Below, one piece after another: positions 1 through 64,000 of a DNA stretch of 64,000 nt. Both the position numbers and the translations under genes were made by a program. The notes under the pieces are model-generated. The model ran no database searches, was not told the DNA's origin, and saw nothing but the letters and a program-made list of their open reading frames with translations. The DNA lies in assembly GCA_020847175.1 (NCBI GenBank), contig JADLCM010000001.1, forward strand, positions 124,001 through 188,000, written 5' to 3'. Numbering within the stretch: position 1 is the stretch's first letter; each line of letters starts with the position of its first letter. Source of the DNA: Phycisphaerales bacterium. GTDB taxonomy: Bacteria > Planctomycetota > Phycisphaerae > Phycisphaerales > UBA1924.

Positions 1-118
1 CGCCAGCAGCACCGACGACGCGGCAGAGTGGATCAAGCGCATGAGAGATCATGGCCGACGCACCGCGTCAAGGCAAGCAGAAAGTGCCGGATCGACACAC
101 TTCGCGCGGGCCCGGACA
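1..118. other. window edge, no assignable gene
   Basis: The first 118 bases precede the stop codon of the minus-strand lectin gene. All plus-strand frames are short. One frame, open from the window edge, could be the tail of a plus-strand gene, but nothing in it is recognisable, so no call is made. Confidence 0.5.
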
Positions 119-1420
119 TCACCGGGGCGGGTGCTTCCTCTCACGCTGGGATTTCCCCGTGATCGTGCCGTTCAGTCCCGATGCGTCCCGCTTCGAAGGA
201 CGCTGCACCAGCCATGGTGAACGCGCCAGCTTCTCGGACTTCGCGCCCTCAACGACCCGCACCGGGGTTGCCGGCACCTGCGAGACGATGGCAGCCGGAG
301 TTTCGCCGGGGACGCCCGAATCGTCGTCTGCGTCCTCGTTCGGGGGCTCCGGGCAGCCGCGCACCACCTGATCGAGGAAATAGAAATAATCCGCGGCGTC
401 CACCAAACCGTCAGGGCTGCCGTAGCCCGGATCGTTCGGGTCGCTGGAGCCGGTCAGGTCCGCCACCGGGAGATTTCGCGCCTCGAATTGGTGGATGAAG
501 TACGTGCCGTCCTTGGCATCCGCCACACCATCGGGCACGCCGTACTCCGGGTCGAACGGATCGTCGGAACCCGTGAAATCACCCGGCACGGCGACGTTGA
601 GGCGCGCGAAGTCCGAGGCGAGCGGTGCGCACGAGTTCTCGATCAGGCAGAAGTAGAGCCCTTCGTCCGCGTCCTGCACGTCGCGCACCGTCAGGCGGCT
701 GGTGTGAGCGCCCGCGTACTTCGCCCCGTCGTCGAGCGGAATGTTGTTGCGGTACCACCGGAACGACATGGGGAACGGGCTGAACGCACGAAGCGTGAAC
801 ACCGCCCGCTGTCCCGGGCAGAGGCTCTTGCCGGTCGGCTGGAGGTTGATCACCGCGCACGGGTTCTCGTTGTACTCGACGATGTATCCCGTGTCCCGGT
901 TGTTGTCATCGTGGGCGCGGTCGTTCCAGGTCCCGTCGAGCTGGGTGCCGAGATTCGAGAAGTGGACGAACGACTCGCCCAGGTCATCGTTATCCGGCTG
1001 GCTCGGCGCCCAGTTGGTGTACCCCCAGGTCTCTCCGCTGGACCACTCCCACCCCTCGCTCGCCGGGAGGATGCCTTTGGGCTGGTACCCGCCGAGCCAC
1101 GGGCCGATCGCACGACGCCCCTCAAGCACGTACCACGAGTCCGGCGTGTCGAGCACGAGCGAAAGCAGGAACGCATCCTCCTCGGCCGAGGTGATGGTTG
1201 CCAGGTACCCGCCGCGCGAGATGGCGGCGTCTCGCGCCACGAGCCATCCGACATCGGGCGTCACGACCACTTCGTAGTAGTGCCCAGTGCCGGCGAAGAG
1301 CACCGGATCAGCACCGGCGCACGGCGCAACGCCGGACATCGCCACCAGCGCGGCCGCCAAACCGCAGCGCACCGGTGACACGAGCGCACAAGCGCCCTGA
1401 GAGCGTGCGAATCCTTGCAT
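119..1420 (-). CDS. secreted C-type-lectin / Ig-like / dockerin-repeat protein
   Basis: Predicted secreted or surface protein of 433 residues. Residues 1 to about 37 form a signal peptide ending near APCAGA. A C-type-lectin-like domain follows (about 45-185), with GYLATITSAEEDAFL near its start and WLGGYQ, WNDRAHDDN and GYIVEYN later. An Ig-like domain comes next (about 190-275, with FRWYRNN and DEGLYFC). Two calcium-loop-like repeats (about 280-356) share the pattern TGS-DP-DP-YG-PDG-D, and the second ends in RGC. This resembles the GC-type dockerin anchors of Phycisphaerae; that match is from memory. A tail of about 77 residues follows the GC, where such proteins usually stop. The ATG at 1420 is chosen over an upstream start because GGAGG lies six bases before it and the signal peptide then begins at the N-terminus. 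The ligand is unknown. The gene is divergent from proS. Confidence 0.85.
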   Translation of the reverse strand: MQGFARSQGACALVSPVRCGLAAALVAMSGVAPCAGADPVLFAGTGHYYEVVVTPDVGWLVARDAAISRGGYLATITSAEEDAFLLSLVLDTPDSWYVLEGRRAIGPWLGGYQPKGILPASEGWEWSSGETWGYTNWAPSQPDNDDLGESFVHFSNLGTQLDGTWNDRAHDDNNRDTGYIVEYNENPCAVINLQPTGKSLCPGQRAVFTLRAFSPFPMSFRWYRNNIPLDDGAKYAGAHTSRLTVRDVQDADEGLYFCLIENSCAPLASDFARLNVAVPGDFTGSDDPFDPEYGVPDGVADAKDGTYFIHQFEARNLPVADLTGSSDPNDPGYGSPDGLVDAADYFYFLDQVVRGCPEPPNEDADDDSGVPGETPAAIVSQVPATPVRVVEGAKSEKLARSPWLVQRPSKRDASGLNGTITGKSQRERKHPPR

Positions 1421-1679
1421 ACTCCACCTCCGGGCCCCGAGGGCCCATCGCTGGTGGAGAGTATCCCGCGCCGCTCGGTTCAAGTCACGACAGAACTTGA
1501 GAAATCAGCGGGTGCTTTGTTCCAGCGCAGATTCCGCGCTTCTCGTTGGGGGCAATCTGTGGACAAACTTGTCGCTTGTCGGGCACAGCTGAGGTCGTCA
1601 TACGGCAGACCATTGCGAACCGCCCGTCCACGACCACGCATCAGGCGCAGCGCCCGCGCGGGCCCAGCAGCCCCGGCGC

Positions 1680-1685
1680 TACACT
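1680..1685 (+). promoter_or_regulatory. TACACT -10 box of proS (near-leaderless)
   Basis: TACACT ends nine bases before the proS ATG, and there is no Shine-Dalgarno sequence in between. It fits the T-A-N-N-N-T start-proximal promoter pattern seen at other genes of the window. No convincing -35 element is visible. Confidence 0.4.
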
Positions 1686-1694
1686 TGGCCCCTT

Positions 1695-3602
1695 ATGGCT
1701 CACCCGATCTCCACCGTCCGACGCGGCACCTCCAGGCGCTGGTCCAAGACCCTGATTCCCACGGCGCGAGAGGCCCCGGCGGACGCAGAGACCCCCAGCC
1801 ATGTCTTCCTGGCCCGTGCGGGTTTCATTCGCAGGGTGGGCGCCGGCATCTACGACTACCTACCCCTTGCGTGGCGGACGCTCCAGAAGATCAGCGACAT
1901 CGTGCGTGACGAAATGGACGCGGCGGAAGCCAGCGAAATGCTCATGCCCGCCTTGGAGCCGGTCGAGCTCTTCGCGGGCACCAAGCGCGATGTCGATTAC
2001 GGCGACCTGCTTTTTAAGCTCACTGACCGGCACGGGCGCACCGCCGCCCTCGCGCCGACGCACGAAGAGGTCATCACCGAAGCGATGATCGGCTCGGTGA
2101 GCAGTTATCGCCAGTTGCCCCTGAACCTGTACCAGATCCAGACCAAGTTCCGCGACGAGTTTCGTCCTCGCGCGGGGCTGCTCCGCTGCCGAGAGTTCAT
2201 CATGAAGGATGCGTACTCCTTCCACCTCTCGGTGGAAGGCCCGGGCGGGCTCAACGAGGCGTACGACGCGATGTACCGCGCGTACACCAACATCTTCACC
2301 CGCTGCGGGCTCAACTTCACCCCCGTCGAGGCGGAGAGCGGCCCGATCGGCGGGAGCGCCAGCCACGAGTTCATGGTCAATGCCCCCTCGGGCGAAGACA
2401 CGGTGCTCGCCTGCCCCGCCAGCGGGTACGCCGCCAATGCCGAGAAGTGCGAGATCGGGCTTCGGCCCGCGCCCGCGCGCGGCTACTTTGCCGGAGAACC
2501 GAGCGGCACGCTCGAGGAGATTCACACGCCGGGATGCCCCGGCATTGAAGACGTGTGCGCGTTCCTGAAAGTGAAGCCGCAGCACATGCTCAAGAGCGTC
2601 CTCTTCAAGGTCAAGAGCACGCCGGAGCAGACCGCGAAGTACGGCGAGGAGTTCATCCTCGCGGTCGTGCGGGGCGATCACGACGTGAACGAAGGCAAGG
2701 TCAAGGCACTCTCCGGGTGCGCTGCCATCACTCTCGCGGACCCCGCCGAAGCCATCGCCAAGGGCTTCGCGATCGGGTTCGTGAGCCCGCGTGCGGCGGT
2801 GGGCAAGAAGGGCGTGCTGGTGCTCGTTGACCGCGACGCTGCGGTCGCTTTCGACGACGCCGCCGGGAAGCCCAAGTTCTGGGTGACCGGCGGCGACCGC
2901 AAGGACTACCACGTCAAGCACTTCAACTGGCAGCGCGACCTCGGCAAGGATCCTTTGGGGGCGACCCCCGCATCGAACGATCCCGGCGGCGCAAACCCCG
3001 GCAACCTGCGGGGAGGCGACGATGACCTGATGGTGGGTGACGTGCGGAACGCCATCGCGGGCGACCCCTCACCACGGAGCCCCGGCGCCGCGCTCGAAGC
3101 GCGTCGCGGCATTGAGGTCGGGCATATCTTCAAGCTCGGCACCAAGTATTCCGACGCGATGGGGTTCGCGATTCTCGACGCCACCCAGAAGAAGCAAAGC
3201 GTGATCATGGGGTGCTACGGCATCGGTGTGAGCCGCACGATGGCCGCCAGCGTGGAGCAGAACCATGACGAGAACGGCATCATCTGGCCTGCCGCCATCG
3301 CGCCGTATCACGTGCATGTCGTGATGATGAAACCAGGCGACGCTGCGCAGGAAGCAGCCTGCGCGGAGCTCACCCATGCGCTCACCGAGGCCGGTTTCGA
3401 TGTCCTCATCGACGACCGCGATGAGCGCCCGGGCGTCAAGTTCAAGGATGCCGACCTGGTGGGCCTGCCCGTTCGCCTCACCCTGGGCGACAAGGCCCTC
3501 GCCGCCGGGGGCGTGGAGTTCAAACTCCGAAGCGACGCGGGCAAAGGCGAAGTGGTGCCGAAGGCGGACGTGGTGACCCGCTGCCTCCGCGCCCTCGGTT
3601 GA
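1695..3602 (+). CDS. proS: prolyl-tRNA synthetase
   Basis: Class II aminoacyl-tRNA synthetase that charges tRNA-Pro. The 635 residues have the bacterial-type layout. An N-terminal catalytic part carries THEE and the motif 2 region with FRDEFRPRAG and RCREFIMKDAYSFH (about 150-177). The YbaK-like editing insertion follows (about 225-395), then motif 3 with GCYGIGVSRTMAA (about 506-520), and a C-terminal anticodon-binding domain. Between the insertion and the motif at about residue 470 (RGIEVGHIFKLGTKYS) lies an unusual Gly/Pro/Asp-rich stretch of about 55 residues, absent from typical ProRS as I recall it. It stays in frame, so it looks like an inserted linker rather than a frameshift. The gene stands alone, divergent from the lectin gene. 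Confidence 0.97.
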   Translation: MAHPISTVRRGTSRRWSKTLIPTAREAPADAETPSHVFLARAGFIRRVGAGIYDYLPLAWRTLQKISDIVRDEMDAAEASEMLMPALEPVELFAGTKRDVDYGDLLFKLTDRHGRTAALAPTHEEVITEAMIGSVSSYRQLPLNLYQIQTKFRDEFRPRAGLLRCREFIMKDAYSFHLSVEGPGGLNEAYDAMYRAYTNIFTRCGLNFTPVEAESGPIGGSASHEFMVNAPSGEDTVLACPASGYAANAEKCEIGLRPAPARGYFAGEPSGTLEEIHTPGCPGIEDVCAFLKVKPQHMLKSVLFKVKSTPEQTAKYGEEFILAVVRGDHDVNEGKVKALSGCAAITLADPAEAIAKGFAIGFVSPRAAVGKKGVLVLVDRDAAVAFDDAAGKPKFWVTGGDRKDYHVKHFNWQRDLGKDPLGATPASNDPGGANPGNLRGGDDDLMVGDVRNAIAGDPSPRSPGAALEARRGIEVGHIFKLGTKYSDAMGFAILDATQKKQSVIMGCYGIGVSRTMAASVEQNHDENGIIWPAAIAPYHVHVVMMKPGDAAQEAACAELTHALTEAGFDVLIDDRDERPGVKFKDADLVGLPVRLTLGDKALAAGGVEFKLRSDAGKGEVVPKADVVTRCLRALG

Positions 3603-3772
3603 CGACCCCGCAGCCAGCCCTTTGAAGCGTTGAGTCAGGGGCTGTGCGGCCGCACCGCGTGCGTGCCGAAGCCCGGCGCGACCAGTCCGCGCGGGCATCA
3701 CCGCCCCGGCGGGGTCTCACGCGCTGCGGCAACAGGTTTCACTTCGCGATCGCGTCTCTACGGGCGCACGGC

Positions 3773-4423
3773 TCACTCCGCGGCGGCCAACATCACCTGT
3801 GACTCGGGGGGCGCGGGGTCATCGACGGGCCATTCGATCTCTACCTTCGCCCCGACGAACGAGAGCAGGGTGGTGATCTGCTTCTCGATGCTCCGGCGCG
3901 CCTCGGCCCGGTACCGCGGGTCTGCCGCCTCAAAGAGCGCGGCAGCCTGCTCCTGCGCCTTGCTCATCAGTTCCTTCTGCGAGGCCGCGTTCATCTGGAT
4001 CACATCCAGCAGGCCGAGCAGGCGTCCGTCTTGGATGTCGTAGGGTGTCACATCGATCAGCCGCAACGAACCTTCCACGGGGGGCATGAAGATGCGGTAG
4101 GCGTTCTCCCCCACTTCCTTCACGTGCTCGCGCGCCAGGCGCGTCAGGTCCACACCGTACTGCTTTTCAAAGTGGAAGATCATCGCCACCCGTGCCTGGC
4201 TCAGAAGCAAGGGCGGCAACCACCCGAACCCCTTGGTCGCGGTCGCGATCTCCTTGGCCGAGACTTCAAGCCCGATGATCTTGCCCACGGTGCGCACCTG
4301 CTCGGCGATCACGTCAATGCGGATCTTCGCCGGGCCGGCACCCCGTCGCAGCAGTAGTTTCAGACCCAGAAGCGCCCCGACCGCACCGCCCGCCCCGATG
4401 CCCAGCAAGAGAAGGTCGCTCAC
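3773..4423 (-). CDS. membrane-anchored DUF4230-like protein
   Basis: A protein of 216 residues with one N-terminal membrane segment (about 3-24) followed by a basic stretch and a soluble domain. The domain opens with a strand-rich part (KIIGLEVSAKEIATATKGFGW) and has a helical, alanine-rich C-terminal half. It resembles DUF4230 proteins, whose function is unknown; this assignment is from memory and moderate. The start overlaps the stop of the upstream membrane-protein gene by four bases (ATGA), so the two are translationally coupled and probably work together at the membrane. Confidence 0.8.
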   Translation of the reverse strand: MSDLLLLGIGAGGAVGALLGLKLLLRRGAGPAKIRIDVIAEQVRTVGKIIGLEVSAKEIATATKGFGWLPPLLLSQARVAMIFHFEKQYGVDLTRLAREHVKEVGENAYRIFMPPVEGSLRLIDVTPYDIQDGRLLGLLDVIQMNAASQKELMSKAQEQAAALFEAADPRYRAEARRSIEKQITTLLSFVGAKVEIEWPVDDPAPPESQVMLAAAE

Positions 4424-5112
4424 GTGGTGCTCCCGGAGGGTTCTTGGCCGGCGCCGGCGGGCGATTTCGGCATCGGCGCCGGCGAGCCCGGGACAGAAGT
4501 GGCCTGACGATCGAGCCGCCCGTACTCAAAGGCATGAATGACCAAGTCCACCCCCACGCTGATGAAAGCCACGAGGGCGACGCCCGCGACCATGAGGGCC
4601 GTGATCGCGCCGACCTTCATCGCCGTGCCCTGGGGCGTCCACACCTTCCAGGCGACAGCGACGCCGGCAACCATGACCAGGCCCAGGCCCAGCCAGATGA
4701 CCCCCTGGCGCGCCGCTTTCGCGCTCCGTCCGTCGCGTGCGAGCACGGTCCACGCCCCCACGCCGGCGAACCCCAACGCAAGCGCGAACCGACCCAGAAA
4801 CCACGGGGATCGCGCCACCTGGCGCGCGGCGAACTGCTGCGAAACCAGCCCCAGGCCCGTGCACACCACCACGGCAAGCGCGATCAACGCGAGCGCGAGG
4901 CCCGGCCCGTCGCGAAAACGGCCCCAGACAAGCAGCAGGCCGGTCAACCCGCAGAGCGTGAGAATGCCCTCAAAGCCAAGCACGAAGGCATCCATCGGGG
5001 ACTTCGTCAGCGCCCGGTACGCCGCCCACGCCACGGTCGCGAGCAGAAGCGCCGAGAGCACTCCGATGACCTTCTTCTGTCGGGCTCCCAGGGTGAACAT
5101 TTGCTCAGTCAT
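4420..5112 (-). CDS. multi-pass membrane protein of unknown function
   Basis: A hydrophobic protein of 230 residues with about five or six predicted membrane helices (first near 15-35, last near 170-190). It ends in a short polar, proline-rich tail. I recognise no family. A good Shine-Dalgarno sequence (GGAGG) lies just before the ATG at 5112, and a TAAGTT box some 15 bases further upstream could be its -10 element. It is the first gene of a two-gene unit with the DUF4230-like gene, sharing the ATGA overlap. Confidence 0.8.
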   Translation of the reverse strand: MTEQMFTLGARQKKVIGVLSALLLATVAWAAYRALTKSPMDAFVLGFEGILTLCGLTGLLLVWGRFRDGPGLALALIALAVVVCTGLGLVSQQFAARQVARSPWFLGRFALALGFAGVGAWTVLARDGRSAKAARQGVIWLGLGLVMVAGVAVAWKVWTPQGTAMKVGAITALMVAGVALVAFISVGVDLVIHAFEYGRLDRQATSVPGSPAPMPKSPAGAGQEPSGSTT

Positions 5113-5377
5113 CGGACCTCCGGCCTCCCCAACTTACGGACAAAGGCCTGCCGAGTTCAAGCGCGAGGGCGAGGCGTGGAAAGTGCGTGCCTCCCCAGAA
5201 ACGGTGTCCATTCGTTCACCCCCTCATTCCGGGGGATGCCCGGCGCCGGATTGCGTTCATCCGGGCGCCTGCGCAAGCCGATGCCCGGGCAAGACGAGCG
5301 GGGAGAATCCGATTGGAGGATCGCTCGCACACCGTCCGATTCAACCCCCGGCCCGGCGCGGCCGCCCGGAATGAGCA
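5113..5377. other. intergenic region between membrane-protein gene and fliD unit
   Basis: This segment lies between a minus-strand gene start and the plus-strand flagellar genes, so it should hold both promoters. I searched for sigma-28-like and sigma-54-like elements expected for flagellar genes and found no convincing match. Confidence 0.4.
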
Positions 5378-5572
5378 ATGCCCCCTCGCAAGACCGAAGA
5401 CCCCTTTGCTGAGGCCCGGCGCCAGTACCGACGGGTGCTCGCATCGTGGAGCCAGGACCTTCTGCGCCTTCGCCGGCTCGGGTGGGACCGCCCCTGCTTC
5501 CGGTCGGAGGCCGACGTCGCCGAAGCGGGCCCGGTACGTCCCCCAGCGCCCCGGACCCGGGCGGCGGCATAA
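5378..5572 (+). CDS. possible small protein upstream of fliD
   Basis: An open frame of 64 codons. Its first 35 residues look protein-like (EDPFAEARRQYRRVLASW), while the C-terminal end is Pro/Ala/Arg-rich. Its TAA stop at 5570-5572 abuts the fliD Shine-Dalgarno sequence, and its stop lies 11 bases before the fliD start, so coupling is plausible. No ribosome-binding site or promoter box is visible before its ATG. It may be a real flagellar accessory protein or a chance open frame in GC-rich DNA. Confidence 0.35.
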   Translation: MPPRKTEDPFAEARRQYRRVLASWSQDLLRLRRLGWDRPCFRSEADVAEAGPVRPPAPRTRAAA

Positions 5573-5583
5573 GGAGCGAAGCT

Positions 5584-8430
5584 ATGGGATCAATCACCAG
5601 CGGTTCGGGCCTGTTCAGCGGCATCGACTCCGCCACGATCATCGACCAGCTTCTCGCGATCGAGGCACGCCCCCGCACCCTCTTTCAGCGCCGCATTGCC
5701 CAGTTGCAGCAGCAGCAGGCCGCGTATCTCGACGTGAACAGCCGCCTCAACTCGCTCAAGGGCGTGGCGGCGAGCTTCCGCACCGGCAAGACCTTTCAGT
5801 CCATGCGGGCGACCTCGACGGACGCGGACGTGCTGAGCGCCACCGCGAGCACCACCGCCCAACCCGGATCGTACCAGTTCCTGGTAGACCGGCTGGTCAC
5901 CAATCAGCAACTTCTGAGCAGCGGCTTCGCGGACCGCGACAGCACGAGCCTGGGCGCCACCTCGTTCGTCTTTGAATCGGCTGACGGCCGCCTTGATCGC
6001 GACACCGCGCTCGCGGGCTTCAACGGAGGCGAGGGAGTCGAACGCGGCAAGATCGTCATCACTCAGGGGTCTGGCTCGGCGACAGTCGATCTTTCCAAGG
6101 CCGTGACCCTCGGCGACGTGGTCGAGGCCATCAACACGGCCACGGGCGTGAGCGTGACGGCCTCGGTCGACAACCAGCGTCTGGTGCTCACGTCGAGCAG
6201 CGGTGCGTTCTCCGTCTCCAGTGCGACCGGCTACGACACCGCCGCGAGCCTGGGCATCCAGGGTTCGAGCGCGGGCGGAGGCACCCAGACGCTTTCCGGC
6301 TCCGCGATCTACTACGCGGGCTCCTCCACGGCGCTCTCCCAGCTCAACGACGGCAACGGCGTCTTCGTCAGCGACACGGTCGGCCCCACCCGGTTCGATT
6401 TCCGCCTGACCGTCGGCACCACCTCGGTTGATGTGAACATTGGCGAGGTGTACGACAGCGAATCCAAAGTGACCGAGGGTCCGGCTTCGAGTCTCGGGGC
6501 GGTCGTCGAACGCATCAACGAGGCGATCTCCGCCGCGGGCGTGACCGGCGTCAGCGCGTCGATCGACACCACGGGGTCGCGCCTGGTCATCGCCAACACC
6601 TCCGGCCAGAACCTCGCGATCACGGAGAGCGGCACCGGCACGACGGCCCGGGACCTCGGCATTCTCCGCACCACCGCCGCGCCGGGAGGCGTGACCGGCA
6701 AGCGCCTGCTCGCGGGGCTGGACGACACCCTGCTGCGGAGCGTGGACGGCAACCAGGGAGGAGGCACCCTGATCGCCATCACGTCGCGGGCCGGCGCCGA
6801 GTTCGAGGTGGACACGACCGGGCTGGAGACGATCCAGGAAGTTCTCGCGGCGATCTCGACGGCCTCCGGCGGCGCGGTGACCGCGGCCCTCAACGATGCC
6901 GGAACGGGGCTCGTGATCACGGACCAGACCGCGAGCGGGTCCATCGTGGGGAATCTCATCGTCGGGGGCGACGGGGCGGACGCCCTGGGCATCGCGACCG
7001 GCGCGTCGGGTGTCGCGGAGAGCACCTTCAGGGGCGCGAGCGCCCAGCACGCCTACGTCACCGGCTCGACCCTGCTCAGCAAGCTGAGCGGAGGCGCAGG
7101 GGTCGGCACCGGGACGTTCACGATCACCGACGGCTCCGGCATTGTGACCGCCATCGAGATCGACAATGACACCACCAACGTCCACCAGCTCCTGCGCGAG
7201 ATCAACGGGCAGCTGAGCAGCAAGGGCGCCAACGCCATCGCGAGCATCAACGACAAGGGCGACGGCATCGTCATCAAGGAGCGCACCGACCGCCCCAACG
7301 GCGCCACGGCGATCCGGGTGAACGACACCAGCGGCGCCGTGGCCAAGCGCCTGGGCATCGCCGGCACGGCCGAGGGCATCGGCACCTCCAACGTGCTCGA
7401 CGGGAGCGCCGAGCGCGAAGTCGAGTTCGAGAGCGCCGACACGCTGGAGGACGTGGTCCAGAAGATCAACGAAGCCGGTGTGCAGGCGACCGCGAGCATC
7501 ATCAACGACGGGCAGGGGGCCAACTCGTTCCGGGTCAGCCTTGTCGCCCGTTCCAGCGGCCGTGGAGGCCGGTTCACCATCGACACGAAGGGCGTCAACC
7601 TCGGCCTGACCACGCTCGAAGCAGGCGAGAACTCGCGCGTCTTCTTCGGCTCCAGCGACCCCGCCCGCGCGGTGCTCGTCTCCAGCAGTTCCAACACCGT
7701 CGATTCTCTCATCACCGGCGTCTCGATCGACCTCCAACGCACCTCCACCGATCTCGTCACTCTCTCGGTGACCCGCGACACCACCGCGATCGAGGCAAAG
7801 ATCGACGAGTTCGTCAAGTCGTTCAACGACGTGATCGATCGCATCGACTTCCAGACCCGCTACAACAGCGAGACCCAGGAACGCGGCGCGCTGCTGGGCG
7901 ACGGGGCGGCCTTCGCCCTGCGCCAGACCCTGTTCAGCAAGATCCAGGGCACGGGCTTCAATATCGAAGGCCGCTATCAACGCCTCGCCGATGTCGGCCT
8001 CGAGTTCGGTGACGGGGGCGTGCTTTCGATTGACAAGACTCGCCTCCGCGCCGCGATGGAAGAAGACTATGACGCCGTCGCCGAGCTCTTCACCGCCCGC
8101 GACCTTGAAGACAAGGAGGATGATGAGGTCGCGCCGGGCATTACCGTGCGCAACACGAGCACGGACGACACCTTCTCCCGGCTCGGCCTCGCCGGCATCA
8201 TCGAGGAACTGGCCAAGGACTACACCGACAGCGTCGACGGGCAGCTCACCAATCGTTCCAACGCTCTCACCACCCAGATCCGCGGCCTCAACACCCGTGT
8301 CGAAGACTTCGACGCCCGCCTCGATCGGCGGCGCGAAGTGCTCCAACGCCAGTTTCTCGCGATGGAGCAGGCGATCGCGCAGCTCCAGAGTCAAAGTTCC
8401 GCTCTCACCGCGCTGCGAAGTGTCGGATAA
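5584..8430 (+). CDS. fliD: flagellar filament capping protein FliD
   Basis: FliD (HAP2) caps the growing flagellar filament and promotes flagellin assembly outside the cell. The 948-residue protein begins with the family's N-terminal signature (SGSGLFSGIDSATIIDQLLAIE) and ends with the C-terminal coiled-coil region (about 730-948, with FVKSFNDVIDRIDFQ and a helical tail). The middle is long and repetitive, with several copies of a 'GxGxGTxxITD-G' type flagellin-hook unit, making the protein about twice the length of enterobacterial FliD. The ATG at 5584 is preceded by AGGAG at suitable spacing. The reading frame is open further upstream, but that extension lacks the FliD N-terminus. fliS follows directly. 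Confidence 0.95.
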   Translation: MGSITSGSGLFSGIDSATIIDQLLAIEARPRTLFQRRIAQLQQQQAAYLDVNSRLNSLKGVAASFRTGKTFQSMRATSTDADVLSATASTTAQPGSYQFLVDRLVTNQQLLSSGFADRDSTSLGATSFVFESADGRLDRDTALAGFNGGEGVERGKIVITQGSGSATVDLSKAVTLGDVVEAINTATGVSVTASVDNQRLVLTSSSGAFSVSSATGYDTAASLGIQGSSAGGGTQTLSGSAIYYAGSSTALSQLNDGNGVFVSDTVGPTRFDFRLTVGTTSVDVNIGEVYDSESKVTEGPASSLGAVVERINEAISAAGVTGVSASIDTTGSRLVIANTSGQNLAITESGTGTTARDLGILRTTAAPGGVTGKRLLAGLDDTLLRSVDGNQGGGTLIAITSRAGAEFEVDTTGLETIQEVLAAISTASGGAVTAALNDAGTGLVITDQTASGSIVGNLIVGGDGADALGIATGASGVAESTFRGASAQHAYVTGSTLLSKLSGGAGVGTGTFTITDGSGIVTAIEIDNDTTNVHQLLREINGQLSSKGANAIASINDKGDGIVIKERTDRPNGATAIRVNDTSGAVAKRLGIAGTAEGIGTSNVLDGSAEREVEFESADTLEDVVQKINEAGVQATASIINDGQGANSFRVSLVARSSGRGGRFTIDTKGVNLGLTTLEAGENSRVFFGSSDPARAVLVSSSSNTVDSLITGVSIDLQRTSTDLVTLSVTRDTTAIEAKIDEFVKSFNDVIDRIDFQTRYNSETQERGALLGDGAAFALRQTLFSKIQGTGFNIEGRYQRLADVGLEFGDGGVLSIDKTRLRAAMEEDYDAVAELFTARDLEDKEDDEVAPGITVRNTSTDDTFSRLGLAGIIEELAKDYTDSVDGQLTNRSNALTTQIRGLNTRVEDFDARLDRRREVLQRQFLAMEQAIAQLQSQSSALTALRSVG

Positions 8431-8511
8431 CTCTTGCGCACCGTCCGGCCCTGTCCGGGTGAGTTACCCCCGTTGAAGTGCGGGGCCGAACGGTTCGATA
8501 TCTCTGCCCGC

Positions 8512-8979
8512 ATGAGCACCCAAGACGCCAACCACGCGCTTTCCTACCTGAAGACCCGGGTGTTCACCGCCTCGCCGCAGGAGTTGCGCCTGCTGCTCCT
8601 GGACGGCGCGGTGAAGTTCGCCCGCCAGGGACGGGAGGCGATGGAGAAGAAGGACTTTGAGGGAGTCTTCAACGGCATCAGCCAGTGCCGCGCCATTGTC
8701 ACAGAACTCCTGACGTCCGTGCGCGACGATGCAGACCCCGTGCTCGCCGAGCGGGTTCGCTCGGTCTACACGTTCATCTTCCGCGAGCTCATGGAGGTCG
8801 GCTTCAACCGGGATGTGCCCCGCACCGATCGCGTCATCGAACTCCTCGAGTATGAGCGCGAGACCTGGGCCCTGGTGCTCGAAAAGGTCGGGCGCAACGT
8901 CGCGGCCGCAGGCCCGCAGTCGCCCGGCGCCCCCGGCACGGCGGCAGCACCGGCCTCGCGATTGAGCATCCAAGCCTGA
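8512..8979 (+). CDS. fliS: flagellin export chaperone FliS
   Basis: FliS binds the C-terminus of flagellin in the cytoplasm and prevents premature polymerisation. The 155-residue product has the four-helix FliS pattern: NHALSYLKTRVFTASPQELRLLLLDGAVKF near the N-terminus, then YTFIFRELMEV, and a Pro/Ala-rich tail. The reading frame is open from 8434, but the ATG at 8512 gives the usual FliS N-terminus. The gene lies 81 bases after fliD, the normal fliD-fliS arrangement, and is presumably co-transcribed with it. Confidence 0.93.
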   Translation: MSTQDANHALSYLKTRVFTASPQELRLLLLDGAVKFARQGREAMEKKDFEGVFNGISQCRAIVTELLTSVRDDADPVLAERVRSVYTFIFRELMEVGFNRDVPRTDRVIELLEYERETWALVLEKVGRNVAAAGPQSPGAPGTAAAPASRLSIQA

Positions 8980-9033
8980 GCAGTCCGTTCCCGCCCATCG
9001 ACCGCGCGCCGGCAATCCCGAGCCCGCCGGGTC

Positions 9034-9039
9034 TACGCT
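9034..9039 (+). promoter_or_regulatory. TACGCT box, leaderless start of the small MerR-like gene
   Basis: TACGCT ends five bases before the ATG at 9045, with no Shine-Dalgarno sequence. It belongs to the window's T-A-N-N-N-T set. Confidence 0.45.
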
Positions 9040-9044
9040 CGCCC

Positions 9045-9338
9045 ATGCGCCGAGGTCAGGCCCCACGCGAAACACCGGATGAATCCTACAGCAAGCGCGA
9101 GCTCATGCACGCGGCGAAGATCACCGCCGGGCTCTTTGACTCCATCCGCAAGGCCGCCCGGGTACGTGGACCGGCGCATGGCGGTATGGACTGGGCCTTC
9201 TCCCGGACCGATGTAGAGGCCCTCATTCATCGGGCACGCGACGGGCGATTCCGGGCCCTCGCGAGCGACGCCGCGGCCGCGTGGGAGGCACTCCTGAACC
9301 CGGACGATGCGCCGGCCGCTGACGACGAGCAGGGCTGA
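9045..9338 (+). CDS. small MerR-like helix-turn-helix protein
   Basis: A 97-residue cytoplasmic protein. Residues about 15-62 (YSKRELMHAAKITAGLFDSI, then RKAARV, then WAFSRTDVEALIHRA) resemble a MerR/excisionase-type winged helix: a helix that selects a 'turn', a basic recognition helix, and a short wing containing the W-x-F motif. The C-terminus is Ala/Asp-rich and acidic. It could be a DNA-binding regulator or adaptor; no partner is evident. It sits 65 bases after fliS but appears to have its own promoter box, so it need not belong to the flagellar unit. Confidence 0.75.
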   Translation: MRRGQAPRETPDESYSKRELMHAAKITAGLFDSIRKAARVRGPAHGGMDWAFSRTDVEALIHRARDGRFRALASDAAAAWEALLNPDDAPAADDEQG

Positions 9339-9395
9339 CGGTCCGGAGGCCCGGCGGTCCCCGTTCGGCGGGGGGCGCCCCGCGTTCGGCGTGCT

Positions 9396-10235
9396 TCAGG
9401 CCGGGTCCTTGGCGCCTTGCTCAATCCACCGCCTGATTACGTCAATCTCGGCGTCGGTGAGGGGGGTGCGCCCCTCCGGGGGCATGTGGTACTCGTCCTC
9501 GGCCGGAAGGGTGATGCGGATGTACATCTCGCTCTGCTCGGGACTGGTCGCCACGACGACCGGGCCGTTGTCGCCCCCCGCGAGGATGTGCTCGATGCTG
9601 TCCAGACGCAATCCCCCCTTCTGCTTGCGCGCACCGTGACAGCTGAAACACCTGGCTTCGAGCGCGGCGAACGCCAGCCGCGCCGTCGGCGGCTGTTCCG
9701 ATGGACCCTCCGGGGCGGAAGCGCCTACGGGCCGGCCCGCGGCCGAGTCCGCAGAGAGCAGGCCGGCCCTGGCGGCCCGACTGCGGGTCAGCGGCTCGGT
9801 GAGGAACCCCTTGCCGTGGGTCATCTTGGCGCCGAAGTGCCCCGCCGGGATCATGACCGCGAGGGCGAGCGCCACGCAGGCGCGATACGGAGCGCGGAAC
9901 TTCGGACGACCGGCGCGATGCACCAAGTGCAACCCGAGCGCAAGCACGGCGAGCCCGGCGAGAGCGATGCCCAACCACTGATGGAGTTGCAGCACGCTGC
10001 CGCCGTACTGGTCCTCCAGGCTCAGGATGAGACCGGAGGCCGCCGCCCCCGCCGCGCCGACGGCCGCGAGCACCACGAGCAGAGTCGGGGAGACAGGTTC
10101 GCGCCGGGTTTCGGCTGCGGGCCGAGTGAGCACGGACCATACCTCAACCGCCCCGAGCGCGGCCAGCAGCCCGATCGGCAGGTGCAGCACCATGGGGTGC
10201 GCGCGTCCAAGAACTTCCACGAAGGCGTCAAGCAC
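9396..10235 (-). CDS. DUF2231 membrane domain plus PSCyt1-type cytochrome c
   Basis: A 279-residue membrane protein. Four hydrophobic helices make up the first 150 residues, starting with the DUF2231-type signature RAHPMVLHLPIGLLAALGAV. A periplasmic haem-c domain follows, with the haem site CFSCH near residue 193 and a candidate axial methionine in YHMPPEG. The downstream motifs KQKGGLRLDS and ILAGGDNG are typical of planctomycete cytochrome domains (PSCyt1). The likely role is electron transfer at the membrane; the partner is unknown. The start is GTG at 10235 with AAAGGGA upstream. The gene is divergent from the glycoside hydrolase gene. Confidence 0.88.
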   Translation of the reverse strand: MLDAFVEVLGRAHPMVLHLPIGLLAALGAVEVWSVLTRPAAETRREPVSPTLLVVLAAVGAAGAAASGLILSLEDQYGGSVLQLHQWLGIALAGLAVLALGLHLVHRAGRPKFRAPYRACVALALAVMIPAGHFGAKMTHGKGFLTEPLTRSRAARAGLLSADSAAGRPVGASAPEGPSEQPPTARLAFAALEARCFSCHGARKQKGGLRLDSIEHILAGGDNGPVVVATSPEQSEMYIRITLPAEDEYHMPPEGRTPLTDAEIDVIRRWIEQGAKDPA

Positions 10236-10314
10236 CCTGAGTCCCTTTCATCTGCACACCGGGCCGATCGCCTCCGACGCGCGCGAGCCGGCCATGGTAT
10301 TGGGCCTGTCAGCC

Positions 10315-10337
10315 CATGACCGACATCGTTGGTCATG
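10315..10337. repeat. palindrome in the divergent promoter region
   Basis: CATGACC at 10315-10321 is mirrored by GGTCATG at 10331-10337, a perfect 7-base inverted repeat around a 9-base spacer. It lies between the divergent cytochrome and glycoside hydrolase genes, a natural place for an operator. No regulator is encoded next to it. Confidence 0.4.
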
Positions 10338-10466
10338 TGCTGACGCAGACGACTCAACGCCCGGCGCCTGGTCTGGGGGACCTTCGGGCGTGATCAAGGG
10401 GCGGGTTCGATATCATGGCCTGTCTGCCGGGATGGCGACCGAGGACTTGGACGTGGAGGGTTCGGA

Positions 10467-12740
10467 ATGCTTGATGTGTACAGCCGGTTAGCGGGCTACC
10501 GGGGAGGGCGCCCCGGACGTGCCTGGGGAGGGGTAGTCTCCGCTGTGGTGGGCGTGCTCGCCATCACCTTCGCGGCCGATGCGCAACCCCGCGCGGGGGC
10601 CAACGACTTGCGGACGCGCTGGGCCGCGGATGTTGACCCGAACGCGCCGCTGCCGGAGTATCCGCGACCGGCGATGGTGCGCGCTCGGTGGCTGAATCTG
10701 AACGGCCCGTGGGAGTTCCGCGAAGGGGGCGATGAGCCGGTTCACGGACAGAAACTGCCCGAGACCATCATCGTGCCCTACCCGGTTGAATCGGCCCTGT
10801 CCGGGATCGGGCGCCGCATGGAGCGCTGCTGGTACCGCAAGACGTTCACGGTGCCCGCGGACTGGGCCGGCAAACGCCTGCTCCTCCAGTTCGGCGCGGT
10901 TGACTGGGAGGCCGATGTCCGCATCAACGGGCACACACTCCCGGCGCACAAGGGCGGGTACGACGCGTTCACGTTCGACATCACCAACTGGCTCGTCCCG
11001 GAGGGCGAGCAGGAAATCCTCGTCGGCGTGTTCGACCCGTCCGACCGGGGCACCCAGCCGCGCGGCAAGCAGGTCAACGAACCCAAGGGCATTTTTTACA
11101 CCCCCACGACCGGCATCTGGCAGACGGTGTGGATCGAGCCCGTTGACACGATGTACATCCACCGGGTCGTGCTCGAACCCCGCCCGGTCACCGGCGTGGT
11201 GCGCGTGCATGTCTTCCCGGCGGGGCAAGGCGTGCTTCGCACGGTCAGCGCGCAGGTGATCGATGACGGTCGCGTGGTTGCGAACGCGAGCGTCGACTCG
11301 CAGGCCATCGTCAATCTTCGCGTGCCCGACGCCCGGCTCTGGAGCCCCGAGCATCCCAAGCTCTACGAGGTGGTCGTGAATCTCCAGGGGCCGCGCGGCG
11401 AGAATGACACGGTGCGTTCCTATTTCGCATTCCGCACGGTTGAGGTGAAGGAAGATGAATCCGGCACGCCGCGCATCTTCCTCAATGGCGAGCCCGTGTT
11501 CCAGGTGGGCATGCTCGATCAGGGCTTCTGGCCGGAGAGCCTGTACACTGCACCCACCGACGAGGCCCTCCGCTTCGACATCGAACAGGCGAAAGCGCTC
11601 GGTTTCAACCTGCTGCGGAAGCACGTCAAGGTGGAACCGCAGCGCTGGTACTGGTGGTGCGACACGCTCGGCATGCTGGTGTGGCAGGACATGCCCTCCG
11701 GCGATGCCTTCATCAGTCCGAGCGACCCCGACATCACCCGCAGCGAAGAATCCGCGGCCCAGTTTGAGCGCGAACTGAAGCGCATGGTCCAGCAGAAGTC
11801 TCACCACCCCAGCATCATCTCCTGGGTGCTCTTCAATGAGGGTTGGGGGCAGTACGACACGCAGCGCCTCACTGACGAACTCAAGGCCCTTGACCCCACG
11901 CGCCTGGTGATCTCGGCCAGCGGCTGGACGGACCGGGGCACCGGCGACGTGCTCGATGTTCACACCTACCCCGAGCCGCGCGTCGCCCCCCCCGACGAGA
12001 CCGGCCGGGCCTGCGTGGTGGGTGAGTTCGGCGGCCTCGGCCTGCCCGCGCCCGGGCACATGTGGAGTGACCAGCACTGGGGCTATCAGGCCGCGACAGA
12101 CGGCAATGACCTGACGGAGCAGTACATCGACCTTCTGCAATCGGCCTGGGCGCAGCACCAGTTGTTCGGGCTCTCCGCGGCGGTCTACACGCAGGTCAGC
12201 GATGTCGAGACCGAGTGCAACGGCCTGTTTTCCTACGATCGGGCCGTGCTCAAGGTGGACGCCGAGCGCGTGCGCCGGGCCAACCGGGGCGTGTTTGACG
12301 CCTTCGCCCCCGGCGCCGCGAGCCCGGCGCAGTGGAGGTTTGTCACCAGCGCCCCGCCGGAGGGCTGGGAGGCCCCCCGCTTCGACGACTCCGCGTGGAC
12401 GCTCGGGGCCCCCGGCTTCGGCACCGAGGGCACCCCGGGCGCAGAGGTGGGCACCCCCTGGTCAACAGGCGATATCTGGCTCCGCGGGGAGTTCACCTTT
12501 GACAGCGACGCCCCCGAAGGGCTCTGGGCCAGCATCCACCACGACGAAGACGCGGAGGTCTTCATCAACGGCGTCAAGGCCTTTGAGCTCAAGGGCTACA
12601 CCACCCGATACCGCCGATACCCTCTTTCGGAGGAAGCGCGAAAGGCGATCGTCAAGGGCGAGAACGTGGTCGCAATTCACTGCCGCCAGACCCGGGGCGG
12701 GCAGTACATCGACCTGCGCTTCGTGCGAAAGGCGCCCTGA
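10467..12740 (+). CDS. secreted glycoside hydrolase family 2 protein
   Basis: A 757-residue exported enzyme of the beta-galactosidase/beta-glucuronidase superfamily, predicted to cleave beta-linked sugars outside the cytoplasm. A hydrophobic signal segment (about 18-40) ends near ADAQP. The sugar-binding jelly-roll follows (LNGPWEFREGG, then RCWYRKTFTVP, and INGH). The immunoglobulin-like domain and TIM barrel come next. The likely acid/base is E458 in WVLFNEGWG and the likely nucleophile is E520 in VVGEFGGLG, both in the expected contexts. An extra C-terminal beta-sandwich (about 625-757, with WLRGEFTFD and VFINGVKAF) resembles a carbohydrate-binding module. GGAGG precedes the ATG. Substrate specificity cannot be read from the sequence. 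Confidence 0.93.
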   Translation: MLDVYSRLAGYRGGRPGRAWGGVVSAVVGVLAITFAADAQPRAGANDLRTRWAADVDPNAPLPEYPRPAMVRARWLNLNGPWEFREGGDEPVHGQKLPETIIVPYPVESALSGIGRRMERCWYRKTFTVPADWAGKRLLLQFGAVDWEADVRINGHTLPAHKGGYDAFTFDITNWLVPEGEQEILVGVFDPSDRGTQPRGKQVNEPKGIFYTPTTGIWQTVWIEPVDTMYIHRVVLEPRPVTGVVRVHVFPAGQGVLRTVSAQVIDDGRVVANASVDSQAIVNLRVPDARLWSPEHPKLYEVVVNLQGPRGENDTVRSYFAFRTVEVKEDESGTPRIFLNGEPVFQVGMLDQGFWPESLYTAPTDEALRFDIEQAKALGFNLLRKHVKVEPQRWYWWCDTLGMLVWQDMPSGDAFISPSDPDITRSEESAAQFERELKRMVQQKSHHPSIISWVLFNEGWGQYDTQRLTDELKALDPTRLVISASGWTDRGTGDVLDVHTYPEPRVAPPDETGRACVVGEFGGLGLPAPGHMWSDQHWGYQAATDGNDLTEQYIDLLQSAWAQHQLFGLSAAVYTQVSDVETECNGLFSYDRAVLKVDAERVRRANRGVFDAFAPGAASPAQWRFVTSAPPEGWEAPRFDDSAWTLGAPGFGTEGTPGAEVGTPWSTGDIWLRGEFTFDSDAPEGLWASIHHDEDAEVFINGVKAFELKGYTTRYRRYPLSEEARKAIVKGENVVAIHCRQTRGGQYIDLRFVRKAP

Positions 12741-12760
12741 GAATCCGGCTGGTCCGCAGG

Positions 12761-12774
12761 GGGCGGTCACGCCC
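12761..12774 (+). terminator. weak hairpin between convergent genes
   Basis: GGGCG and CGCCC pair around a GTCA loop and are followed by GCGTTT, 20 bases after the glycoside hydrolase stop. The stem is short and the T-run poor, so this is only a possible terminator. Confidence 0.3.
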
Positions 12775-12794
12775 GCGTTTCGCTGCTCCGACCT

Positions 12795-13901
12795 CTACCG
12801 GCCGCCCTTGAAGAACGTGCGCAGCGAATCATGGATGTCGGCCCGATCGTTGACCTTGCTCACGATCACGCGCGGGCCGTCGGCATCGGGCGCTCCGCCT
12901 GGAAAGGCCTCGCGAAGCACGTTGATGAAGTTGCCGCTGCCGTATGCGCTCGCCACCTGGCAGTAGCCGAACATGTTGCAGTTCGGCAGCAGCTCGCGGT
13001 CGATGACTTTCACGCAGTCCCGGTTGTCGGCCTCCGATGAGTTGTCACCGTCGGAGAAGTGAAACAGGTAGACGTTCCATTCGTCGCGGCTGTAGTGCTG
13101 CTTGAGGAGATCGCGGGCCAGCACGTAGGCGCTGCTGATGCGCGTGCCGCCGTCTTCGCGGATCGAGAAGAACGTCTTCTTGTCCACCTCGGCGGCGCGC
13201 ACGTCGTGCACGATGTACCGGCTGTCAATCCCCTCGTAGTTGCGGCGAAGCCACGTGTCGATCCAGAATGCCTCGAGCCGCACGATCTCCTTCTGCTCTT
13301 CGCCCATCGAACCCGAGACGTCCATCATGTAGATGATCGCCGCGTTGCTCTGCGGCTTCTTGACCTCGTTCCACGAGCGGAACCGCAGGTCGCGCTTGAT
13401 GGGCACGATCATCGGGTCGTCGGGGTCGTAGGTGCCGAGCATCATCTGGCGCTTGAGCGCCTCGCGGTAGGTGCGCTTGAAGTGGCGCAGAGCTGCCGGA
13501 CCCTCGGGCCGGATGCCCGTGTACTTGTCCTTGATCGTGGTGATCTTGTGCTGGCCGCGGGGCTTGATCCGGGGCAGCTCCAGTTCTTCCGCGAGAATGT
13601 CCGCGAGTTCCTCCATCGTCACGTCCACTTCAAGGACGTGCTTGCCCTCGGCCTCGCCCCCCTGCCCCGGGCCCTGCCCGGAGCCCTGGCCCTCATCACC
13701 TTCGCCCATGCCCACGCCGCCCGAGTTGTCGCCGTACCGGAAAGTGGGAATGTCGATGTCGTGAATGGGAATGGAGACGAACCTACGGCCCTCGCGCCCG
13801 ATGATGTCGCCCCGCGAAAGGAACTTCCGCAGGTCCTTGCGGATCTTGCCCCGCACGATCTGGCGAAATCGCTGGTGGTCTTGTTCGATGGAGTTGATCA
13901 C
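12795..13901 (-). CDS. DUF444 protein with von Willebrand A-like domain (YeaH/YhbH family)
   Basis: A 368-residue cytoplasmic protein of the DUF444 family. The N-terminal third (FRQIVRGKIRKDL, then VSIPIHDIDIPTFRYG) is followed by a Gly/Gln-rich linker. A VWA-like domain carries the metal-site motif DVSGSMGEEQK (about 197-207) and ends with RTFFKGGR. In other bacteria the family is linked to stress responses, with a serine kinase and SpoVR in the same cluster; neither partner is next to it here. The GTG at 13901 gives the usual N-terminus (INSIEQDHQRF). An ATG at 13964 in the same frame is an alternative start. Confidence 0.9.
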   Translation of the reverse strand: MINSIEQDHQRFRQIVRGKIRKDLRKFLSRGDIIGREGRRFVSIPIHDIDIPTFRYGDNSGGVGMGEGDEGQGSGQGPGQGGEAEGKHVLEVDVTMEELADILAEELELPRIKPRGQHKITTIKDKYTGIRPEGPAALRHFKRTYREALKRQMMLGTYDPDDPMIVPIKRDLRFRSWNEVKKPQSNAAIIYMMDVSGSMGEEQKEIVRLEAFWIDTWLRRNYEGIDSRYIVHDVRAAEVDKKTFFSIREDGGTRISSAYVLARDLLKQHYSRDEWNVYLFHFSDGDNSSEADNRDCVKVIDRELLPNCNMFGYCQVASAYGSGNFINVLREAFPGGAPDADGPRVIVSKVNDRADIHDSLRTFFKGGR

Positions 13902-14031
13902 GGGGCGTCTTGCCCTTTGCGCCGCGCCCGGCGCGTTCTCGGGCCGTCCAACCTCAATACGCATCAGTTCATCGGTCTGATCCGGCCCCGGCACCCGCCG
14001 GACCCCTCGATTGAACCCCCGGGCCGCCGGG

Positions 14032-15030
14032 TTATTCGGCCCCCGGGGATCTTCGCCAGGGCCTGCCGCGCATGAGCAGTGCGCCCGCCCCCGCCGCGAG
14101 CACCAGGGCCACTGCCACTTCCAGCCCCCGGTGTACGAGGTCTGCCGAGAGCCCGACCGCCGCCGCGTCCCACCCCTCCCCCGAGGCCCTGGCGCTGGGC
14201 AGCAGGCTCGCGAGCAGGCCGACCCCCCACTCCCGCAGGCCGAGGCCGTTGCCCGCCAGCGGCACGACCGCCGCCGCCTGGCTGACGCAGGCGAAAGCCA
14301 CCGCCTCGGGAAGCGAAATGGGGTGCCCGACGAGCGCAAAGACCGCCGCGTACCGACCGGCCCAGATGAGCGAGTCGGCATACTTGAGGGCGAGCACCGC
14401 AAGAAGTCGGGCCTGCGTGGGCCGAGCCGCAGCGCGGGCCGCGACGGCCCCGGCGACCATCGCAAGCAGTGTGCCGGCGCACACGACCGCCCAAACCACC
14501 GCCCCCCCCGCACCCCGGAGCACCAAGGCCGTGGCCGCGAGCACACCGAGCGCCACGGCATTGAGCACCACGCTGAGCACGATGATCTTCGCCGAGACGC
14601 CCACGCCGATGCCGTGATACCTCTTGTGGTACGCGACCCGGCCCAGCATGCCCGGGCGCATGGGCAGGTAGTTGAGCGCCCCCGCCACCGCCACGAGGGC
14701 GGCAGTCTCCCGCACGGGCACCCGCGCGTGGGGTGCGTTGAGCACCACGAAGACCGCCGAAGTCACCAGCCAGTTGAGCACGGGCAGCCCGAGCGAAAAG
14801 CCGATGAGCCAGGCCGGCGCGTAGCGGGCTTCGTGGAGCGCCGCGCGGAGCGTGCTCTCGTGGGCGACGGCAACCCACACCGCGGCACCCAGCAAGGCCA
14901 GCCCGACGGCGAAACCCGCGGCCTTGCGCGCCCAGGGCGCGGGCCGGGCGCCCGGGGCCGATTGAGGCCCGGAGCCCGTCGGCCCGGGTTCGCCCCCGGG
15001 GCTTGGTTCAGGGCTTGCGTCGGCGTTCAT
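14032..15030 (-). CDS. flippase-like integral membrane protein (LPG synthase TM-domain type)
   Basis: A 332-residue protein with a proline-rich cytoplasmic N-terminus (1-30) and about eight membrane helices. Two motifs suggest the lysylphosphatidylglycerol synthase transmembrane / AglD-like superfamily: LPMRPGMLGRVAYHKRYHGI, and VPLAGNGLGLREWGVGLL near the C-terminus, matching the 'P-G-GLG-RE' signature. Members are thought to move lipid-linked molecules across the membrane; the substrate here is unknown. Its start overlaps the end of the upstream repeat-protein gene by 23 bases, so it is probably co-expressed with it. Confidence 0.75.
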   Translation of the reverse strand: MNADASPEPSPGGEPGPTGSGPQSAPGARPAPWARKAAGFAVGLALLGAAVWVAVAHESTLRAALHEARYAPAWLIGFSLGLPVLNWLVTSAVFVVLNAPHARVPVRETAALVAVAGALNYLPMRPGMLGRVAYHKRYHGIGVGVSAKIIVLSVVLNAVALGVLAATALVLRGAGGAVVWAVVCAGTLLAMVAGAVAARAAARPTQARLLAVLALKYADSLIWAGRYAAVFALVGHPISLPEAVAFACVSQAAAVVPLAGNGLGLREWGVGLLASLLPSARASGEGWDAAAVGLSADLVHRGLEVAVALVLAAGAGALLMRGRPWRRSPGAE

Positions 15031-17551
15031 CGGATGGTCCGGACTGCTCGGGCGCGGTCGCGAGGTCAGTGAGGATGGTCGCCCGTGCGATGCAGGTCGG
15101 CCCGGTCTCGCCGAGGCGAGCCCGCATGGCGCTGACGAGCGGCGCGAGCGCCGCGTGCGCGCGAACGGCAGGCAGGTCGAGCACCGGGTCGGCGGGCCCG
15201 GTGGTGCGCGTGAGCAGGAACAGCCCAAGCACGCGCGGGCTGGTCTCAGACGCGGCCTTCGCCCTCACCGATTCGTCGAACGCCGCCAAAGCCGGGGCCA
15301 GGCCCGCGTGCGGAAGCATCGCGAGCATGAGGCACCGTGTCGATTCTTCCGCACCGGCGTAACGCTGGGCCGCGCCAAGGACCGCCGGCTCCAGTTCCAC
15401 GGCGTTTGCGCCCGGCTCCAGGGCGAGCAGGCGGAGCGCCCCCAGCGCATCACGCAGCGCCCCATCCGTCCCGTTGAGAATCCTGGAGGCGAGTTCGGAG
15501 ACGGGTAAGGTTGCCTCGGGAAGCGCCAAGCGTGTGAAAGGGCGAGATTCCGCCGACTGGCACATCGGTCCCGGCCCGAGCGCACCGAGCACGATGGTGA
15601 ACCCCTGGATCACCCGGAACCGGCCCCGAGACGAGGCGAGGGTCGCGACTTCCGCGCTCAACCCCGAGAAGCCTGCATCACCCCACGCCTTTACCTTGAG
15701 CTCTTCGCCCGGCCCGAGACGGAGGCGTTGGTTCACTTCGACAACTTCGGGGTTCTGCGCCCGTCCGCCGGTGTCGATTCCCGAATCAATCGACGGCGCG
15801 AGCAGCAGGCGGCTGACGATCGGCCGATCTGCCCCCAAGCCCAGCGGGATGGGCGTGTTGTTGCGGATCGTGATATCGAGGAGGACCGGGTCGAGCGCGC
15901 CGATCCGGTCGCCGGCCGCTTCGACACCGATCGAGAGCAAACGCCACGGCTCGCGAAGGGTGAGGTCCACCCAGGCGGGCACTGCCTGCGCGATGGCCTC
16001 GGCCCGGGGGGTGATGTCGGTGCGGGTGATGTCCCCGGCGCCCAGGCGCATCGCCCGGGAACGAGCCCACGCCGCCGCCACCGAGATCGGGAACTGGGCG
16101 GTGAGAATCCGATACTGCTCCAGGGCGGCGTTTGTGCTTCCCGCCCGCTCGTAGGCCAGCGCGAGGCCCACGCGGGCGAGCGAATGGTCTGCGAGCAGGT
16201 CCTGGAACCGCTTGACGGACTGCTCGGGCGCCTCGAGCGCGAAGCTCGCCCATGCGAGCGAGACCGGGTCGGGCTTTTCGCCCGAGAGCAGGGGCGAGTC
16301 GCGCAGCTGGTCAACCATGTCCTGGAGGCCCACGCCTGTCCACGCATGGATGATGAGACGCTCCACGAGCATGCTGTAGATGCGGCTCGCGGCGTCGGCA
16401 TCGGTCATCGTGCTCGGGCGCCGCGTCTTGTCATTGAGCAGGTTGACGATTCGTTCCACGGTTCGGGCGTAGTCCGCGATGGACTCTGCGACGCCGGTGC
16501 GGTCCTCGGCGGCATCCGCCGCGAGCATGCGCAGGCGCTCGGTCTGAAGTCCCAGGCGGATGTCCTCGGGCTTTTCGGTGTCGGTGGTCGGCACGCCGGC
16601 CTTGGTCATCTGGTCAATGAGGATGCGCTGGAGGTAGCGCTTGTACTCGAGTTCCGTCATCATCGCCTTGTGGGCGGCCTGCGGGCCGTCGTTGTACCAC
16701 ATGAGGATGTAACGCTCGATCTCGATCGACTCCGACGGCTCCTGCGTCGCGTCCTGCGACCGGACATACCGCGCGTTCGCATGGAACCGCTCCGCCTGGG
16801 CGTACGCCCCGTTCTTGGAGAGCTCCGATGCCATCGCGAAGTGCAGGTTCGGGTCCACCGGGTCAGCCATCAGCAGGTTCGAGGCCATCTCCAGGCTGGC
16901 GAGGCGGTCGTCCGGCAGTCGCGTCGCGACATAGAGCGAGGCGAGCGCGGCGGCCTCCTTGTTGCTCGAATCCAGCCGGGTTGCCACCGACAGGCGCTTG
17001 GTGAAACCGGCGTCGTCGCCCATCTCCCGCGCCAGGAGCGCCGCGTCGAGCGCCAGCCGCGACCTGACCGACGGATCAATCGCCTGCCCGGCGCGCCCGA
17101 GGAACCGGTCGTACGCCGCGAGCCGGCCCGGCGCGGTCTGGAGGCGATCGACCTGGAGCGTGATCAGCCGGAGCTGCGCCGTGGTGTCGAAGGGGTCGAG
17201 CCGCACGATGTCCCGCGTGCGGGCGAGAAGCGCGTCGCGGTCGTTCATGCGGAAGGCCGCTTCAGCCCGTCGGCGCGCCAGGCGGGCGTCGGCGGGGTTG
17301 AACTCCTGCGCGAATCCGAGCATCGTGTCGAGCACCAGGTAGTCTTCGGGCCCGAGCACGGGGCGCATGCGCAGGTCTATGAGCGCGAGACGCTCAATGG
17401 CCAGGGCCAGGCGCTGGGGCTCGGTGAGCGCCGCCGGGGCGTCCGCCGGCCCACGGGCGTCTTCTGGCTGGGCCGATGCGCCGGTCACCCCGGACGAACT
17501 CGCCGCGGCGGGAAGGCAGAGCCCCAGACAGATCAGGAGCAAACGTGTCAT
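15008..17551 (-). CDS. large secreted helical-repeat protein of unknown function
   Basis: An 847-residue protein with an N-terminal signal peptide (MTRLLLICLGLCLPAAA). The long alpha-helical body, rich in A/L/R, contains stretches reminiscent of TPR units (LARRRAEAAFRMNDRDAL, LYVATRLPDDRLASLEMA, FQDLLADHSLARVGLALAYE). Around residues 580-700 a more strand-like section occurs (VLLDITIRNNTPIPLGLG). I recognise no catalytic motif. It probably acts as an exported scaffold. It overlaps the preceding small membrane-protein gene by four bases (ATGA) and the following flippase-like gene by 23 bases, forming a tight three-gene unit at the membrane/periplasm. Confidence 0.8.
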   Translation of the reverse strand: MTRLLLICLGLCLPAAASSSGVTGASAQPEDARGPADAPAALTEPQRLALAIERLALIDLRMRPVLGPEDYLVLDTMLGFAQEFNPADARLARRRAEAAFRMNDRDALLARTRDIVRLDPFDTTAQLRLITLQVDRLQTAPGRLAAYDRFLGRAGQAIDPSVRSRLALDAALLAREMGDDAGFTKRLSVATRLDSSNKEAAALASLYVATRLPDDRLASLEMASNLLMADPVDPNLHFAMASELSKNGAYAQAERFHANARYVRSQDATQEPSESIEIERYILMWYNDGPQAAHKAMMTELEYKRYLQRILIDQMTKAGVPTTDTEKPEDIRLGLQTERLRMLAADAAEDRTGVAESIADYARTVERIVNLLNDKTRRPSTMTDADAASRIYSMLVERLIIHAWTGVGLQDMVDQLRDSPLLSGEKPDPVSLAWASFALEAPEQSVKRFQDLLADHSLARVGLALAYERAGSTNAALEQYRILTAQFPISVAAAWARSRAMRLGAGDITRTDITPRAEAIAQAVPAWVDLTLREPWRLLSIGVEAAGDRIGALDPVLLDITIRNNTPIPLGLGADRPIVSRLLLAPSIDSGIDTGGRAQNPEVVEVNQRLRLGPGEELKVKAWGDAGFSGLSAEVATLASSRGRFRVIQGFTIVLGALGPGPMCQSAESRPFTRLALPEATLPVSELASRILNGTDGALRDALGALRLLALEPGANAVELEPAVLGAAQRYAGAEESTRCLMLAMLPHAGLAPALAAFDESVRAKAASETSPRVLGLFLLTRTTGPADPVLDLPAVRAHAALAPLVSAMRARLGETGPTCIARATILTDLATAPEQSGPSDERRRKP

Positions 17552-17883
17552 GGCGCGCCGCCCCCGAAGAGGGTGAGGAGCGTGAGCGCAAGCCCGAGAA
17601 ACATCGCCAGGCACAGGGTCACCTCCACCGCCGCGACCATGCGCTGGTGCGCCCAGGGATAGACGCGGTCGGCGACGAAACACAAAAAAATGAGCTGGCC
17701 CGCGCAGAGTGCTGTCAGGCCCGCCGCCCAGCGGACAAGCACCGGGAGCTCCACCCGAACCCCGAGAATCGACGGTGCTTCACCACCGGCGGCGAGCAGC
17801 CAGAAGCCCACGAGCGTCCAGCCCGTCGCCCACGGCAGAGCCGACGCGAGCAGGAGCATCAGGCTGAACGGGCGCGCGATCAT
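17548..17883 (-). CDS. small membrane protein, first gene of the unit
   Basis: A 111-residue protein with three predicted membrane helices (about 5-32, 47-68 and 84-107) and short loops. I recognise no family. Its stop overlaps the ATG of the large repeat protein (ATGA). A perfect palindrome containing a TATGAT box sits directly before the start codon (17884-17906), so this gene appears to carry the promoter of the operon. Confidence 0.7.
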   Translation of the reverse strand: MIARPFSLMLLLASALPWATGWTLVGFWLLAAGGEAPSILGVRVELPVLVRWAAGLTALCAGQLIFLCFVADRVYPWAHQRMVAAVEVTLCLAMFLGLALTLLTLFGGGAP

Positions 17884-17906
17884 CGGGCGCGATCATATCG
17901 CGCCCG
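17884..17906 (-). promoter_or_regulatory. palindrome with embedded TATGAT box
   Basis: A perfect 10-base inverted repeat (CGGGCGCGAT and its complement) around CAT lies immediately before the start codon at 17883. On the minus strand it contains TATGAT eight bases from the ATG. A leaderless promoter wrapped in an operator-like palindrome is the simplest reading. Confidence 0.5.
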
Positions 17907-17936
17907 TCCCGCCGCACGCGAGCCGGCTCCCGGGCG

Positions 17937-19907
17937 TCACCGTCTGCCCGTGCTCAGGCGATGGGCATCCTCGGCGGAGTGCCCGCCCCCCGGGAACTGC
18001 TTGACCCCCTCCTGCCGGGGGGTGCGCCCTGAACCCTTCGCCACCGGGCTCTTCTCGGCGATGATGAAGCGGTCGTTGGGCAGCGTCTCGGCGTACTTGA
18101 GCGCGGCCGATGCCGCCGAGAGCATGGTTTCGTCGGCGTTGCGAAAAAGCCCCGTGAAGTTGCGCTCGACTTCGACCTGCGCCATGGCGAAGAAATGCTC
18201 GGCGGCGGCCTTGTCACGCTCAAACTCCGGGCCGTCCTCACCCGCGCGAATCTGCTGGTCGAGCCGGGAGAGCGCGCAGGCGTAGGCGTGAAGCCACATG
18301 GCGCTGTCCGCCACCCGGGCCTGCACGCACTGGCGTTCGATGATCTTGGCGTCGTAGCGCTTGCTGGCAATCTTGAACTGGTGGCCGTGCTCGCGGACCA
18401 GGGCGCACAGACGTTTGGCGTGCGGGCGAAGCGAATCGTGAATGCGGGTGATCTTCGGGGCCCGCTTGCGCACCCCGAGGAAGACCTCGAGACCGAGCGG
18501 AATGCCCGCCCGCAGCACCTTGAGGTTGAAGAACCTGAACTTCTCCATCGCCTCCTTGATGCTCAGCATCCCTTCGGCAAGGCGCTTGCCGCCGTACGCG
18601 AAGATGAACGACTGCATCACCTCGTTGGCGCCCTCGACGATGAGGTTGATGCGCGAGTCGCGGAAGATGCGCTCGACTTCGTTCTCGGTCATGTACCCTT
18701 CGCCGCCCATGATCTGCAGGGCGTCGTTGACGGCGCGCCAGCCCATCTCAGAGCAGAAGACCTTGCACGCCGCGGTCTCGAGCATGATGTCCTCGTCCTT
18801 GCGGTCGAGCATGCCCGTCGTCATGTAGAGCACCGCATCCGAGGCGTAGACGAGCGCGGCCATGTTGGCGATGCGCGAACGCACCAGCTCGAAGTCCGCC
18901 AGCGGGCGCCCGAACTGGAAGCGCGACTGGCTCCACTTGACGGCCTGGTCCATGGCACAACGGGCGCCGCCCAGCATGCCCGCGCTCAATGTGCATCGAC
19001 CGTAGTTGAGGCAGGTGAGCGCGATACCCAGCCCCCGCCCCTCTTCGCCCAGCAGGTTGGCCCGGGGCACTTTCACGTCCTTGAAGGCGATCCGCGCCTG
19101 CCACGTGCCCCGGATTCCGCACTTGCTCCGGTTCTTCTGGTAGATGTCCACGCCCGGCATGTCCGGGGTGCAGACGAGGGCCGTCACCCGCTCCTCGGTC
19201 TTGCCGCTCTTGGGGTTGACGACCTTCTGCTTGGCCATCACGGTAAAGACCTTGGCCAAGGCGCCGCTGGTCGCCCACTTCTTCTCGCCGTTGATGATGA
19301 AGTGCTCGCCGTCGGCGCTCTTCTCGCACCACGTCTCCTGCCCGCCCGCGTCGCACCCCACGTTGGGTTCGCTCAGGCAGAACGCGCTGAGCCAGTCCTT
19401 GGCGAGGTGCGGCAGCCAGCGCTTCTTCTGTTCATCCGAGCCGTAGAGCATCACCGCCTTGCAGCCGATCGACTGGTGCGCGCTCACCACCACCGCCGTC
19501 GAGCCGCAGTACTTGCCCAGGAGCTCCAGCACCCGGTTGTACGAGGTGATGCCCATGCCCAGGCCCCCGTACTCCTTGGGGATCGTGAGGCCGAGCACGC
19601 CGAGCGCCCCCAGGCGCTCGATCACCCACTGCGGAATCTCCTGCTCCTGGTCGATCAGCACCGAAGGGTGCTCGGTGCGCAGGTAATCCTCCAGCGCCGC
19701 GAGAAGGCGGTCGCACTCCGCGGTCTCATCCGGGCGTTCGTGCGCGATGTCGGGGTACGGGAAGTACAACTCTTCGCGGAACTGGCCCCAGAAGATGTTC
19801 TTGATGCCGCCCATCGAGCCGGGCTCGGGCCCGAGCATGAGTTCGGCATCTTCGATCAGTTTCCGGTCCTTGTCAGCGACGCCCTTCATGGTCTTCAGGT
19901 CAGCCAA
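17937..19907 (-). CDS. acyl-CoA dehydrogenase with C-terminal extension
   Basis: A flavin enzyme of fatty-acid beta-oxidation introducing the alpha-beta double bond into acyl-CoA. The 656-residue product has the ACAD core: the N-terminal helical domain, GLTIPKEYGGLGMG, the FAD-binding middle part (FCLSEPNVGCDAG, GEKKWATSG), and a C-terminal helical domain with the candidate catalytic glutamate in NLIVEGANEVMQ. An extra helical region of about 200 residues at the C-terminus resembles the long ACAD9/VLCAD type. The start is taken as TTG at 19907 because GAGGAG lies six bases upstream; an ATG at 19889 is the alternative. The enoyl-CoA hydratase gene lies just upstream on the same strand and would supply the next step. 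Confidence 0.93.
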   Translation of the reverse strand: MADLKTMKGVADKDRKLIEDAELMLGPEPGSMGGIKNIFWGQFREELYFPYPDIAHERPDETAECDRLLAALEDYLRTEHPSVLIDQEQEIPQWVIERLGALGVLGLTIPKEYGGLGMGITSYNRVLELLGKYCGSTAVVVSAHQSIGCKAVMLYGSDEQKKRWLPHLAKDWLSAFCLSEPNVGCDAGGQETWCEKSADGEHFIINGEKKWATSGALAKVFTVMAKQKVVNPKSGKTEERVTALVCTPDMPGVDIYQKNRSKCGIRGTWQARIAFKDVKVPRANLLGEEGRGLGIALTCLNYGRCTLSAGMLGGARCAMDQAVKWSQSRFQFGRPLADFELVRSRIANMAALVYASDAVLYMTTGMLDRKDEDIMLETAACKVFCSEMGWRAVNDALQIMGGEGYMTENEVERIFRDSRINLIVEGANEVMQSFIFAYGGKRLAEGMLSIKEAMEKFRFFNLKVLRAGIPLGLEVFLGVRKRAPKITRIHDSLRPHAKRLCALVREHGHQFKIASKRYDAKIIERQCVQARVADSAMWLHAYACALSRLDQQIRAGEDGPEFERDKAAAEHFFAMAQVEVERNFTGLFRNADETMLSAASAALKYAETLPNDRFIIAEKSPVAKGSGRTPRQEGVKQFPGGGHSAEDAHRLSTGRR

Positions 19908-20039
19908 GATCGACTCCTCAATGCTCGGGCCTGCCCTCGGGTGCGGCCGAACGTATTGAACGCGGCAGGCGCCGCGCAAGACTCTTCTACCTTCCCGCGT
20001 CTCCGCTCTTTCGTCCGAGCGCCTTCCCGGCTCCTCCGC

Positions 20040-20948
20040 TCACTTCTTCTCAAAGAACGCCGCGATCGCCTGCTTGCCGGCGGGTTCATTCCGCAGCCGG
20101 GTCAGCGCCGCCTGCTCGTCGTTCAGGGCCGCGTGCCACCCCTTGGCCAAGCCTGTCTCGACGGCGCGAAGCACCGACGTGCCGGGATCGGCGTCCCCGA
20201 TCTCACCCCGCAGCACCGCCGCCGCACGGCGCGCCGCCGCCGAAACCCCCGGCCGTCCGATCCACCGCGACGGCATGCCGTCCCGCGAGGTGCGCCGGTT
20301 CATCGCCGCATCCTTCACCCACCGGCGCGCGACACCGAGCAGCGCGTCAGGTGCCGGAGCCACAGCGTCAAAGAGCCCCATGCCGGCCGCCTCGTCAAAG
20401 AGCATGGTCCTTCCGCCCGCGGTGCGCCGGATCGCTTCTATCGGGGCGATGCGGGCCGGCAGCAGGTTGGTGCCCCCCCAGCCCGGGCAGATCTTCAGCC
20501 CCGCCTCGGGCAACCCCACCGGGTAGGGCTTGGGGCCGGGTGCGCCCACCAGGGCGTCGCAGTGCATCGCGAGCTCCAGTCCGCCCCCCAGCGCCGCGCC
20601 GTTGATCGCCGCTGCGGTCGGGAACGGCAGCTTCGACAGGCGACCGAACACATCAGAGCCATACCGCAGGTACCGGAGCAGGTCCGAATCTGAGTGAGTC
20701 TGGATGCTCTTCAGATCTGCACCCGCCACAAAAACCTTGGAGCTCGCGGACGCTACAACGAGCCCGATGAGATCGCGCGGCATCGCCTTCAGCGCGGCCT
20801 CCAGGCGCTGGATCAACTCCAAGTCGAGCACCACGACCGGCTTGCCGGGTTGCTCAAGCCAGAGCGTCGCCACGCCCGCGAACGGGCCGGACGCCTCGTG
20901 TTCGACGCGAAGGGGCATCAGGCCTGCCGAAGTCGAAGAACTCGTCAT
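20040..20948 (-). CDS. enoyl-CoA hydratase/isomerase family protein
   Basis: A 302-residue crotonase-fold enzyme, likely hydrating 2-enoyl-CoA in beta-oxidation. The oxyanion-hole regions are present (SSKVFVAGADLKSIQ, and NGAALGGGLELAMHCD). Both glutamates expected of a true hydratase are visible: one in GGGLELAMH and one in GLPEAGLKICPGWGGT. The segment matches the N-terminal hydratase part of FadB-type proteins, but no 3-hydroxyacyl-CoA dehydrogenase domain follows, so that activity must be elsewhere. The gene is 132 bases upstream of the acyl-CoA dehydrogenase start on the same strand and has a promoter-like sequence before it. Confidence 0.92.
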   Translation of the reverse strand: MTSSSTSAGLMPLRVEHEASGPFAGVATLWLEQPGKPVVVLDLELIQRLEAALKAMPRDLIGLVVASASSKVFVAGADLKSIQTHSDSDLLRYLRYGSDVFGRLSKLPFPTAAAINGAALGGGLELAMHCDALVGAPGPKPYPVGLPEAGLKICPGWGGTNLLPARIAPIEAIRRTAGGRTMLFDEAAGMGLFDAVAPAPDALLGVARRWVKDAAMNRRTSRDGMPSRWIGRPGVSAAARRAAAVLRGEIGDADPGTSVLRAVETGLAKGWHAALNDEQAALTRLRNEPAGKQAIAAFFEKK

Positions 20949-20992
20949 GCCTTGCCCCAGGTCGAACCGCGGACGCCGCGTCGATCCGGGGC

Positions 20993-21021
20993 ACTATAGA
21001 GCGTGTATTCGCGCCATTCAA
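20993..21021 (-). promoter_or_regulatory. sigma-70-type promoter of the enoyl-CoA hydratase gene
   Basis: On the minus strand, TTGAAT (21021-21016) is followed after 17 bases by TATAGT (20998-20993). The transcript would start some 40 bases before the ATG at 20948. This is one of the few promoters here with both elements. Confidence 0.5.
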
Positions 21022-21072
21022 AGCCAGGAAAGGCGCACAGGCACAGTCGGAGTTGCGGATTCCGGCGGCGCG

Positions 21073-22467
21073 TCAGCGGGCCCGCACAAACCGCTCCAAC
21101 TCATCCCAATACCCGGGAAAAGTCTTGTCCACGCAGCCGGGATCTCGGATGAAGACGTTGGGGCGGCGCAGCCCCACCAGGGCCAGCCCCATCGCGATGC
21201 GATGATCGCGGTACGTGTCAAACTCGACCGGCGCGGCACTCGGCCCGCAGTCTACGCCCTGGGCGGGGGGTGTGATCGAAATGGCGTCGTCGTCGCCCCC
21301 CACATCAGTCGCCACGTGGACGCCGATCTTCGCAAGTTCCGTCGCCAAGGCGGCGATCCGGTCTGACTCCTTCACCCTGAGCGTGCGTACCCCGCGCAGC
21401 ACCGAAGTGCCCTCGGCGAAGCCCGCCAGGACCGCAAGGGTGACGGCCGCATCGGGCATGTCTTCCATGTCAGCCAGGATCGCCCGCAGGCGCTTTGAAC
21501 CTTGCACCACCACGGCGTCATCGCGATGGTCGCCCGCCACGCGAGCGCCCATGCGGGCGAGCAGGTCAGGAAACCCGGAATCACCCTGGAGCGAGGCACC
21601 GGCCAGCCCGGCGATACGTGCCTTGGCCCCGGGCAGCAGAGCCGCGCCCGCCCAGAAGTACGTCGCCGCACTGGCGTCGGGCTCGATGTCAATTTCGAAG
21701 GGTCGCAGTCCGGGCGTTCCGTCGGCCTCCGGCCCCGCCCGCACCACGCGCAGGTCGGCGCTCGACCGGACCGAAGCCCCCAACCGGGCCAGAAGCTCAA
21801 GGGTCATGGAGACATACGACGAGCTCGTGGGGTCGGCTTCGAGCCGGATCGTCAGCCCGCGCGGCAGCCACGGAGCCACCAGCAGCAGCGCCGAGATGAA
21901 CTGGCTGGATTTCGTCCTCCCGAAGGTCACCAGCTCCCCGACCTCCGCGATGGGCGGGGGCGTGATCGTGAGCGGCGGACACCCCGGCACACCGCCCCAC
22001 GACACCTCCGCCCCGAGCGACTTGAGCGCGAACCCCAGTTCACCGATGGGGCGCTGACGCATGCGCTCGTTTCCATCGATCGTCACCGGGGCGCCCGCGA
22101 GCAGTGCCGCGGCGGCGAGAAACCGCGTCGCGGTGCCCGCGTTGTTGAGATCCACGCGCACGCCCTCCGGTGGCACGTGCCAGCGCCCTCCGACGCCCGT
22201 GACAAGCAGGGTGTGATCGTCCGGCGCGTCGATGCCGGCGCCCAGCACGCGGAGCGCACCGATCATCCGCTGGGTGTCATCCGCCCTCACCAACGCGCCC
22301 CGCAGGGTCGATGTCCCTTCGGCGAGGCCCGCGAGGAGCAGGGCGCGGTTGGTCAGACTCTTTGAGCCGGGCACGCGGACGATCGCATCGATCGCGCTCC
22401 CCGCCGCTGAGAGCGCGGGGGTGCGGACGGGGTAGGGATCTGCGAGCATGGCGCGGTGGTCAGACAC
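21073..22467 (-). CDS. aroA: 3-phosphoshikimate 1-carboxyvinyltransferase (EPSP synthase)
   Basis: Sixth step of the shikimate pathway, joining shikimate-3-phosphate and phosphoenolpyruvate; cytoplasmic. The 464 residues cover both domains. Diagnostic segments are VPGSKSLTNRALLLAGLAEG at the N-terminus, NAGTATRFLAAAAL near 110, RTKSSQFISALLL, and RVKESDRIAALATEL near 375, followed by DHRIAMGLALVGL. The start is GTG at 22467, two bases after the groES stop. An ATG at 22449 is an alternative. The close spacing indicates a groES-aroA operon, an unusual pairing. Confidence 0.96.
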   Translation of the reverse strand: MSDHRAMLADPYPVRTPALSAAGSAIDAIVRVPGSKSLTNRALLLAGLAEGTSTLRGALVRADDTQRMIGALRVLGAGIDAPDDHTLLVTGVGGRWHVPPEGVRVDLNNAGTATRFLAAAALLAGAPVTIDGNERMRQRPIGELGFALKSLGAEVSWGGVPGCPPLTITPPPIAEVGELVTFGRTKSSQFISALLLVAPWLPRGLTIRLEADPTSSSYVSMTLELLARLGASVRSSADLRVVRAGPEADGTPGLRPFEIDIEPDASAATYFWAGAALLPGAKARIAGLAGASLQGDSGFPDLLARMGARVAGDHRDDAVVVQGSKRLRAILADMEDMPDAAVTLAVLAGFAEGTSVLRGVRTLRVKESDRIAALATELAKIGVHVATDVGGDDDAISITPPAQGVDCGPSAAPVEFDTYRDHRIAMGLALVGLRRPNVFIRDPGCVDKTFPGYWDELERFVRAR

Positions 22468-22469
22468 GG

Positions 22470-22808
22470 TCAGCTCTGCGGCTCGCGCCGGAACACGGCC
22501 ACGACATCTTCCACGGGGATCACGAAGAGGCGGTTGTCGCCTTCAAAGTCAACGGGGATGCCCTGCTTGGGATTGAACAGGATCCGGTCGTACTTGCGGA
22601 TCGGGTAGTCTTCATCGCGCTCGATCTGGGCCGAGACCGCCACCACGCGCCCGGTGAGCGTGGGGATCTCGATTTTGTCGGGCAGGTGGATGCCGACCTT
22701 GGTCTGCTTGCGGTCTTCGTCCTTGCGGATCAGCACGCGCTTGCCGACCGGCTCGATCACTTCGAGGTCGGGGGCCTTCGGGCGGCGGTCACGCGGCGCG
22801 GTGCTCAT
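22470..22808 (-). CDS. groES: GroES-family co-chaperonin (Cpn10)
   Basis: A 112-residue protein of the Cpn10 family, the lid of the GroEL folding chamber. After a polar extension of about 13 residues the fold follows: LEVIEPVGKRVLIRKDEDRK, GIHLPDKIEIPTLTGRVVAV, and YDRILFNPKQGIPVDFEGDN. The mobile loop (about 33-45) keeps a hydrophobic IHLP-type tip, though shorter than the classic GGIVL. No groEL is adjacent; aroA follows instead. It may be a second copy alongside a groESL pair elsewhere. A TAGAGT box lies seven bases before the ATG with no ribosome-binding site. Confidence 0.88.
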   Translation of the reverse strand: MSTAPRDRRPKAPDLEVIEPVGKRVLIRKDEDRKQTKVGIHLPDKIEIPTLTGRVVAVSAQIERDEDYPIRKYDRILFNPKQGIPVDFEGDNRLFVIPVEDVVAVFRREPQS

Positions 22809-22815
22809 GGGTGCA

Positions 22816-22821
22816 ACTCTA
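22816..22821 (-). promoter_or_regulatory. TAGAGT box, leaderless start of groES
   Basis: On the minus strand TAGAGT ends seven bases before the groES ATG. There is no Shine-Dalgarno sequence in the gap, matching the window's leaderless pattern. Confidence 0.45.
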
Positions 22822-22842
22822 TCCTCTCCCGCGCCCCGGCAC

Positions 22843-22848
22843 TATCCT
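22843..22848 (+). promoter_or_regulatory. TATCCT -10 box of apt
   Basis: TATCCT lies 38 bases before the apt ATG. A transcript from here would carry the GGAG ribosome-binding site at about 22878. No clear -35 element is seen. Confidence 0.3.
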
Positions 22849-22886
22849 CTGCGGGCCGATCGCATCGGCCCTGCGCCGGAGCCCCC

Positions 22887-23402
22887 ATGGACCTCAAGAC
22901 CTACATCCGCGACGTTCCGGACTTCCCCAAGCCCGGCATCGTGTTCAAGGACTTCACGCCCCTGCTCGCCAGCCCCTCCGCCCTCGCCCTGAGCGTCGAA
23001 CTCATGGCAAACCCGTTCCGCGGCAAGGGTGTGCAGATGGTGGTGGGCGCCGAGAGCCGCGGCTTCATCTTCGGCATCGCCATCGCCCAGGCGCTCAGCG
23101 TCGGGTTTGTCCCGATCCGCAAGCCCGGCAAACTCCCCCGCAGCGTACACGGCGTGGACTACGCGCTCGAATACGGCAGCGACCGACTCGAGATCCACAC
23201 CGACGCGCTCGCCCCGGGCACGAAGTGCGTCATCGTGGATGACCTTCTGGCCACGGGCGGCACCATGCGGGCCGCCTGCCAGCTCACCGGCATGAGCGGC
23301 GCGCACATCGTCGGCATCGCCGTCCTGATCGAACTCGCATTCCTCAAGGCGCGCGACACCTTTGCCTCGATCGCGCCGGTGCACTCGGTGCTGCAGTACT
23401 GA
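22887..23402 (+). CDS. apt: adenine phosphoribosyltransferase
   Basis: Purine salvage: converts adenine and PRPP to AMP in the cytoplasm. The 171-residue product has the family N-terminus (DLKTYIRDVPDFPKPGIVFK), the flexible-loop region (VPIRKPGKLP), and the PRPP-binding motif VIVDDLLATGGTM (about 115-127). The length is standard for Apt. The reading frame is open far upstream, but the ATG at 22887 has GGAG six bases before it and gives the conserved N-terminus. The gene is divergent from groES-aroA and convergent with serC. Confidence 0.97.
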   Translation: MDLKTYIRDVPDFPKPGIVFKDFTPLLASPSALALSVELMANPFRGKGVQMVVGAESRGFIFGIAIAQALSVGFVPIRKPGKLPRSVHGVDYALEYGSDRLEIHTDALAPGTKCVIVDDLLATGGTMRAACQLTGMSGAHIVGIAVLIELAFLKARDTFASIAPVHSVLQY

Positions 23403-23451
23403 CCCGAAGGCAAACCGTGCGGCAGCGTTCGGCCCATGGGGCGCCGGCCGC

Positions 23452-24591
23452 TCACCCGTTCTTCTTCATGAACTCCTTCATGAAGTCGACCAGTTTCACG
23501 CATCCGGCCCGGGGCATGGCGTTGTAGACGCTCGCCCGCACGCCGCCGGTCGAACGGTGGCCCTTCATGTCCACCATGCCCTGCTTGGCCGCCTCGCTGA
23601 TAAACTTCGTGTCGAGTTCCTCGGTCGGAAGGCGGAACGTGATATTCATGAGCGAGCGGCTGTCCGGGCGCGCGTGCCCCTTGTAGAACCCGCCGCTGCC
23701 GTCGACTGCGTCGTAGATGAGTTTCGCCTTCTCGGCGTTGAACTTCGCCATCGGCTCGAGGCCGCCCTTGCGCAGGATCCACTTGAATACCTGACCCGTG
23801 AGGTAGATGTTGAACGTGGGCGGCGTGTTGGGGCGCGACTCATTCGCCGCGAAGGTCTCGTAGCGGAGGAACTCAGGATTCTCGCGCACTTTCTTCTTGG
23901 CGAGGTCCTCGTGAACGATGACCACCGTCGTGCCTGCCGTGCCAAGATTCTTCTGGGCGCCGGCGTAGATCAGCCCGAACTTGGTCACATCCAGCGGCCC
24001 GGCGAAGATGTCGCTGGACATGTCGCACACCAGGGGCACACCCTTGGGCGGAGTGGGCACCCAGTGGAACTCGGTGCCCATGATCGTGTTGTTGCTGGTG
24101 TAGTGCGCGTATGCCGCCTTGGCGTCGTAGGCGATCTCGCTGTCCTTCTGGGGCACGAACTTGAAGTTCTCGCTCTTGCTGCTGAAGGCCTCGCGCACCG
24201 CGCCGAAGGGCTTGGCGTGCTCAAAGCTCTTCTGGGCCCAGTACCCGGTCGTGACGTAGTCCGCCGTGCCGCCCTGCGGCAGGAGGTTCATGGGGACCAT
24301 CCAGTTCTGCGCAGTCGCCCCGCCGGTCAGGAAGAGAATCTTGTAGTTGGCGGGAATGTTGGCGATCGTACGGCAATCCGCCTCGGCCTCCGCGAGTACC
24401 TTGTCAAAGGTCTTGCCGCGGTGGCTGTGCTCCATGATGCCGAAGCCCGAACCCATCAGGTTCCAGATGTCCTCGCGTGCCTGGAGCAGCACTTCTTCGG
24501 GCAGGCAGCCGGGGCCCGCCGAGAAGTTGTACACACCCCGGGGGGCAAGCGCGGGCTGGGAGAGCACCGGTCCGGACGCGATCATGGACAT
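23452..24591 (-). CDS. serC: phosphoserine aminotransferase
   Basis: PLP enzyme of serine biosynthesis, converting 3-phosphohydroxypyruvate to phosphoserine; it also serves pyridoxal phosphate synthesis in some bacteria. The 379 residues include YNFSAGPGCLPEEVL at the N-terminus, the PLP-lysine region IYAGAQKNLGTAGTTVVIV (about 212-230), and the C-terminal KGHRSTGGVRASVYNAM. GAGGTG precedes the ATG at 24591, and a TATAGT box is found further upstream. The gene stands alone. Confidence 0.97.
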   Translation of the reverse strand: MSMIASGPVLSQPALAPRGVYNFSAGPGCLPEEVLLQAREDIWNLMGSGFGIMEHSHRGKTFDKVLAEAEADCRTIANIPANYKILFLTGGATAQNWMVPMNLLPQGGTADYVTTGYWAQKSFEHAKPFGAVREAFSSKSENFKFVPQKDSEIAYDAKAAYAHYTSNNTIMGTEFHWVPTPPKGVPLVCDMSSDIFAGPLDVTKFGLIYAGAQKNLGTAGTTVVIVHEDLAKKKVRENPEFLRYETFAANESRPNTPPTFNIYLTGQVFKWILRKGGLEPMAKFNAEKAKLIYDAVDGSGGFYKGHARPDSRSLMNITFRLPTEELDTKFISEAAKQGMVDMKGHRSTGGVRASVYNAMPRAGCVKLVDFMKEFMKKNG

Positions 24592-24618
24592 GATTCACCT
24601 CTCAATGGTCGTTTCTCA

Positions 24619-24624
24619 ACTATA
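24619..24624 (-). promoter_or_regulatory. TATAGT -10 box of serC
   Basis: On the minus strand TATAGT lies 27 bases before the serC ATG. The transcript would have a leader of about 20 bases that includes the Shine-Dalgarno sequence. No clear -35 element is seen. Confidence 0.35.
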
Positions 24625-24653
24625 GGGGTGACGGACGAACGCGGCACGCCCGT

Positions 24654-26141
24654 TCACGCGCGCTCCGACGCCAGCGGTCCGAGCGCCGCCCGCAAGGGGC
24701 CCAAGTGCTTTTCATAGCGCGTCCAGCGCGCGACCGAGGTGCGGTACACCGGCTTGCGCACCTGCTGGTTGCTCGCGGTGGTCATGACGCGCGCGTTCTC
24801 GTGGAACCGAAGACACGCCTCGTCCCACGGCAGGCCGACGAAATCGATGAGCCGCCGGGTGTGCGTCTCCGGGTCGGCGACCAGGTCCTCGTAGCGCACC
24901 TCCAGGAACCCCACACCCGGCGATGCGTCGGCGAGCACCCCGCGCCAGTGCTCCGCGAGCCTGCGGTAATGCCGGTACATCGTCCCCAGGGCCTGCTGGT
25001 CGTAGACGAATGGCATCGCCCCGTCGAAGGCCAGAAACCAGCACGAGACGCAGGTGCCCATCGGGCTGCGCACGCAGTGGATGATCCGCGCGCCCGGCAG
25101 CATCAGCGCGATCGGCCCGAGGCACCGCCAGTTCATCGGGGCCTTGTCGGTCACGCGCTGCGCGCCCGGCGCGATGCGCCGGAGTTCCCTGAGGTACCGC
25201 TCGCCGAGCCTGTCAAAGGCCCCTTTGGGCAGTTTCTCGGGGTTCTCCATGTACCACGATCCGCACGACTCGCGCACCAGGTCGTGCATGTCGGGCAGTT
25301 CTCCCGCGCCCGCCGCCTGCGGATGTGAGGCGATGATCTGCTCGACCAGGCTGGTGCCCGATCGCGGAAACCCCACAATGAACACGGGCAGCGCGGCCGC
25401 GTGGCGCGAGGGCTTCAGCCCACGAAGCCGATCCGGCGACCACGAGGCGATCATCCGGTCGATCTGCTGCGCGTGCGCGCCGGCATCCCACGGTTCGCGC
25501 CGGATCGCGTTCGCCGCGGCGCCGGCCTGCCACGCCTCGTCGAATCGCCCGAGTTTCTCCAGGATCGGGGCGAACCGAAAGAGCACTTGCGCCCGCTGGC
25601 CGGAGGAGAGATCGGTGCGCGCGGCGTGGGGCCCCAGCAACGCCGCCCCTCGCTCCGCCTGCCCCGCCTCGACGCAGACCCGCCCGAACGCCAGCGCCAG
25701 GGCCAGGTCGCCGGGATGCCGGACCAGCGCCGGCTCCAGCGCGGCCATCGCATCGGCGGTCCGCCCCTGGAAGTGGTACAGGTCGGCCTTGCCCGCCGGT
25801 CCGATGGGGTCGTCGGGCCACCGTGCGATGATTGTGTCCTGGGCCGCGTGCGCTTCGTCAAACTTCGCCATGCCCCGGAACGCGAGCGCGAGGTTGTAGT
25901 ACATCGCCGGGACAACCGGCCCCAGCCGAATCGCGAGTTCAAGGTGCTTTCGCCCCTCTTCACGCCGGGCCGTTGCGGTCTCGCACAGGCCCAGCATGTA
26001 CGCGGCCGGTCCGTGATTCGGGTGCCGCCGGAGCAGGTCGCGGAAGAGCGGAATGGCCTGCAGGAACTGCCCGCTCATGACCAGGCGTTCGGCGTGCATG
26101 GCCTGGGCGCGGTCGTGCTCTGGATGGGGCCGGGCGGTCAT
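24654..26141 (-). CDS. TPR-repeat sulfotransferase
   Basis: A 495-residue protein in two parts. Residues about 10-230 are tetratricopeptide-like repeats (FLQAIPLFRDLLRRHPNHGP, YYNLALAFRGMAKFDEA, LEKLGRFDEAWQAG). Residues about 250-490 are a sulfotransferase domain with the 5'-PSB loop for PAPS (VGFPRSGTSLVEQII), a second PAPS contact (IIHCVRSPMGTCVSCWF) and the C-terminal arm. It probably transfers sulfate to a protein or glycan bound by the repeats; the acceptor is unknown. There is no signal peptide. The start overlaps the stop of the zinc-finger gene upstream (ATGA), so the two are coupled. Confidence 0.9.
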   Translation of the reverse strand: MTARPHPEHDRAQAMHAERLVMSGQFLQAIPLFRDLLRRHPNHGPAAYMLGLCETATARREEGRKHLELAIRLGPVVPAMYYNLALAFRGMAKFDEAHAAQDTIIARWPDDPIGPAGKADLYHFQGRTADAMAALEPALVRHPGDLALALAFGRVCVEAGQAERGAALLGPHAARTDLSSGQRAQVLFRFAPILEKLGRFDEAWQAGAAANAIRREPWDAGAHAQQIDRMIASWSPDRLRGLKPSRHAAALPVFIVGFPRSGTSLVEQIIASHPQAAGAGELPDMHDLVRESCGSWYMENPEKLPKGAFDRLGERYLRELRRIAPGAQRVTDKAPMNWRCLGPIALMLPGARIIHCVRSPMGTCVSCWFLAFDGAMPFVYDQQALGTMYRHYRRLAEHWRGVLADASPGVGFLEVRYEDLVADPETHTRRLIDFVGLPWDEACLRFHENARVMTTASNQQVRKPVYRTSVARWTRYEKHLGPLRAALGPLASERA

Positions 26142-26575
26142 GCGCGGGAGAACAAGGAGCGGAGCTTTTCGAAGATCGAGTGATGGGCCAGATCGCGAAG
26201 TTCGCCTGCGTCGAGGAAGACACCGCCGCAGACTTTGCAGGACTCAAACCCGACGTGCCCCTGGCGACGGTCCACCATGTGGATCATGCGGCTCCTGTCG
26301 CGCGGGCAGTGGATGAGCACCTCGGAGTCCAACTCCTTGCCGACCTTGGCATCGCCGGTATCCGCCGCGAGAGCCGCGGCGCGGTCCGCGATCAGTTTGT
26401 CCTTCTCAAGCGCGTCGAGCCATAGCCCGCCGCACCCGGCGCACCGGTCGATCTCGATCTCGTTGACCCGCACGCGTTGCATCGCGCTCTCGCACTTGGG
26501 ACAGGCGAGGGTGCCGGAACTGTTGCCCACTTCGTCGGGGTCTGGGGCGCCGGGGTTGACAGGAACATCGGCCAT
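26138..26575 (-). CDS. double zf-TFIIB-type zinc-ribbon protein
   Basis: A 145-residue cytoplasmic protein with two zinc-ribbon modules of the zf-TFIIB family. The first has CPKCESAMQRV then CAGCGGLWLDALE (about 25-57). The second has a single cysteine in its first half (HCPRDRSRM) then CKVCGGVFLDAGELRDL (about 96-132). The C-terminus is helical. Its molecular role is unknown; such modules usually bind nucleic acid or protein. The ATG at 26575 is chosen because a TACGCT box lies six bases before it. It is translationally coupled to the TPR-sulfotransferase. Confidence 0.85.
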   Translation of the reverse strand: MADVPVNPGAPDPDEVGNSSGTLACPKCESAMQRVRVNEIEIDRCAGCGGLWLDALEKDKLIADRAAALAADTGDAKVGKELDSEVLIHCPRDRSRMIHMVDRRQGHVGFESCKVCGGVFLDAGELRDLAHHSIFEKLRSLFSRA

Positions 26576-26581
26576 TGGAGG

Positions 26582-26587
26582 AGCGTA
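26582..26587 (-). promoter_or_regulatory. TACGCT box, leaderless start of the zinc-ribbon gene
   Basis: On the minus strand TACGCT ends six bases before the ATG at 26575; the gap reads CCTCCA, with no ribosome-binding site. It lies shortly after the terminator-like hairpin that follows rplQ. Confidence 0.45.
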
Positions 26588-26639
26588 GGCCGGACGCCGA
26601 CGTGCCGAGCCTCGCGTGCGGGCCACCCGGAAAGCACAA

Positions 26640-26662
26640 CGCCCGGGCGAAATCCCCGGGCG
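26640..26662 (-). terminator. hairpin after rplQ, end of the ribosomal cluster
   Basis: CGCCCGGG and CCCGGGCG form an 8-base GC stem around a 7-base loop, 44 bases after the rplQ stop. On the minus strand it is followed only by a poor T-run. It probably ends the ribosomal transcript before the zinc-ribbon gene begins. Confidence 0.5.
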
Positions 26663-26705
26663 CTGATGGCGGCATGGTTGACCCCCGGCGGCGCCGGCGA
26701 ATGAC

Positions 26706-27338
26706 TCAGGTCGACGGCTGCGCCGCCGCCTCTCGCTCCTTGCGGAGCTTGGCGGCGTAGGCGGTGCGCTTGTCGGCGGTGCGCCGGCGGGTGCTGATCC
26801 GTCCGCCGATCTCCGAGCCCTCTTCGGCCCCGCAGAACTGGAGGACGCAGGTGGGCGCCTTGTCGCCGAGGCGGCTGTAGTCGAGCTTGATGACGCGGGT
26901 GTAGCCGCCCGCGCGATCGCGGAAGCGCGGCGCCACGTGGTCGAAGATGTGCTTGACCAGGCGGGGCGCGGCGCGGAGCTCGCCGTAACGATTCCGCTCC
27001 ACTTCGGAGGAAGCGGGGATCTCGAAGAACTTCTCGGCCTGGGCACGCAGCTTGCCGACGTGCTCCTTCTCGGCGTCTGTCGCGTTCTTGGCGATGTAGC
27101 TCCACGCGAAGCCGACGCGGTCGCGCCCGAGCATCGCGATCACCTGGCGCCGAGCGTGCAGGTCTCCCCGCTTGGCCTTGGTGATGATCCGCTCGACAAA
27201 GGGCTGCACGGCCTTGGCCTTCGGGATGGTCGTGACCACCTGTCCGTGCTCAAACAGGCTCGCGGCGAGGTTGCGCAGCATCGCCTGGCGGTGGGCGGTC
27301 GTGCGTCCGAGTTTCCAGCCGCCCTTGCGGTGACGCAT
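26706..27338 (-). CDS. rplQ: 50S ribosomal protein L17
   Basis: Large-subunit protein near the tunnel exit. The N-terminus (MRHRKGGWKLGRTTAHRQAM) and the C-terminal core (VAPRFRDRAGGYTRVIKLDY) are typical. At 210 residues it is much longer than the E. coli protein of about 127. Roughly 45 residues are inserted between the two halves (about 75-120), and a charged tail of about 30 residues follows. The ATG at 27338 has GGAG seven bases upstream and the canonical N-terminus; the frame is open six codons further. It is the last gene of the cluster, 117 bases after rpoA. Confidence 0.96.
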   Translation of the reverse strand: MRHRKGGWKLGRTTAHRQAMLRNLAASLFEHGQVVTTIPKAKAVQPFVERIITKAKRGDLHARRQVIAMLGRDRVGFAWSYIAKNATDAEKEHVGKLRAQAEKFFEIPASSEVERNRYGELRAAPRLVKHIFDHVAPRFRDRAGGYTRVIKLDYSRLGDKAPTCVLQFCGAEEGSEIGGRISTRRRTADKRTAYAAKLRKEREAAAQPST

Positions 27339-27359
27339 GGCGAATCTCCTTCTCACGGG

Positions 27360-27400
27360 GCCGGACGTCCGGCCCCCGGTCGCCCGCCTGGGGCGGGCCT
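27360..27400 (-). repeat. pair of GC hairpins between rpoA and rplQ
   Basis: GGGGCCGG and CCGGCCCC form an 8-base stem around ACGT, followed by a second GC-rich inverted repeat (GCCCGCC with GGCGGGC). They sit in the rplQ leader and lack a T-run. They may be RNA-stability or translation-control elements. Confidence 0.4.
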
Positions 27401-27455
27401 CAACACTAGCGCCGCCGGGCGTGCGGGGCGAGGCCCCGGGCGCCGGCGGCCCGAA

Positions 27456-28466
27456 TCAGGATGCCTGCTCGGGCACGGTGTAGCCCTCGGGGAGGGCCAT
27501 GCCCAGATCGAGGCCGACATCCTGCAGCTTCTTCTTCACTTCACGCAGCGACGTGCGGCCGAACGACCGGAGCTTGAGCAGGTCATTCTCGGTCTGACGC
27601 ACCAGCTGCGCCACGAACTCGATCTTCGCCGACTCGAGGCAGTTGCTTGCCCGCACCGACAGATCAAGCTCCGAGACGTTCATGTTCAACTTGCGGATCA
27701 GCTCGTCGTCCACGCTCGCGGCCGCGGCGGCCTCCTCGCTTACGCGGGCCTCGCCCAGCTCGAAGTATTGCACGAACGGGTTGATGTGCTTGCGGAGAAT
27801 CTTGCCCGCTTCAACCACGGCCTGTTCGGGCGTGAGCGTGCCGTTGGTCCACACTTCGAGGGTCAGCTTGTCGAAGTTGGTGCGCTGGCCGACGCGGGTG
27901 TCCTCAACCTTGTATCGCACGCGCTGGACAGGGGAGTAGATCGAGTCGATGGGGATCAGCCCGACCTCCTGCTCGTCGCGGTCGTCCTCCTGTTCGCTGG
28001 CGGGCACGTAGCCGCGCCCCTTGGCGACACGGATCTCCATCTCGAAGTCGACGGGGGCCGTGAGGGTCGCGATGACCATGTCCTTGTCGATGATGGTGAT
28101 CGACGGGTCGGCCTCGATGAGGTCGGCGGTGACCTCGCCGGGGCCCTGGGCCGCGAGGCGCATCGTCTTGGGCTCATCGCCCTCCATCTTGACGACCAGG
28201 CCCTTGAGGTTCAGCACGATATCGGCGACGTCCTCGAGCACGCCCGGGAGCGTCGTGAACTCGTGCTCGGCCCCCTTGATCTTCACGCCGGTCACCGCGG
28301 CGCCTTCCAGCGACGAGAGCAGCACCCGGCGCAGGCTGTTGCCCACCGTCGTGCCGAACCCGCGCTCGAAGGGCTCAACCGTGAACCGCGCGAACGTGGG
28401 CGTCTTGTGCTTGGGGTCGATGACGACGCGAGTGGGAAGTTCGAGTCCACGCCAGCGAATGCGCAT
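27456..28466 (-). CDS. rpoA: RNA polymerase alpha subunit
   Basis: Assembly platform of RNA polymerase. The 336 residues contain the N-terminal dimerisation domain (FERGFGTTVGNSLRRVLLSS near 33-52, and the VTADLIEADPSI region) and the C-terminal DNA/activator-binding domain (about 258-325: LDLSVRASNCLESAKI, then LLKLRSFGRTSLREVKKKL). This is the canonical full-length form. rpsD, which precedes rpoA in many bacteria, is missing. Upstream lies rpsK, separated by 175 bases that include a strong terminator-like hairpin, so rpoA-rplQ may be expressed partly from a separate promoter. Confidence 0.98.
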   Translation of the reverse strand: MRIRWRGLELPTRVVIDPKHKTPTFARFTVEPFERGFGTTVGNSLRRVLLSSLEGAAVTGVKIKGAEHEFTTLPGVLEDVADIVLNLKGLVVKMEGDEPKTMRLAAQGPGEVTADLIEADPSITIIDKDMVIATLTAPVDFEMEIRVAKGRGYVPASEQEDDRDEQEVGLIPIDSIYSPVQRVRYKVEDTRVGQRTNFDKLTLEVWTNGTLTPEQAVVEAGKILRKHINPFVQYFELGEARVSEEAAAAASVDDELIRKLNMNVSELDLSVRASNCLESAKIEFVAQLVRQTENDLLKLRSFGRTSLREVKKKLQDVGLDLGMALPEGYTVPEQAS

Positions 28467-28596
28467 GAGCTACCCTCGTGTCCGGCGTTCCGCGTTGACC
28501 CGGGCGTGAGGCCCGGAGCAGTTTCCCCTCCCGGTTCACGGATCGACCCCCCGCCGCCGGACGTGCGCGGGGCCTGCCTTCTGCCCGGTCGGGACC

Positions 28597-28630
28597 AAAA
28601 AACGCCGGTCCGGATGTCCCCGGCCCGGCG
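28597..28630 (-). terminator. intrinsic terminator between rpsK and rpoA
   Basis: On the minus strand CGCCGG, G, CCGG, a GGACAT loop, CCGG, A and CCGGCG form a 10-base-pair stem with one mismatch, followed immediately by six T. It lies 12-45 bases after the rpsK stop. It is the best intrinsic terminator in the window, yet it lies inside the ribosomal cluster. Confidence 0.75.
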
Positions 28631-28641
28631 CGACACGTCGA

Positions 28642-29019
28642 TCAGACGCGCCGGCGCTTGGCGGGGCGACAGCCGTTGTGGGGCACAGGGGTGCGGTCCT
28701 CAACCGCGGTGACGCGCAGCCCGGTGCTGGAGAGCCCGTTGACCGCGCTCTCGCGCCCGGCCCCGGTGCCCTTGATCCGCACTTCAATCTCGCTCATCCC
28801 CACCTTGCGCACCTTCTGCCCGACCTGCTCGCCCGCGCGCGTGGCGGCGAAGGGCGTCGCCTTGCGGGCGCCCTTGAAGCCGACCGTGCCCGCCGAGTCC
28901 CAGGCGATTGTCTCGCCGTTGGTGTCGGTGACGGTGACGATGGTGTTGTTCTGGGTGGCACGCACGTGCGCGATTCCCCGGACCACGTTCTTGCGAACCT
29001 TCTTGACCTTTTTCGACAT
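28642..29019 (-). CDS. rpsK: 30S ribosomal protein S11
   Basis: Platform protein of the small subunit. The 125-residue product shows the family core: GIAHVRATQNNTIVTVTD, WDSAGTVGFKGARKATPFAA, and the C-terminal VTAVEDRTPVPHNGCRPAKR. The N-terminus is lysine-rich. The ATG at 29019 has GGAGG upstream. It follows rpsM in the usual alpha-operon order and is itself followed by a terminator-like hairpin before rpoA. Confidence 0.97.
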   Translation of the reverse strand: MSKKVKKVRKNVVRGIAHVRATQNNTIVTVTDTNGETIAWDSAGTVGFKGARKATPFAATRAGEQVGQKVRKVGMSEIEVRIKGTGAGRESAVNGLSSTGLRVTAVEDRTPVPHNGCRPAKRRRV

Positions 29020-29082
29020 GCGTTCCTCCGCGGCTCTGCCGACGCCTCGCGTCGTCCCCGCGTGCTGCGTGGTGCGAACCCA

Positions 29083-29104
29083 CGTGCCCCGCGTGCGGGG
29101 CACG
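29083..29104 (-). repeat. hairpin after rpsM
   Basis: GTGCCCCGC (29084-29092) and its complement (29095-29103) form a strong stem just downstream of the rpsM stop. There is no T-run, so it is more likely an mRNA processing or stability element than a terminator. Confidence 0.4.
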
Positions 29105-29110
29105 ATGACA

Positions 29111-29491
29111 CTACTTGGCCTTCACGCTCTTCTTGCCGGCGACGGTCTTCTTCTTGCCCTTGCGCGTGCGGGCGTTGGACCGCGTCCGCTGGCCGCGGGA
29201 CGGAAGACCCTTCCGGTGGCGTTCCCCCCGGTATGAGCGAATGTCCTTGAGTCGCTGGATGTTCTGCTGCACCTGGCGGCGCAGCGCACCCTCGACGATG
29301 AAGCCCGCGTCGATGATCGCGTTGATCTTCGACACCTCAATCTCGTCGAGCGCGTTGGCTCGCTTCTCCGGGTCGATGCCCGCCTCGGCGAGGATGTCCG
29401 CCGCGAACTTGGGCCCGATGCCGTGAACGTACTGAAGCGCGAAGTAGACCTTCTTGCGGTCGGGAATGTCGATGCCTGCGATACGGGGCAC
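29111..29491 (-). CDS. rpsM: 30S ribosomal protein S13
   Basis: Small-subunit head protein contacting the P-site tRNA. The 126 residues begin with the canonical (M)PRIAGIDIPDRKKVYFALQY and carry the helix-two-turn-helix region (GIGPKFAADILAEAGIDP). The tail is basic (RGQRTRSNARTRKGKKKTV). The start is GTG at 29491 with AGGAG eight bases before it; upstream codons in frame lack family similarity. rpmJ lies just upstream and rpsK downstream. Confidence 0.97.
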   Translation of the reverse strand: MPRIAGIDIPDRKKVYFALQYVHGIGPKFAADILAEAGIDPEKRANALDEIEVSKINAIIDAGFIVEGALRRQVQQNIQRLKDIRSYRGERHRKGLPSRGQRTRSNARTRKGKKKTVAGKKSVKAK

Positions 29492-29540
29492 GGTTGCTGC
29501 TCCTGACGCTCGGGCGCGCAGCCCGGGACACACGAAATAA

Positions 29541-29657
29541 CTAGCCCTGAACCTGCTTGTGGCGCGCCTCGGCCTTGCAGATCACGCGGAGTTTGCCCTT
29601 CCGCCTGACGATCTGGCACGACTTGCAGATGCGCTTCACGCTTGCCTTGACCTTCAT
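29541..29657 (-). CDS. rpmJ: 50S ribosomal protein L36
   Basis: A tiny 38-residue ribosomal protein. The translation starts [17 protein letters not shown]. It keeps all four zinc ligands: C11, C14, C27 and H33. It is therefore the zinc-binding (C+) form, in contrast to the zinc-free S14 of the same cluster. It sits between map and rpsM, the usual place after infA. infA itself is absent here. Confidence 0.95.
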
Positions 29658-29739
29658 CGCCGGTCCTTACAACTGGCGCCGGACATGCCGGCGCGGGTCA
29701 ACCAACAGCCGGCGCTCGGGCCGGTTTCGGGCCTTGATC

Positions 29740-30489
29740 CTAGGCTCCCCGCGGACCCAAGTCATCCCATCCCCCCCCAAGTGCCCGAGCACCACAACGC
29801 TCGACCACAACCACGCGCTCAATCCACGTCGCCCACCTGCCGCACGGCGACCGCAGGACGGGCTCAACCGTGAACACAAGCCCGGGCCGGATGGTGAAGT
29901 CCGAATCGGGCGCCACCGGCCCTCCCGACGCGTCGCCGTACGGGGCGACGGGCGACTCGTGCAGCCCCGCCCCTACGCCGTGACCTGCGAACCCCGGCAC
30001 CACCGTGAGGCCGGATCGACCGAGCCCGCTCCGCCATTCCGCGACGACGTCTGACCAGAGCCTTCCGGGCACGATCGCCGACGCGAGCCCAGCCGTGGCC
30101 CGCCTGGCATCCCGGAGAAACCCCAGCGCGGGATCGGTGCCGGCGGCGAGGTCTTCGCGCGCCTCCGTTATCACCACAGCATCGGAGAGATCTGCCCACA
30201 CCCCCCCGATCCGGGCAGCAAAGTCAATCGTGACAAGATCGCCCGCCTCGAGGGGAGTCGAACCGACTTCCTCCAGCGGCAGGGCGTTGTTCACAGCGAC
30301 AGATGCGGTTCGGTCGTCGGCGGCCAAGGGGCTGCCTGGCGCGAAAGGCACGAGTGCCAGGATATCCCGAGGGCAGACACCAGGACGGGCGGAAGCGAGC
30401 AGTCGGCGCACGCAATGCTCGACGGAGACGGCCGCCTGTTCGATGGCCCTGATCTCGGCGTCGGTCTTCGGGGCCGGGCGCCGGGTCAT
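29740..30489 (-). CDS. map: methionine aminopeptidase, type I-like
   Basis: Removes the initiator methionine from nascent proteins. The 249-residue protein has the pita-bread fold with the five metal ligands in place: aspartates in VTIDFAARIGGVWADLSDA, the histidine in GFAGHGVGAGLHESP, and glutamates in GLVFTVEPV and WIERVVVVE. The fold begins directly (TDAEIRAIEQAA) without an N-terminal zinc-finger extension. Some loops differ from the E. coli enzyme (LHESP rather than HEEP). Its start overlaps the secY stop by four bases. The adk gene that usually lies between secY and map is absent. Confidence 0.93.
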   Translation of the reverse strand: MTRRPAPKTDAEIRAIEQAAVSVEHCVRRLLASARPGVCPRDILALVPFAPGSPLAADDRTASVAVNNALPLEEVGSTPLEAGDLVTIDFAARIGGVWADLSDAVVITEAREDLAAGTDPALGFLRDARRATAGLASAIVPGRLWSDVVAEWRSGLGRSGLTVVPGFAGHGVGAGLHESPVAPYGDASGGPVAPDSDFTIRPGLVFTVEPVLRSPCGRWATWIERVVVVERCGARALGGGWDDLGPRGA

Positions 30490-31913
30490 CCGCGCGCCGA
30501 GCGCATGCGGGGGCCGGAATCTCCATCTCCGCCGGCGAGGAAGCCCGCGTAGTTTCGCATCATGAGGTTGGCCTCGATGCGCTGGAGGAAGTCGAGCGTG
30601 ACCGAGACGGTGATGAGCAGGCCCGTGCCGCCCAGGAACTGAGAGACGTTGGGAGGCACGCCCAGGAATCGACTGACCACCATGGGCAGCACGGCGATGA
30701 GGGCGAGGAACCCGGCGCCCACGAAGGTGATGCGCTCCATCACGGCTTCGAGGTATTCCGCCGTGCGCGGCCCGGGGCGCAGGCCGGGGATGAATGAGCC
30801 GTGCTCCTTGAGCTGCTTGCTCATCTCCTCGGGGTTGAACTGGACGGTGATCCAGAAGTAGGAGAAGAAGTACACCATGAGGACGTAGAGCACGACGTAG
30901 AGGTAGTTGCCCTGGTCGAACTGCGAGTTGAGCCAGGTGATGAACGTGCCCCACCACCCCGTCGCCCCGGTCTCGCTGTTCACCGAGGCGTCGGCGAGCG
31001 AACCGAGAAGGAGCGAAGGAAAAATCATGAGCGACGAGGCGAAGATGATGGGCATCACGCCGCCGTGGTTGATGCGCAGCGGGAGGTAGGAACGCTGCCC
31101 GCCGATCACGGTCCGGCCGCGGGTGTGCTTGGCCTGCTGCACCGGGATTCGGCGCTGGGCGACCGTCATCAGCACCGAGCCGGCGACCACGAGGACGAAC
31201 CCGCCCGCGAGCAGCATGACGCTGCCCCAGTCCTGCTTGCCTGAGACGCCGGGCTGGAAGTTCTGGACGACCCACGAGAGCGCTTCATCCATGCCGGCGA
31301 TGATGCCGGCCATGATGATCATGGATGCGCCGTTGCCGATGCCGAAGCGGTCGATCTGCTCGGCCAGCCACATGAGGAACATCGTGCCCGCGGTGAGCGT
31401 GATCGCGGCCATGACCCACCACACCGGATTGTGGGCGAGCCCGGCGTAGACCATGCCCTGCGATGAGATGAAGCTCAGCCACATGAACGACTGCACCAGG
31501 CAGAGCGGCACGGTGAGTCGGCGCGTCCAGTCCTGGATCTTCTGGCGTCCGGACGCGCCTTCATCCTGCAGCTTCTTGATCGTCTTGGAGACGGTGCCCA
31601 CGAGCTGAATGATGATCGAGGCGGTGATGTAGGGCATGATGCCCAGGCCAAACACCGTGGACTGGCCGAACGAGCCGCCCGAGAACGTGCTCATGAAGCC
31701 TGCGGCACGGCTGAAGGCGCTGCCGCTCTGGGCCTGGGTCCGCGCGTATTCGAGGAGGGCGGTCTGGTCGATGCCGGGCAGCGGAATCCAGAAGCCGATG
31801 CGGTAGACGACCAGCATGCCGAGGGTGAACAGAATCTTGGTGCGCAGCTCCGGCACCTTGAACACGTTGATGATCGTGTTGAGGCGCAGGAGGTCGATGA
31901 GGGGCTTGAGCAT
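30486..31913 (-). CDS. secY: preprotein translocase subunit SecY
   Basis: Central channel of the Sec translocon in the inner membrane. The 475-residue protein shows ten membrane segments and the family hallmarks: [20 protein letters not shown] at helix 1, [17 protein letters not shown] at helix 2, and the cytoplasmic loop with [26 protein letters not shown] split over two segments. [15 protein letters not shown] follows later, and the last helices end in [10 protein letters not shown]. It follows rplO after 128 bases and overlaps map. This is the normal spc-operon position. Confidence 0.98.
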
Positions 31914-32041
31914 CGTCCGAACTTCTCCGCAGGCGCGGCACCGGGACAGAACCCCGCATGCCCAAATCTCGGGCCGGAATCAGCGGCCCCCATCCACGGG
32001 CCCTCGCCGGAGGCCTCGCACCGCGCCGACGGCCCCGAGGC

Positions 32042-32638
32042 TCATTCCGCGGCTTCGATGGTAGGCTTCGTCGCCCCGGCCTTGCGCCCGCGCTTGAGCT
32101 TCTTGGTGAGGTTGCGGGGGCTGCGGTCCTCAGCATTGCGATCGACGCCGCGCACGCGGTCGCGCCGGGTGCCGGTCTCGTTGACCGAACCGCCGGCGTC
32201 GGTGATGTGCTTGCGCGCCGGGCCGGTGACCCGCTCGACCGCGACGTTCAGCTTGACCTTCACGCCGTCTGTCAGCCCGCGCAGGTCGCCCATGATCTTG
32301 ACCGGGCGGCTGGTGTCACGTACCAGGCCCGCCTTGATGAGCGTCTCGCCCGAAACTTCGCCGCCCTTGGCAAAGGCGGGGTGCCTGAGCACGTCGGCAA
32401 GGTTGACCGCCCAGAACTCGGTGCGGAAGTCGGCGTTGGTGAACCCCATCTTCGGCATGCGCCGGAAGAAGGGCATCTGGCCGCCTTCAAAGGCGAACCG
32501 GGTGTGGTGGCCGCGGCGCGATCCGGCGCCCTTCTGGCCGCGTGTGGAGGTCTTGCCTCGGCCTGAACCCTTGCCGCGTCCCAGGCGCTTGGAGCGCTTG
32601 AACGCGGGAACGAGGGGAGTAAGTTCGTGGATCATCAT
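32042..32638 (-). CDS. rplO: 50S ribosomal protein L15
   Basis: Large-subunit assembly protein. The 198-residue product has the glycine/basic N-terminal arm (KRLGRGKGSGRGKTSTRGQK), the GQMPFFRRMPKMGF segment, and a globular C-terminal domain. It ends in a charged, lysine-rich tail of about 55 residues beyond the E. coli length (144). GGAGG lies upstream of the ATG at 32638; a second ATG follows directly. The gene follows rpsE; rpmD (L30), often between them, is missing, and the 91-base gap holds no other gene. Confidence 0.96.
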   Translation of the reverse strand: MMIHELTPLVPAFKRSKRLGRGKGSGRGKTSTRGQKGAGSRRGHHTRFAFEGGQMPFFRRMPKMGFTNADFRTEFWAVNLADVLRHPAFAKGGEVSGETLIKAGLVRDTSRPVKIMGDLRGLTDGVKVKLNVAVERVTGPARKHITDAGGSVNETGTRRDRVRGVDRNAEDRSPRNLTKKLKRGRKAGATKPTIEAAE

Positions 32639-32729
32639 GGCCAGACACCTCCGGGATCACCGGTGAATCGATGCGTTGGAATCTTGGGACGGGAACGGAA
32701 TCGAGAACGGAACAATCGTCGGGATCGGA

Positions 32730-33461
32730 TCAGCCCTGCGCGGGCGTGCCGCCCTCGGGGGCCTTGTCTGCGCTCTTCTCGGCGCCCTTGTCGGCACTGC
32801 GGTCCGAACGGTCGCCGCCCCGCCCGCCCCGGTCTCCACCGCGCCCGCGCCCGCCGCCCTGGCGTCCACCCTGGCGATCCGATCGCTCGGGCCGGGGCTT
32901 GGGCTTGGGGGCAGCGAAGCCTGCGGGCATGAAGGCACGCCCCTTGGCGACCTTGACGGCGGTCTCGGTGGGCTCCAGCGTCACGCCGCGCAGTTCGGCG
33001 ACGCGCTCGGGCGAGCGCAGACGCCCGATGCCGTCGAGCGCGGCCTTGAGCACGTTCATGGCGTGCGTCGAGCCGTAGCACTTCGTGAGACAGTCGGTGA
33101 TGCCCGCGTGCTCCAGGAGGGCGCGCAGGGTGCGGCCCGCAACCACGCCCGTGCCGGGCGAGGCGGGGATCAGGCGCACCTTCGAGGCGCCGAAGGTGCC
33201 CTCGACCTCGTGCGGGATGGTGTTTCCTTCCATGGGCACGGTGATGAGGGTGCGCCGGGCGGCCTTTTCGGCCTTCTCGACGGCGCGGGGCACCTCGACG
33301 CCCTTGGCGTATCCGTAGCCGACGTGGCCGCGCCGGTCGCCGACGATCACCAGCGCGCCGAAACTGAACCGGCGACCGCCCTTGACCGTGGCGCTGGTGC
33401 GCCCGACATTCACGGTGTGCGTATCAAAGTGCGAGGACTCTTCGTTCATCTCGGGGGGCAT
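32730..33461 (-). CDS. rpsE: 30S ribosomal protein S5
   Basis: Small-subunit fidelity protein. The core is clear: GGRRFSFGALVIVGDRRGHV, YGYAKGVEVPRAVEKAEKAA, and the C-terminal lobe with GTGVVAGRTLRALLEHAGI and DCLTKCYGSTHAMN. From about residue 180 a low-complexity tail of about 60 residues rich in Arg, Gly, Asp and Lys (RQGGGRGRGGDRGG) is added. This makes 243 residues against 167 in E. coli. The tail resembles RNA-binding RGG regions and lies at the end away from the decoding site. Confidence 0.96.
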   Translation of the reverse strand: MPPEMNEESSHFDTHTVNVGRTSATVKGGRRFSFGALVIVGDRRGHVGYGYAKGVEVPRAVEKAEKAARRTLITVPMEGNTIPHEVEGTFGASKVRLIPASPGTGVVAGRTLRALLEHAGITDCLTKCYGSTHAMNVLKAALDGIGRLRSPERVAELRGVTLEPTETAVKVAKGRAFMPAGFAAPKPKPRPERSDRQGGRQGGGRGRGGDRGGRGGDRSDRSADKGAEKSADKAPEGGTPAQG

Positions 33462-33545
33462 CGAAACTTCTCACTTCCAGGGCCCGGGGCCCGTGAGGCG
33501 CGGGGCCTGCCCGCGCCGCGTCGGCCCCGCAGGGCCGGTTGAACT

Positions 33546-33902
33546 CTAGAACTCCAGCCCGCCCTTGCGGGCCGCGTCGGCCAGGGCCTTGATCCGTCCG
33601 TGATACCGGAACCCGGCCCGGTCAAACACCACCTGCGAGACGCCCGCGGCCTTCGCCCGCTCGGCGATCTGCGTCCCGATCTGGGCGGCGGCGGCGGCAT
33701 TCCCGCTCTTGCCGCCGTCCGAGTTGCGGGTGCTGGCGCTGGCGAGCGTGTGCCCGGCGAGGTCGTCGATGACCTGGACGTAGATGTGCTTGAGGGACTT
33801 GAAGACCGCGAGACGCGGACGGGCCGGCGTACCCACGACCTTGCGCCGGATGCGCACCCGCCGACGGTCCCGCTTCTTGGTTTTGTTGACCTGACGATCC
33901 AT
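33546..33902 (-). CDS. rplR: 50S ribosomal protein L18
   Basis: 5S rRNA-binding protein of the central protuberance. The 118-residue sequence has the basic N-terminus ([16 protein letters not shown]), [20 protein letters not shown], and the C-terminal [20 protein letters not shown]. The length matches the family. It lies between rplF and rpsE in the standard spc order. Confidence 0.97.
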
Positions 33903-33945
33903 GACGTGCGTCCTTTGACATGCGCCCGGAGAGCCGGGCGAAGAA

Positions 33946-34497
33946 TCACGAGCCGAACTGCTTGCCCTGCTTGCGCTTGATGACTTCTTCGACGTACTTG
34001 ATGCCCTTGCCGTTGTAGGGCTCGGGCTTGCGCTTGGCCCGCATCTCGGCCGCGAACTGCCCCACGGCCTGGCGGTCCGCCCCGGAAATGGTCACCATCG
34101 ACTTGTCCACGCTCACGTTCAGCCCCACCGGGATGTCCATGAGGATGGGCGAGGCGAGGCCGACGACGAGCTTGAGCTGCTTGCCAGCGACGGCGGCGGT
34201 CCAACCCACCCCCACCACCTCCATCTTCTGCTCGTAGCCCTTTGTCGCGCCCTGGATCATGTTCTGGATGAGGGCGCGCGTCGTGCCCCAGTCGGCCCGC
34301 GCCTGGCGCAGCTCGGCGAACTTCGGGTCAATGGTGCAGGTGATGGACTTTTCGCTCTCCGTCCACTTCACCGTGACGTACGACGAGTGCGTCATCGAGA
34401 GTTTGCCCTTGGGGCCCTCGACGCTGATGACGCGCCCGTTCAGCTGGATCTTCACCCCGGCGGGCACGCTGATGGGTTTCTTGCCGATGCGTGACAT
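33946..34497 (-). CDS. rplF: 50S ribosomal protein L6
   Basis: Two-domain protein near the sarcin-ricin loop. The 183 residues start with [20 protein letters not shown] and [14 protein letters not shown]. The C-terminal domain carries [20 protein letters not shown], which is diagnostic. The length is close to the family norm. It follows rpsH after a 118-base spacer and precedes rplR. Confidence 0.97.
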
Positions 34498-34615
34498 GAC
34501 TCGGTTCCTTCGACTTCAACAACACCGTCAACCTGTTCGCCGACCCGACCCTGACCCTCGCTCAGACCCCGTGACCGGCCCACCCGGACACCGACGATCA
34601 CCGGACCCCGGCGCG

Positions 34616-35014
34616 CTACTCAACGCGGCAGAGCACCTCGCCGCCCACCTTGCCTTCGCGGCACGCCCGGTCGCTCATCACCCCGCGGCTGGTGGAGACG
34701 ATCATGATGCCGAGCCCCTGGAGGGGGCGGGGCAGGTCGTCAAACCCGCGGTAGACGCGGCAGCCCGGCTTGCTCACCCGGTCAAGGCGGCTGAGGATCA
34801 CCTCGCCGCGCGGGCCGTATTTGAGGTGCACCCGGATCAGGCCCTGCCGCCCGTCTTCGACGACGTCGAATCCGGTGACGTAGCCCTCCTTTTGCAGCAC
34901 CTCTGCGATGCCGCGGTTCACCTTGCTGTTGAGCACGGTGACCGTCTTGGACTTGTTCTGCGCGGCGTTTCGGATCCGCGTCAGCATGTCGGCGATGGGA
35001 TCGCTCAATGACAT
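34616..35014 (-). CDS. rpsH: 30S ribosomal protein S8
   Basis: Central-domain 16S rRNA binder and, in some bacteria, the spc-operon repressor. The 132-residue product begins MSLSDPIADMLTRIRNAAQN and ends with GLGIMIVSTSRGVMSDRACR and GEVLCRVE, both typical. The ATG at 35014 gives the canonical N-terminus; a TTG four codons upstream is an alternative. The gene lies between rpsN and rplF. Confidence 0.97.
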   Translation of the reverse strand: MSLSDPIADMLTRIRNAAQNKSKTVTVLNSKVNRGIAEVLQKEGYVTGFDVVEDGRQGLIRVHLKYGPRGEVILSRLDRVSKPGCRVYRGFDDLPRPLQGLGIMIVSTSRGVMSDRACREGKVGGEVLCRVE

Positions 35015-35092
35015 CTGTTCACCCAATCTCGCGGCGCGCTTCGCGCCGGGTCGTGCCTCGTGAGTTCGCCGGGTCGCCCGGTCCTCGCCTCG

Positions 35093-35278
35093 TTACCAGC
35101 TTGCCTTCCGCATCCCGGGAATCTTGCCCTCGAGGGCCAGTTTCCGCAGCATAATGCGGCTGATTCGGAACTTGCGGTAGACGCCCCGGGCCCGGCCCGT
35201 GAGCTCGCACCGACGCACCTTCCGCGTCATGAACTTCGGCTTGCGCCGACTCTTCGCCATCTGCGCCTTGGTCGTCAT
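35093..35278 (-). CDS. rpsN: 30S ribosomal protein S14, short zinc-free form
   Basis: Small-subunit head protein of 61 residues. The length is that of the short, normally zinc-binding type. The C-terminal half reads [20 protein letters not shown] and ends [11 protein letters not shown]. Only one cysteine remains: the expected CxxC pairs have become C-E-L-T and I-S-R-I. The sequence around them is like that of the long zinc-free E. coli protein, but the long N-terminal half is absent. It is therefore a short C-minus S14. It lies between rplE and rpsH. Confidence 0.95.
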
Positions 35279-35281
35279 CGA

Positions 35282-35992
35282 TCAGTTCTCCCCGACCTTC
35301 TCAAAGGGCATGCCCAGCTGCTCCAGCACGAACTCGCTCAACTCGCGGTTGGAGTTGCGGAACGTGAGGTTGATGTTCATGCCGTGCGTGAACTGCGCCT
35401 CGGCCATGTTGATCTCAGGAAACACGCCCTGCTCGTTCAGGCCCATCGAGTAGTTGCCCTGCCGGTCAAACCCGTTGCGCGACACGCCCCGGAAGTCCTT
35501 GATACGGGGGGTCGCCAGGTGGATCAGCCGGTCGAGGAAGTGCCACATGCGCTCGCGCCGCAGCGTCACCATCGCGGCGGTGGGATAGCCGGCACGCACC
35601 TTGAAGTTCGACACCGACTTCTTCGCCTTGAGCATCACGGGCTTCTGCCCGGAGATCTTGGTCAGCGTGTCGGTGACCTGGGCGACAATGTGCGGCGGGA
35701 GCTTCGTGCCGTCAAGGTGACGGCCCATGTTCACGTTGAGCACGATCTTCTCGAGCCGGGGCTGCGCCATCGGGTTGGTCACGCCGAACTTCTCGGCGAC
35801 CTTGGCCCGCACCTGCGCGTCGTACATCTGGCGCAGGCGGCTCTTGGGCGTCTGCGCGGGGGGCTCCGGTGCATCGCCCTTCTTGCCCGCGCCCTTGGGC
35901 TTGGTGTCCTTGCCCCGGGCTTCCTTGGGCGCGCCACCCTTGGGGGCGCCGCCTTCTTTGGGCTTGTTGTCCTTCTTCTCGGCCATGGTCAT
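35282..35992 (-). CDS. rplE: 50S ribosomal protein L5
   Basis: 5S rRNA-binding protein of the central protuberance. The core from about residue 50 is typical: KFGVTNPMAQPRLEKIVLNV, GQKPVMLKAKKSVSNFKVR, and the closing MNINLTFRNSNRELSEF. In front lies a low-complexity extension of about 48 residues rich in Lys, Gly, Pro and Ala (PKEGGAPKGGAPKEARGK), absent from most L5 proteins. The total is 236 residues against about 179. The start is ATG at 35992; an ATG two codons later is equally possible. Confidence 0.96.
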   Translation of the reverse strand: MTMAEKKDNKPKEGGAPKGGAPKEARGKDTKPKGAGKKGDAPEPPAQTPKSRLRQMYDAQVRAKVAEKFGVTNPMAQPRLEKIVLNVNMGRHLDGTKLPPHIVAQVTDTLTKISGQKPVMLKAKKSVSNFKVRAGYPTAAMVTLRRERMWHFLDRLIHLATPRIKDFRGVSRNGFDRQGNYSMGLNEQGVFPEINMAEAQFTHGMNINLTFRNSNRELSEFVLEQLGMPFEKVGEN

Positions 35993-36031
35993 CTCCGACG
36001 CGGGCGTGCCCCGCGGACGAATACTCCGGGG

Positions 36032-36367
36032 TTACTTCTTGCGGGGACCGCGGACGGTGCCCAGCACCTTGCCGCCCTTGACCGCGACGCGAACCTTGCT
36101 GCCGTCGTCGCGGGTCTGGAAGCGGACGCGGGTGGGCTTGCCGTCGACGACGGGCTGGACGTTGCTCATGTGGACTGCGGCTTCCTTGGTGATGATGCCG
36201 CCGCGCTGGTTGACGCGGTTTGGCTTCATGTGCCGCGTGACGAGGTTGAGCCCCTTGATGACCACGCGCTGCTTCTCGGGGTCAACGCGGAGGATCTCTC
36301 CGACCTTGCCCTTGTGGTCGCCGCTGATGACCATCACCGTATCGCCTTTTCGCACGTGCGCTGGCAT
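36032..36367 (-). CDS. rplX: 50S ribosomal protein L24
   Basis: Assembly-initiator protein with a KOW motif. The 111-residue sequence shows HVRKGDTVMVISGDHKGKVG (KOW), then GLNLVTRHMKPNRVNQRGGI and VHMSNVQPVVDGKPTRV. The length is normal. The ATG lies one base after the rplN stop codon, so the two are translationally coupled. Confidence 0.97.
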   Translation of the reverse strand: MPAHVRKGDTVMVISGDHKGKVGEILRVDPEKQRVVIKGLNLVTRHMKPNRVNQRGGIITKEAAVHMSNVQPVVDGKPTRVRFQTRDDGSKVRVAVKGGKVLGTVRGPRKK

Positions 36368-36368
36368 G

Positions 36369-36755
36369 TCACACCACCTCCGGGGCGAGGGAGACGATCT
36401 TCATGTAGTTCTTCTCGCGGAGCTCACGGGCGACGGGCCCGAAGATGCGGGTTCCCTTGGGGTTGCCGTCATCCTGGATGAGCACGACGGCGGAGGAGTC
36501 AAACTTGACGTATGACCCGTCGCGCCGGCGCTGGGGCTTGCGGGTGCGGACGACGACCGCCTTGGACATGTCGCCCTCCTTCACGTCCGCCCCGGGGATC
36601 GCCTTCTTGATCGAGACGAGCACACGGTCGCCGACCGCGGCCCAGCGCCGCGTGAAGGCGCCGCTGCGGGTGCTCCCGCCGTACACGCGGATCACGTAGG
36701 CGATCTTCGCCCCGCTGTTGTCCGCGACTTCGCACCTGGATTCCTGTTGCAGCAT
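36369..36755 (-). CDS. rplN: 50S ribosomal protein L14
   Basis: Protein at the subunit interface. The 128-residue product starts [20 protein letters not shown] and contains [20 protein letters not shown] and [20 protein letters not shown], all diagnostic. The ATG at 36755 gives the family N-terminus, although the frame is open 14 codons further upstream. It lies between rpsQ and rplX. Confidence 0.97.
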
Positions 36756-36806
36756 GGCTCTTTCCCATCCTTCGCCCGCACCGGGCGCGAAGGCCATATC
36801 ACTTCT

Positions 36807-37064
36807 CTACGAACGCTTCTCCACCACGCGCACCAGACGCCAGCGCTTGGTCTTGCTGATGGGGCGGCACTGCACCACCTCAACCACATCCCCTTCCTTC
36901 GAGGCGTTCTGCTCGTCGTGCACGTGGAGCACGGTGCGCCCGCGAACGTACTTGCCGTACTTGGGGTGCGGGGCGCGAAACTCAATGACGACCTTGCGGG
37001 TCTTGCTCCGCTTGTCGCTGGTGACGACGCCCGTCTTCGCGCCCTTGGCTTCTGCTTCGCTCAT
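36807..37064 (-). CDS. rpsQ: 30S ribosomal protein S17
   Basis: 16S rRNA-binding OB-fold protein of 85 residues. Key segments are KTGVVTSDKRSKTRKVVIEF, HPKYGKYVRGRTVLHVHDEQ, and the closing KRWRLVRVVEKRS. The ATG at 37064 is preceded by GAGAGG and chosen over an upstream frame extension. It stands between rpmC and rplN in the canonical order. Confidence 0.97.
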   Translation of the reverse strand: MSEAEAKGAKTGVVTSDKRSKTRKVVIEFRAPHPKYGKYVRGRTVLHVHDEQNASKEGDVVEVVQCRPISKTKRWRLVRVVEKRS

Positions 37065-37118
37065 GTCGACCTCTCTGCCGCGTTGGTGCGCGGGGCCCGC
37101 CCCGCGCACCCGTGATGG

Positions 37119-37343
37119 TTACTGTGCCGCCTGCCGCTTCGTGCCCTTGCGGGGCTTGGGGTTGCGGGCCGCGTGCTCGGTGAGCAGCCGGGCCACATCG
37201 CGCCGGATCTTCTTGAACTGCGAGATGTCCGCGACCTTCTCGGTCGTCGCCTGCTGGCGGAGCTGAAAGAGCTTCTCGCGCTTCGTCTGCACTTCAAGGG
37301 CGAGCTGCTCGCTTCGCAGGGCCCTGACTTCTTTGCCGTTCAT
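37119..37343 (-). CDS. rpmC: 50S ribosomal protein L29
   Basis: Small helical protein at the tunnel exit, near the SRP and trigger-factor docking site. The 74 residues form the two-helix hairpin (EVRALRSEQLALEVQTKREK, then FKKIRRDVARLLTEH) and end in a short basic tail. The length is normal. It lies between rplP and rpsQ. Confidence 0.95.
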   Translation of the reverse strand: MNGKEVRALRSEQLALEVQTKREKLFQLRQQATTEKVADISQFKKIRRDVARLLTEHAARNPKPRKGTKRQAAQ

Positions 37344-37416
37344 GACTCACTCCGACTTGCGGGCCCTGTCGGCGCCCGATGACTCACTTCCGCGCGGGCG
37401 TGCGGGCCCGCCCCAT

Positions 37417-37848
37417 TCACACCGTGATCCGCCGGGCCACAAACCGGCACCGCACGGGCATCTTCATCGCGACGCGGCTGAAGGCCCGCTTGGCGGTTTC
37501 TTCGCTCACGCCCGTGATCTCGAAGAGCACCGTGCCCGCCTTGATGCGCGCGGCCCAGTAGTCCACCTCGGCCTTGCCGGTGCCCATTCGGGTCTCCAGG
37601 GGCTTCTTGGACACGGGCTTGTCCGGGAAGATGCGGATGAACAGCTTGCCCTCGCGCTTGAGGTAGTGCTGCGCCGCGACGCGCCCCGCCTCGATGCAGT
37701 TGCTTTTGAGCCAGCAGGACTCGAGCGCCTGGAGGCCGAAATCCCCGTAGGCGACGTAGTTGCCGCCCGTCGCGTTGCGGTTCACCCGCGAGATGCGCCG
37801 AAACTCCTTGCGGAACTTCACGCGGGATGGAATCTTGAATGGAGGCAT
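37417..37848 (-). CDS. rplP: 50S ribosomal protein L16
   Basis: Protein near the A-site and elbow of tRNA. The 143-residue sequence carries [40 protein letters not shown], and [20 protein letters not shown], all typical of L16. The extreme N-terminus differs somewhat from the usual MLxPKRxKyRKxqkG pattern. It lies between rpsC and rpmC. Confidence 0.96.
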
Positions 37849-37932
37849 CGCACAGTCTCCGTGGCTCGCTCGCCCAATCCCCGTTCAACTCAACCGATCC
37901 AACACCCGACTCGTCCGCGTCCGTCGGACCGA

Positions 37933-38631
37933 TCAGCGCCGTCCCCGGGCCCGCATGCGCCTGCCCGGCGCCGCCTCGTCCTCAACCTCGGCCTCGCCGT
38001 AGAAGCCGCGGTACACCCACGCCTTCACGCCGATTGCGCCGTAGGCCGTGAACGCTTCGGCGAACCCATACTCAACCCGCGCCTGGAACGTCGAGAGCGG
38101 GAGCGACCCGAGCTTGACTTCCAGCGTGCGACTCATCTCGGCACCGCCGAGACGACCCGAGAGCGAAATCTTCACACCCTTGGCGCCCGCGGCCATCGCA
38201 CCCTCGGCGCGGGTCTTGACGACCCGGCGGAATGCAGCGCGACGCTTGAGCTGCTCGGCGACGCTCTCGGCGACGAGTTGGGCATCGATGTCCGGGTTCT
38301 TGATCTCCACGATTGAGATCGCGACCTTGCGCCCGGTCATGAACTGGAGCTCCTGCGTCATCCGCTCGACCTCGGCGCCCTTGGGCCCGATGACCAGGCC
38401 CGGACGCGCGGTGCGGAGAATGACCTTGAGCTCCTCGCGCGTGCGCTCGATGTGAATGTCGGCCACGGCCGCGTTCGGGGGCCGGCGGTTGAGGCGCTGG
38501 TCGAGGAACCGGCGGATCTTCTCGTCCTCGACGAGCAGTTCGCCGTACAGCGCCTTCGGGGCGTACCAGCGGCTGCGGTGCGCCTCGGTGATGCCGAGCC
38601 GAAGCCCGAATGGATGGGTCTTCTGTCCCAT
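37933..38631 (-). CDS. rpsC: 30S ribosomal protein S3
   Basis: mRNA-entry-channel protein with a KH domain. The 232-residue sequence starts MGQKTHPFGLRLGITEAHRS, has the KH loop LVIGPKGAEVERMTQEL, and the C-terminal EYGFAEAFTAYGAIGVKAWV. It ends in an Arg-rich tail. Its ATG shares one base with the rplV stop (TAATG), so the genes are translationally coupled. Confidence 0.97.
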   Translation of the reverse strand: MGQKTHPFGLRLGITEAHRSRWYAPKALYGELLVEDEKIRRFLDQRLNRRPPNAAVADIHIERTREELKVILRTARPGLVIGPKGAEVERMTQELQFMTGRKVAISIVEIKNPDIDAQLVAESVAEQLKRRAAFRRVVKTRAEGAMAAGAKGVKISLSGRLGGAEMSRTLEVKLGSLPLSTFQARVEYGFAEAFTAYGAIGVKAWVYRGFYGEAEVEDEAAPGRRMRARGRR

Positions 38632-39176
38632 TAGGCTCGCTCCTCCACGCCCACGATGATGTGGCTGGTTTCCTTGAGAATCGGGTGGGCCCGTCCGCGA
38701 TCCTTGGGATGGAATCGCTTGAGCTTGGGCCCTTCGTTCACGCGGCTGAGCGTCACCACGAGCTCGCCCGGGTCCGCGTCATACTGGCGTGCATCCGCCA
38801 TCGCCGCGTTGAGGCACTTGCGGATGTTGACCGCCGCCCGCTTGTCGCTGAACCGCAGGATCGTGTCCGCGTCCTGGGCCCGCTTGCCGCGGATCAGGTC
38901 GGCGACGAGGCGGGTCTTGCGGGTGCTGCCGCGCGAGAAGGTGACGCGGCTCTCGAAGAGCGCGATCTCGCGCGGGGCGGCCCCCACGGCCTCGGCGAGC
39001 TTCGCCACGTCCTGGGCCTTGCAGCGCGGGTGGTCGCGCCCCGAGAGCCAGTTCTGCAGCGCGCTGCGGGCGTGGTCGCCCTCAAGGCCGGTGCGCTCGA
39101 TGGCCTGCGCCAGCTGGTCCACGCTGACGTTGGCACGCAGCGCTCGAAGCATGAGTTTGTCGGGCTGGAGTCTCAC
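38631..39176 (-). CDS. rplV: 50S ribosomal protein L22 with N-terminal helix-turn-helix-like domain
   Basis: Large-subunit protein lining the exit tunnel. The L22 part spans about residues 77-181: TFSRGSTRKTRLVADLIRGK, the DARQYDADPGELVV loop, and GPKLKRFHPKDRGRAHPILK before HIIVGVEE. In front lies an extra domain of about 75 residues with the pattern of a Cro/C1-type helix-turn-helix: DQLAQAIERTG, ARSALQNWLSGRDHP, then KAQDVAKLAEAVGAAPREI. Typical L22 proteins lack it. The start is the GTG at 39176, with GAGGGTGAT upstream. A downstream ATG in the same frame (codon 9) would still keep the extra domain. rpsS lies upstream. Confidence 0.93.
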   Translation of the reverse strand: MRLQPDKLMLRALRANVSVDQLAQAIERTGLEGDHARSALQNWLSGRDHPRCKAQDVAKLAEAVGAAPREIALFESRVTFSRGSTRKTRLVADLIRGKRAQDADTILRFSDKRAAVNIRKCLNAAMADARQYDADPGELVVTLSRVNEGPKLKRFHPKDRGRAHPILKETSHIIVGVEERA

Positions 39177-39220
39177 GTCATCACCCTCGTCTTCCGTCGC
39201 CCGCCGGGCGACGGGCTTGG

Positions 39221-39514
39221 TCAGGCCTTCTTCTCGCCCACGTCGATGCCTTCCTTCTTGTTCGTGTGCCCCTTGAAGAGGCGGCTGATGGAGAACTCGC
39301 CGAGCTTGTGCCCGACCATGTCCTCCGTCACGAACACGTCGATGAACACGCGCCCGTTGTGGACCTTGAACGTCTGGCCCACGAACTCGGGCACGATCGT
39401 GCACGCCCGCGCCCACGTCTTGATGGGCTCGCGCTTGCCGGTCTGCACGATGCGCTCCACCCGCCGGTAGAGCCGCTCGTCAACATACGGACCTTTCTTC
39501 GAACTTCTGCCCAT
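39221..39514 (-). CDS. rpsS: 30S ribosomal protein S19
   Basis: Small-subunit head protein. The 97-residue product begins [20 protein letters not shown] and contains [20 protein letters not shown] and [20 protein letters not shown], all diagnostic. The length is normal. It lies between rplB and rplV. Confidence 0.97.
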
Positions 39515-39608
39515 GGCTTCTCACTCAGGTCAGGGTCATCGCACTCGTGTCCACCCGTTCACATCCGCGCTCCGGGCTCGTCCCGGTGCGCCGCGGTTCA
39601 ACTCCGGC

Positions 39609-40466
39609 TCACATCACCTGTCCGTAACGCACGCTCCGGCGACGGCGGATGATGAGGTCCGCCCCCGGCTTCTTGCGGTTGCGGGTCCGGCCGCCCTTCG
39701 CCTCCACGCCTGTCGGTCCGCACGGGGCGCGATTGCCCTTGCTGCGGCCCGAGCCGCCTCCGAGGGGGTGGGCGTTGTGGCTCTTGGCCACGCCGCGCGT
39801 CTTGGGACGCACGCCGAGGTGCCGATTGATGCCTGCCTTGCCCAGCCGCCGGTTGAAGTGGTCGGGGTTGCCCACCTCGCCGATGGTGGCCCGGCACTCG
39901 GCGAGCACCTTGCGGATTTCGCCCGAAGGCATCACCAGCGTCGCATACCCGCCTTCGCGGTTGCTGAGACGGGCGTAGGTGCCCGCCGAGCGGCAGAGCT
40001 GCGCGCCGCGCCCGGGCGCCATTTCCACGCAATGCACCGACATGCCGGTGGGGATGAACTTGAGGGGCATGCAGTTGCCCGGCTTGGGCTCCACCGGCGT
40101 CTCTGACGAGCAGAGCACCACATCGCCGTCCTTGAGCCCCTTGGGCGCGATGATGTAACGCTTCTCGCCATCGGTGTACTGCACGAGCGCAATGTGCGAG
40201 GAGCGGTTCGGGTCGTACTCGATGCCGACCACGCGCCCCTCGATGCCGTCCCGGTCCTTGCGCTTGAAATCAACCATGCGGTAGAGTCGCTTGGCGCCGC
40301 CGCCGCGACCGCGCACGGTGATCTTGCCAGAGTAGTTGCGTCCGCTGGTGCGCGTCTGGGGGCGCAGCAGGGACTTCTCAGGGAAGAACTTGGTCACTTC
40401 CTCGTTGGTGTTCACCGAGGCGAACCGCCGCCCGGCGCTGGTTTTCTTGTAGACCTTGATGCCCAT
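39609..40466 (-). CDS. rplB: 50S ribosomal protein L2
   Basis: Peptidyl-transferase-region protein. The 285-residue sequence contains SGRNYSGKITVRGRGGGAKR, YRMVDFKRKDRDGIEGRVVG, and the C-terminal catalytic-centre region HPLGGGSGRSKGNRAPCGPT with the conserved histidine and GGG. The length is normal for the family. It lies between rplW and rpsS. Confidence 0.98.
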   Translation of the reverse strand: MGIKVYKKTSAGRRFASVNTNEEVTKFFPEKSLLRPQTRTSGRNYSGKITVRGRGGGAKRLYRMVDFKRKDRDGIEGRVVGIEYDPNRSSHIALVQYTDGEKRYIIAPKGLKDGDVVLCSSETPVEPKPGNCMPLKFIPTGMSVHCVEMAPGRGAQLCRSAGTYARLSNREGGYATLVMPSGEIRKVLAECRATIGEVGNPDHFNRRLGKAGINRHLGVRPKTRGVAKSHNAHPLGGGSGRSKGNRAPCGPTGVEAKGGRTRNRKKPGADLIIRRRRSVRYGQVM

Positions 40467-40522
40467 GCGTCACTCCAGCTTGAATCCGCGCCCCCGGCGC
40501 CGCACACGTAAACGTTTCCGCG

Positions 40523-40804
40523 TCAGAAGAGCGTGATCGTCTGCCCCTCGTGCAGGCGGACCATCGCCTTCTTGGTCTCCGAACCCTTCACCCAGCCGTA
40601 GCGCAGACGCCGGATCTCGCCCTTGAGCGTGCTGGTGCGAACGGCGCTCACCTTGACGCCGTAGAGGCTCTCCACCGCCGCCTTGATCTCGTCCTTGCGG
40701 GCCATCCGGTCCACGAGGAAGGTGTAGGTGCCCAAGTCGCTCGAAGCGTTGGTGGTGCGCTCGGTGAGCACAGGCCGCTTGATGATGTACGAGGGATCGA
40801 TCAC
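40523..40804 (-). CDS. rplW: 50S ribosomal protein L23
   Basis: Tunnel-exit docking protein. The 93-residue product shows the N-terminal IIKRPVLTERTTNASSDLGT, the central IKAAVESLYGVKVSAVRTST, and a short basic end. It is standard in length. Its start overlaps the rplD stop by four bases, so L4 and L23 are translationally coupled. Confidence 0.96.
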   Translation of the reverse strand: MIDPSYIIKRPVLTERTTNASSDLGTYTFLVDRMARKDEIKAAVESLYGVKVSAVRTSTLKGEIRRLRYGWVKGSETKKAMVRLHEGQTITLF

Positions 40805-41550
40805 GCTTCACCTCCCGCCTTGGCGGCCTTGCGTCCGCGGGGCGCTCCCGCCTTGCGCTCGCGCCTGGGCGCCGCGTTCATGGGTGTCACCTTTGCAGCC
40901 TTGGTCGTCTGGCTGCTGGGGCCCTTGAGCCACGCCTCCAGGTCGGCCTTCGCGATCACCAGGTACCGGTGATTAAGCATGTTGAAGGCGGTCAGCTGGT
41001 CGAGGCGGCACAAGGTGACATCTGCGAGGTTCCGCGCACTCAGCCTGGCGTTCTGCGCCGCGCCCGCATCCATCGACAGCGCCACGAGGGCCGCCCGGTC
41101 GATCTTGAGCGCCTCGATCATCGCCGCGAAGTCCTTGGTGCGCGGGCCGTCGAAGGCGAGCGAATCCACGACCCGGATCTCCTGGTCGCGGATCTTGCTC
41201 AGCAGCGCGTTGCGGTTGGCCCGGCGGCGCATCTTCACGGGCATCGAGAGGTGGTAGTCCTCGCGTGTCCGCTTCTTGGCATGGCCGTGACCGCCGCCCA
41301 CGAACTGCGGGGGGCGCTTGTCGCCGTGCCGGGCCCGCCCGGTACCCTTCTGCTTGTAAATCTTCCTCGTCGAACCCTCGACATCCGCGCGGGTCTTGGT
41401 CCGCGCGGAGCCTTGGCGAAGGTTCGCGTGATACATCACGAACGCCTGCTTGATGAGCGCGGCGTTGACGGAGCCCCCGAGGGACTGCTCGTCGATGGAG
41501 ATGGCGCCGACTTTCGCGCCTTGCTTGTTGTAGACGGGGACATCCAGCAT
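40801..41550 (-). CDS. rplD: 50S ribosomal protein L4
   Basis: Large-subunit protein with a tunnel loop; in E. coli it also represses the S10 operon. The 249 residues include the tunnel loop (STRKIYKQKGTGRARHGDKR, then PPQFVGGGHGHAKK), DYHLSMPVKMRRRANRNALL, and the C-terminal LDQLTAFNMLNHRYLVIAKA. A basic tail of about 35 residues follows. The ATG at 41550 gives the usual MLDVPVYNKQG start. The gene is separated from rplC by an unusually long, structured spacer of 272 bases. Confidence 0.97.
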   Translation of the reverse strand: MLDVPVYNKQGAKVGAISIDEQSLGGSVNAALIKQAFVMYHANLRQGSARTKTRADVEGSTRKIYKQKGTGRARHGDKRPPQFVGGGHGHAKKRTREDYHLSMPVKMRRRANRNALLSKIRDQEIRVVDSLAFDGPRTKDFAAMIEALKIDRAALVALSMDAGAAQNARLSARNLADVTLCRLDQLTAFNMLNHRYLVIAKADLEAWLKGPSSQTTKAAKVTPMNAAPRRERKAGAPRGRKAAKAGGEA

Positions 41551-41822
41551 GATGCTTCCCTCGCCAGCGCCTGTGCTTCCCTCGGGGTTGCCCCCGGGGG
41601 CGGACCGGGCTCGCCCGGTCCCTCTTCGCCTTTCCGTCCGCCTCCAATCGCCCCTCACGGGGCTGCCCGAACCATTCGGGCGGGGCCGGATCGGATTCGA
41701 CTCGGCGTCTCGACTGCGCGTCGAGCTCGCTTGTCCTCGCCCGGTGGTATCCGCAGCCGGACCCTCCGAGCCCGCCCGGGCGGCGGTTTCGCCCCCCGAG
41801 CGGATCGCCGCACTCGAGGCGA
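41551..41822 (-). promoter_or_regulatory. structured 272-base spacer between rplC and rplD
   Basis: No gene is seen here. On the minus strand the spacer contains at least three good hairpins: CTCGAC/GTCGAG (41709-41725), GCCCGAA/TTCGGGC (41665-41681), and GGACCGGG/CCCGGTCC with a 4-base loop (41602-41621). A small CCCC/GGGG stem lies between the last two. No T-run follows them. It may be a leader controlling L4 translation or an RNA-processing region. Confidence 0.55.
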
Positions 41823-42509
41823 CTACTTCTTGCCGGCCTGCTTCCGCGCCTTGCTGCGGTAGAGCCGGATCGCCGGACGCACGATGACCATGCCCTGGTT
41901 GGCCCCGGGAACCGGACCCTTGACCAGCAGCACGCCCTTCTCCGCGTCCACCCGGATCACATCAAGGCTGCGCACGGTCACGCGTTCCGCCCCCATGTGC
42001 CCGGACATCTTCTTGCCCTTCTTCAGGCCGCCGCCGTAGCCACGGTTCGAGCAGAGCGAACCGATGGAGCCGGGGGAGCGGTGCTTGCGCTCGACACCTC
42101 GGCTGGCGGGCATGCCCTTGAAGTTGTGGCGCTTCATGGTGCCCTGGAAACCCTTGCCCTTGCTCGTGCCGATCACGTCCACGTACTTGTGGTCGGCGAT
42201 GGTGTCGAGCTTGAGTTCCTGCCCCAGGGTGAAGCCGCCGACGGTCTTCTCATCCACGCGAAACTCGCGGTGGTGGCGCAGCGGAGCGCATCCGGCCTTG
42301 GCATCATGCCCGATCTGCGGGATGGTCGAGTTGCGGGCCTTCATACCCCCGAAGCCGACCTGCACCGCGGAATAGCCGTCCTTCTCCTTCGTGCGCAGCT
42401 GAGTCACGAAGCAGGGGCCGACCTGCAGCACGGTGACGGGAATGCTCTCGCCCGCCTCGCTGAACACGCGGGTCATGCCGAGCTTGGTTGCCAGAAGTCC
42501 GACGCTCAT
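41823..42509 (-). CDS. rplC: 50S ribosomal protein L3
   Basis: Early assembly protein whose long loop reaches the peptidyl-transferase centre. The 228-residue sequence has [40 protein letters not shown], and [20 protein letters not shown], all diagnostic. The start is ATG at 42509; a GTG two codons upstream is an alternative. It follows rpsJ after 149 bases containing a terminator-like hairpin. Confidence 0.97.
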
Positions 42510-42626
42510 GGTCACTCACCCGATCGCTCGCCGGGATCTCGCCCCGGGACCCGGTTCGGCCGGGTCGTCCGCTTCATGCCTCGCGGGCAGAGGAAGGTTT
42601 GCGCCACCCGGCTCGGGCCGGGGACG

Positions 42627-42650
42627 AAAAAGGCCGGGCCCGAGGGCCCG
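42627..42650 (-). terminator. terminator-like hairpin between rpsJ and rplC
   Basis: On the minus strand CGGGCC and GGCCCG pair around CTCG, then GCC and five T follow. It starts about nine bases after the rpsJ stop. The stem is short but all G/C. It could terminate or attenuate transcription after the first gene of the operon. Confidence 0.55.
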
Positions 42651-42658
42651 ACCCGAAA

Positions 42659-42967
<309 letters not shown>

Positions 42968-43392
42968 GAATCACGCTTCCCGCTTCGCAACACGCTCACC
43001 GGGCCTCGGCCCGGACTCTCCGCCCCGCCCACTTTGAGCGAGGCCGACACAACCCCGTGCGCCCCGGGCTCCGCCCGAATCGCGCGTCCCTCACCCACAC
43101 AGGCATGCACTCCGGTCGCACGCCGAGTCGAGTTGGGAGAACCCGCCCACCGGCAGGTTCCGATCTCATCTCTACCCGGCGCGCGCAAGCGCCACCCGCC
43201 GGACGGATTGAGGAGGGAAGCGTACGCATCCACCTTGCCCAGTCAACCGACCCACGACCACTTCCTTGTTCCCGCCCCGTTGCCGCTCGCCGCTCGTTCG
43301 GCGCACTCGAGCCGAACCCGATTTCGGGTCGTACCACTGGGGAGGCTGCGGACCACGCCCGGGCACCAAGTCCGAACCGCCGCGTATCCTCT
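42968..43392 (-). promoter_or_regulatory. long leader of the S10 operon
   Basis: About 420 bases lie between the TATAAT box and the rpsJ start with no credible gene. The leader contains hairpins, for example CCGGGC/GCCCGG (42999-43014) close to the start codon. A long 5' leader is typical of autoregulated S10 operons, but no E. coli-like L4 site can be recognised by eye. Confidence 0.5.
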
Positions 43393-43398
43393 ATTATA
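43393..43398 (-). promoter_or_regulatory. TATAAT -10 box of the S10 operon, shared with a divergent TATTAT
   Basis: A perfect TATAAT is read on the minus strand. The same A/T island gives TATTAT (43392-43397) on the plus strand toward the secreted-protein gene at 43482. No good -35 element is seen for either direction. It is the most A/T-rich spot for several kilobases. Confidence 0.5.
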
Positions 43399-43481
43399 GG
43401 CTACTCCACGGAAGGTTCGCGGCGTTCGCCTACCCCTCCGGGAGCCAGGTGTAGCTCGACTCGACCAACTCGGACACCCCA

Positions 43482-45020
43482 ATGCCCCACGCACCCCGGC
43501 TCACCTCCCAGCCCTTGCACCGGATTGGCATCTGCCTGGTCTGCGCGTGCGCCGCGGCCACGGGCCAGCCCGAGACGCCCCCCCAGGTCCGACCCGACGC
43601 CTTACCCCAACCCCCTGTTGTGGGGGTTGCCCTGCAACCTGAACCGCTCCGATTCGAGGACCTTGGCCTCTCAATCAGCATCCCCGAAGGGGCGACCTCG
43701 CGGCCCGGAACGACGGGCAAGGTCGTGCGGAGCACGATTGTCGCCCCGGACGAGTCTTGGGCGCTCAACATTCAGACCCCGGCGGCGTCTCAACTCGGGA
43801 TCGGCGTAAAGGACTTCGCTGACCGGCTGATGGAGGAGGTTTTTACGCGATTCGCTTTGGTGGGTGTCAAGATTCCGGCGCCGGGGACCCCCGCGACTGA
43901 ATGGCTGACCCGGACCGATGCGACGCTCCTTCGGCGCACCGATGATCTCCGCATCGATGGCCTGGAAGCGATCCGGCTGGCGTTTTCGATGCCCATGATG
44001 CGAGACGGCGTCGGCGCGGCGCGGGAGGTCAGGGTCTACACGATCGTGCAGGCCTCGCCCGGTCAGTTCGTGGTCTTCGAGTTCATCACGCCCGCGTCCG
44101 CGTACCCCGACAACCGCATCGTGCACGACACGGTCGTGGCCAGCGCAACCTTCCGCGACCCCGGCAAGGTGGAGAGCGAACGGGGGAGCGCGATCATGCG
44201 CGGCGTCGGCCTGCGCTCCATGCTCGGCCCGAGCAACTACGACTGGGCGATTGCTCTCAACGCGGATGTCTGGGAGCGCCTGTTCATCCCTGCCCCCACC
44301 AAGACCGACCGCGACGCCCAGGAACTCGGCTACCGGCATATTCGCGCGTGGCGGGGCGCTCGGGGAGAACTCGATTCACGTAAACGGCCCGAGGATTTCG
44401 ACGCCGCCGAGCGGATGCAGGGGTATCTCCTGGTGGTGCAGAGCCGGCTGGTGCAGAACGAGGACCAGATCGTCGATTCGATCGGCCGGTACTTCGTGAG
44501 CCTCGACGGACGTGAAGAGAGCTGGAACATCCTGATGACATTGCGCCCCGTCAGCGAGCGCGCCAAGGAGGCGGCGGCCGGCAAGAAGCCCGCCACGTAC
44601 GCCGAGTTCGGCTTCCGCGATGGAGAGCGCACGAAGGTGGTGGTCAGCGCTCCCAACGAACCCTCGCAGGAGATTCTTCCCGAATGGCCGGGGGACGGCT
44701 ACGCGCCACAGGCGCTTGTCTACCTGCTGCCGCAGCTCGTGCTGCTCGGAAACCGTGCTGACACGTACGGGTTCTACGTCTACCGGAGCGCGGACCGGCG
44801 CATGCAGTTCCGCAAGCTGGTCGTCGATCAGCCCGAGGACAACACCGACATCTGGCGCGTCAGCGCGTTCCTGGTGGACGCCGCAGCACCCCAGGTTTCG
44901 CACTTCCGCGCCGACGGCACCCACGTGCGGACGGTGCTGCCGGACGGCAAGGTGTGGGAACCGACCACGGTGGATCAACTCGTGTCGCTCTGGTCGAGCA
45001 AGGGCCTGCCGATGGAATGA
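43482..45020 (+). CDS. secreted protein of unknown function
   Basis: A 512-residue protein with an N-terminal signal segment (RIGICLVCACAAATGQP) and a proline-rich stretch to about residue 50. The body alternates strands and helices and seems to have two halves. One holds LGLSISIPEGATSRPG and a mixed region near 95-230. The other holds YLLVVQSRLVQNEDQIVDSI and near the end FRKLVVDQPEDNTDIWRVSA. I recognise no family or active site. The first half has the look of proteins whose fold handles a hydrophobic surface patch, but that is only an impression. It is divergent from the S10 operon and upstream of cdsA. Confidence 0.8.
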   Translation: MPHAPRLTSQPLHRIGICLVCACAAATGQPETPPQVRPDALPQPPVVGVALQPEPLRFEDLGLSISIPEGATSRPGTTGKVVRSTIVAPDESWALNIQTPAASQLGIGVKDFADRLMEEVFTRFALVGVKIPAPGTPATEWLTRTDATLLRRTDDLRIDGLEAIRLAFSMPMMRDGVGAAREVRVYTIVQASPGQFVVFEFITPASAYPDNRIVHDTVVASATFRDPGKVESERGSAIMRGVGLRSMLGPSNYDWAIALNADVWERLFIPAPTKTDRDAQELGYRHIRAWRGARGELDSRKRPEDFDAAERMQGYLLVVQSRLVQNEDQIVDSIGRYFVSLDGREESWNILMTLRPVSERAKEAAAGKKPATYAEFGFRDGERTKVVVSAPNEPSQEILPEWPGDGYAPQALVYLLPQLVLLGNRADTYGFYVYRSADRRMQFRKLVVDQPEDNTDIWRVSAFLVDAAAPQVSHFRADGTHVRTVLPDGKVWEPTTVDQLVSLWSSKGLPME

Positions 45021-45079
45021 CCCGGCCCGCGGGGGCCGTGCGCCGGCGCGGCCCTGCCCGCGCGTTCCGGCGCGGCGTC

Positions 45080-45085
45080 TACACT
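45080..45085 (+). promoter_or_regulatory. TACACT box, leaderless start of cdsA
   Basis: TACACT ends seven bases before the GTG start at 45093, with no Shine-Dalgarno sequence between. It is part of the T-A-N-N-N-T set. Confidence 0.45.
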
Positions 45086-45092
45086 CCGCGCC

Positions 45093-45995
45093 GTGCGTCA
45101 GCGACTCCTTCTTGGTCCCGTGCTCATCGCCGTGCTGGTCAGCCTCATGTGGCTTGATGCCGTCGTGGACCGCGTCCGGGTGCCCGAGTCCTGGCGCGGC
45201 GCGATGGCCGGGCGCGAAACCCCGCCGCCGGGCACGGTGCTTTTCGTCGTCGCCGTCACGCTCGCGCTCCTCGCGGCCCGTGAGCTTGCGTCCATGCTCA
45301 AGGCGAACGGCATCGAGGGGTCGCGCCGCGTGATGTCCGTCTCGGCCATCCTCGGGCTGTGCGCGTCCTGCCTGATCCCGAGCGAGTTCGGGGGCGTCAC
45401 GGGCTCGATGATCGCGCACAGCGTGGCGGTGGCGGTCTTCATGGGGGCGCTGCTCTTCTATTCGCGGCGCAGCACATTCGAGGGAGTGCTCGCGGCCAGC
45501 GCCGGGGCGCTGCTCGCCTATGTCTACCTGGGCGTGATGCTGGGGTTCGTGCTGGCGATCCGGCGCGAGCATGCGGTCTGGGTGCTGCTCTGGGTGCTGG
45601 TGACCACCAAGGCCTGCGACATCGGGGCGTTCTTCACCGGCACGGCGATCGGGCGGCACAAGCTCATCCCCTGGCTCAGCAAGGGCAAGACCTGGGAGGG
45701 CCTGGCCGGGGGCGTGGCCCTTTCGATGATCGTCGGCGCCGCCGGGGCGGCGTTGATTCGCGCTCATCTGCCCGTCGCGGACCCGTGGATCGCGGGCGCT
45801 TTCGCCGGGGCGCTCTTCGGCATGGTCGGCCAGGTCGGCGACCTGATCGAGAGCCTGCTGAAGCGCGACTCCGACCTCAAGGACGCCAGCAGCGCCCTGC
45901 CCGGCTTCGGCGGCGTCCTCGACGTGCTCGATTCACCCCTGCTGGTTGCGCCCGTCGCATTCTGGTGGCTGCGCTGGTTCGCCGGGGGTGAGTGA
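45093..45995 (+). CDS. cdsA: phosphatidate cytidylyltransferase (CDP-diglyceride synthase)
   Basis: Inner-membrane enzyme making CDP-diacylglycerol from phosphatidate and CTP, the gateway to phospholipids. The 300 residues have about eight membrane helices. The family signature is near the C-terminus: GDLIESLLKRDSDLKDASSA, then LPGFGGVLDVLDSPLL. Here the canonical 'PGHGG-DR-D' reads PGFGG-DVLD, with Phe for His and Val for Arg. The rest of the motif is kept, so activity is likely but not certain. The start is GTG at 45093, directly after a TACACT box. The isocitrate dehydrogenase gene ends two bases away on the other strand. Confidence 0.92.
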   Translation: MRQRLLLGPVLIAVLVSLMWLDAVVDRVRVPESWRGAMAGRETPPPGTVLFVVAVTLALLAARELASMLKANGIEGSRRVMSVSAILGLCASCLIPSEFGGVTGSMIAHSVAVAVFMGALLFYSRRSTFEGVLAASAGALLAYVYLGVMLGFVLAIRREHAVWVLLWVLVTTKACDIGAFFTGTAIGRHKLIPWLSKGKTWEGLAGGVALSMIVGAAGAALIRAHLPVADPWIAGAFAGALFGMVGQVGDLIESLLKRDSDLKDASSALPGFGGVLDVLDSPLLVAPVAFWWLRWFAGGE

Positions 45996-45997
45996 GA

Positions 45998-47479
45998 CTA
46001 CTGCCCCTGCGCCAACGAGTAGCCGGGGCGCCCGTCGAAATCGCGCAGCACCTGAAAGTCGGTCACGTAGAACTTCTCGGCGATCCGGTCAAAGAGCGAG
46101 ACCGCCGGCCCCTGGCCGATCGTGCCCCGGCTCACGCCCGGGCGCACCTCGAAACGCACGCGGTAATAGTCCACGCACTCGGTGAAGACGCTTCCGGTGG
46201 GCCACACCTGGGTTCCACGGTTCGAGATCATGGTGAGCCGGAACGGAGTGGGTTCGGCGATCTTTGCCATGACCAGCGCCAACTCCGTCGGCCCGAGCGA
46301 TGCATCGACATACACGTCGCAGCCCGCGACCTGGCTGACCACCTGGGTGAACGCGCGCAGCAGCGGGTTGGCGTGAGGGCGGGCGGGCCGGACAAACACG
46401 GGTACGTCCTGCTCCGGCACGGGCACGCCTGCAATCTTTTCCGGGGTGCGACCCAGGTTGCCCGCGATGGACCGGGCGAAGTCCATCGTGCCCGCGGCGG
46501 GCCTGGACCTGTCGCCGAAGTCGCCCGTGCGCACGCCTTCCTCCAGCGTCGTGAGCAGGGCGTTTTCGAGGGCCGCCGCCTGGTTCAGCAGTCCGACGTG
46601 CCGGAGCATCATCAGCGCCGAGAGCAGCAGGCTCGTGGGGTTGGCGATTCCGCGCCCGGCGATGTCGGGGGCGGTGCCGTGCACGGCCTCGAAGATACTG
46701 ACGTGATGCCCGATGTTGGCGCTGGGCGCAAAGCCCAAGCCGCCCACGAGCCCCGCCGCGAGATCGCTCACGATGTCGCCCTGCAGGTTCGGCAACACGA
46801 CCATCTGGTATTGCTGGGGCTTGAGCACAAGGTTCATGCACAGCGCGTCAATGATGACATCGCTGATCTCGATCTCCCGGAAGTCCTGGGCCGCGACCCG
46901 GAATCGCTCCAGAAACAGTCCGTCCGTCATCTTCATGATGTTCGCCTTGTGCCCGCAGGCAACGCGGGTGATGCCCGCCCGGCGCGCGGCCTCGAAGGCG
47001 AAACGGTGCACCTGGTCACACCCCGGCGCACTGATGAGCCGCTTGCATTCGATCACGTCGTTGGTCAGCCGGTGCTCGATGCCGCCGTAGGTGTCCTCGA
47101 TGTTCTCACGCACGATGTAGAAGTTCACCGAGATGCCGGCGCGGCTGTAGACCGTTTCGACCCCGGGCAGCGTGCGGAAGTGCCGCAGATTGGCAAAGGC
47201 CCCGTACATCTTGCGCAGGGTCACGTTGATGCTCTTGCCCCCGCCCCCCTTGGGCGTCTCCATGGGGCCCTTGAGCACCAGCCCGCACTCTTCGACCGAC
47301 TTCGCCGCCGCGTCGGTCAGCCCCCGCGACTCGCCCGCCTCGAAGACCGCCCGGCCCATCTCGACGGGCACGAAGTCGAGGTGCGAAGCCGCGCCGCTCT
47401 CGCGGAGGAGGAACAGCACGGCGTCCATGATTTCCGGGCCGATGCCGTCGCCCGGAGCAAGCGCGATTCGGAGACTCAT
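45998..47479 (-). CDS. icd: isocitrate dehydrogenase, Thermus-type
   Basis: Oxidative decarboxylation of isocitrate in the TCA cycle. The first 330 residues show the isocitrate/isopropylmalate dehydrogenase fold: LRIALAPGDGIGPEIMDAVL, the NFYIVRENIEDTYGGIEH substrate loop, ACGHKANIMKMTDGLF, and the GSAN-like ANIGHHVSIFEAVHGTAPDI. A C-terminal domain of about 150 residues follows (TELALVMAKIAEPTPFRLTM). The total of 493 residues and this extra domain match the Thermus-type enzyme. The ATG at 47479 has GAGGAG upstream; the frame is open well beyond it. Isopropylmalate or homoisocitrate substrates are less likely because of the added domain. Confidence 0.9.
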   Translation of the reverse strand: MSLRIALAPGDGIGPEIMDAVLFLLRESGAASHLDFVPVEMGRAVFEAGESRGLTDAAAKSVEECGLVLKGPMETPKGGGGKSINVTLRKMYGAFANLRHFRTLPGVETVYSRAGISVNFYIVRENIEDTYGGIEHRLTNDVIECKRLISAPGCDQVHRFAFEAARRAGITRVACGHKANIMKMTDGLFLERFRVAAQDFREIEISDVIIDALCMNLVLKPQQYQMVVLPNLQGDIVSDLAAGLVGGLGFAPSANIGHHVSIFEAVHGTAPDIAGRGIANPTSLLLSALMMLRHVGLLNQAAALENALLTTLEEGVRTGDFGDRSRPAAGTMDFARSIAGNLGRTPEKIAGVPVPEQDVPVFVRPARPHANPLLRAFTQVVSQVAGCDVYVDASLGPTELALVMAKIAEPTPFRLTMISNRGTQVWPTGSVFTECVDYYRVRFEVRPGVSRGTIGQGPAVSLFDRIAEKFYVTDFQVLRDFDGRPGYSLAQGQ

Positions 47480-47603
47480 CGATGCTCCTCTGCGCGGCCC
47501 GTGCCGCGCGTGCGTGAGTGAGATCGGCCGCGCAAGGGGGCCAGTTGGCTGCCGCCGCACGGGGTGCAAGCGTAGGAGACCGCCGTCGGAACCTCCGGCT
47601 GTG

Positions 47604-48590
47604 TTATCGGGTGGCGCGCCCGAGACGGTCGTAAATCGCACACCACAGGTCCGCTTCCGCCGGGGGGCGCCCCCGGGGGGGCCACTCGATGAGCAGGCGT
47701 GCCGCACCCAGGTCATCCGCACTTCGCAGCGCATCGTACAGGCCTCTGGCATAGCCCGGCGCGTCTGTCGGCAGCCGGATGAGCCGCGCTCCGCCGCTGG
47801 TTGCGTCCGGCGACATCACGATGGCCACGGTGTCTGCACCGGCGGCAGCGATCTGCGTGCGATCGGAAATGGATGCAGGGGTGCGCGGCGCGTAATGGCG
47901 CGCCATGAGACCCGGACCCGGGAGCGCGCCGGTCATCGCATCGGCGGGAGCCCCCTCGCCCGGCGCGACGGGCCCGGCAACCGGGCGCCCGAGCACGCCC
48001 TCGATGGCCGAGACGCTCACCAGGCCCGGCCGCAGCACGCGCCACGGTTCATCGGCAAGCCAGAGCACGGTACTCTCGATGCCGCCTCGGCACGGCCCGC
48101 CGTCGAGCACGAGCACATCAGCCTCGTTGAACTCCGCACGCACATGCTCGGCCCGCGTCGGTGACACGCCTCCCGAACGATTCGCACTTGGCCCAACAAG
48201 CGGCAGGCCGAATGCTTCAATCAGCGCCAGCGTCAGGGGATGGCCAGGCGCTCGCACCGCGACGGTGCCGGCCCCTGCGGTCACCTCGCGCGGAACGCGG
48301 GAAGATGCGGGGAGCACCAGCGACAGCGGCCCCGGCCAGAATGCCTCGGCCAGGCGCTGCGCCTCGCGGGGCCAAGAGGACACCACCGACGCACCCATCT
48401 CGGGCCCGCTCACGTGCACGATCAGCGGGTTGTGTTCCGGGCGGCCTTTGATCTCAAAAACGCGCCGCACCGCGGGGACACTGAACGCGTCGGCGCCGAG
48501 TCCATACACCGTCTCGGTGGGGAACGCGACCAGGCCCCCGGCGCGCAGCCGGGCGATGGCGAGGGCGATTTCTTCCGGTCCGTGCGACAC
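47604..48590 (-). CDS. tsaC: threonylcarbamoyl-AMP synthase (Sua5/YciO/YrdC family, Sua5-type)
   Basis: Makes threonylcarbamoyl-AMP for the t6A37 modification of ANN-reading tRNAs. The 328-residue protein has the YrdC domain (GGLVAFPTETVYGLGADAFS, then VRRVFEIKGRPEHNPLIVHV, and GPSANRSGGVSPTRAEHV) to about residue 185. A C-terminal Sua5 domain follows (GPGLMARHYAPRTP), as in the longer Sua5 type. The start is GTG at 48590. Eight bases separate it from the upstream TolC-like gene on the same strand, so the two are co-transcribed; no functional link is obvious. Confidence 0.94.
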   Translation of the reverse strand: MSHGPEEIALAIARLRAGGLVAFPTETVYGLGADAFSVPAVRRVFEIKGRPEHNPLIVHVSGPEMGASVVSSWPREAQRLAEAFWPGPLSLVLPASSRVPREVTAGAGTVAVRAPGHPLTLALIEAFGLPLVGPSANRSGGVSPTRAEHVRAEFNEADVLVLDGGPCRGGIESTVLWLADEPWRVLRPGLVSVSAIEGVLGRPVAGPVAPGEGAPADAMTGALPGPGLMARHYAPRTPASISDRTQIAAAGADTVAIVMSPDATSGGARLIRLPTDAPGYARGLYDALRSADDLGAARLLIEWPPRGRPPAEADLWCAIYDRLGRATR

Positions 48591-48598
48591 GCGGAACG

Positions 48599-50398
48599 TT
48601 AGCCCCCGGTGCGCCCGGGGTTGTCGGGCACGACGAACTCGATGCGGTTCCGCTCAAGCAACGTGCCCATGGCGGCGTGGAGCTCGGCGACCGAGATGTT
48701 GTAGTCGACAATGGCCTGGATCTCGGCCCGTTCCGCCGCCGCGAGCCCTTCCTGCCGGTTGAGCTGGAGCTCGAGCCGTTCAATGGTTCGTCCCGCGATC
48801 GTCTCGTTCTCGGCGACCAGCGCGCGCAGCGACTCGGCGCTGGCGAGGCGACCCGTGCGCTGCTGCTCGATGACGATGTAGTTGGTCGCGAGGTTGTCAA
48901 TGGCGTTCTTGAGTTCGAGCGCGATCTGCTGCACGGTGTTTCGGAATGAGATGACCGCCTGCTGCCTCTCCAGCGAACGCTGGCGGAAGACGGCCTCCGC
49001 CGCCCGGTTGCCCACCGGGACCTCGAAGAACAGGCCGACGAGATAGTCGATGTAGTGCCGGTCGATCTCGTCGGCATAGGCCGAGCGGAAGTCGTCATTG
49101 AGCGCGTTGATGCGCGTCTGGAGGCGCAGCGTGAGGCTCGGCAGTCGCGCGTTGTCGGCGACCACCTTGCGGATGGTCGCGTTGTCGATGCTCAGGATCG
49201 CCTGGTCAACCTCCGGGCGGTTCTGCACGGCGGTCGCCATCGCATCCGCGAGGCTGTACCGGATCGCGTCGTCGAGCGGCGCATCCGCCGGGAGCAGGAG
49301 TAGCTCGCTCGTCACGGGCACATCCGGATCGTTGATGAGGGCCTTGAGCCGGTCCGACGAGCGCCGGACCACGTTCTGCGCGCGAATCACGTTCGCGCGC
49401 CGGTCCTCCACGCGCGACGAGGCCGTCGCCACCTGGGCATTCTTCGCATCCATCCCCATGCGGATGCGCAGCTGGCGCAGCGTCTCTTCACCCCGTTCGA
49501 GCAGGCGCTGCGTGATCAGCAGGTCGCGGTGCGCCTGCACCAGGCGCCAGTATTCCCGCTCTGTTTCCAGCACGCGCGTGATCAGCTCGCTCCGGAGGCG
49601 CGTGATCGCCTCGCGCTCCGAGTTCTGTGCGAGGCGAACCTGGGCCAGCGCCACGTCCGAGCCGAAGTTCCGCAGGATGGGCTGGTCGAACTGAAAGGTC
49701 GTTTCCACGGTGTCGCCCGGGTTGGGGCGAAAGAACATGCTGCCTTCCTCCACATCGCTCCAGCGCACCCGGTGCTGGAAGGTGAACTCACCCCCGGAGA
49801 TAAGTTGACGCCGGAACCCCGACGTGCTTGTGACCGACTGTTCCTGGCGATAGACATCGCGAAGGGACGTCGCGATGGTGGATCGGTCCGTCGTCGGCTG
49901 GTCGAGCGACTGCGCCTCGAAGTTGGAGAAGAAGACCCAGTCGAACGCCGCCTCAGCCTGCTGCACCTGCTGCTCAGTAATCGCGGGGCTCAGGCGGGCA
50001 AACTGAACCTGGAGGTTGTTCTTCACCGTCAGGCGCACGGCATCTTCGAGGGAAAGCCCCAGCGCCTGCTGCGGACGTCCTTCGAGGTCATTCCCTGCCG
50101 GCAGCGCGGACTGGGCGTAGTCGTATGAATCCGGACCCGCGAGTTTGTTCAGCTCCGCCAGCCAGGGCTGGAGGTTGTTCTCTCGAACAAACCGCTCAAC
50201 GGACGTCTCGCGCGTCGGGTTCACATCGCCCGGCCCCTGGGTCGGCGGGGCGAGTTCGCGCCGCACCTGATCCAGGATGCTGCGCCGTAAGGCCATGTCA
50301 GGGCCGGGGTTGTCGAACGGCGAAGCACACCCCGCCGCCATGGCGAGCGCCCCTGCAAGCAACACGACACGCAGGGTCCGCGGTCGATGCGTTTTCAT
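48599..50398 (-). CDS. TolC-family outer-membrane efflux lipoprotein
   Basis: A 599-residue protein with a lipoprotein signal peptide (about 1-24, lipobox-like MAAGC). Two long coiled-coil repeats follow, as in TolC/OprM-type channels: AITEQQVQQAEAAFDWVFFS, ETEREYWRLVQAHRDLLI, and IDRHYIDYLVGLFFEVPVGN, with a second set after it. Such proteins form the outer-membrane exit of tripartite efflux or type I secretion systems. No inner-membrane pump or adaptor gene is adjacent. The ATG at 50398 is preceded by GAGGTG. Confidence 0.9.
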   Translation of the reverse strand: MKTHRPRTLRVVLLAGALAMAAGCASPFDNPGPDMALRRSILDQVRRELAPPTQGPGDVNPTRETSVERFVRENNLQPWLAELNKLAGPDSYDYAQSALPAGNDLEGRPQQALGLSLEDAVRLTVKNNLQVQFARLSPAITEQQVQQAEAAFDWVFFSNFEAQSLDQPTTDRSTIATSLRDVYRQEQSVTSTSGFRRQLISGGEFTFQHRVRWSDVEEGSMFFRPNPGDTVETTFQFDQPILRNFGSDVALAQVRLAQNSEREAITRLRSELITRVLETEREYWRLVQAHRDLLITQRLLERGEETLRQLRIRMGMDAKNAQVATASSRVEDRRANVIRAQNVVRRSSDRLKALINDPDVPVTSELLLLPADAPLDDAIRYSLADAMATAVQNRPEVDQAILSIDNATIRKVVADNARLPSLTLRLQTRINALNDDFRSAYADEIDRHYIDYLVGLFFEVPVGNRAAEAVFRQRSLERQQAVISFRNTVQQIALELKNAIDNLATNYIVIEQQRTGRLASAESLRALVAENETIAGRTIERLELQLNRQEGLAAAERAEIQAIVDYNISVAELHAAMGTLLERNRIEFVVPDNPGRTGG

Positions 50399-50504
50399 GC
50401 GTCCGATGCACCTCTGGCTTGATCCGGCCCGCACACGCTGGGAGGCGGCGCCGATGGGGGTTGGTGGGCCGATCGCCGGGCTTTGGTTCGCCGCGCGGCC
50501 CCGC

Positions 50505-50510
50505 TACACT
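50505..50510 (+). promoter_or_regulatory. TACACT -10 box of the SH3-like secreted-protein gene
   Basis: TACACT lies 68 bases before the ATG at 50579. A transcript from here has a leader of about 60 bases carrying a good ribosome-binding site. No -35 element is clear. Confidence 0.35.
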
Positions 50511-50578
50511 GTGCATCATATGCCGCCGGGCATCGCGTGCGCGGCGGGTGCGACAATCCAAGGAGCAAGGAGGCGCCC

Positions 50579-51979
50579 ATGGCACCGACCCGTGATCGTT
50601 CCCACTTTTTCGCGCGCCGTGCGGCGGGTTCGCTGCTGGGTGCCGCACTTGCCTCTCCGGTCGGGCTCGTCGCGGCAGCCGGGGCGCTCGCGCCGGTCGC
50701 GGCTGCGGATGTCGCCGATGTGACCGCTCGGTGCGTCGTGGTACTCGAAGACAACGTGCCTCTCCGCTGCGGCGACATGGACCGTTTCTACCGCGTGGGC
50801 ACCGCGAAGAAGGGAACCGTGCTCCGGCTCGACGGCGAGGGAGGCGGGTGGCTGCGTATCGAGTACCCCACAACCCTGGACACGCTCGTGCCGGTCACTG
50901 AAGGCAAGTTGAGCGCGGACGGCAAGAGCGTTGAGATCGTCGCCCCGACGCGCCTGCGCGCCCGTAACCTCGCCAAGGGGTTCAGAGGAAGTTTCAAGTC
51001 GGTGCTCACGGAGCCGCTCACCCCCGGCACGATCCTCCCCTTGGTCGAAGCGGTCAAGGGTGACGACGGCGCGGTGGTTGCCTTCGCGGTGCGCCCCCCC
51101 GCCGGGGCCCGGGCGTACATCAACGCGCAGTTTGTCCGAGCGGCCACGGAGGCAGAAGCGAAGGACTACGCCGCCAAGCGCGGGGCGCCGGGTTCGATTC
51201 TCGCTTCGCCGGAAAACTTCGTGCCCAACGCGGAGACTGATCCTTCCCGGACCGAGCCGACACCCGAGACCAACATGCAGCCGCCCGCCGAGGGAGGCAG
51301 CCTTGCTGACCCCATGACGCCCCCGGCGGACGGCGGTTCGCCCCTGGCGCCGGTCAACCCCGATGCGGGCACAACCGAAGGCGGCGCGCCGGCCCCCGGC
51401 GACGCTGAGGCAACTCCGGCGAAGCCCTCCGTTCCCGAGATCATCCGCGAGCTTGAGAACAAGTACGCCGCGGTTCGGAAGCAGCCGATGGACCAGGCCG
51501 AGTGGGAAGAACTCCTGGCGGAGCACCAGTCGCTGCTTGAATCGCTGGGCGACGCTCCGTCGTACGCGCGCCTGCGCCGCCAGCTCGAGGCCCGGATCGC
51601 CGCGATCGATGTGCGGATCCGCTACCGCGACGAGATGCAGGCCCTGGAAGCCAACAGCGCCGAGCGGCGCTCGGCCGTCGAAGAGCAGCGCCGCAAGATC
51701 GAGGCGGCCGAACGCGACGGCGGGTACACCCTGATCGGTCGCCTGACCGCGAGCGCGATCTATGACGGCGGTCGCCTGCCGCTGCTCTTTGCCCTTCGAT
51801 CCGTCGAAGGTCAGCCCCGCACCCTCGCGTACATCGACCCGGGTGATGACACCCAGGATGTCCGCGCCTATCTGGGCCAGACCATCGGCATCGTCGGCAT
51901 CGTGCGCATGGCGCCGGACCTGCCGATCAAGATGATCACTCCCGCACGCATCGACTCGATCGACGCCGGCCGGCCCTGA
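50579..51979 (+). CDS. secreted SH3-like / coiled-coil protein of unknown function
   Basis: A 466-residue exported protein. A signal peptide (about 1-43) ends near APVAAADV. A strand-rich domain of about 60 residues follows (VVLEDNVPLRCG, GGGWLRIEYP), resembling bacterial SH3-like domains. A Pro/Gly-rich linker (about 210-275) precedes a coiled-coil region (about 280-385, EEQRRKIEAAERDG). A final beta domain closes the protein (LIGRLTASAIYDGGRLPLLF). It may bind the cell wall or another envelope partner. AAGGAGG precedes the ATG at 50579. The FIST gene starts three bases after its stop, so the two form an operon. Confidence 0.8.
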   Translation: MAPTRDRSHFFARRAAGSLLGAALASPVGLVAAAGALAPVAAADVADVTARCVVVLEDNVPLRCGDMDRFYRVGTAKKGTVLRLDGEGGGWLRIEYPTTLDTLVPVTEGKLSADGKSVEIVAPTRLRARNLAKGFRGSFKSVLTEPLTPGTILPLVEAVKGDDGAVVAFAVRPPAGARAYINAQFVRAATEAEAKDYAAKRGAPGSILASPENFVPNAETDPSRTEPTPETNMQPPAEGGSLADPMTPPADGGSPLAPVNPDAGTTEGGAPAPGDAEATPAKPSVPEIIRELENKYAAVRKQPMDQAEWEELLAEHQSLLESLGDAPSYARLRRQLEARIAAIDVRIRYRDEMQALEANSAERRSAVEEQRRKIEAAERDGGYTLIGRLTASAIYDGGRLPLLFALRSVEGQPRTLAYIDPGDDTQDVRAYLGQTIGIVGIVRMAPDLPIKMITPARIDSIDAGRP

Positions 51980-51982
51980 GAC

Positions 51983-53278
51983 ATGCCCCCCTCGTCCGAC
52001 GCAGTCCGCGCCGGGGCGGGGCTCTCGGGCCTCCCCGAGACGCACGCCGCGGCACTGGCCGCGGCGAACGGAGCGGCGAGCGCGCTGGCTTCGCGCTGCG
52101 ACCTCGCCCTCGTGTTCGTGTCGGAACATCACGCGGACCGGGCGAGCGTCGCCGCACGCGCGGTACGCGAGGTGCTTGCCCCGGGCACGCTGCTCGCCGT
52201 GACGGGCTCGGCGGTGCTCGGGCACGGGCTCGAACTGGAATCCGCGCCGGGTGTTTCAGTGCTTGCGCTCAGCCTGCCCGGCGTCACGCTCACGCCCTTC
52301 TCGGGCGACGACCTCACGATCGAAGAGCCGGCAGGAGAAGAGGCGGGCGCTGAACTCGCAACGCGGGCGGGATTCGGCCCGACGCACCGCGCCTCACTGC
52401 TCTTTGCCGACCCCTACAGCGTCCCCCTCGCCGGTCTGCTCGCTCGACTCGACCTCGCCCGGGGGCGGGGTGCTGGGCCGATCGTGGGCGGAGCCGCAGG
52501 CGCCACGGGCGGCCCCGGGCGAAATGCCCTGGTCCTCAATGACCGGGTGCTGCGCCAGGGCCTTGTCGGCGTAAGCCTGGCGGGCGATTTGCGGGTCGAT
52601 GCGATCGTGAGCCAAGGCGTCAAGCCGGTCGGACCCGCGATGACCGTCACCCGCGCGCGCAACAATCTCATCCAGGAAATCGATCACCGGCCCGCATGGA
52701 GCGTCGTGGAGCAGATCATCGAAGGCCTGCCTGCACGCGACAGGCCCCTTCTCGCTTCGGGGATGCTCGTGGGGCGCGCGATCGACGAAGCGAAGCCTCG
52801 GCACGGGCGAGGCGACTTCGTGATCGGGCGCGTGATCGGCGTGGATGCCGCGAGCGGCGGGGTCGCCGTCGATGCCTTCACCCGGCCGGGCCAGATCATC
52901 CGCATGCACTTGAGGGACGCCGACACGGCTTCGAGCGACCTCTCGCTCCTTCTCGATGCCCAGAGCCTCCACGAACGCCCTGCCGCGGCGATGGTGGTCA
53001 CCTGCGCCGGGCGCGGCAGCGCGCTCTTCGGCACCCCCCACCACGACGCCCGGGCCGTCGCCCGCGCCTTCCAGCCCGCGCCCCCGGGAGAACTTCTGGC
53101 CAAGGCGGGCGCGGCGCTCGGGCCGCACGGCGCCGGGGTTCCGTCCGCGGGCTTCTTCGCGCAAGGCGAGATCGGGCCGGTGGCAGGACGCACGTTCCTG
53201 CACGGGTTCACCGCCTGCGTCGCCCTCTTCCGGTCTGCTCCCCTCGACGACGCGTCCGGCCCGGAACCGCGGGGCTGA
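51983..53278 (+). CDS. FIST-domain sensory protein
   Basis: A 431-residue cytoplasmic protein with FIST N (about 30-235: LALVFVSEHHADRASVAARA, then LLAVTGSAVLGHGLELE) and FIST C (about 240-415: GRVIGVDAASGGVAVDAFTR, and FFAQGEIGPVAGRTFLHGFT). FIST domains are thought to sense small ligands, perhaps amino acids, in signal transduction. Here no kinase, cyclase or receiver domain is attached, so it is a free-standing sensor. It lies three bases after the secreted SH3-like gene, in the same unit. Confidence 0.92.
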   Translation: MPPSSDAVRAGAGLSGLPETHAAALAAANGAASALASRCDLALVFVSEHHADRASVAARAVREVLAPGTLLAVTGSAVLGHGLELESAPGVSVLALSLPGVTLTPFSGDDLTIEEPAGEEAGAELATRAGFGPTHRASLLFADPYSVPLAGLLARLDLARGRGAGPIVGGAAGATGGPGRNALVLNDRVLRQGLVGVSLAGDLRVDAIVSQGVKPVGPAMTVTRARNNLIQEIDHRPAWSVVEQIIEGLPARDRPLLASGMLVGRAIDEAKPRHGRGDFVIGRVIGVDAASGGVAVDAFTRPGQIIRMHLRDADTASSDLSLLLDAQSLHERPAAAMVVTCAGRGSALFGTPHHDARAVARAFQPAPPGELLAKAGAALGPHGAGVPSAGFFAQGEIGPVAGRTFLHGFTACVALFRSAPLDDASGPEPRG

Positions 53279-53411
53279 CGGCCCGATTCTTTGGACGCAC
53301 CCGGCGTCGGATTCGAGCCCGAGAATCGCATCGGCGCGCCGAGTTGTCTGCGGCGTGCGCGACCTGCGCAGGGCCCGCTTCGTTGGCGAAGACCTGATGC
53401 CGGCGGCCGCC

Positions 53412-53439
53412 TTGACCCAATCGGTTGGGGTGGTATTGT
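53412..53439 (+). promoter_or_regulatory. promoter of tRNA-Phe
   Basis: TTGACC (53412-53417) and TATTGT (53434-53439) are 16 bases apart. Transcription would begin about five bases before the tRNA. This is one of the clearest two-element promoters of the window. Confidence 0.55.
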
Positions 53440-53450
53440 TCCGCTCTACC

Positions 53451-53523
53451 GGGCAGATAGCTCAACTGGTAGAGCACGGCACTGAAAATGCCGGGGTTGC
53501 CAGTTCAAGTCTGGCTCTGCCCA
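53451..53523 (+). tRNA. tRNA-Phe (GAA)
   Basis: A complete 73-base cloverleaf. The acceptor stem GGGCAGA pairs with TCTGCCC. The D arm is GCTC/GAGC around AACTGGTA. The anticodon stem CGGCA/TGCCG holds the loop CTGAAAA, giving anticodon GAA. The variable loop is GGGTT, and the T arm GCCAG/CTGGC carries TTCAAGT. The discriminator is A. CCA is not encoded. Confidence 0.97.
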
Positions 53524-53640
53524 TTGACCCGGTGTGAGCCGCGTCGCATCCGCGAGCGGCCGCGGGCAAAGTTCTTGGCCCTCGCGTTCTCGATGGGCCT
53601 GCGTCTCCACTCGAAAGCACGTCCCTGGCTTCCGGCTGAT

Positions 53641-54471
53641 TCATCCGGCACTACCGGCGTCGAAGTACTCTTTCAGCGCCGAGAGCAACTCACGGTGCAC
53701 TCTCCCGTTCGAGGCCACCGAGAGCCGTGACCGGGAGGTGGTCAGCCCCTCGCCGTCCGTGCAGGCGCCGCCCGCTTCGGGCAGAATGATCGACATGGGC
53801 GCCACGTCCCACACGTGCACCATGGGCTCCACGCACGCTTCGGCGCGCCCGGTGGCCAGCAGCACATGCGCGTAACAGTCGCTCCACCCGCGTACGGAGC
53901 GGAACTTTGAAGCCAGTGCGGGCAATGCGTCCGCCGCTCCGACTTGCTTCCAGTAGTCCACGCTCGTGGTCAGAAACAGCCCCTCGCTCAGGCGATCGCA
54001 CCCGGAGACCCGCGCCCGCGCGGGCTCGGAGTCGCCGCGCTGGTGCCATGCCCCGGTGCCCCGCGCCGCAAAGAGCGTCTCTTCAAGCGCCGGCAGGTGA
54101 ATCACGCCGGCCACGCTCTCCTCACCCCGCTCCACCGCGACCAGGGTTCCGAATAGCGGCACGCCCCGCATGAAGCTTGCGGTGCCGTCGATCGGATCAA
54201 GCACCCATCGATAGCCGCTGCTCCCCGGCTGCTCGCCGAACTCTTCGCCGATGATTCCATCCTGCGGAAACGCCCGCCGGATGGCCGCGCGGAGCAGGTC
54301 TTCCGCGGCTCGGTCCGCCATCGTGACCGGGGTACCGTCGCCCTTCACTTCAGCATTCATCGCTCCGGCGCGGAACATCGGCAGCGTGGTTGCGCCCGCC
54401 GCCCGGGCGAGCACCAGCGCCGCCTCGAGCCGCGCGTCCACGTCGGTCCCGAGTGTCGAAGCGATGTGCAT
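53641..54471 (-). CDS. inositol-monophosphatase-family phosphatase (possible histidinol-phosphatase)
   Basis: A 276-residue Mg/Li-dependent phosphatase of the IMPase superfamily. The metal-site motifs are present: GIIGEEFGEQ (about 73-82), WVLDPIDGTASFMRG (about 89-103), and WDVAPMSIILPEAGG (about 221-235). The sequence resembles HisN-type histidinol-phosphatases at least as much as inositol monophosphatases, and the substrate cannot be settled by reading. A TAGGCT box lies five bases before the ATG, so the start looks leaderless. It is divergent from the TPR-YggX gene. Confidence 0.9.
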   Translation of the reverse strand: MHIASTLGTDVDARLEAALVLARAAGATTLPMFRAGAMNAEVKGDGTPVTMADRAAEDLLRAAIRRAFPQDGIIGEEFGEQPGSSGYRWVLDPIDGTASFMRGVPLFGTLVAVERGEESVAGVIHLPALEETLFAARGTGAWHQRGDSEPARARVSGCDRLSEGLFLTTSVDYWKQVGAADALPALASKFRSVRGWSDCYAHVLLATGRAEACVEPMVHVWDVAPMSIILPEAGGACTDGEGLTTSRSRLSVASNGRVHRELLSALKEYFDAGSAG

Positions 54472-54476
54472 CCCGA

Positions 54477-54482
54477 AGCCTA
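54477..54482 (-). promoter_or_regulatory. TAGGCT box, leaderless start of the IMPase-family gene
   Basis: On the minus strand TAGGCT ends five bases before the ATG at 54471. The divergent gene uses the same hexamer at 54511. Confidence 0.5.
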
Positions 54483-54510
54483 TCCGTCCGCGCCGTGCGC
54501 GGCACGTCCC

Positions 54511-54516
54511 TAGGCT
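54511..54516 (+). promoter_or_regulatory. TAGGCT box, leaderless start of the TPR-YggX gene
   Basis: TAGGCT ends five bases before the ATG at 54522, with no ribosome-binding site. With its twin on the other strand (54477-54482), it makes a back-to-back leaderless promoter pair with 28 bases between the boxes. Confidence 0.5.
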
Positions 54517-54521
54517 TCCGC

Positions 54522-55160
54522 ATGAACATCGAGCAGAGAATCGCCCAGTTCGAGAACATGTGCCGTGAAGATCCCACCAACGACATGGCTCATTTCTCGC
54601 TGGGGGGCGCCTACAACCAGGCCGGGCGCTTCGAGGAGGCGGCTCGCGCCTTTCTCGCGGCGATCGACCAGAACCGCAACCTGTCGAAGGCCTACCAGAT
54701 GGCCGGGGCCGCCCTCATGGCCTGCGGCAATGTGGAGGACGCCGCGGAAGTCCTGATCCGCGGCTACAACGTGGCCGGCCAGCGTGGCGACCGGATGCCC
54801 CAGCAAGCCATCGGCGAACTCCTCACCAAGCTCGGGAAGCCCCTGCCCGAAGTCGCAATCGAGGCACCGGCAGCCGCGGGCGGCGATTTCGTCTGCCGGC
54901 GCACCGGCAAGCCCGGGACCAGGCTCGCCCGCCCACCCTTCCGCGGGCCGGTCGGCAGGTGGATCTTTGAGAACATCTCCGCCGAGACCTTCGATGCGTG
55001 GATCCGCCAGGGCACCAAGGTCATCAACGAACTGCGGCTCGATCTGTCGCGCGACCAGGACGCGGCCTCGTACGACCAGCACATGCGCGAGTACCTCGGG
55101 ATCGACGACGACATCCTTCGCGAGATCTCCGCCGGGGCGGCGACCAAGCCGGGCGCGTAA
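54522..55160 (+). CDS. TPR domain fused to YggX-like oxidative-damage / Fe-trafficking protein
   Basis: A 212-residue fusion. Residues about 5-105 form two or three TPR-like repeats (AHFSLGGAYNQAGRFEEAAR, AYQMAGAALMACGNVEDAA). Residues about 125-200 align with the small YggX protein: VCRRTGKPGTRLARPPFRGP, RWIFENISAETFDAWIRQGT, KVINELRLDL, and YDQHMREYLGI. The YggX cysteine near the N-terminus is kept (FVCRRTG). YggX proteins protect iron-sulfur clusters; the TPR part would add a protein partner. The start follows a TAGGCT box. A small conserved gene follows on the same strand. Confidence 0.88.
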   Translation: MNIEQRIAQFENMCREDPTNDMAHFSLGGAYNQAGRFEEAARAFLAAIDQNRNLSKAYQMAGAALMACGNVEDAAEVLIRGYNVAGQRGDRMPQQAIGELLTKLGKPLPEVAIEAPAAAGGDFVCRRTGKPGTRLARPPFRGPVGRWIFENISAETFDAWIRQGTKVINELRLDLSRDQDAASYDQHMREYLGIDDDILREISAGAATKPGA

Positions 55161-55215
55161 GCCAGGCGCTCCTCCGTGCCGCGCCGCGCGCCGCGACGAA
55201 CCCTGGGGGGTCACG

Positions 55216-55551
55216 ATGGACATCTATCACATCTGGGTCAATCTTCGCGACTCGCGGCGCGACCTCGAGTTCGCCCGCGCGGTGGACGCGTACCTCGGGC
55301 ACCTGAAATCCGAAGGCTCTCTTGAGGGGTGGCGGCTGACGCGGCGCAAACTCGGGTTCGGCCCGGCGGAACTCGGAGAGTTTCACATCCAGGTCTTCGC
55401 ACGCGACATGGGGCAACTCGAACAGGCCTTCAGCCGTGCCGCGACCCGTGCTGGGGAGGTCGAACGCCTCCACGCCTCGGTCTACAGCATGGTGACCGAT
55501 TTCCGCTCCGCCCTGTACCGCGACTTTCCTGACGCAGTGCGAGCGACGTGA
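55216..55551 (+). CDS. small conserved protein of unknown function (DUF6614-like)
   Basis: A 111-residue soluble protein with an even alpha/beta pattern (MDIYHIWVNLRDSRRDLEFA, LGHLKSEGSLEGWRLTRRKL, LGEFHIQVFARDMGQLEQAF, MVTDFRSALYRDFPDAVRAT). It matches a small conserved family that I associate with DUF6614, from memory. The fold looks like a ferredoxin-type (ABM-like) dimer, but no function is known. The ATG at 55216 is chosen on family length; the frame is open further upstream. It follows the TPR-YggX gene by 55 bases and may be in its operon. Confidence 0.85.
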   Translation: MDIYHIWVNLRDSRRDLEFARAVDAYLGHLKSEGSLEGWRLTRRKLGFGPAELGEFHIQVFARDMGQLEQAFSRAATRAGEVERLHASVYSMVTDFRSALYRDFPDAVRAT

Positions 55552-55675
55552 ACCGCGACCCCCGCCCGCCCGGACCGCGCGTGAAGAAGTGTCGGTCGGT
55601 GCATCAGGGCCCAAACGGCGCACGCGCTCGCGCCCGGGCGGCCGGTGTGCGCCTGCGAACCGGCACACGACGCGC

Positions 55676-58561
<2,886 letters not shown>

Positions 58562-58567
58562 GGGGGG

Positions 58568-58573
58568 AGGGTA
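58568..58573 (-). promoter_or_regulatory. TACCCT box, leaderless start of alaS
   Basis: On the minus strand TACCCT ends six bases before the alaS ATG; the gap is all C. It remains on the alaS side of the insertion sequence, so the insertion has not removed it. Confidence 0.5.
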
Positions 58574-58701
58574 GCCGGAGTGCAAGCCCGGGCGGCGTGA
58601 AGCGCTGGCTGGTGGACTCCGCCGCGCATGGGCGTTCCCAACCGGTCATTCGGAATCGGGGAATGGTTTTGACCTGCCCCCCGAATCCTGATCCAGGCTT
58701 A

Positions 58702-58726
58702 CTACCCCGGCCACGGTTGTTTTGAC
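58702..58726 (+). repeat. left inverted repeat of the IS630 element
   Basis: It begins CTACCCCGGCCACGG and is matched by CTAATCCGACCACGA at the other end on the opposite strand. It lies on the alaS side, beyond the transposase stop. Confidence 0.85.
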
Positions 58727-58735
58727 GTTTGGATG

Positions 58736-59779
58736 CTACGCGGCGGCGTAGCGGACGGGCTCGGCGTGGAAGTACTTCTTCACGATCTCGGGCTGTCGCT
58801 GGGTGCCGCGGAGGTATGCCCGCAGGTCGGCGATCATCTGCGCGCGGTGGGCCGGACGCCGGCGCCCCAGCGCGTTGGCCTTCACGTCGTTGTTGAGGAA
58901 CTCGTCGGGGTTGAGGTCGGGGCTGTAGGCGGGGAGGAGGAACAGCTCGATCGTGCCGGCGTTGGCCTCGGCCCAGCGGCGCACCGCCGCGGCCTTGTGC
59001 ACCGGGTGGCCATCGAGGATCAGGAACACCTTCCGCCCCCGCGAGCCGGCGTGGCGCACCAGCCGCCTGAGGAACCGCAGCATCACCGCCGCCGTGAACC
59101 GCTCGGTGAAGACCATGAACGCCAGCGTCCCGCGGTTGGTCACCGTCGAGATCATCTTGCAGCCGAAGCGCTGGCCCGTGCCCGGGATCACGGGCGTCAC
59201 TCCGGCCCGGGAGTAGCTGGTGCCCGTCTGGTGATCGCTCCGCAGTCCCATCTCGTCGCCCCAGTGAATCTCGGCGTTTTCCCGCTTGGCGCGGCGGACG
59301 ATCGCGGGGTACTGCTCGTCCAGCCACTTCCGCACCGCCACGGGATCGCGTTCGCAGGCGCGCCGCATCGGCTTCTGCGGCGTCAGGCCCCAGCCCCGCA
59401 GATACCGGCCCACCGTGGAGCGCGAGAGCGTCACCCCGAAGCGCCGCCGCGCCAGTTCGATCACGGCATCGCGTGTCCACAACGCGAGGGGCAGGCGGAG
59501 CTGGTCCGGGCACGACGCCGTGATGGAGCGGACGACCGTCGCGGCCTGTTGCGGACGGAGCATCCGCGTGCCCGGCTTGGGGCCGCGCTTGCGGGCCCGC
59601 AGCGCCGCCATACCGCCCTCCTCGACGGCGGCGGTCCAGTTGTGAACGGACTGCCGGGTCACGCCGAAGGTGCGGGCGGACTCGGTCTTGCCCATCCCGC
59701 CACGGACCGCCGCGAGCACGCGCCGGCGAAGATCCTCCTGGGCTTGCGGCGGCAGCTTCCGTGCATCCGGCCTGGGCAT
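58736..59779 (-). CDS. IS630-family transposase
   Basis: A 347-residue DDE transposase. The N-terminal helix-turn-helix region (ESARTFGVTRQSVHNWTAAV) and a second one (LSRSTVGRYLRGWGLTPQKP) bind the terminal repeats. The catalytic triad regions are visible: the first Asp in IHWGDEMGLRSDH, the second in FLILDGHPVHKA, and a third acidic site in LPAYSPDLNPDEFLNNDVK. The frame is complete, so the element may be active. A promoter inside the right inverted repeat would start transcription at or next to the ATG. Confidence 0.95.
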   Translation of the reverse strand: MPRPDARKLPPQAQEDLRRRVLAAVRGGMGKTESARTFGVTRQSVHNWTAAVEEGGMAALRARKRGPKPGTRMLRPQQAATVVRSITASCPDQLRLPLALWTRDAVIELARRRFGVTLSRSTVGRYLRGWGLTPQKPMRRACERDPVAVRKWLDEQYPAIVRRAKRENAEIHWGDEMGLRSDHQTGTSYSRAGVTPVIPGTGQRFGCKMISTVTNRGTLAFMVFTERFTAAVMLRFLRRLVRHAGSRGRKVFLILDGHPVHKAAAVRRWAEANAGTIELFLLPAYSPDLNPDEFLNNDVKANALGRRRPAHRAQMIADLRAYLRGTQRQPEIVKKYFHAEPVRYAAA

Positions 59780-59784
59780 GGAGC

Positions 59785-59812
59785 ATCATACGCCCGAGTC
59801 GCAGATAGTCAA
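59785..59812 (-). promoter_or_regulatory. transposase promoter inside the right inverted repeat
   Basis: On the minus strand TTGACT (59812-59807) and TATGAT (59790-59785) are 16 bases apart, a good sigma-70 match. TATGAT ends five bases before the ATG, so the mRNA would be leaderless. Confidence 0.6.
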
Positions 59813-59832
59813 ATAAATCGTGGTCGGATTAG
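59808..59832 (-). repeat. right inverted repeat of the IS630 element
   Basis: It is read on the minus strand from 59832 and mirrors the left repeat with 19 of 25 equal bases. Its inner end supplies the -35 element of the transposase promoter. Confidence 0.85.
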
Positions 59833-59908
59833 TAACACCCGCCCCGTCGGGCGCGGGACGCAACGCACCTCCGCCGTGCGGGCCGGCTCCGTGCGACAGG
59901 CCCACCCT

Positions 59909-60472
59909 TCACTCGCGCACGCCGACCCGCGGCACCACGCGCTCCGCGTCCGAATCAAGCTCGAAGAATGCCTCGGGGCCGAAGCCGAACATGCCCGCCA
60001 CGAGATTGGTGGGCACCTGCCCGCGGAGCTGTTGGTACTCGCGCACGTTGGCATTGAAGAATCGCCGGGAGGCCGCGATGCGATCCTCGGTGTTGCTCAG
60101 TTCCTCCTGGAGCGAGAGGAAGTTCCGGTCGCTCTTGAGTTCGGGATAGCCCTCGGCGACGGCGATCAGCCTTCCGACGGCCTTCATCAGCGCGCTCTCG
60201 TCGGTGCCGAGCTGCTCGCGCTGCTCGACGTGCTGCATGGCCTGGCTCCGCAGGCGCGCGACATCGTCAAAGATGCCGCGTTCGTGGGCGGCATAGCCCT
60301 TCACCGTCTCGACGAGGTTGGGGATGAGCTCGTGCCGCCTTTTGAGTTCCACGTCGATATCTGCCCAGCTCTCGCGGATGTGCTGGCGCAGTCCGACGAA
60401 GCGGTTGTAGGTGGCGATGAACCACACCAGCCCCACCACGAGCACACCCAGGGCGATCCACAGGCCGATCAT
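59909..60472 (-). CDS. lemA: LemA family protein
   Basis: A 187-residue membrane-anchored protein. One N-terminal membrane helix (about 3-23) is followed by the long helical bundle typical of LemA: YNRFVGLRQHIRESWADIDV, LKRRHELIPNLVETVKGYAA, and the closing FFNANVREYQQLRGQVPTNL. The function is unknown. The family is often found with membrane proteases and secreted-domain partners. The ATG at 60472 shares one base with the stop of the upstream gene (TGATG); a GTG one codon upstream is possible. Confidence 0.95.
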   Translation of the reverse strand: MIGLWIALGVLVVGLVWFIATYNRFVGLRQHIRESWADIDVELKRRHELIPNLVETVKGYAAHERGIFDDVARLRSQAMQHVEQREQLGTDESALMKAVGRLIAVAEGYPELKSDRNFLSLQEELSNTEDRIAASRRFFNANVREYQQLRGQVPTNLVAGMFGFGPEAFFELDSDAERVVPRVGVRE

Positions 60473-61167
60473 CACGAATGCTCCTTGACGACGTGCTCGG
60501 GCCAGTGCTCGAAGAAGGCCCGCACGAAGGCGATCCGGTCACGAAAATCCGCGCCCGACCACCGCCGGGCCCCATCCCACAGCAGCAGGCTGCCCCCCGC
60601 GAGCTGCACCTGGCGCCTGGGGTTGGCGAGCAGGAACTCCATCATCCTCGGATCCACCACGTCGTAGGCAAACCGCTTGTCCGCGCTCTTGACGAGGAAC
60701 TTGCGGCTGAACTCCGCGCTCTCGAAGTCGATGTCATCAAACCCGATCGCCCCGGCGATCTTGTCGAAGAACCCCTCGGGCCGGATCGCAAGGTCGGGCA
60801 GGTCGCGCAGGGGCACCCGGAGCATCAGGTAACTGAAGTGGTGCGTCGTCGTGGTGGTGGTCTTGCCGTTGTGGCTCGTCACCTTGTATTCGAAGTCGCC
60901 CATGAGCGCCCCGAAGGGCCGCCCGATGCACTCCACGACGCCGTCCATAGTGTTCAGGGCGCACCGCGAGTGCCCCTGTTGAAACGGCGCGAAGCCGCGG
61001 TACTGCTCCTCGCCCCGCCTGCGCGCCGGGTCGAACGACAGCCCCAGGTCCGCCGCGAGCAGCCGAAGCTCCTCGCGCCGCTCGCGCTCCTTCTTGGCGG
61101 CGAACATCGCCAGCCCCGCCACCGCCGCCACGACCAGCAGCACGATGAGAATCCCGCCGACACCCAA
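60472..61167 (-). CDS. membrane-anchored protein coupled to lemA
   Basis: A 231-residue protein with an N-terminal membrane helix (about 3-23), a charged linker (KKERERREELRLLAADLGLS) and a mixed soluble domain (YRGFAPFQQGHSRCALNTMD, RPFGALMGDFEYKVTSHNGK, DFESAEFSRKFLVKSADKRF). I recognise no family with certainty. The start is taken as TTG at 61167 because GGGAGG lies eight bases before it. A GTG ten codons upstream (61197) directly abuts a TACGCT box and lacks a ribosome-binding site. It is coupled to lemA, so it may present a partner domain to that protein. Confidence 0.75.
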   Translation of the reverse strand: MGVGGILIVLLVVAAVAGLAMFAAKKERERREELRLLAADLGLSFDPARRRGEEQYRGFAPFQQGHSRCALNTMDGVVECIGRPFGALMGDFEYKVTSHNGKTTTTTTHHFSYLMLRVPLRDLPDLAIRPEGFFDKIAGAIGFDDIDFESAEFSRKFLVKSADKRFAYDVVDPRMMEFLLANPRRQVQLAGGSLLLWDGARRWSGADFRDRIAFVRAFFEHWPEHVVKEHS

Positions 61168-61276
61168 GGAAGAACCCTCCCGGAAGGCGCGCGACACAGC
61201 GTATCGTTCGGACCGGGACCGTGCCGGTTACCCGAAAGCACCCGAGCCCGAGATCGACCCCCGCGCCGCACCCTCC

Positions 61277-61768
61277 ATGGCCGCCAAGCATCCCAAGTCC
61301 GCCTCCGACTCCCCCACCATTGAAAACCGGCGGGCACGCCACGATTACACCATCCTCGACACATTGGAGTGCGGCATCGTGCTCTCCGGCTCCGAGGTCA
61401 AGAGCGTGCGCCACGGGCAGGTGTCGCTCGCCGAGGGCTATGTCCGCGCCCACGACAACCCCCCGGCCCTGCTCCTGCACAACATCGATATCGGGGTCTA
61501 CCAGCCCGCCGGGGTGCTGGGGCATGCCTCCAAGCGCGCGCGCACCCTCCTCGCCCGAAAACGCGAGATTCTGAAGTTCTTCCGGGCCGCGCAGGGCAAG
61601 GGCATGACGCTCGTTCCCCTCAAGATGTACTTCAACCGGGGTTGGGCCAAGGTGCTCATCGGCCTGGCACAGGGCAAGGGCCAGAGCGATAAGCGCGACT
61701 CCATCGCCGAACGCGAAATGAAGCGCGACATGGACCGGGCGATGGTCCGCAAGATTCAGCGAGGCTGA
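61277..61768 (+). CDS. smpB: SsrA-binding protein SmpB
   Basis: Partner of tmRNA in ribosome rescue. The 163-residue protein has a polar N-terminus of about 15 residues, then the OB-fold core: IENRRARHDYTILDTLECGI, VLSGSEVKSVRHGQVSLAEG, REILKFFRAAQGKGMTLVPL, and FNRGWAKVLIGLAQGKGQSD. The basic C-terminal tail is present. tmRNA itself is not found nearby. Its 3' end overlaps the convergent GNAT gene by 13 bases. It is divergent from the lemA unit. Confidence 0.96.
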   Translation: MAAKHPKSASDSPTIENRRARHDYTILDTLECGIVLSGSEVKSVRHGQVSLAEGYVRAHDNPPALLLHNIDIGVYQPAGVLGHASKRARTLLARKREILKFFRAAQGKGMTLVPLKMYFNRGWAKVLIGLAQGKGQSDKRDSIAEREMKRDMDRAMVRKIQRG

Positions 61769-62460
61769 GTCGCCCGGCCCCCGCGCACGCCCCCCGGGGC
61801 GCGAAGCCCGCCCATGCCCGGCGAAGTGCGCTGCGCCTCCCAGTCCTCCCGGGTCATCGCCCAGCGCTCGTGGTCCGCCCACGCCCCCGCGATCTTCAGG
61901 TACCTGGGCGAGAGCCCTTCACACCGCAGGCCGGCGCGTCGGGCCACGGCCCGCGAGGCCCCGTTCGTCGGCTGGATGTTGCACTCGAATCGGTGCAGCC
62001 CCAGGCGCAGAAAGATGAAATCCGCCGCCAGGCGCAGCGCTTCGGTCATGAAGCCCCGCCCCGTGAACGGCGTGCCGATCCAGTACCCCACAAAGCATTG
62101 CTGCAGGTCGCCCCGCACGATCACGCCCATACCCACATGCCCCACCACCACGCCATCGTCCCGGCGGCAGATCAGCAGGCGCCGTGCGGTGCGCGACCGC
62201 GAACGCCGCATCTCCATGTCAAAGGCATCGTCTCCGTAGGGGTCGAATCCGGGCCTCGGCTTCGGCTCCCCGCGCTGGAACTCGCGCCGGCTCGACCGCC
62301 GCAGCGCCAGGAACGCCTGCCGGTCAGCCTCGACCGGGTAACGCAGCGCAACCCGCGTCCCCACCGCGAGCCATCGTCCCTCTGGGAGGGGGCCCGCCCC
62401 GGCGGGCGCGCGACGCAGATCGCCGCCGGGCCGGCCGTGAGTCGGTTTCGTTCGTGCCAT
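61756..62460 (-). CDS. GNAT family N-acetyltransferase (RimJ/RimL-like)
   Basis: A 234-residue acetyltransferase of the ribosomal-protein-acetylating subgroup. The fold is visible as VALRYPVEADRQAFLALRRS (start), LLICRRDDGVVVGHVGMGVI, the acetyl-CoA loop region YWIGTPFTGRGFMTEALRLA (about 128-147), and FECNIQPTNGASRAVARRAG. The N-terminus (about 1-30) and C-terminus are disordered. The target is unknown. The ATG at 62460 follows a TAGGCT box by six bases, and its 3' end overlaps smpB by 13 bases. Confidence 0.88.
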   Translation of the reverse strand: MARTKPTHGRPGGDLRRAPAGAGPLPEGRWLAVGTRVALRYPVEADRQAFLALRRSSRREFQRGEPKPRPGFDPYGDDAFDMEMRRSRSRTARRLLICRRDDGVVVGHVGMGVIVRGDLQQCFVGYWIGTPFTGRGFMTEALRLAADFIFLRLGLHRFECNIQPTNGASRAVARRAGLRCEGLSPRYLKIAGAWADHERWAMTREDWEAQRTSPGMGGLRAPGGVRGGRATQPR

Positions 62461-62466
62461 GTCCCA

Positions 62467-62472
62467 AGCCTA
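62467..62472 (-). promoter_or_regulatory. TAGGCT box, leaderless start of the GNAT gene
   Basis: On the minus strand TAGGCT ends six bases before the ATG at 62460. It lies only eight bases from the ribF box on the other strand. Confidence 0.5.
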
Positions 62473-62480
62473 CCCCCGGC

Positions 62481-62486
62481 TACCCT
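62481..62486 (+). promoter_or_regulatory. TACCCT box, leaderless start of ribF
   Basis: TACCCT ends five bases before the GTG at 62492. This supports that GTG, rather than the ATG at 62459, as the ribF start. Confidence 0.5.
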
Positions 62487-62491
62487 CCGCC

Positions 62492-63451
62492 GTGACCTCC
62501 GAGGCGGCGCTCACGATCGGCTCATTTGACGCGGTGCATCTCGGGCACGCCGCGCTCGTGCGGCGCGCCCGCGCACGCACTGGCGGGCCGGTCCGCGCCC
62601 TTGTCTTCGACCCTCACCCCGCCTCCGTCCGGGCCCCGCACCGGGTTCCCGGGCGGCTCTCAACGTTCGCCCAGCGCGAGGCCTGGCTGCGCGAGGCCGG
62701 AGCCGACGAAGTGATCCGGCTCGAGCCCTCCTCCGGAATCCTCGACCTCAGCCCGGAAGACTTCGCCCGGCGGTTGCGCCACGAGTGGAGTGCCGGTGTG
62801 GTCGTCGAAGGCGAGGACTTTCGCTTCGGGCGGGGACGCACCGGCACCGTGCGCACCCTCGCGGCGCTGGGCGCATCACTCGGTTTCGAGGTGGAGGTTG
62901 TCCCCCCCGTCGAAGTTTCGCTCTGCGATCAACTCCTCGCCCGGGCCTCAAGCACACTTGTGCGATGGCTGGTCGAGCGGGGGCGGGTCGGCGATGCCGC
63001 ACGGGTGCTGGACCGCCCGTATTGCCTCGAAGGGCTCGTCGAGCAGGGCGACCAGCGCGGGCGCACGCTCGGGCTCCCCACCGCCAACCTGTGCTGCCCC
63101 CACCTCCTCCCCGCGGACGGCGTCTATGCCTGTCTCGCCGACCTCCCGGGGGGGCAACGTTTCTCCGCCGCCCTGAGCGTGGGCACAAAGCCTCAGTTCG
63201 GGGGCGTGACCCGCACCGCCGAGGCTCACCTGCTCGATGCACCGCGAGCGGGCGACGCGATCGCCGGCTTGCCGACCTATGGCTGGATGCTGCGCCTGCA
63301 TGTGCTCGCCTTCATCCGGGAGCAGTGGGCCTTTGAGTCGCTTCCCGCCTTGATGGATCAGATCGGGCGCGATCTCGCCCGCACCCGCGAAACCTGTGCC
63401 CGCGCCGCCGCCGGAGTCTGGCCGGGCACGCCGGAGATGCAGCCCGCATGA
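62492..63451 (+). CDS. ribF: bifunctional riboflavin kinase / FAD synthetase
   Basis: Converts riboflavin to FMN and FMN to FAD. The 319-residue product has the N-terminal nucleotidyltransferase domain (LTIGSFDAVHLGHAALVRRA, then VFDPHPASVRAPHR, and VVEGEDFRFGRGRTG) and the C-terminal flavokinase domain (QGDQRGRTLGLPTANLCCP, and the YGWMLRLHVLAFIREQWAFE region). Some contacts of the second domain look weak (VGTKPQFGG for VGxNPTF). The GTG at 62492 is preferred, since the ATG at 62459 would overlap the divergent gene's start codon. The next gene overlaps its stop (ATGA). Confidence 0.93.
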   Translation: MTSEAALTIGSFDAVHLGHAALVRRARARTGGPVRALVFDPHPASVRAPHRVPGRLSTFAQREAWLREAGADEVIRLEPSSGILDLSPEDFARRLRHEWSAGVVVEGEDFRFGRGRTGTVRTLAALGASLGFEVEVVPPVEVSLCDQLLARASSTLVRWLVERGRVGDAARVLDRPYCLEGLVEQGDQRGRTLGLPTANLCCPHLLPADGVYACLADLPGGQRFSAALSVGTKPQFGGVTRTAEAHLLDAPRAGDAIAGLPTYGWMLRLHVLAFIREQWAFESLPALMDQIGRDLARTRETCARAAAGVWPGTPEMQPA

Positions 63452-64000
63452 ATCACGACGGAACCAACCTCGCTTCCTGGGGCACCTCCCACGGCATGCA
63501 CGACCTCGCGGCCTGGCTCGCGGACAAGTCGCGGGTGCTGGTGCTCACCCACGCCAAGCCCGACGGCGACGCGATCGGCGCTGCCATCGCTCTCGTGCGC
63601 GCCCTGCGCCTCGCCCCGGCGCGCCGGGCGCTCGCGGCCTTCACCGGCGCCATGCCCCACTGGGCCGGCGACCTCACCCGGCGCGACGAGTACATAGAAG
63701 GCACGTCACCCCTGCTCCCCTTCGAACCCGACGCCATCATCATCGTGGACACCGGCTCCTGGACCCAGCTCGACGCGCTGGCTCCCCTCGTGCGCGGCAA
63801 GGCGTCCATCACCACCGTCATTGATCATCACATGGACGGCGCCGGCGACATGGCCGACCGGCGACTCGTCGATACCGGGGCGTCGGCAGTCTGCGTCCTG
63901 CTCGCCGATCTCTGCGCGCGCCTCGCCGGGGTGCAGGCCCCGCGCGACCTGCCGCCCGACATCGCGGCGCCCCTTTATTTCGGCTGCGCCACAGACACGG
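63447..64000 (+). CDS. DHH-family phosphoesterase (NrnA-like), cut by window end
   Basis: The first 184 codons of a DHH/DHHA1 phosphoesterase. The metal motifs are clear: LTHAKPDGDAIGAAIALVRA (about 32-51), AIIIVDTGSW (about 92-101), and the name-giving VIDHHMDGAG (about 117-126), then YFGCATDT at the edge. Such proteins of the NrnA type degrade nanoRNA and/or dephosphorylate pAp. Its start overlaps the ribF stop by four bases (ATGA), so they form an operon. The C-terminal DHHA1 part lies beyond the window. Confidence 0.9.

Follow-up and report, generated by a model that had tools for sequence, protein, structure and literature searches.

An N-terminal Cro/C1-type helix-turn-helix domain fused to ribosomal protein uL22 in two groups of the Phycisphaerae, and its possible role on the ribosome

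The only rplV gene of the Phycisphaerales genome considered here encodes a 181-residue fusion, in which a Cro/C1-type helix-turn-helix (HTH) domain stands ahead of a complete uL22, a universal ribosomal protein that lines the nascent-chain tunnel. The fusion is genuine, of old origin and maintained by selection, and it occurs in two groups of the class. Concerning its function, the preferred reading, with a probability of about 0.5, is that the HTH stays on the large subunit as a permanent and rigidly joined domain whose nucleic-acid face grips rRNA, i.e. a lineage-specific structural element near the exit tunnel and not a gene regulator.

The rplV locus and its N-terminal domain

In the window (the whole 64,000-nucleotide stretch of DNA analyzed, with a GC content of 0.68), all the features described below lie on the minus strand. 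The fusion is contained in a single open frame at 38631..39176, with a GTG start codon at 39176-39174 and a stop codon at 38633-38631. It is located between rpsS (S19; 39221..39514), whose stop codon is 44 bases from the rplV start, and rpsC (S3; 37933..38631), whose start overlaps the rplV stop, that is, in the position of uL22 in a standard S10 operon. A search of the genome showed rplV to be a single-copy gene. Its product was recognized by PF00237 (Ribosomal_L22, residues 80-177; E 6e-29, 100.7 bits versus a cut-off of 28) and by TIGR01044 (E 7e-28, 96.8 bits versus a cut-off of 73.65), and Pfam and NCBIfam together located L22 at residues 79-177. When compared with solved L22 chains, the L22 part gave Z values around 18 (VIA-align), residue 72 of the model corresponding to L22 residue 1. 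From these three sources, the canonical uL22 core comprises residues 72-181 (38634..38963), including the tunnel hairpin (KRFHPKDRGRAHPI), and is a complete uL22 with the usual fold. The difference from bacterial uL22 (TIGR01044/PF00237) is the 71-residue globular HTH that precedes the residue with which L22 normally begins. Among the solved L22 chains listed for the model, which match the core, a few have short N-terminal tails and none was seen with an HTH.

Elsewhere in the window, the L5 gene (35282-35992) encodes 236 residues and is extended N-terminally by about 50 residues rich in Lys, Pro and Gly, and a 347-residue frame (58736-59779) looks, by eye, like an IS630-type transposase (TESARTFGVTRQSVHNW).

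The HTH domain (residues 1-71; 38964..39176) was predicted by AlphaFold2 with pLDDT values of 94-95. The model of the whole protein, built with 60 related sequences, had a pLDDT of 95.1 and a pTM of 0.85, and residues 1-76 modelled alone gave a pLDDT of 94.0. The predicted domain shows a five-helix, lambda-repressor-like fold. According to DSSP, it is formed by helix 1 (residues 5-15; 39132..39164), helix 2 (residues 19-25; 39102..39122), helix 3 (residues 34-44; 39045..39077), helix 4 (residues 54-63; 38988..39017) and helix 5 (residues 68-71; 38964..38975). By homology, helix 3, which carries the conserved pair N42-W43, would be the recognition helix. It is preceded by a long loop (residues 26-33; 39078..39101) which in the alignments bears an R-x-G-[LIFM] signature. 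The model has no linker between HTH and L22, as helix 5 runs directly into L22 strand 1 at residue 72.

The PDB matches listed for the N-terminal model were mainly Cro/C1 HTH proteins: C.Csp231I was the best (Z 8.9), followed by SinR (8.2), C.AhdI (8.0), P22 c2 (7.8) and 434 Cro (7.1). Other fold matches were chain 7o81_AU of a rabbit 80S entry, which we take to be EDF1 (Z 7.1), and the Cro-like domains found in HEPD and HppE. These Z values, of 7-9, are in the middle range, and the best Foldseek E-value, 0.026, is modest, as would be expected of a helical domain of 76 residues. At the sequence level, the Pfam model HTH_31 matched the N-terminal part of the window protein alone with E 3.5e-5, below the Pfam gathering score. 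Among the members of its family, HTH_31 matched 33 of 44 (best E 9.6e-7) and HTH_26 matched 16 of 44 (best E 4.5e-7), most members being matched by HTH_31 or another Cro/C1 model. Sequence searches against solved structures gave weak matches and nothing stronger. The assignment of the predicted domain as an HTH rests on the consistent fold hits and the sequence models taken together.

An earlier note on this DNA had proposed that L22 is fused to an N-terminal Cro/C1-like HTH. The single frame, the predicted fold and the HTH models bear this out, with a wider occurrence than was supposed. The AlphaFold prediction for residues 1-76, suggested there as a check, returned an HTH, and the motifs picked out were correct, the loop before helix 3 appearing longer than in common repressors. 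The limits then given have to be shifted, as the HTH corresponds to residues 1-71 rather than to about 17-73, and the L22 fold begins around residue 72 instead of 77.

In alignments of both groups of fusions, N42, W43 and P50 are invariant (the NW pair in A2 and A5), with few exceptions among individual members. The loop signature is present in most fused L22 proteins of both clades, with variable loop length. The mean net charge of the HTH is +4.9 in one group and +3.6 in the other, that of the window protein being weakly basic (+2). As a whole, the HTH is more variable than the L22 core. Judging by alignment to the 434 repressor, the invariant Asn of helix 3 probably faces nucleic acid, and the binding face looks retained, given the three invariant residues and the positive net charge.

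Reality, distribution and history of the fusion

As GC-rich DNA often holds long chance frames, it was considered whether the extension is an annotation artefact, with the true L22 start near residue 72 and an upstream frame kept open by chance. This candidate was rejected, being practically incompatible with the conservation of the start and the selection acting on the HTH. Start positions were read directly in 48 relatives, 45 from the window's own family (window counted) and three from a second family of the same order. The distance from the start codon to the NW pair was 41 codons in most own-family members, 43-45 in those with a longer loop, and 38 in the second family. Near the L22 core, ATG, GTG and TTG codons are absent from the window and from several relatives. 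In several genomes, a stop codon occurs one or two codons upstream of the HTH start, which rules out any earlier start of the frame in them. In neighbouring families without the HTH, L22 begins with ATG about four residues ahead of the core. The dN/dS ratio of the HTH was 0.05-0.35 in nine pairs, with lower values for the L22 core; the HTH is under purifying selection. The junction length is constant across families of both clades, and homologous sequence is present in many genomes of the class, as follows.

A survey of rplV across the Phycisphaerae, proposed in the earlier note, was extended to a class sample of 397 genomes from 275 genera, scanned with an HTH profile. The domain was detected in about a third of the genomes (137/397, belonging to 89 genera), which fall into two groups. 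One of them is in the window's own order, formed by its family (f1), with the HTH in 44/44 genomes of the class sample, and by the second family (f5), with three carriers. Three further f5 carriers came from the order sample, one of them frame-shifted: in genome G459 (L224, around contig position 2801600) a single-base shift breaks the HTH frame just before the NW pair, which could reflect an error in sequencing or a copy in decay. The other group is a far clade with carriers in families f12, f17, f19, f22, f23, f25 and f26. The 30 far-clade loci read were all L22 fusions of about 182 residues, starting with M-L-S or similar. Two of these families gave unusual sequences: in f17, the near-identical genomes of L209 and L210 have a divergent HTH without the R-x-G-L loop signature, and in f12, L211 has a long insert within the HTH.

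The families lying between the two groups have no HTH. An initial candidate, that the fusion was confined to the window's family and its neighbour, was overturned by the class-wide scan. On the other side, no match was obtained outside the class in a phylum sample at a profile E-value of 1e-6. Close families have either lost the HTH or never acquired it, so that the ribosomes of the class do not all require it. Within the own family, 96 of 100 genomes had an L22 match, in open frames of at least 182 residues apart from extra fragments. Among named genomes, 44 loci were found by a scan, most of them in metagenome-assembled genomes called Phycisphaerales or Phycisphaeraceae, and at 43 of them, all except L123, the HTH was followed by script into L22. 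The identification of the class as Phycisphaerae is based on these named records.

The homology of the domain in the two groups was studied with a far-clade HTH profile built without own-order sequences and run against 23 genomes. It found the L22 of seven own-order genomes with E-values from 5.6e-14 to 2.5e-19, while the next best place in the 23 genomes had E 0.027. Profile-profile comparison of the own-order and far-clade HTHs gave E 4.6e-27, with 38% identity over 72 columns. Since the two profiles match each other far above other HTHs in the searched genomes, the domain is homologous and L22-specific; these matches, together with the common loop, NW pair and P, indicate that the fusions of both groups carry the same domain. 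A separate HTH paralogue that could be its source was not found in the window's genome; elsewhere, apart from L22, the far-clade profile gave E 0.027 or worse in the 23 genomes, and the own-order profile gave one weak match (E 7e-4) in a genome of the order.

The seven far families form one clade (SH-aLRT 98) in a tree built from S19, S3, L2 and L16, while f1 and f5 are in another clade beside the unfused f2, f3 and f4, and unfused families lie between the groups. The joining of f1 and f5 as one clade with a single gain was tried and discarded: the 23S tree places the unfused f4 with f1 (AU p 0.031), although the protein tree leaves the branching order of f1, f4 and f5 undecided. The L22-core tree matches the pattern of the S19, S3, L2 and L16 tree, but weakly, and in the HTH tree f1, f5 and the far clade stand apart from one another. 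The L22 cores of f1 and f5 group with their own order, against a transfer of whole rplV between groups. When all fused cores were forced together, the tree was 18.7 log units worse than the free one, but at an AU p of 0.13 such a transfer stays among the candidates. Both an old gain followed by several losses and one old transfer of the fused N-terminus fit these results, and it seems unlikely that so unusual an HTH was fused twice independently.

Possible role of the domain on the ribosome

The fixed length, the rigid junction, the near-universal retention within families and the purifying selection argue for a ribosomal role over an accident. It may be interpreted that, in an old event, the first residue of L22 was joined to a Cro/C1-type HTH, which the two groups of Phycisphaerae retained as a permanent, rigid domain. 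Judging from the point of attachment, it would remain on the mature 50S subunit, at the ribosome surface, on the solvent side by the L22 N-terminus. The old nucleic-acid face, formed by helix 3 and by the basic loop that follows, would now grip rRNA, and the HTH would act as a structural element near the exit tunnel instead of as a regulator. Since this face is conserved between orders, its partner could well be an invariant one, such as rRNA. The EDF1/Mbf1 factor offers an analogy, as its Cro/C1 HTH is placed on the ribosome between rRNA helices h16 and h33 (PMC7486125), and a comparable use of the face on rRNA is the best reading for the fusion. The weakly basic character of the window's HTH suggests caution about an rRNA role, and so do the Cro-like domains of HppE and HEPD, in which the fold persists although no nucleic-acid role is known for it.

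The compensation of an rRNA loss or gain by the HTH was a candidate explanation that was rejected, as no fused-specific 23S indel was found in the own order. This is a weak negative, and since no 23S indel tracks the fusion in that order, no particular rRNA partner is singled out. In the 23S alignment (loci L147-L172 and L179), f1, f4 and f5 have in common a deletion of about 15 nt in the region of E. coli positions 1481-1520, which marks that subclade rather than the fusion, f4 being unfused. Large 23S insertions were also observed in G018 (L172; about 290 nt, at E. coli 1841-1880) and in G172 (L167; about 310 nt, at E. coli 521-560), both of them possible introns or intervening sequences.

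The main rival to the reading of rRNA is the docking of exit-tunnel factors by protein-protein contact. The HTH would then be a platform at the tunnel exit that covers or reshapes the L22 surface used by peptide deformylase (PDF) and methionine aminopeptidase (MetAP), or recruits another nascent-chain factor. Near the tunnel exit, L22 is bound by the C-terminal helix of PDF, with MetAP as a competitor for the site (PMC8712518), the HTH is joined to the first residue of L22, and its variability exceeds that of the core, all of which is in line with docking. Several of its most conserved positions, however, are in helix 3 and the following turn, not in a new patch, and this role is considered unlikely.

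DNA-binding repression is the usual role of Cro/C1 folds, and autoregulation of their own operons is frequent among ribosomal proteins. It could be thus that free HTH-L22, when L22 is in excess, moonlights as a repressor of its own operon through an operator or leader. Upstream of S10, however, there is no inverted repeat common to 17 genomes, nor was a conserved operator found in them or between the window and a same-genus sister species, which is a weak negative, and the invariance of N42 in both groups is a better fit to one invariant target than to drifting operators. Altogether, autoregulation looks quite improbable.

Another alternative is that the HTH acts only before or during assembly, as a leader which helps L22 to fold or to be delivered and is afterwards cleaved off or left disordered, like the ubiquitin of the eukaryotic ubiquitin-ribosomal fusions. 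The N-terminal place of a small domain that is predicted to fold independently would suit such a leader, but the straight passage from helix 5 to L22 strand 1, without linker or cleavage-like stretch, and a junction length kept across families of both clades make it very improbable.

Relation to known proteins and significance

The comparison with known systems locates the fusion among several partial likenesses. With EDF1/Mbf1 of eukaryotes and archaea it shares the Cro/C1 HTH and, only as a proposal in the case of the fusion, the rRNA contact on the ribosome (PMC7486125). EDF1/Mbf1 is a separate factor on the small subunit, whereas the HTH of the fusion is a covalent part of a large-subunit protein, and the likeness observed between them is one of fold. 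The N-terminal domain or archaeal zinc ribbon that precedes the HTH in MBF1 was not found: the HTH of the fusion begins at residue 1-5, with L22 behind it. With Cro/C1 (XRE) repressors such as SinR, P22 c2 and 434 Cro, it shares the five-helix fold, the W in helix 3 and the G-x-x-P turn, but it differs from them by a longer loop between helices 2 and 3, by the attached ribosomal protein and by the operator not found upstream of S10. The oxygenases HppE and HEPD, which are among the closest fold matches, also have a Cro-like HTH on a non-regulatory protein, although they are enzymes not related to the ribosome. Finally, the PRK12279 fusion of L22 with an unknown domain (NF008917) consists also of L22 plus an extra domain, and its model matches the L22 part of the window protein, but there L22 comes first, at profile positions 13-106 of 311, and is followed by the extra part, while here the HTH is in front.

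No description of the L22-HTH fusion, sought also among planctomycete ribosomal extensions, was found in the searchable literature, which leaves most subscription papers outside its scope; within it, the statement that no description was known holds. Domain-bearing ribosomal proteins were already known, including the L22 with an extra part behind, and what appears to be new is the N-terminal Cro/C1 HTH on uL22. For genome annotation, since L22 in these groups has about 180 residues, its trimming to 110 would remove a real domain.

With somewhat less than even confidence, it is proposed that a fold typical of transcription factors was recruited into the ribosome as a structural or factor-docking element, through an ancient, class-level fusion to uL22 that remodelled the large subunit near the exit tunnel and is present in two distant groups, lost or absent elsewhere, and with the nucleic-acid face directed towards rRNA. 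A folded domain of DNA-binding type welded to uL22 across a large bacterial group would be a new element of ribosome architecture, with a bearing on how domains are gained by ribosomal proteins. If the proposal is true, it would also join EDF1/MBF1 as a second example of a repressor fold at work on ribosomes.
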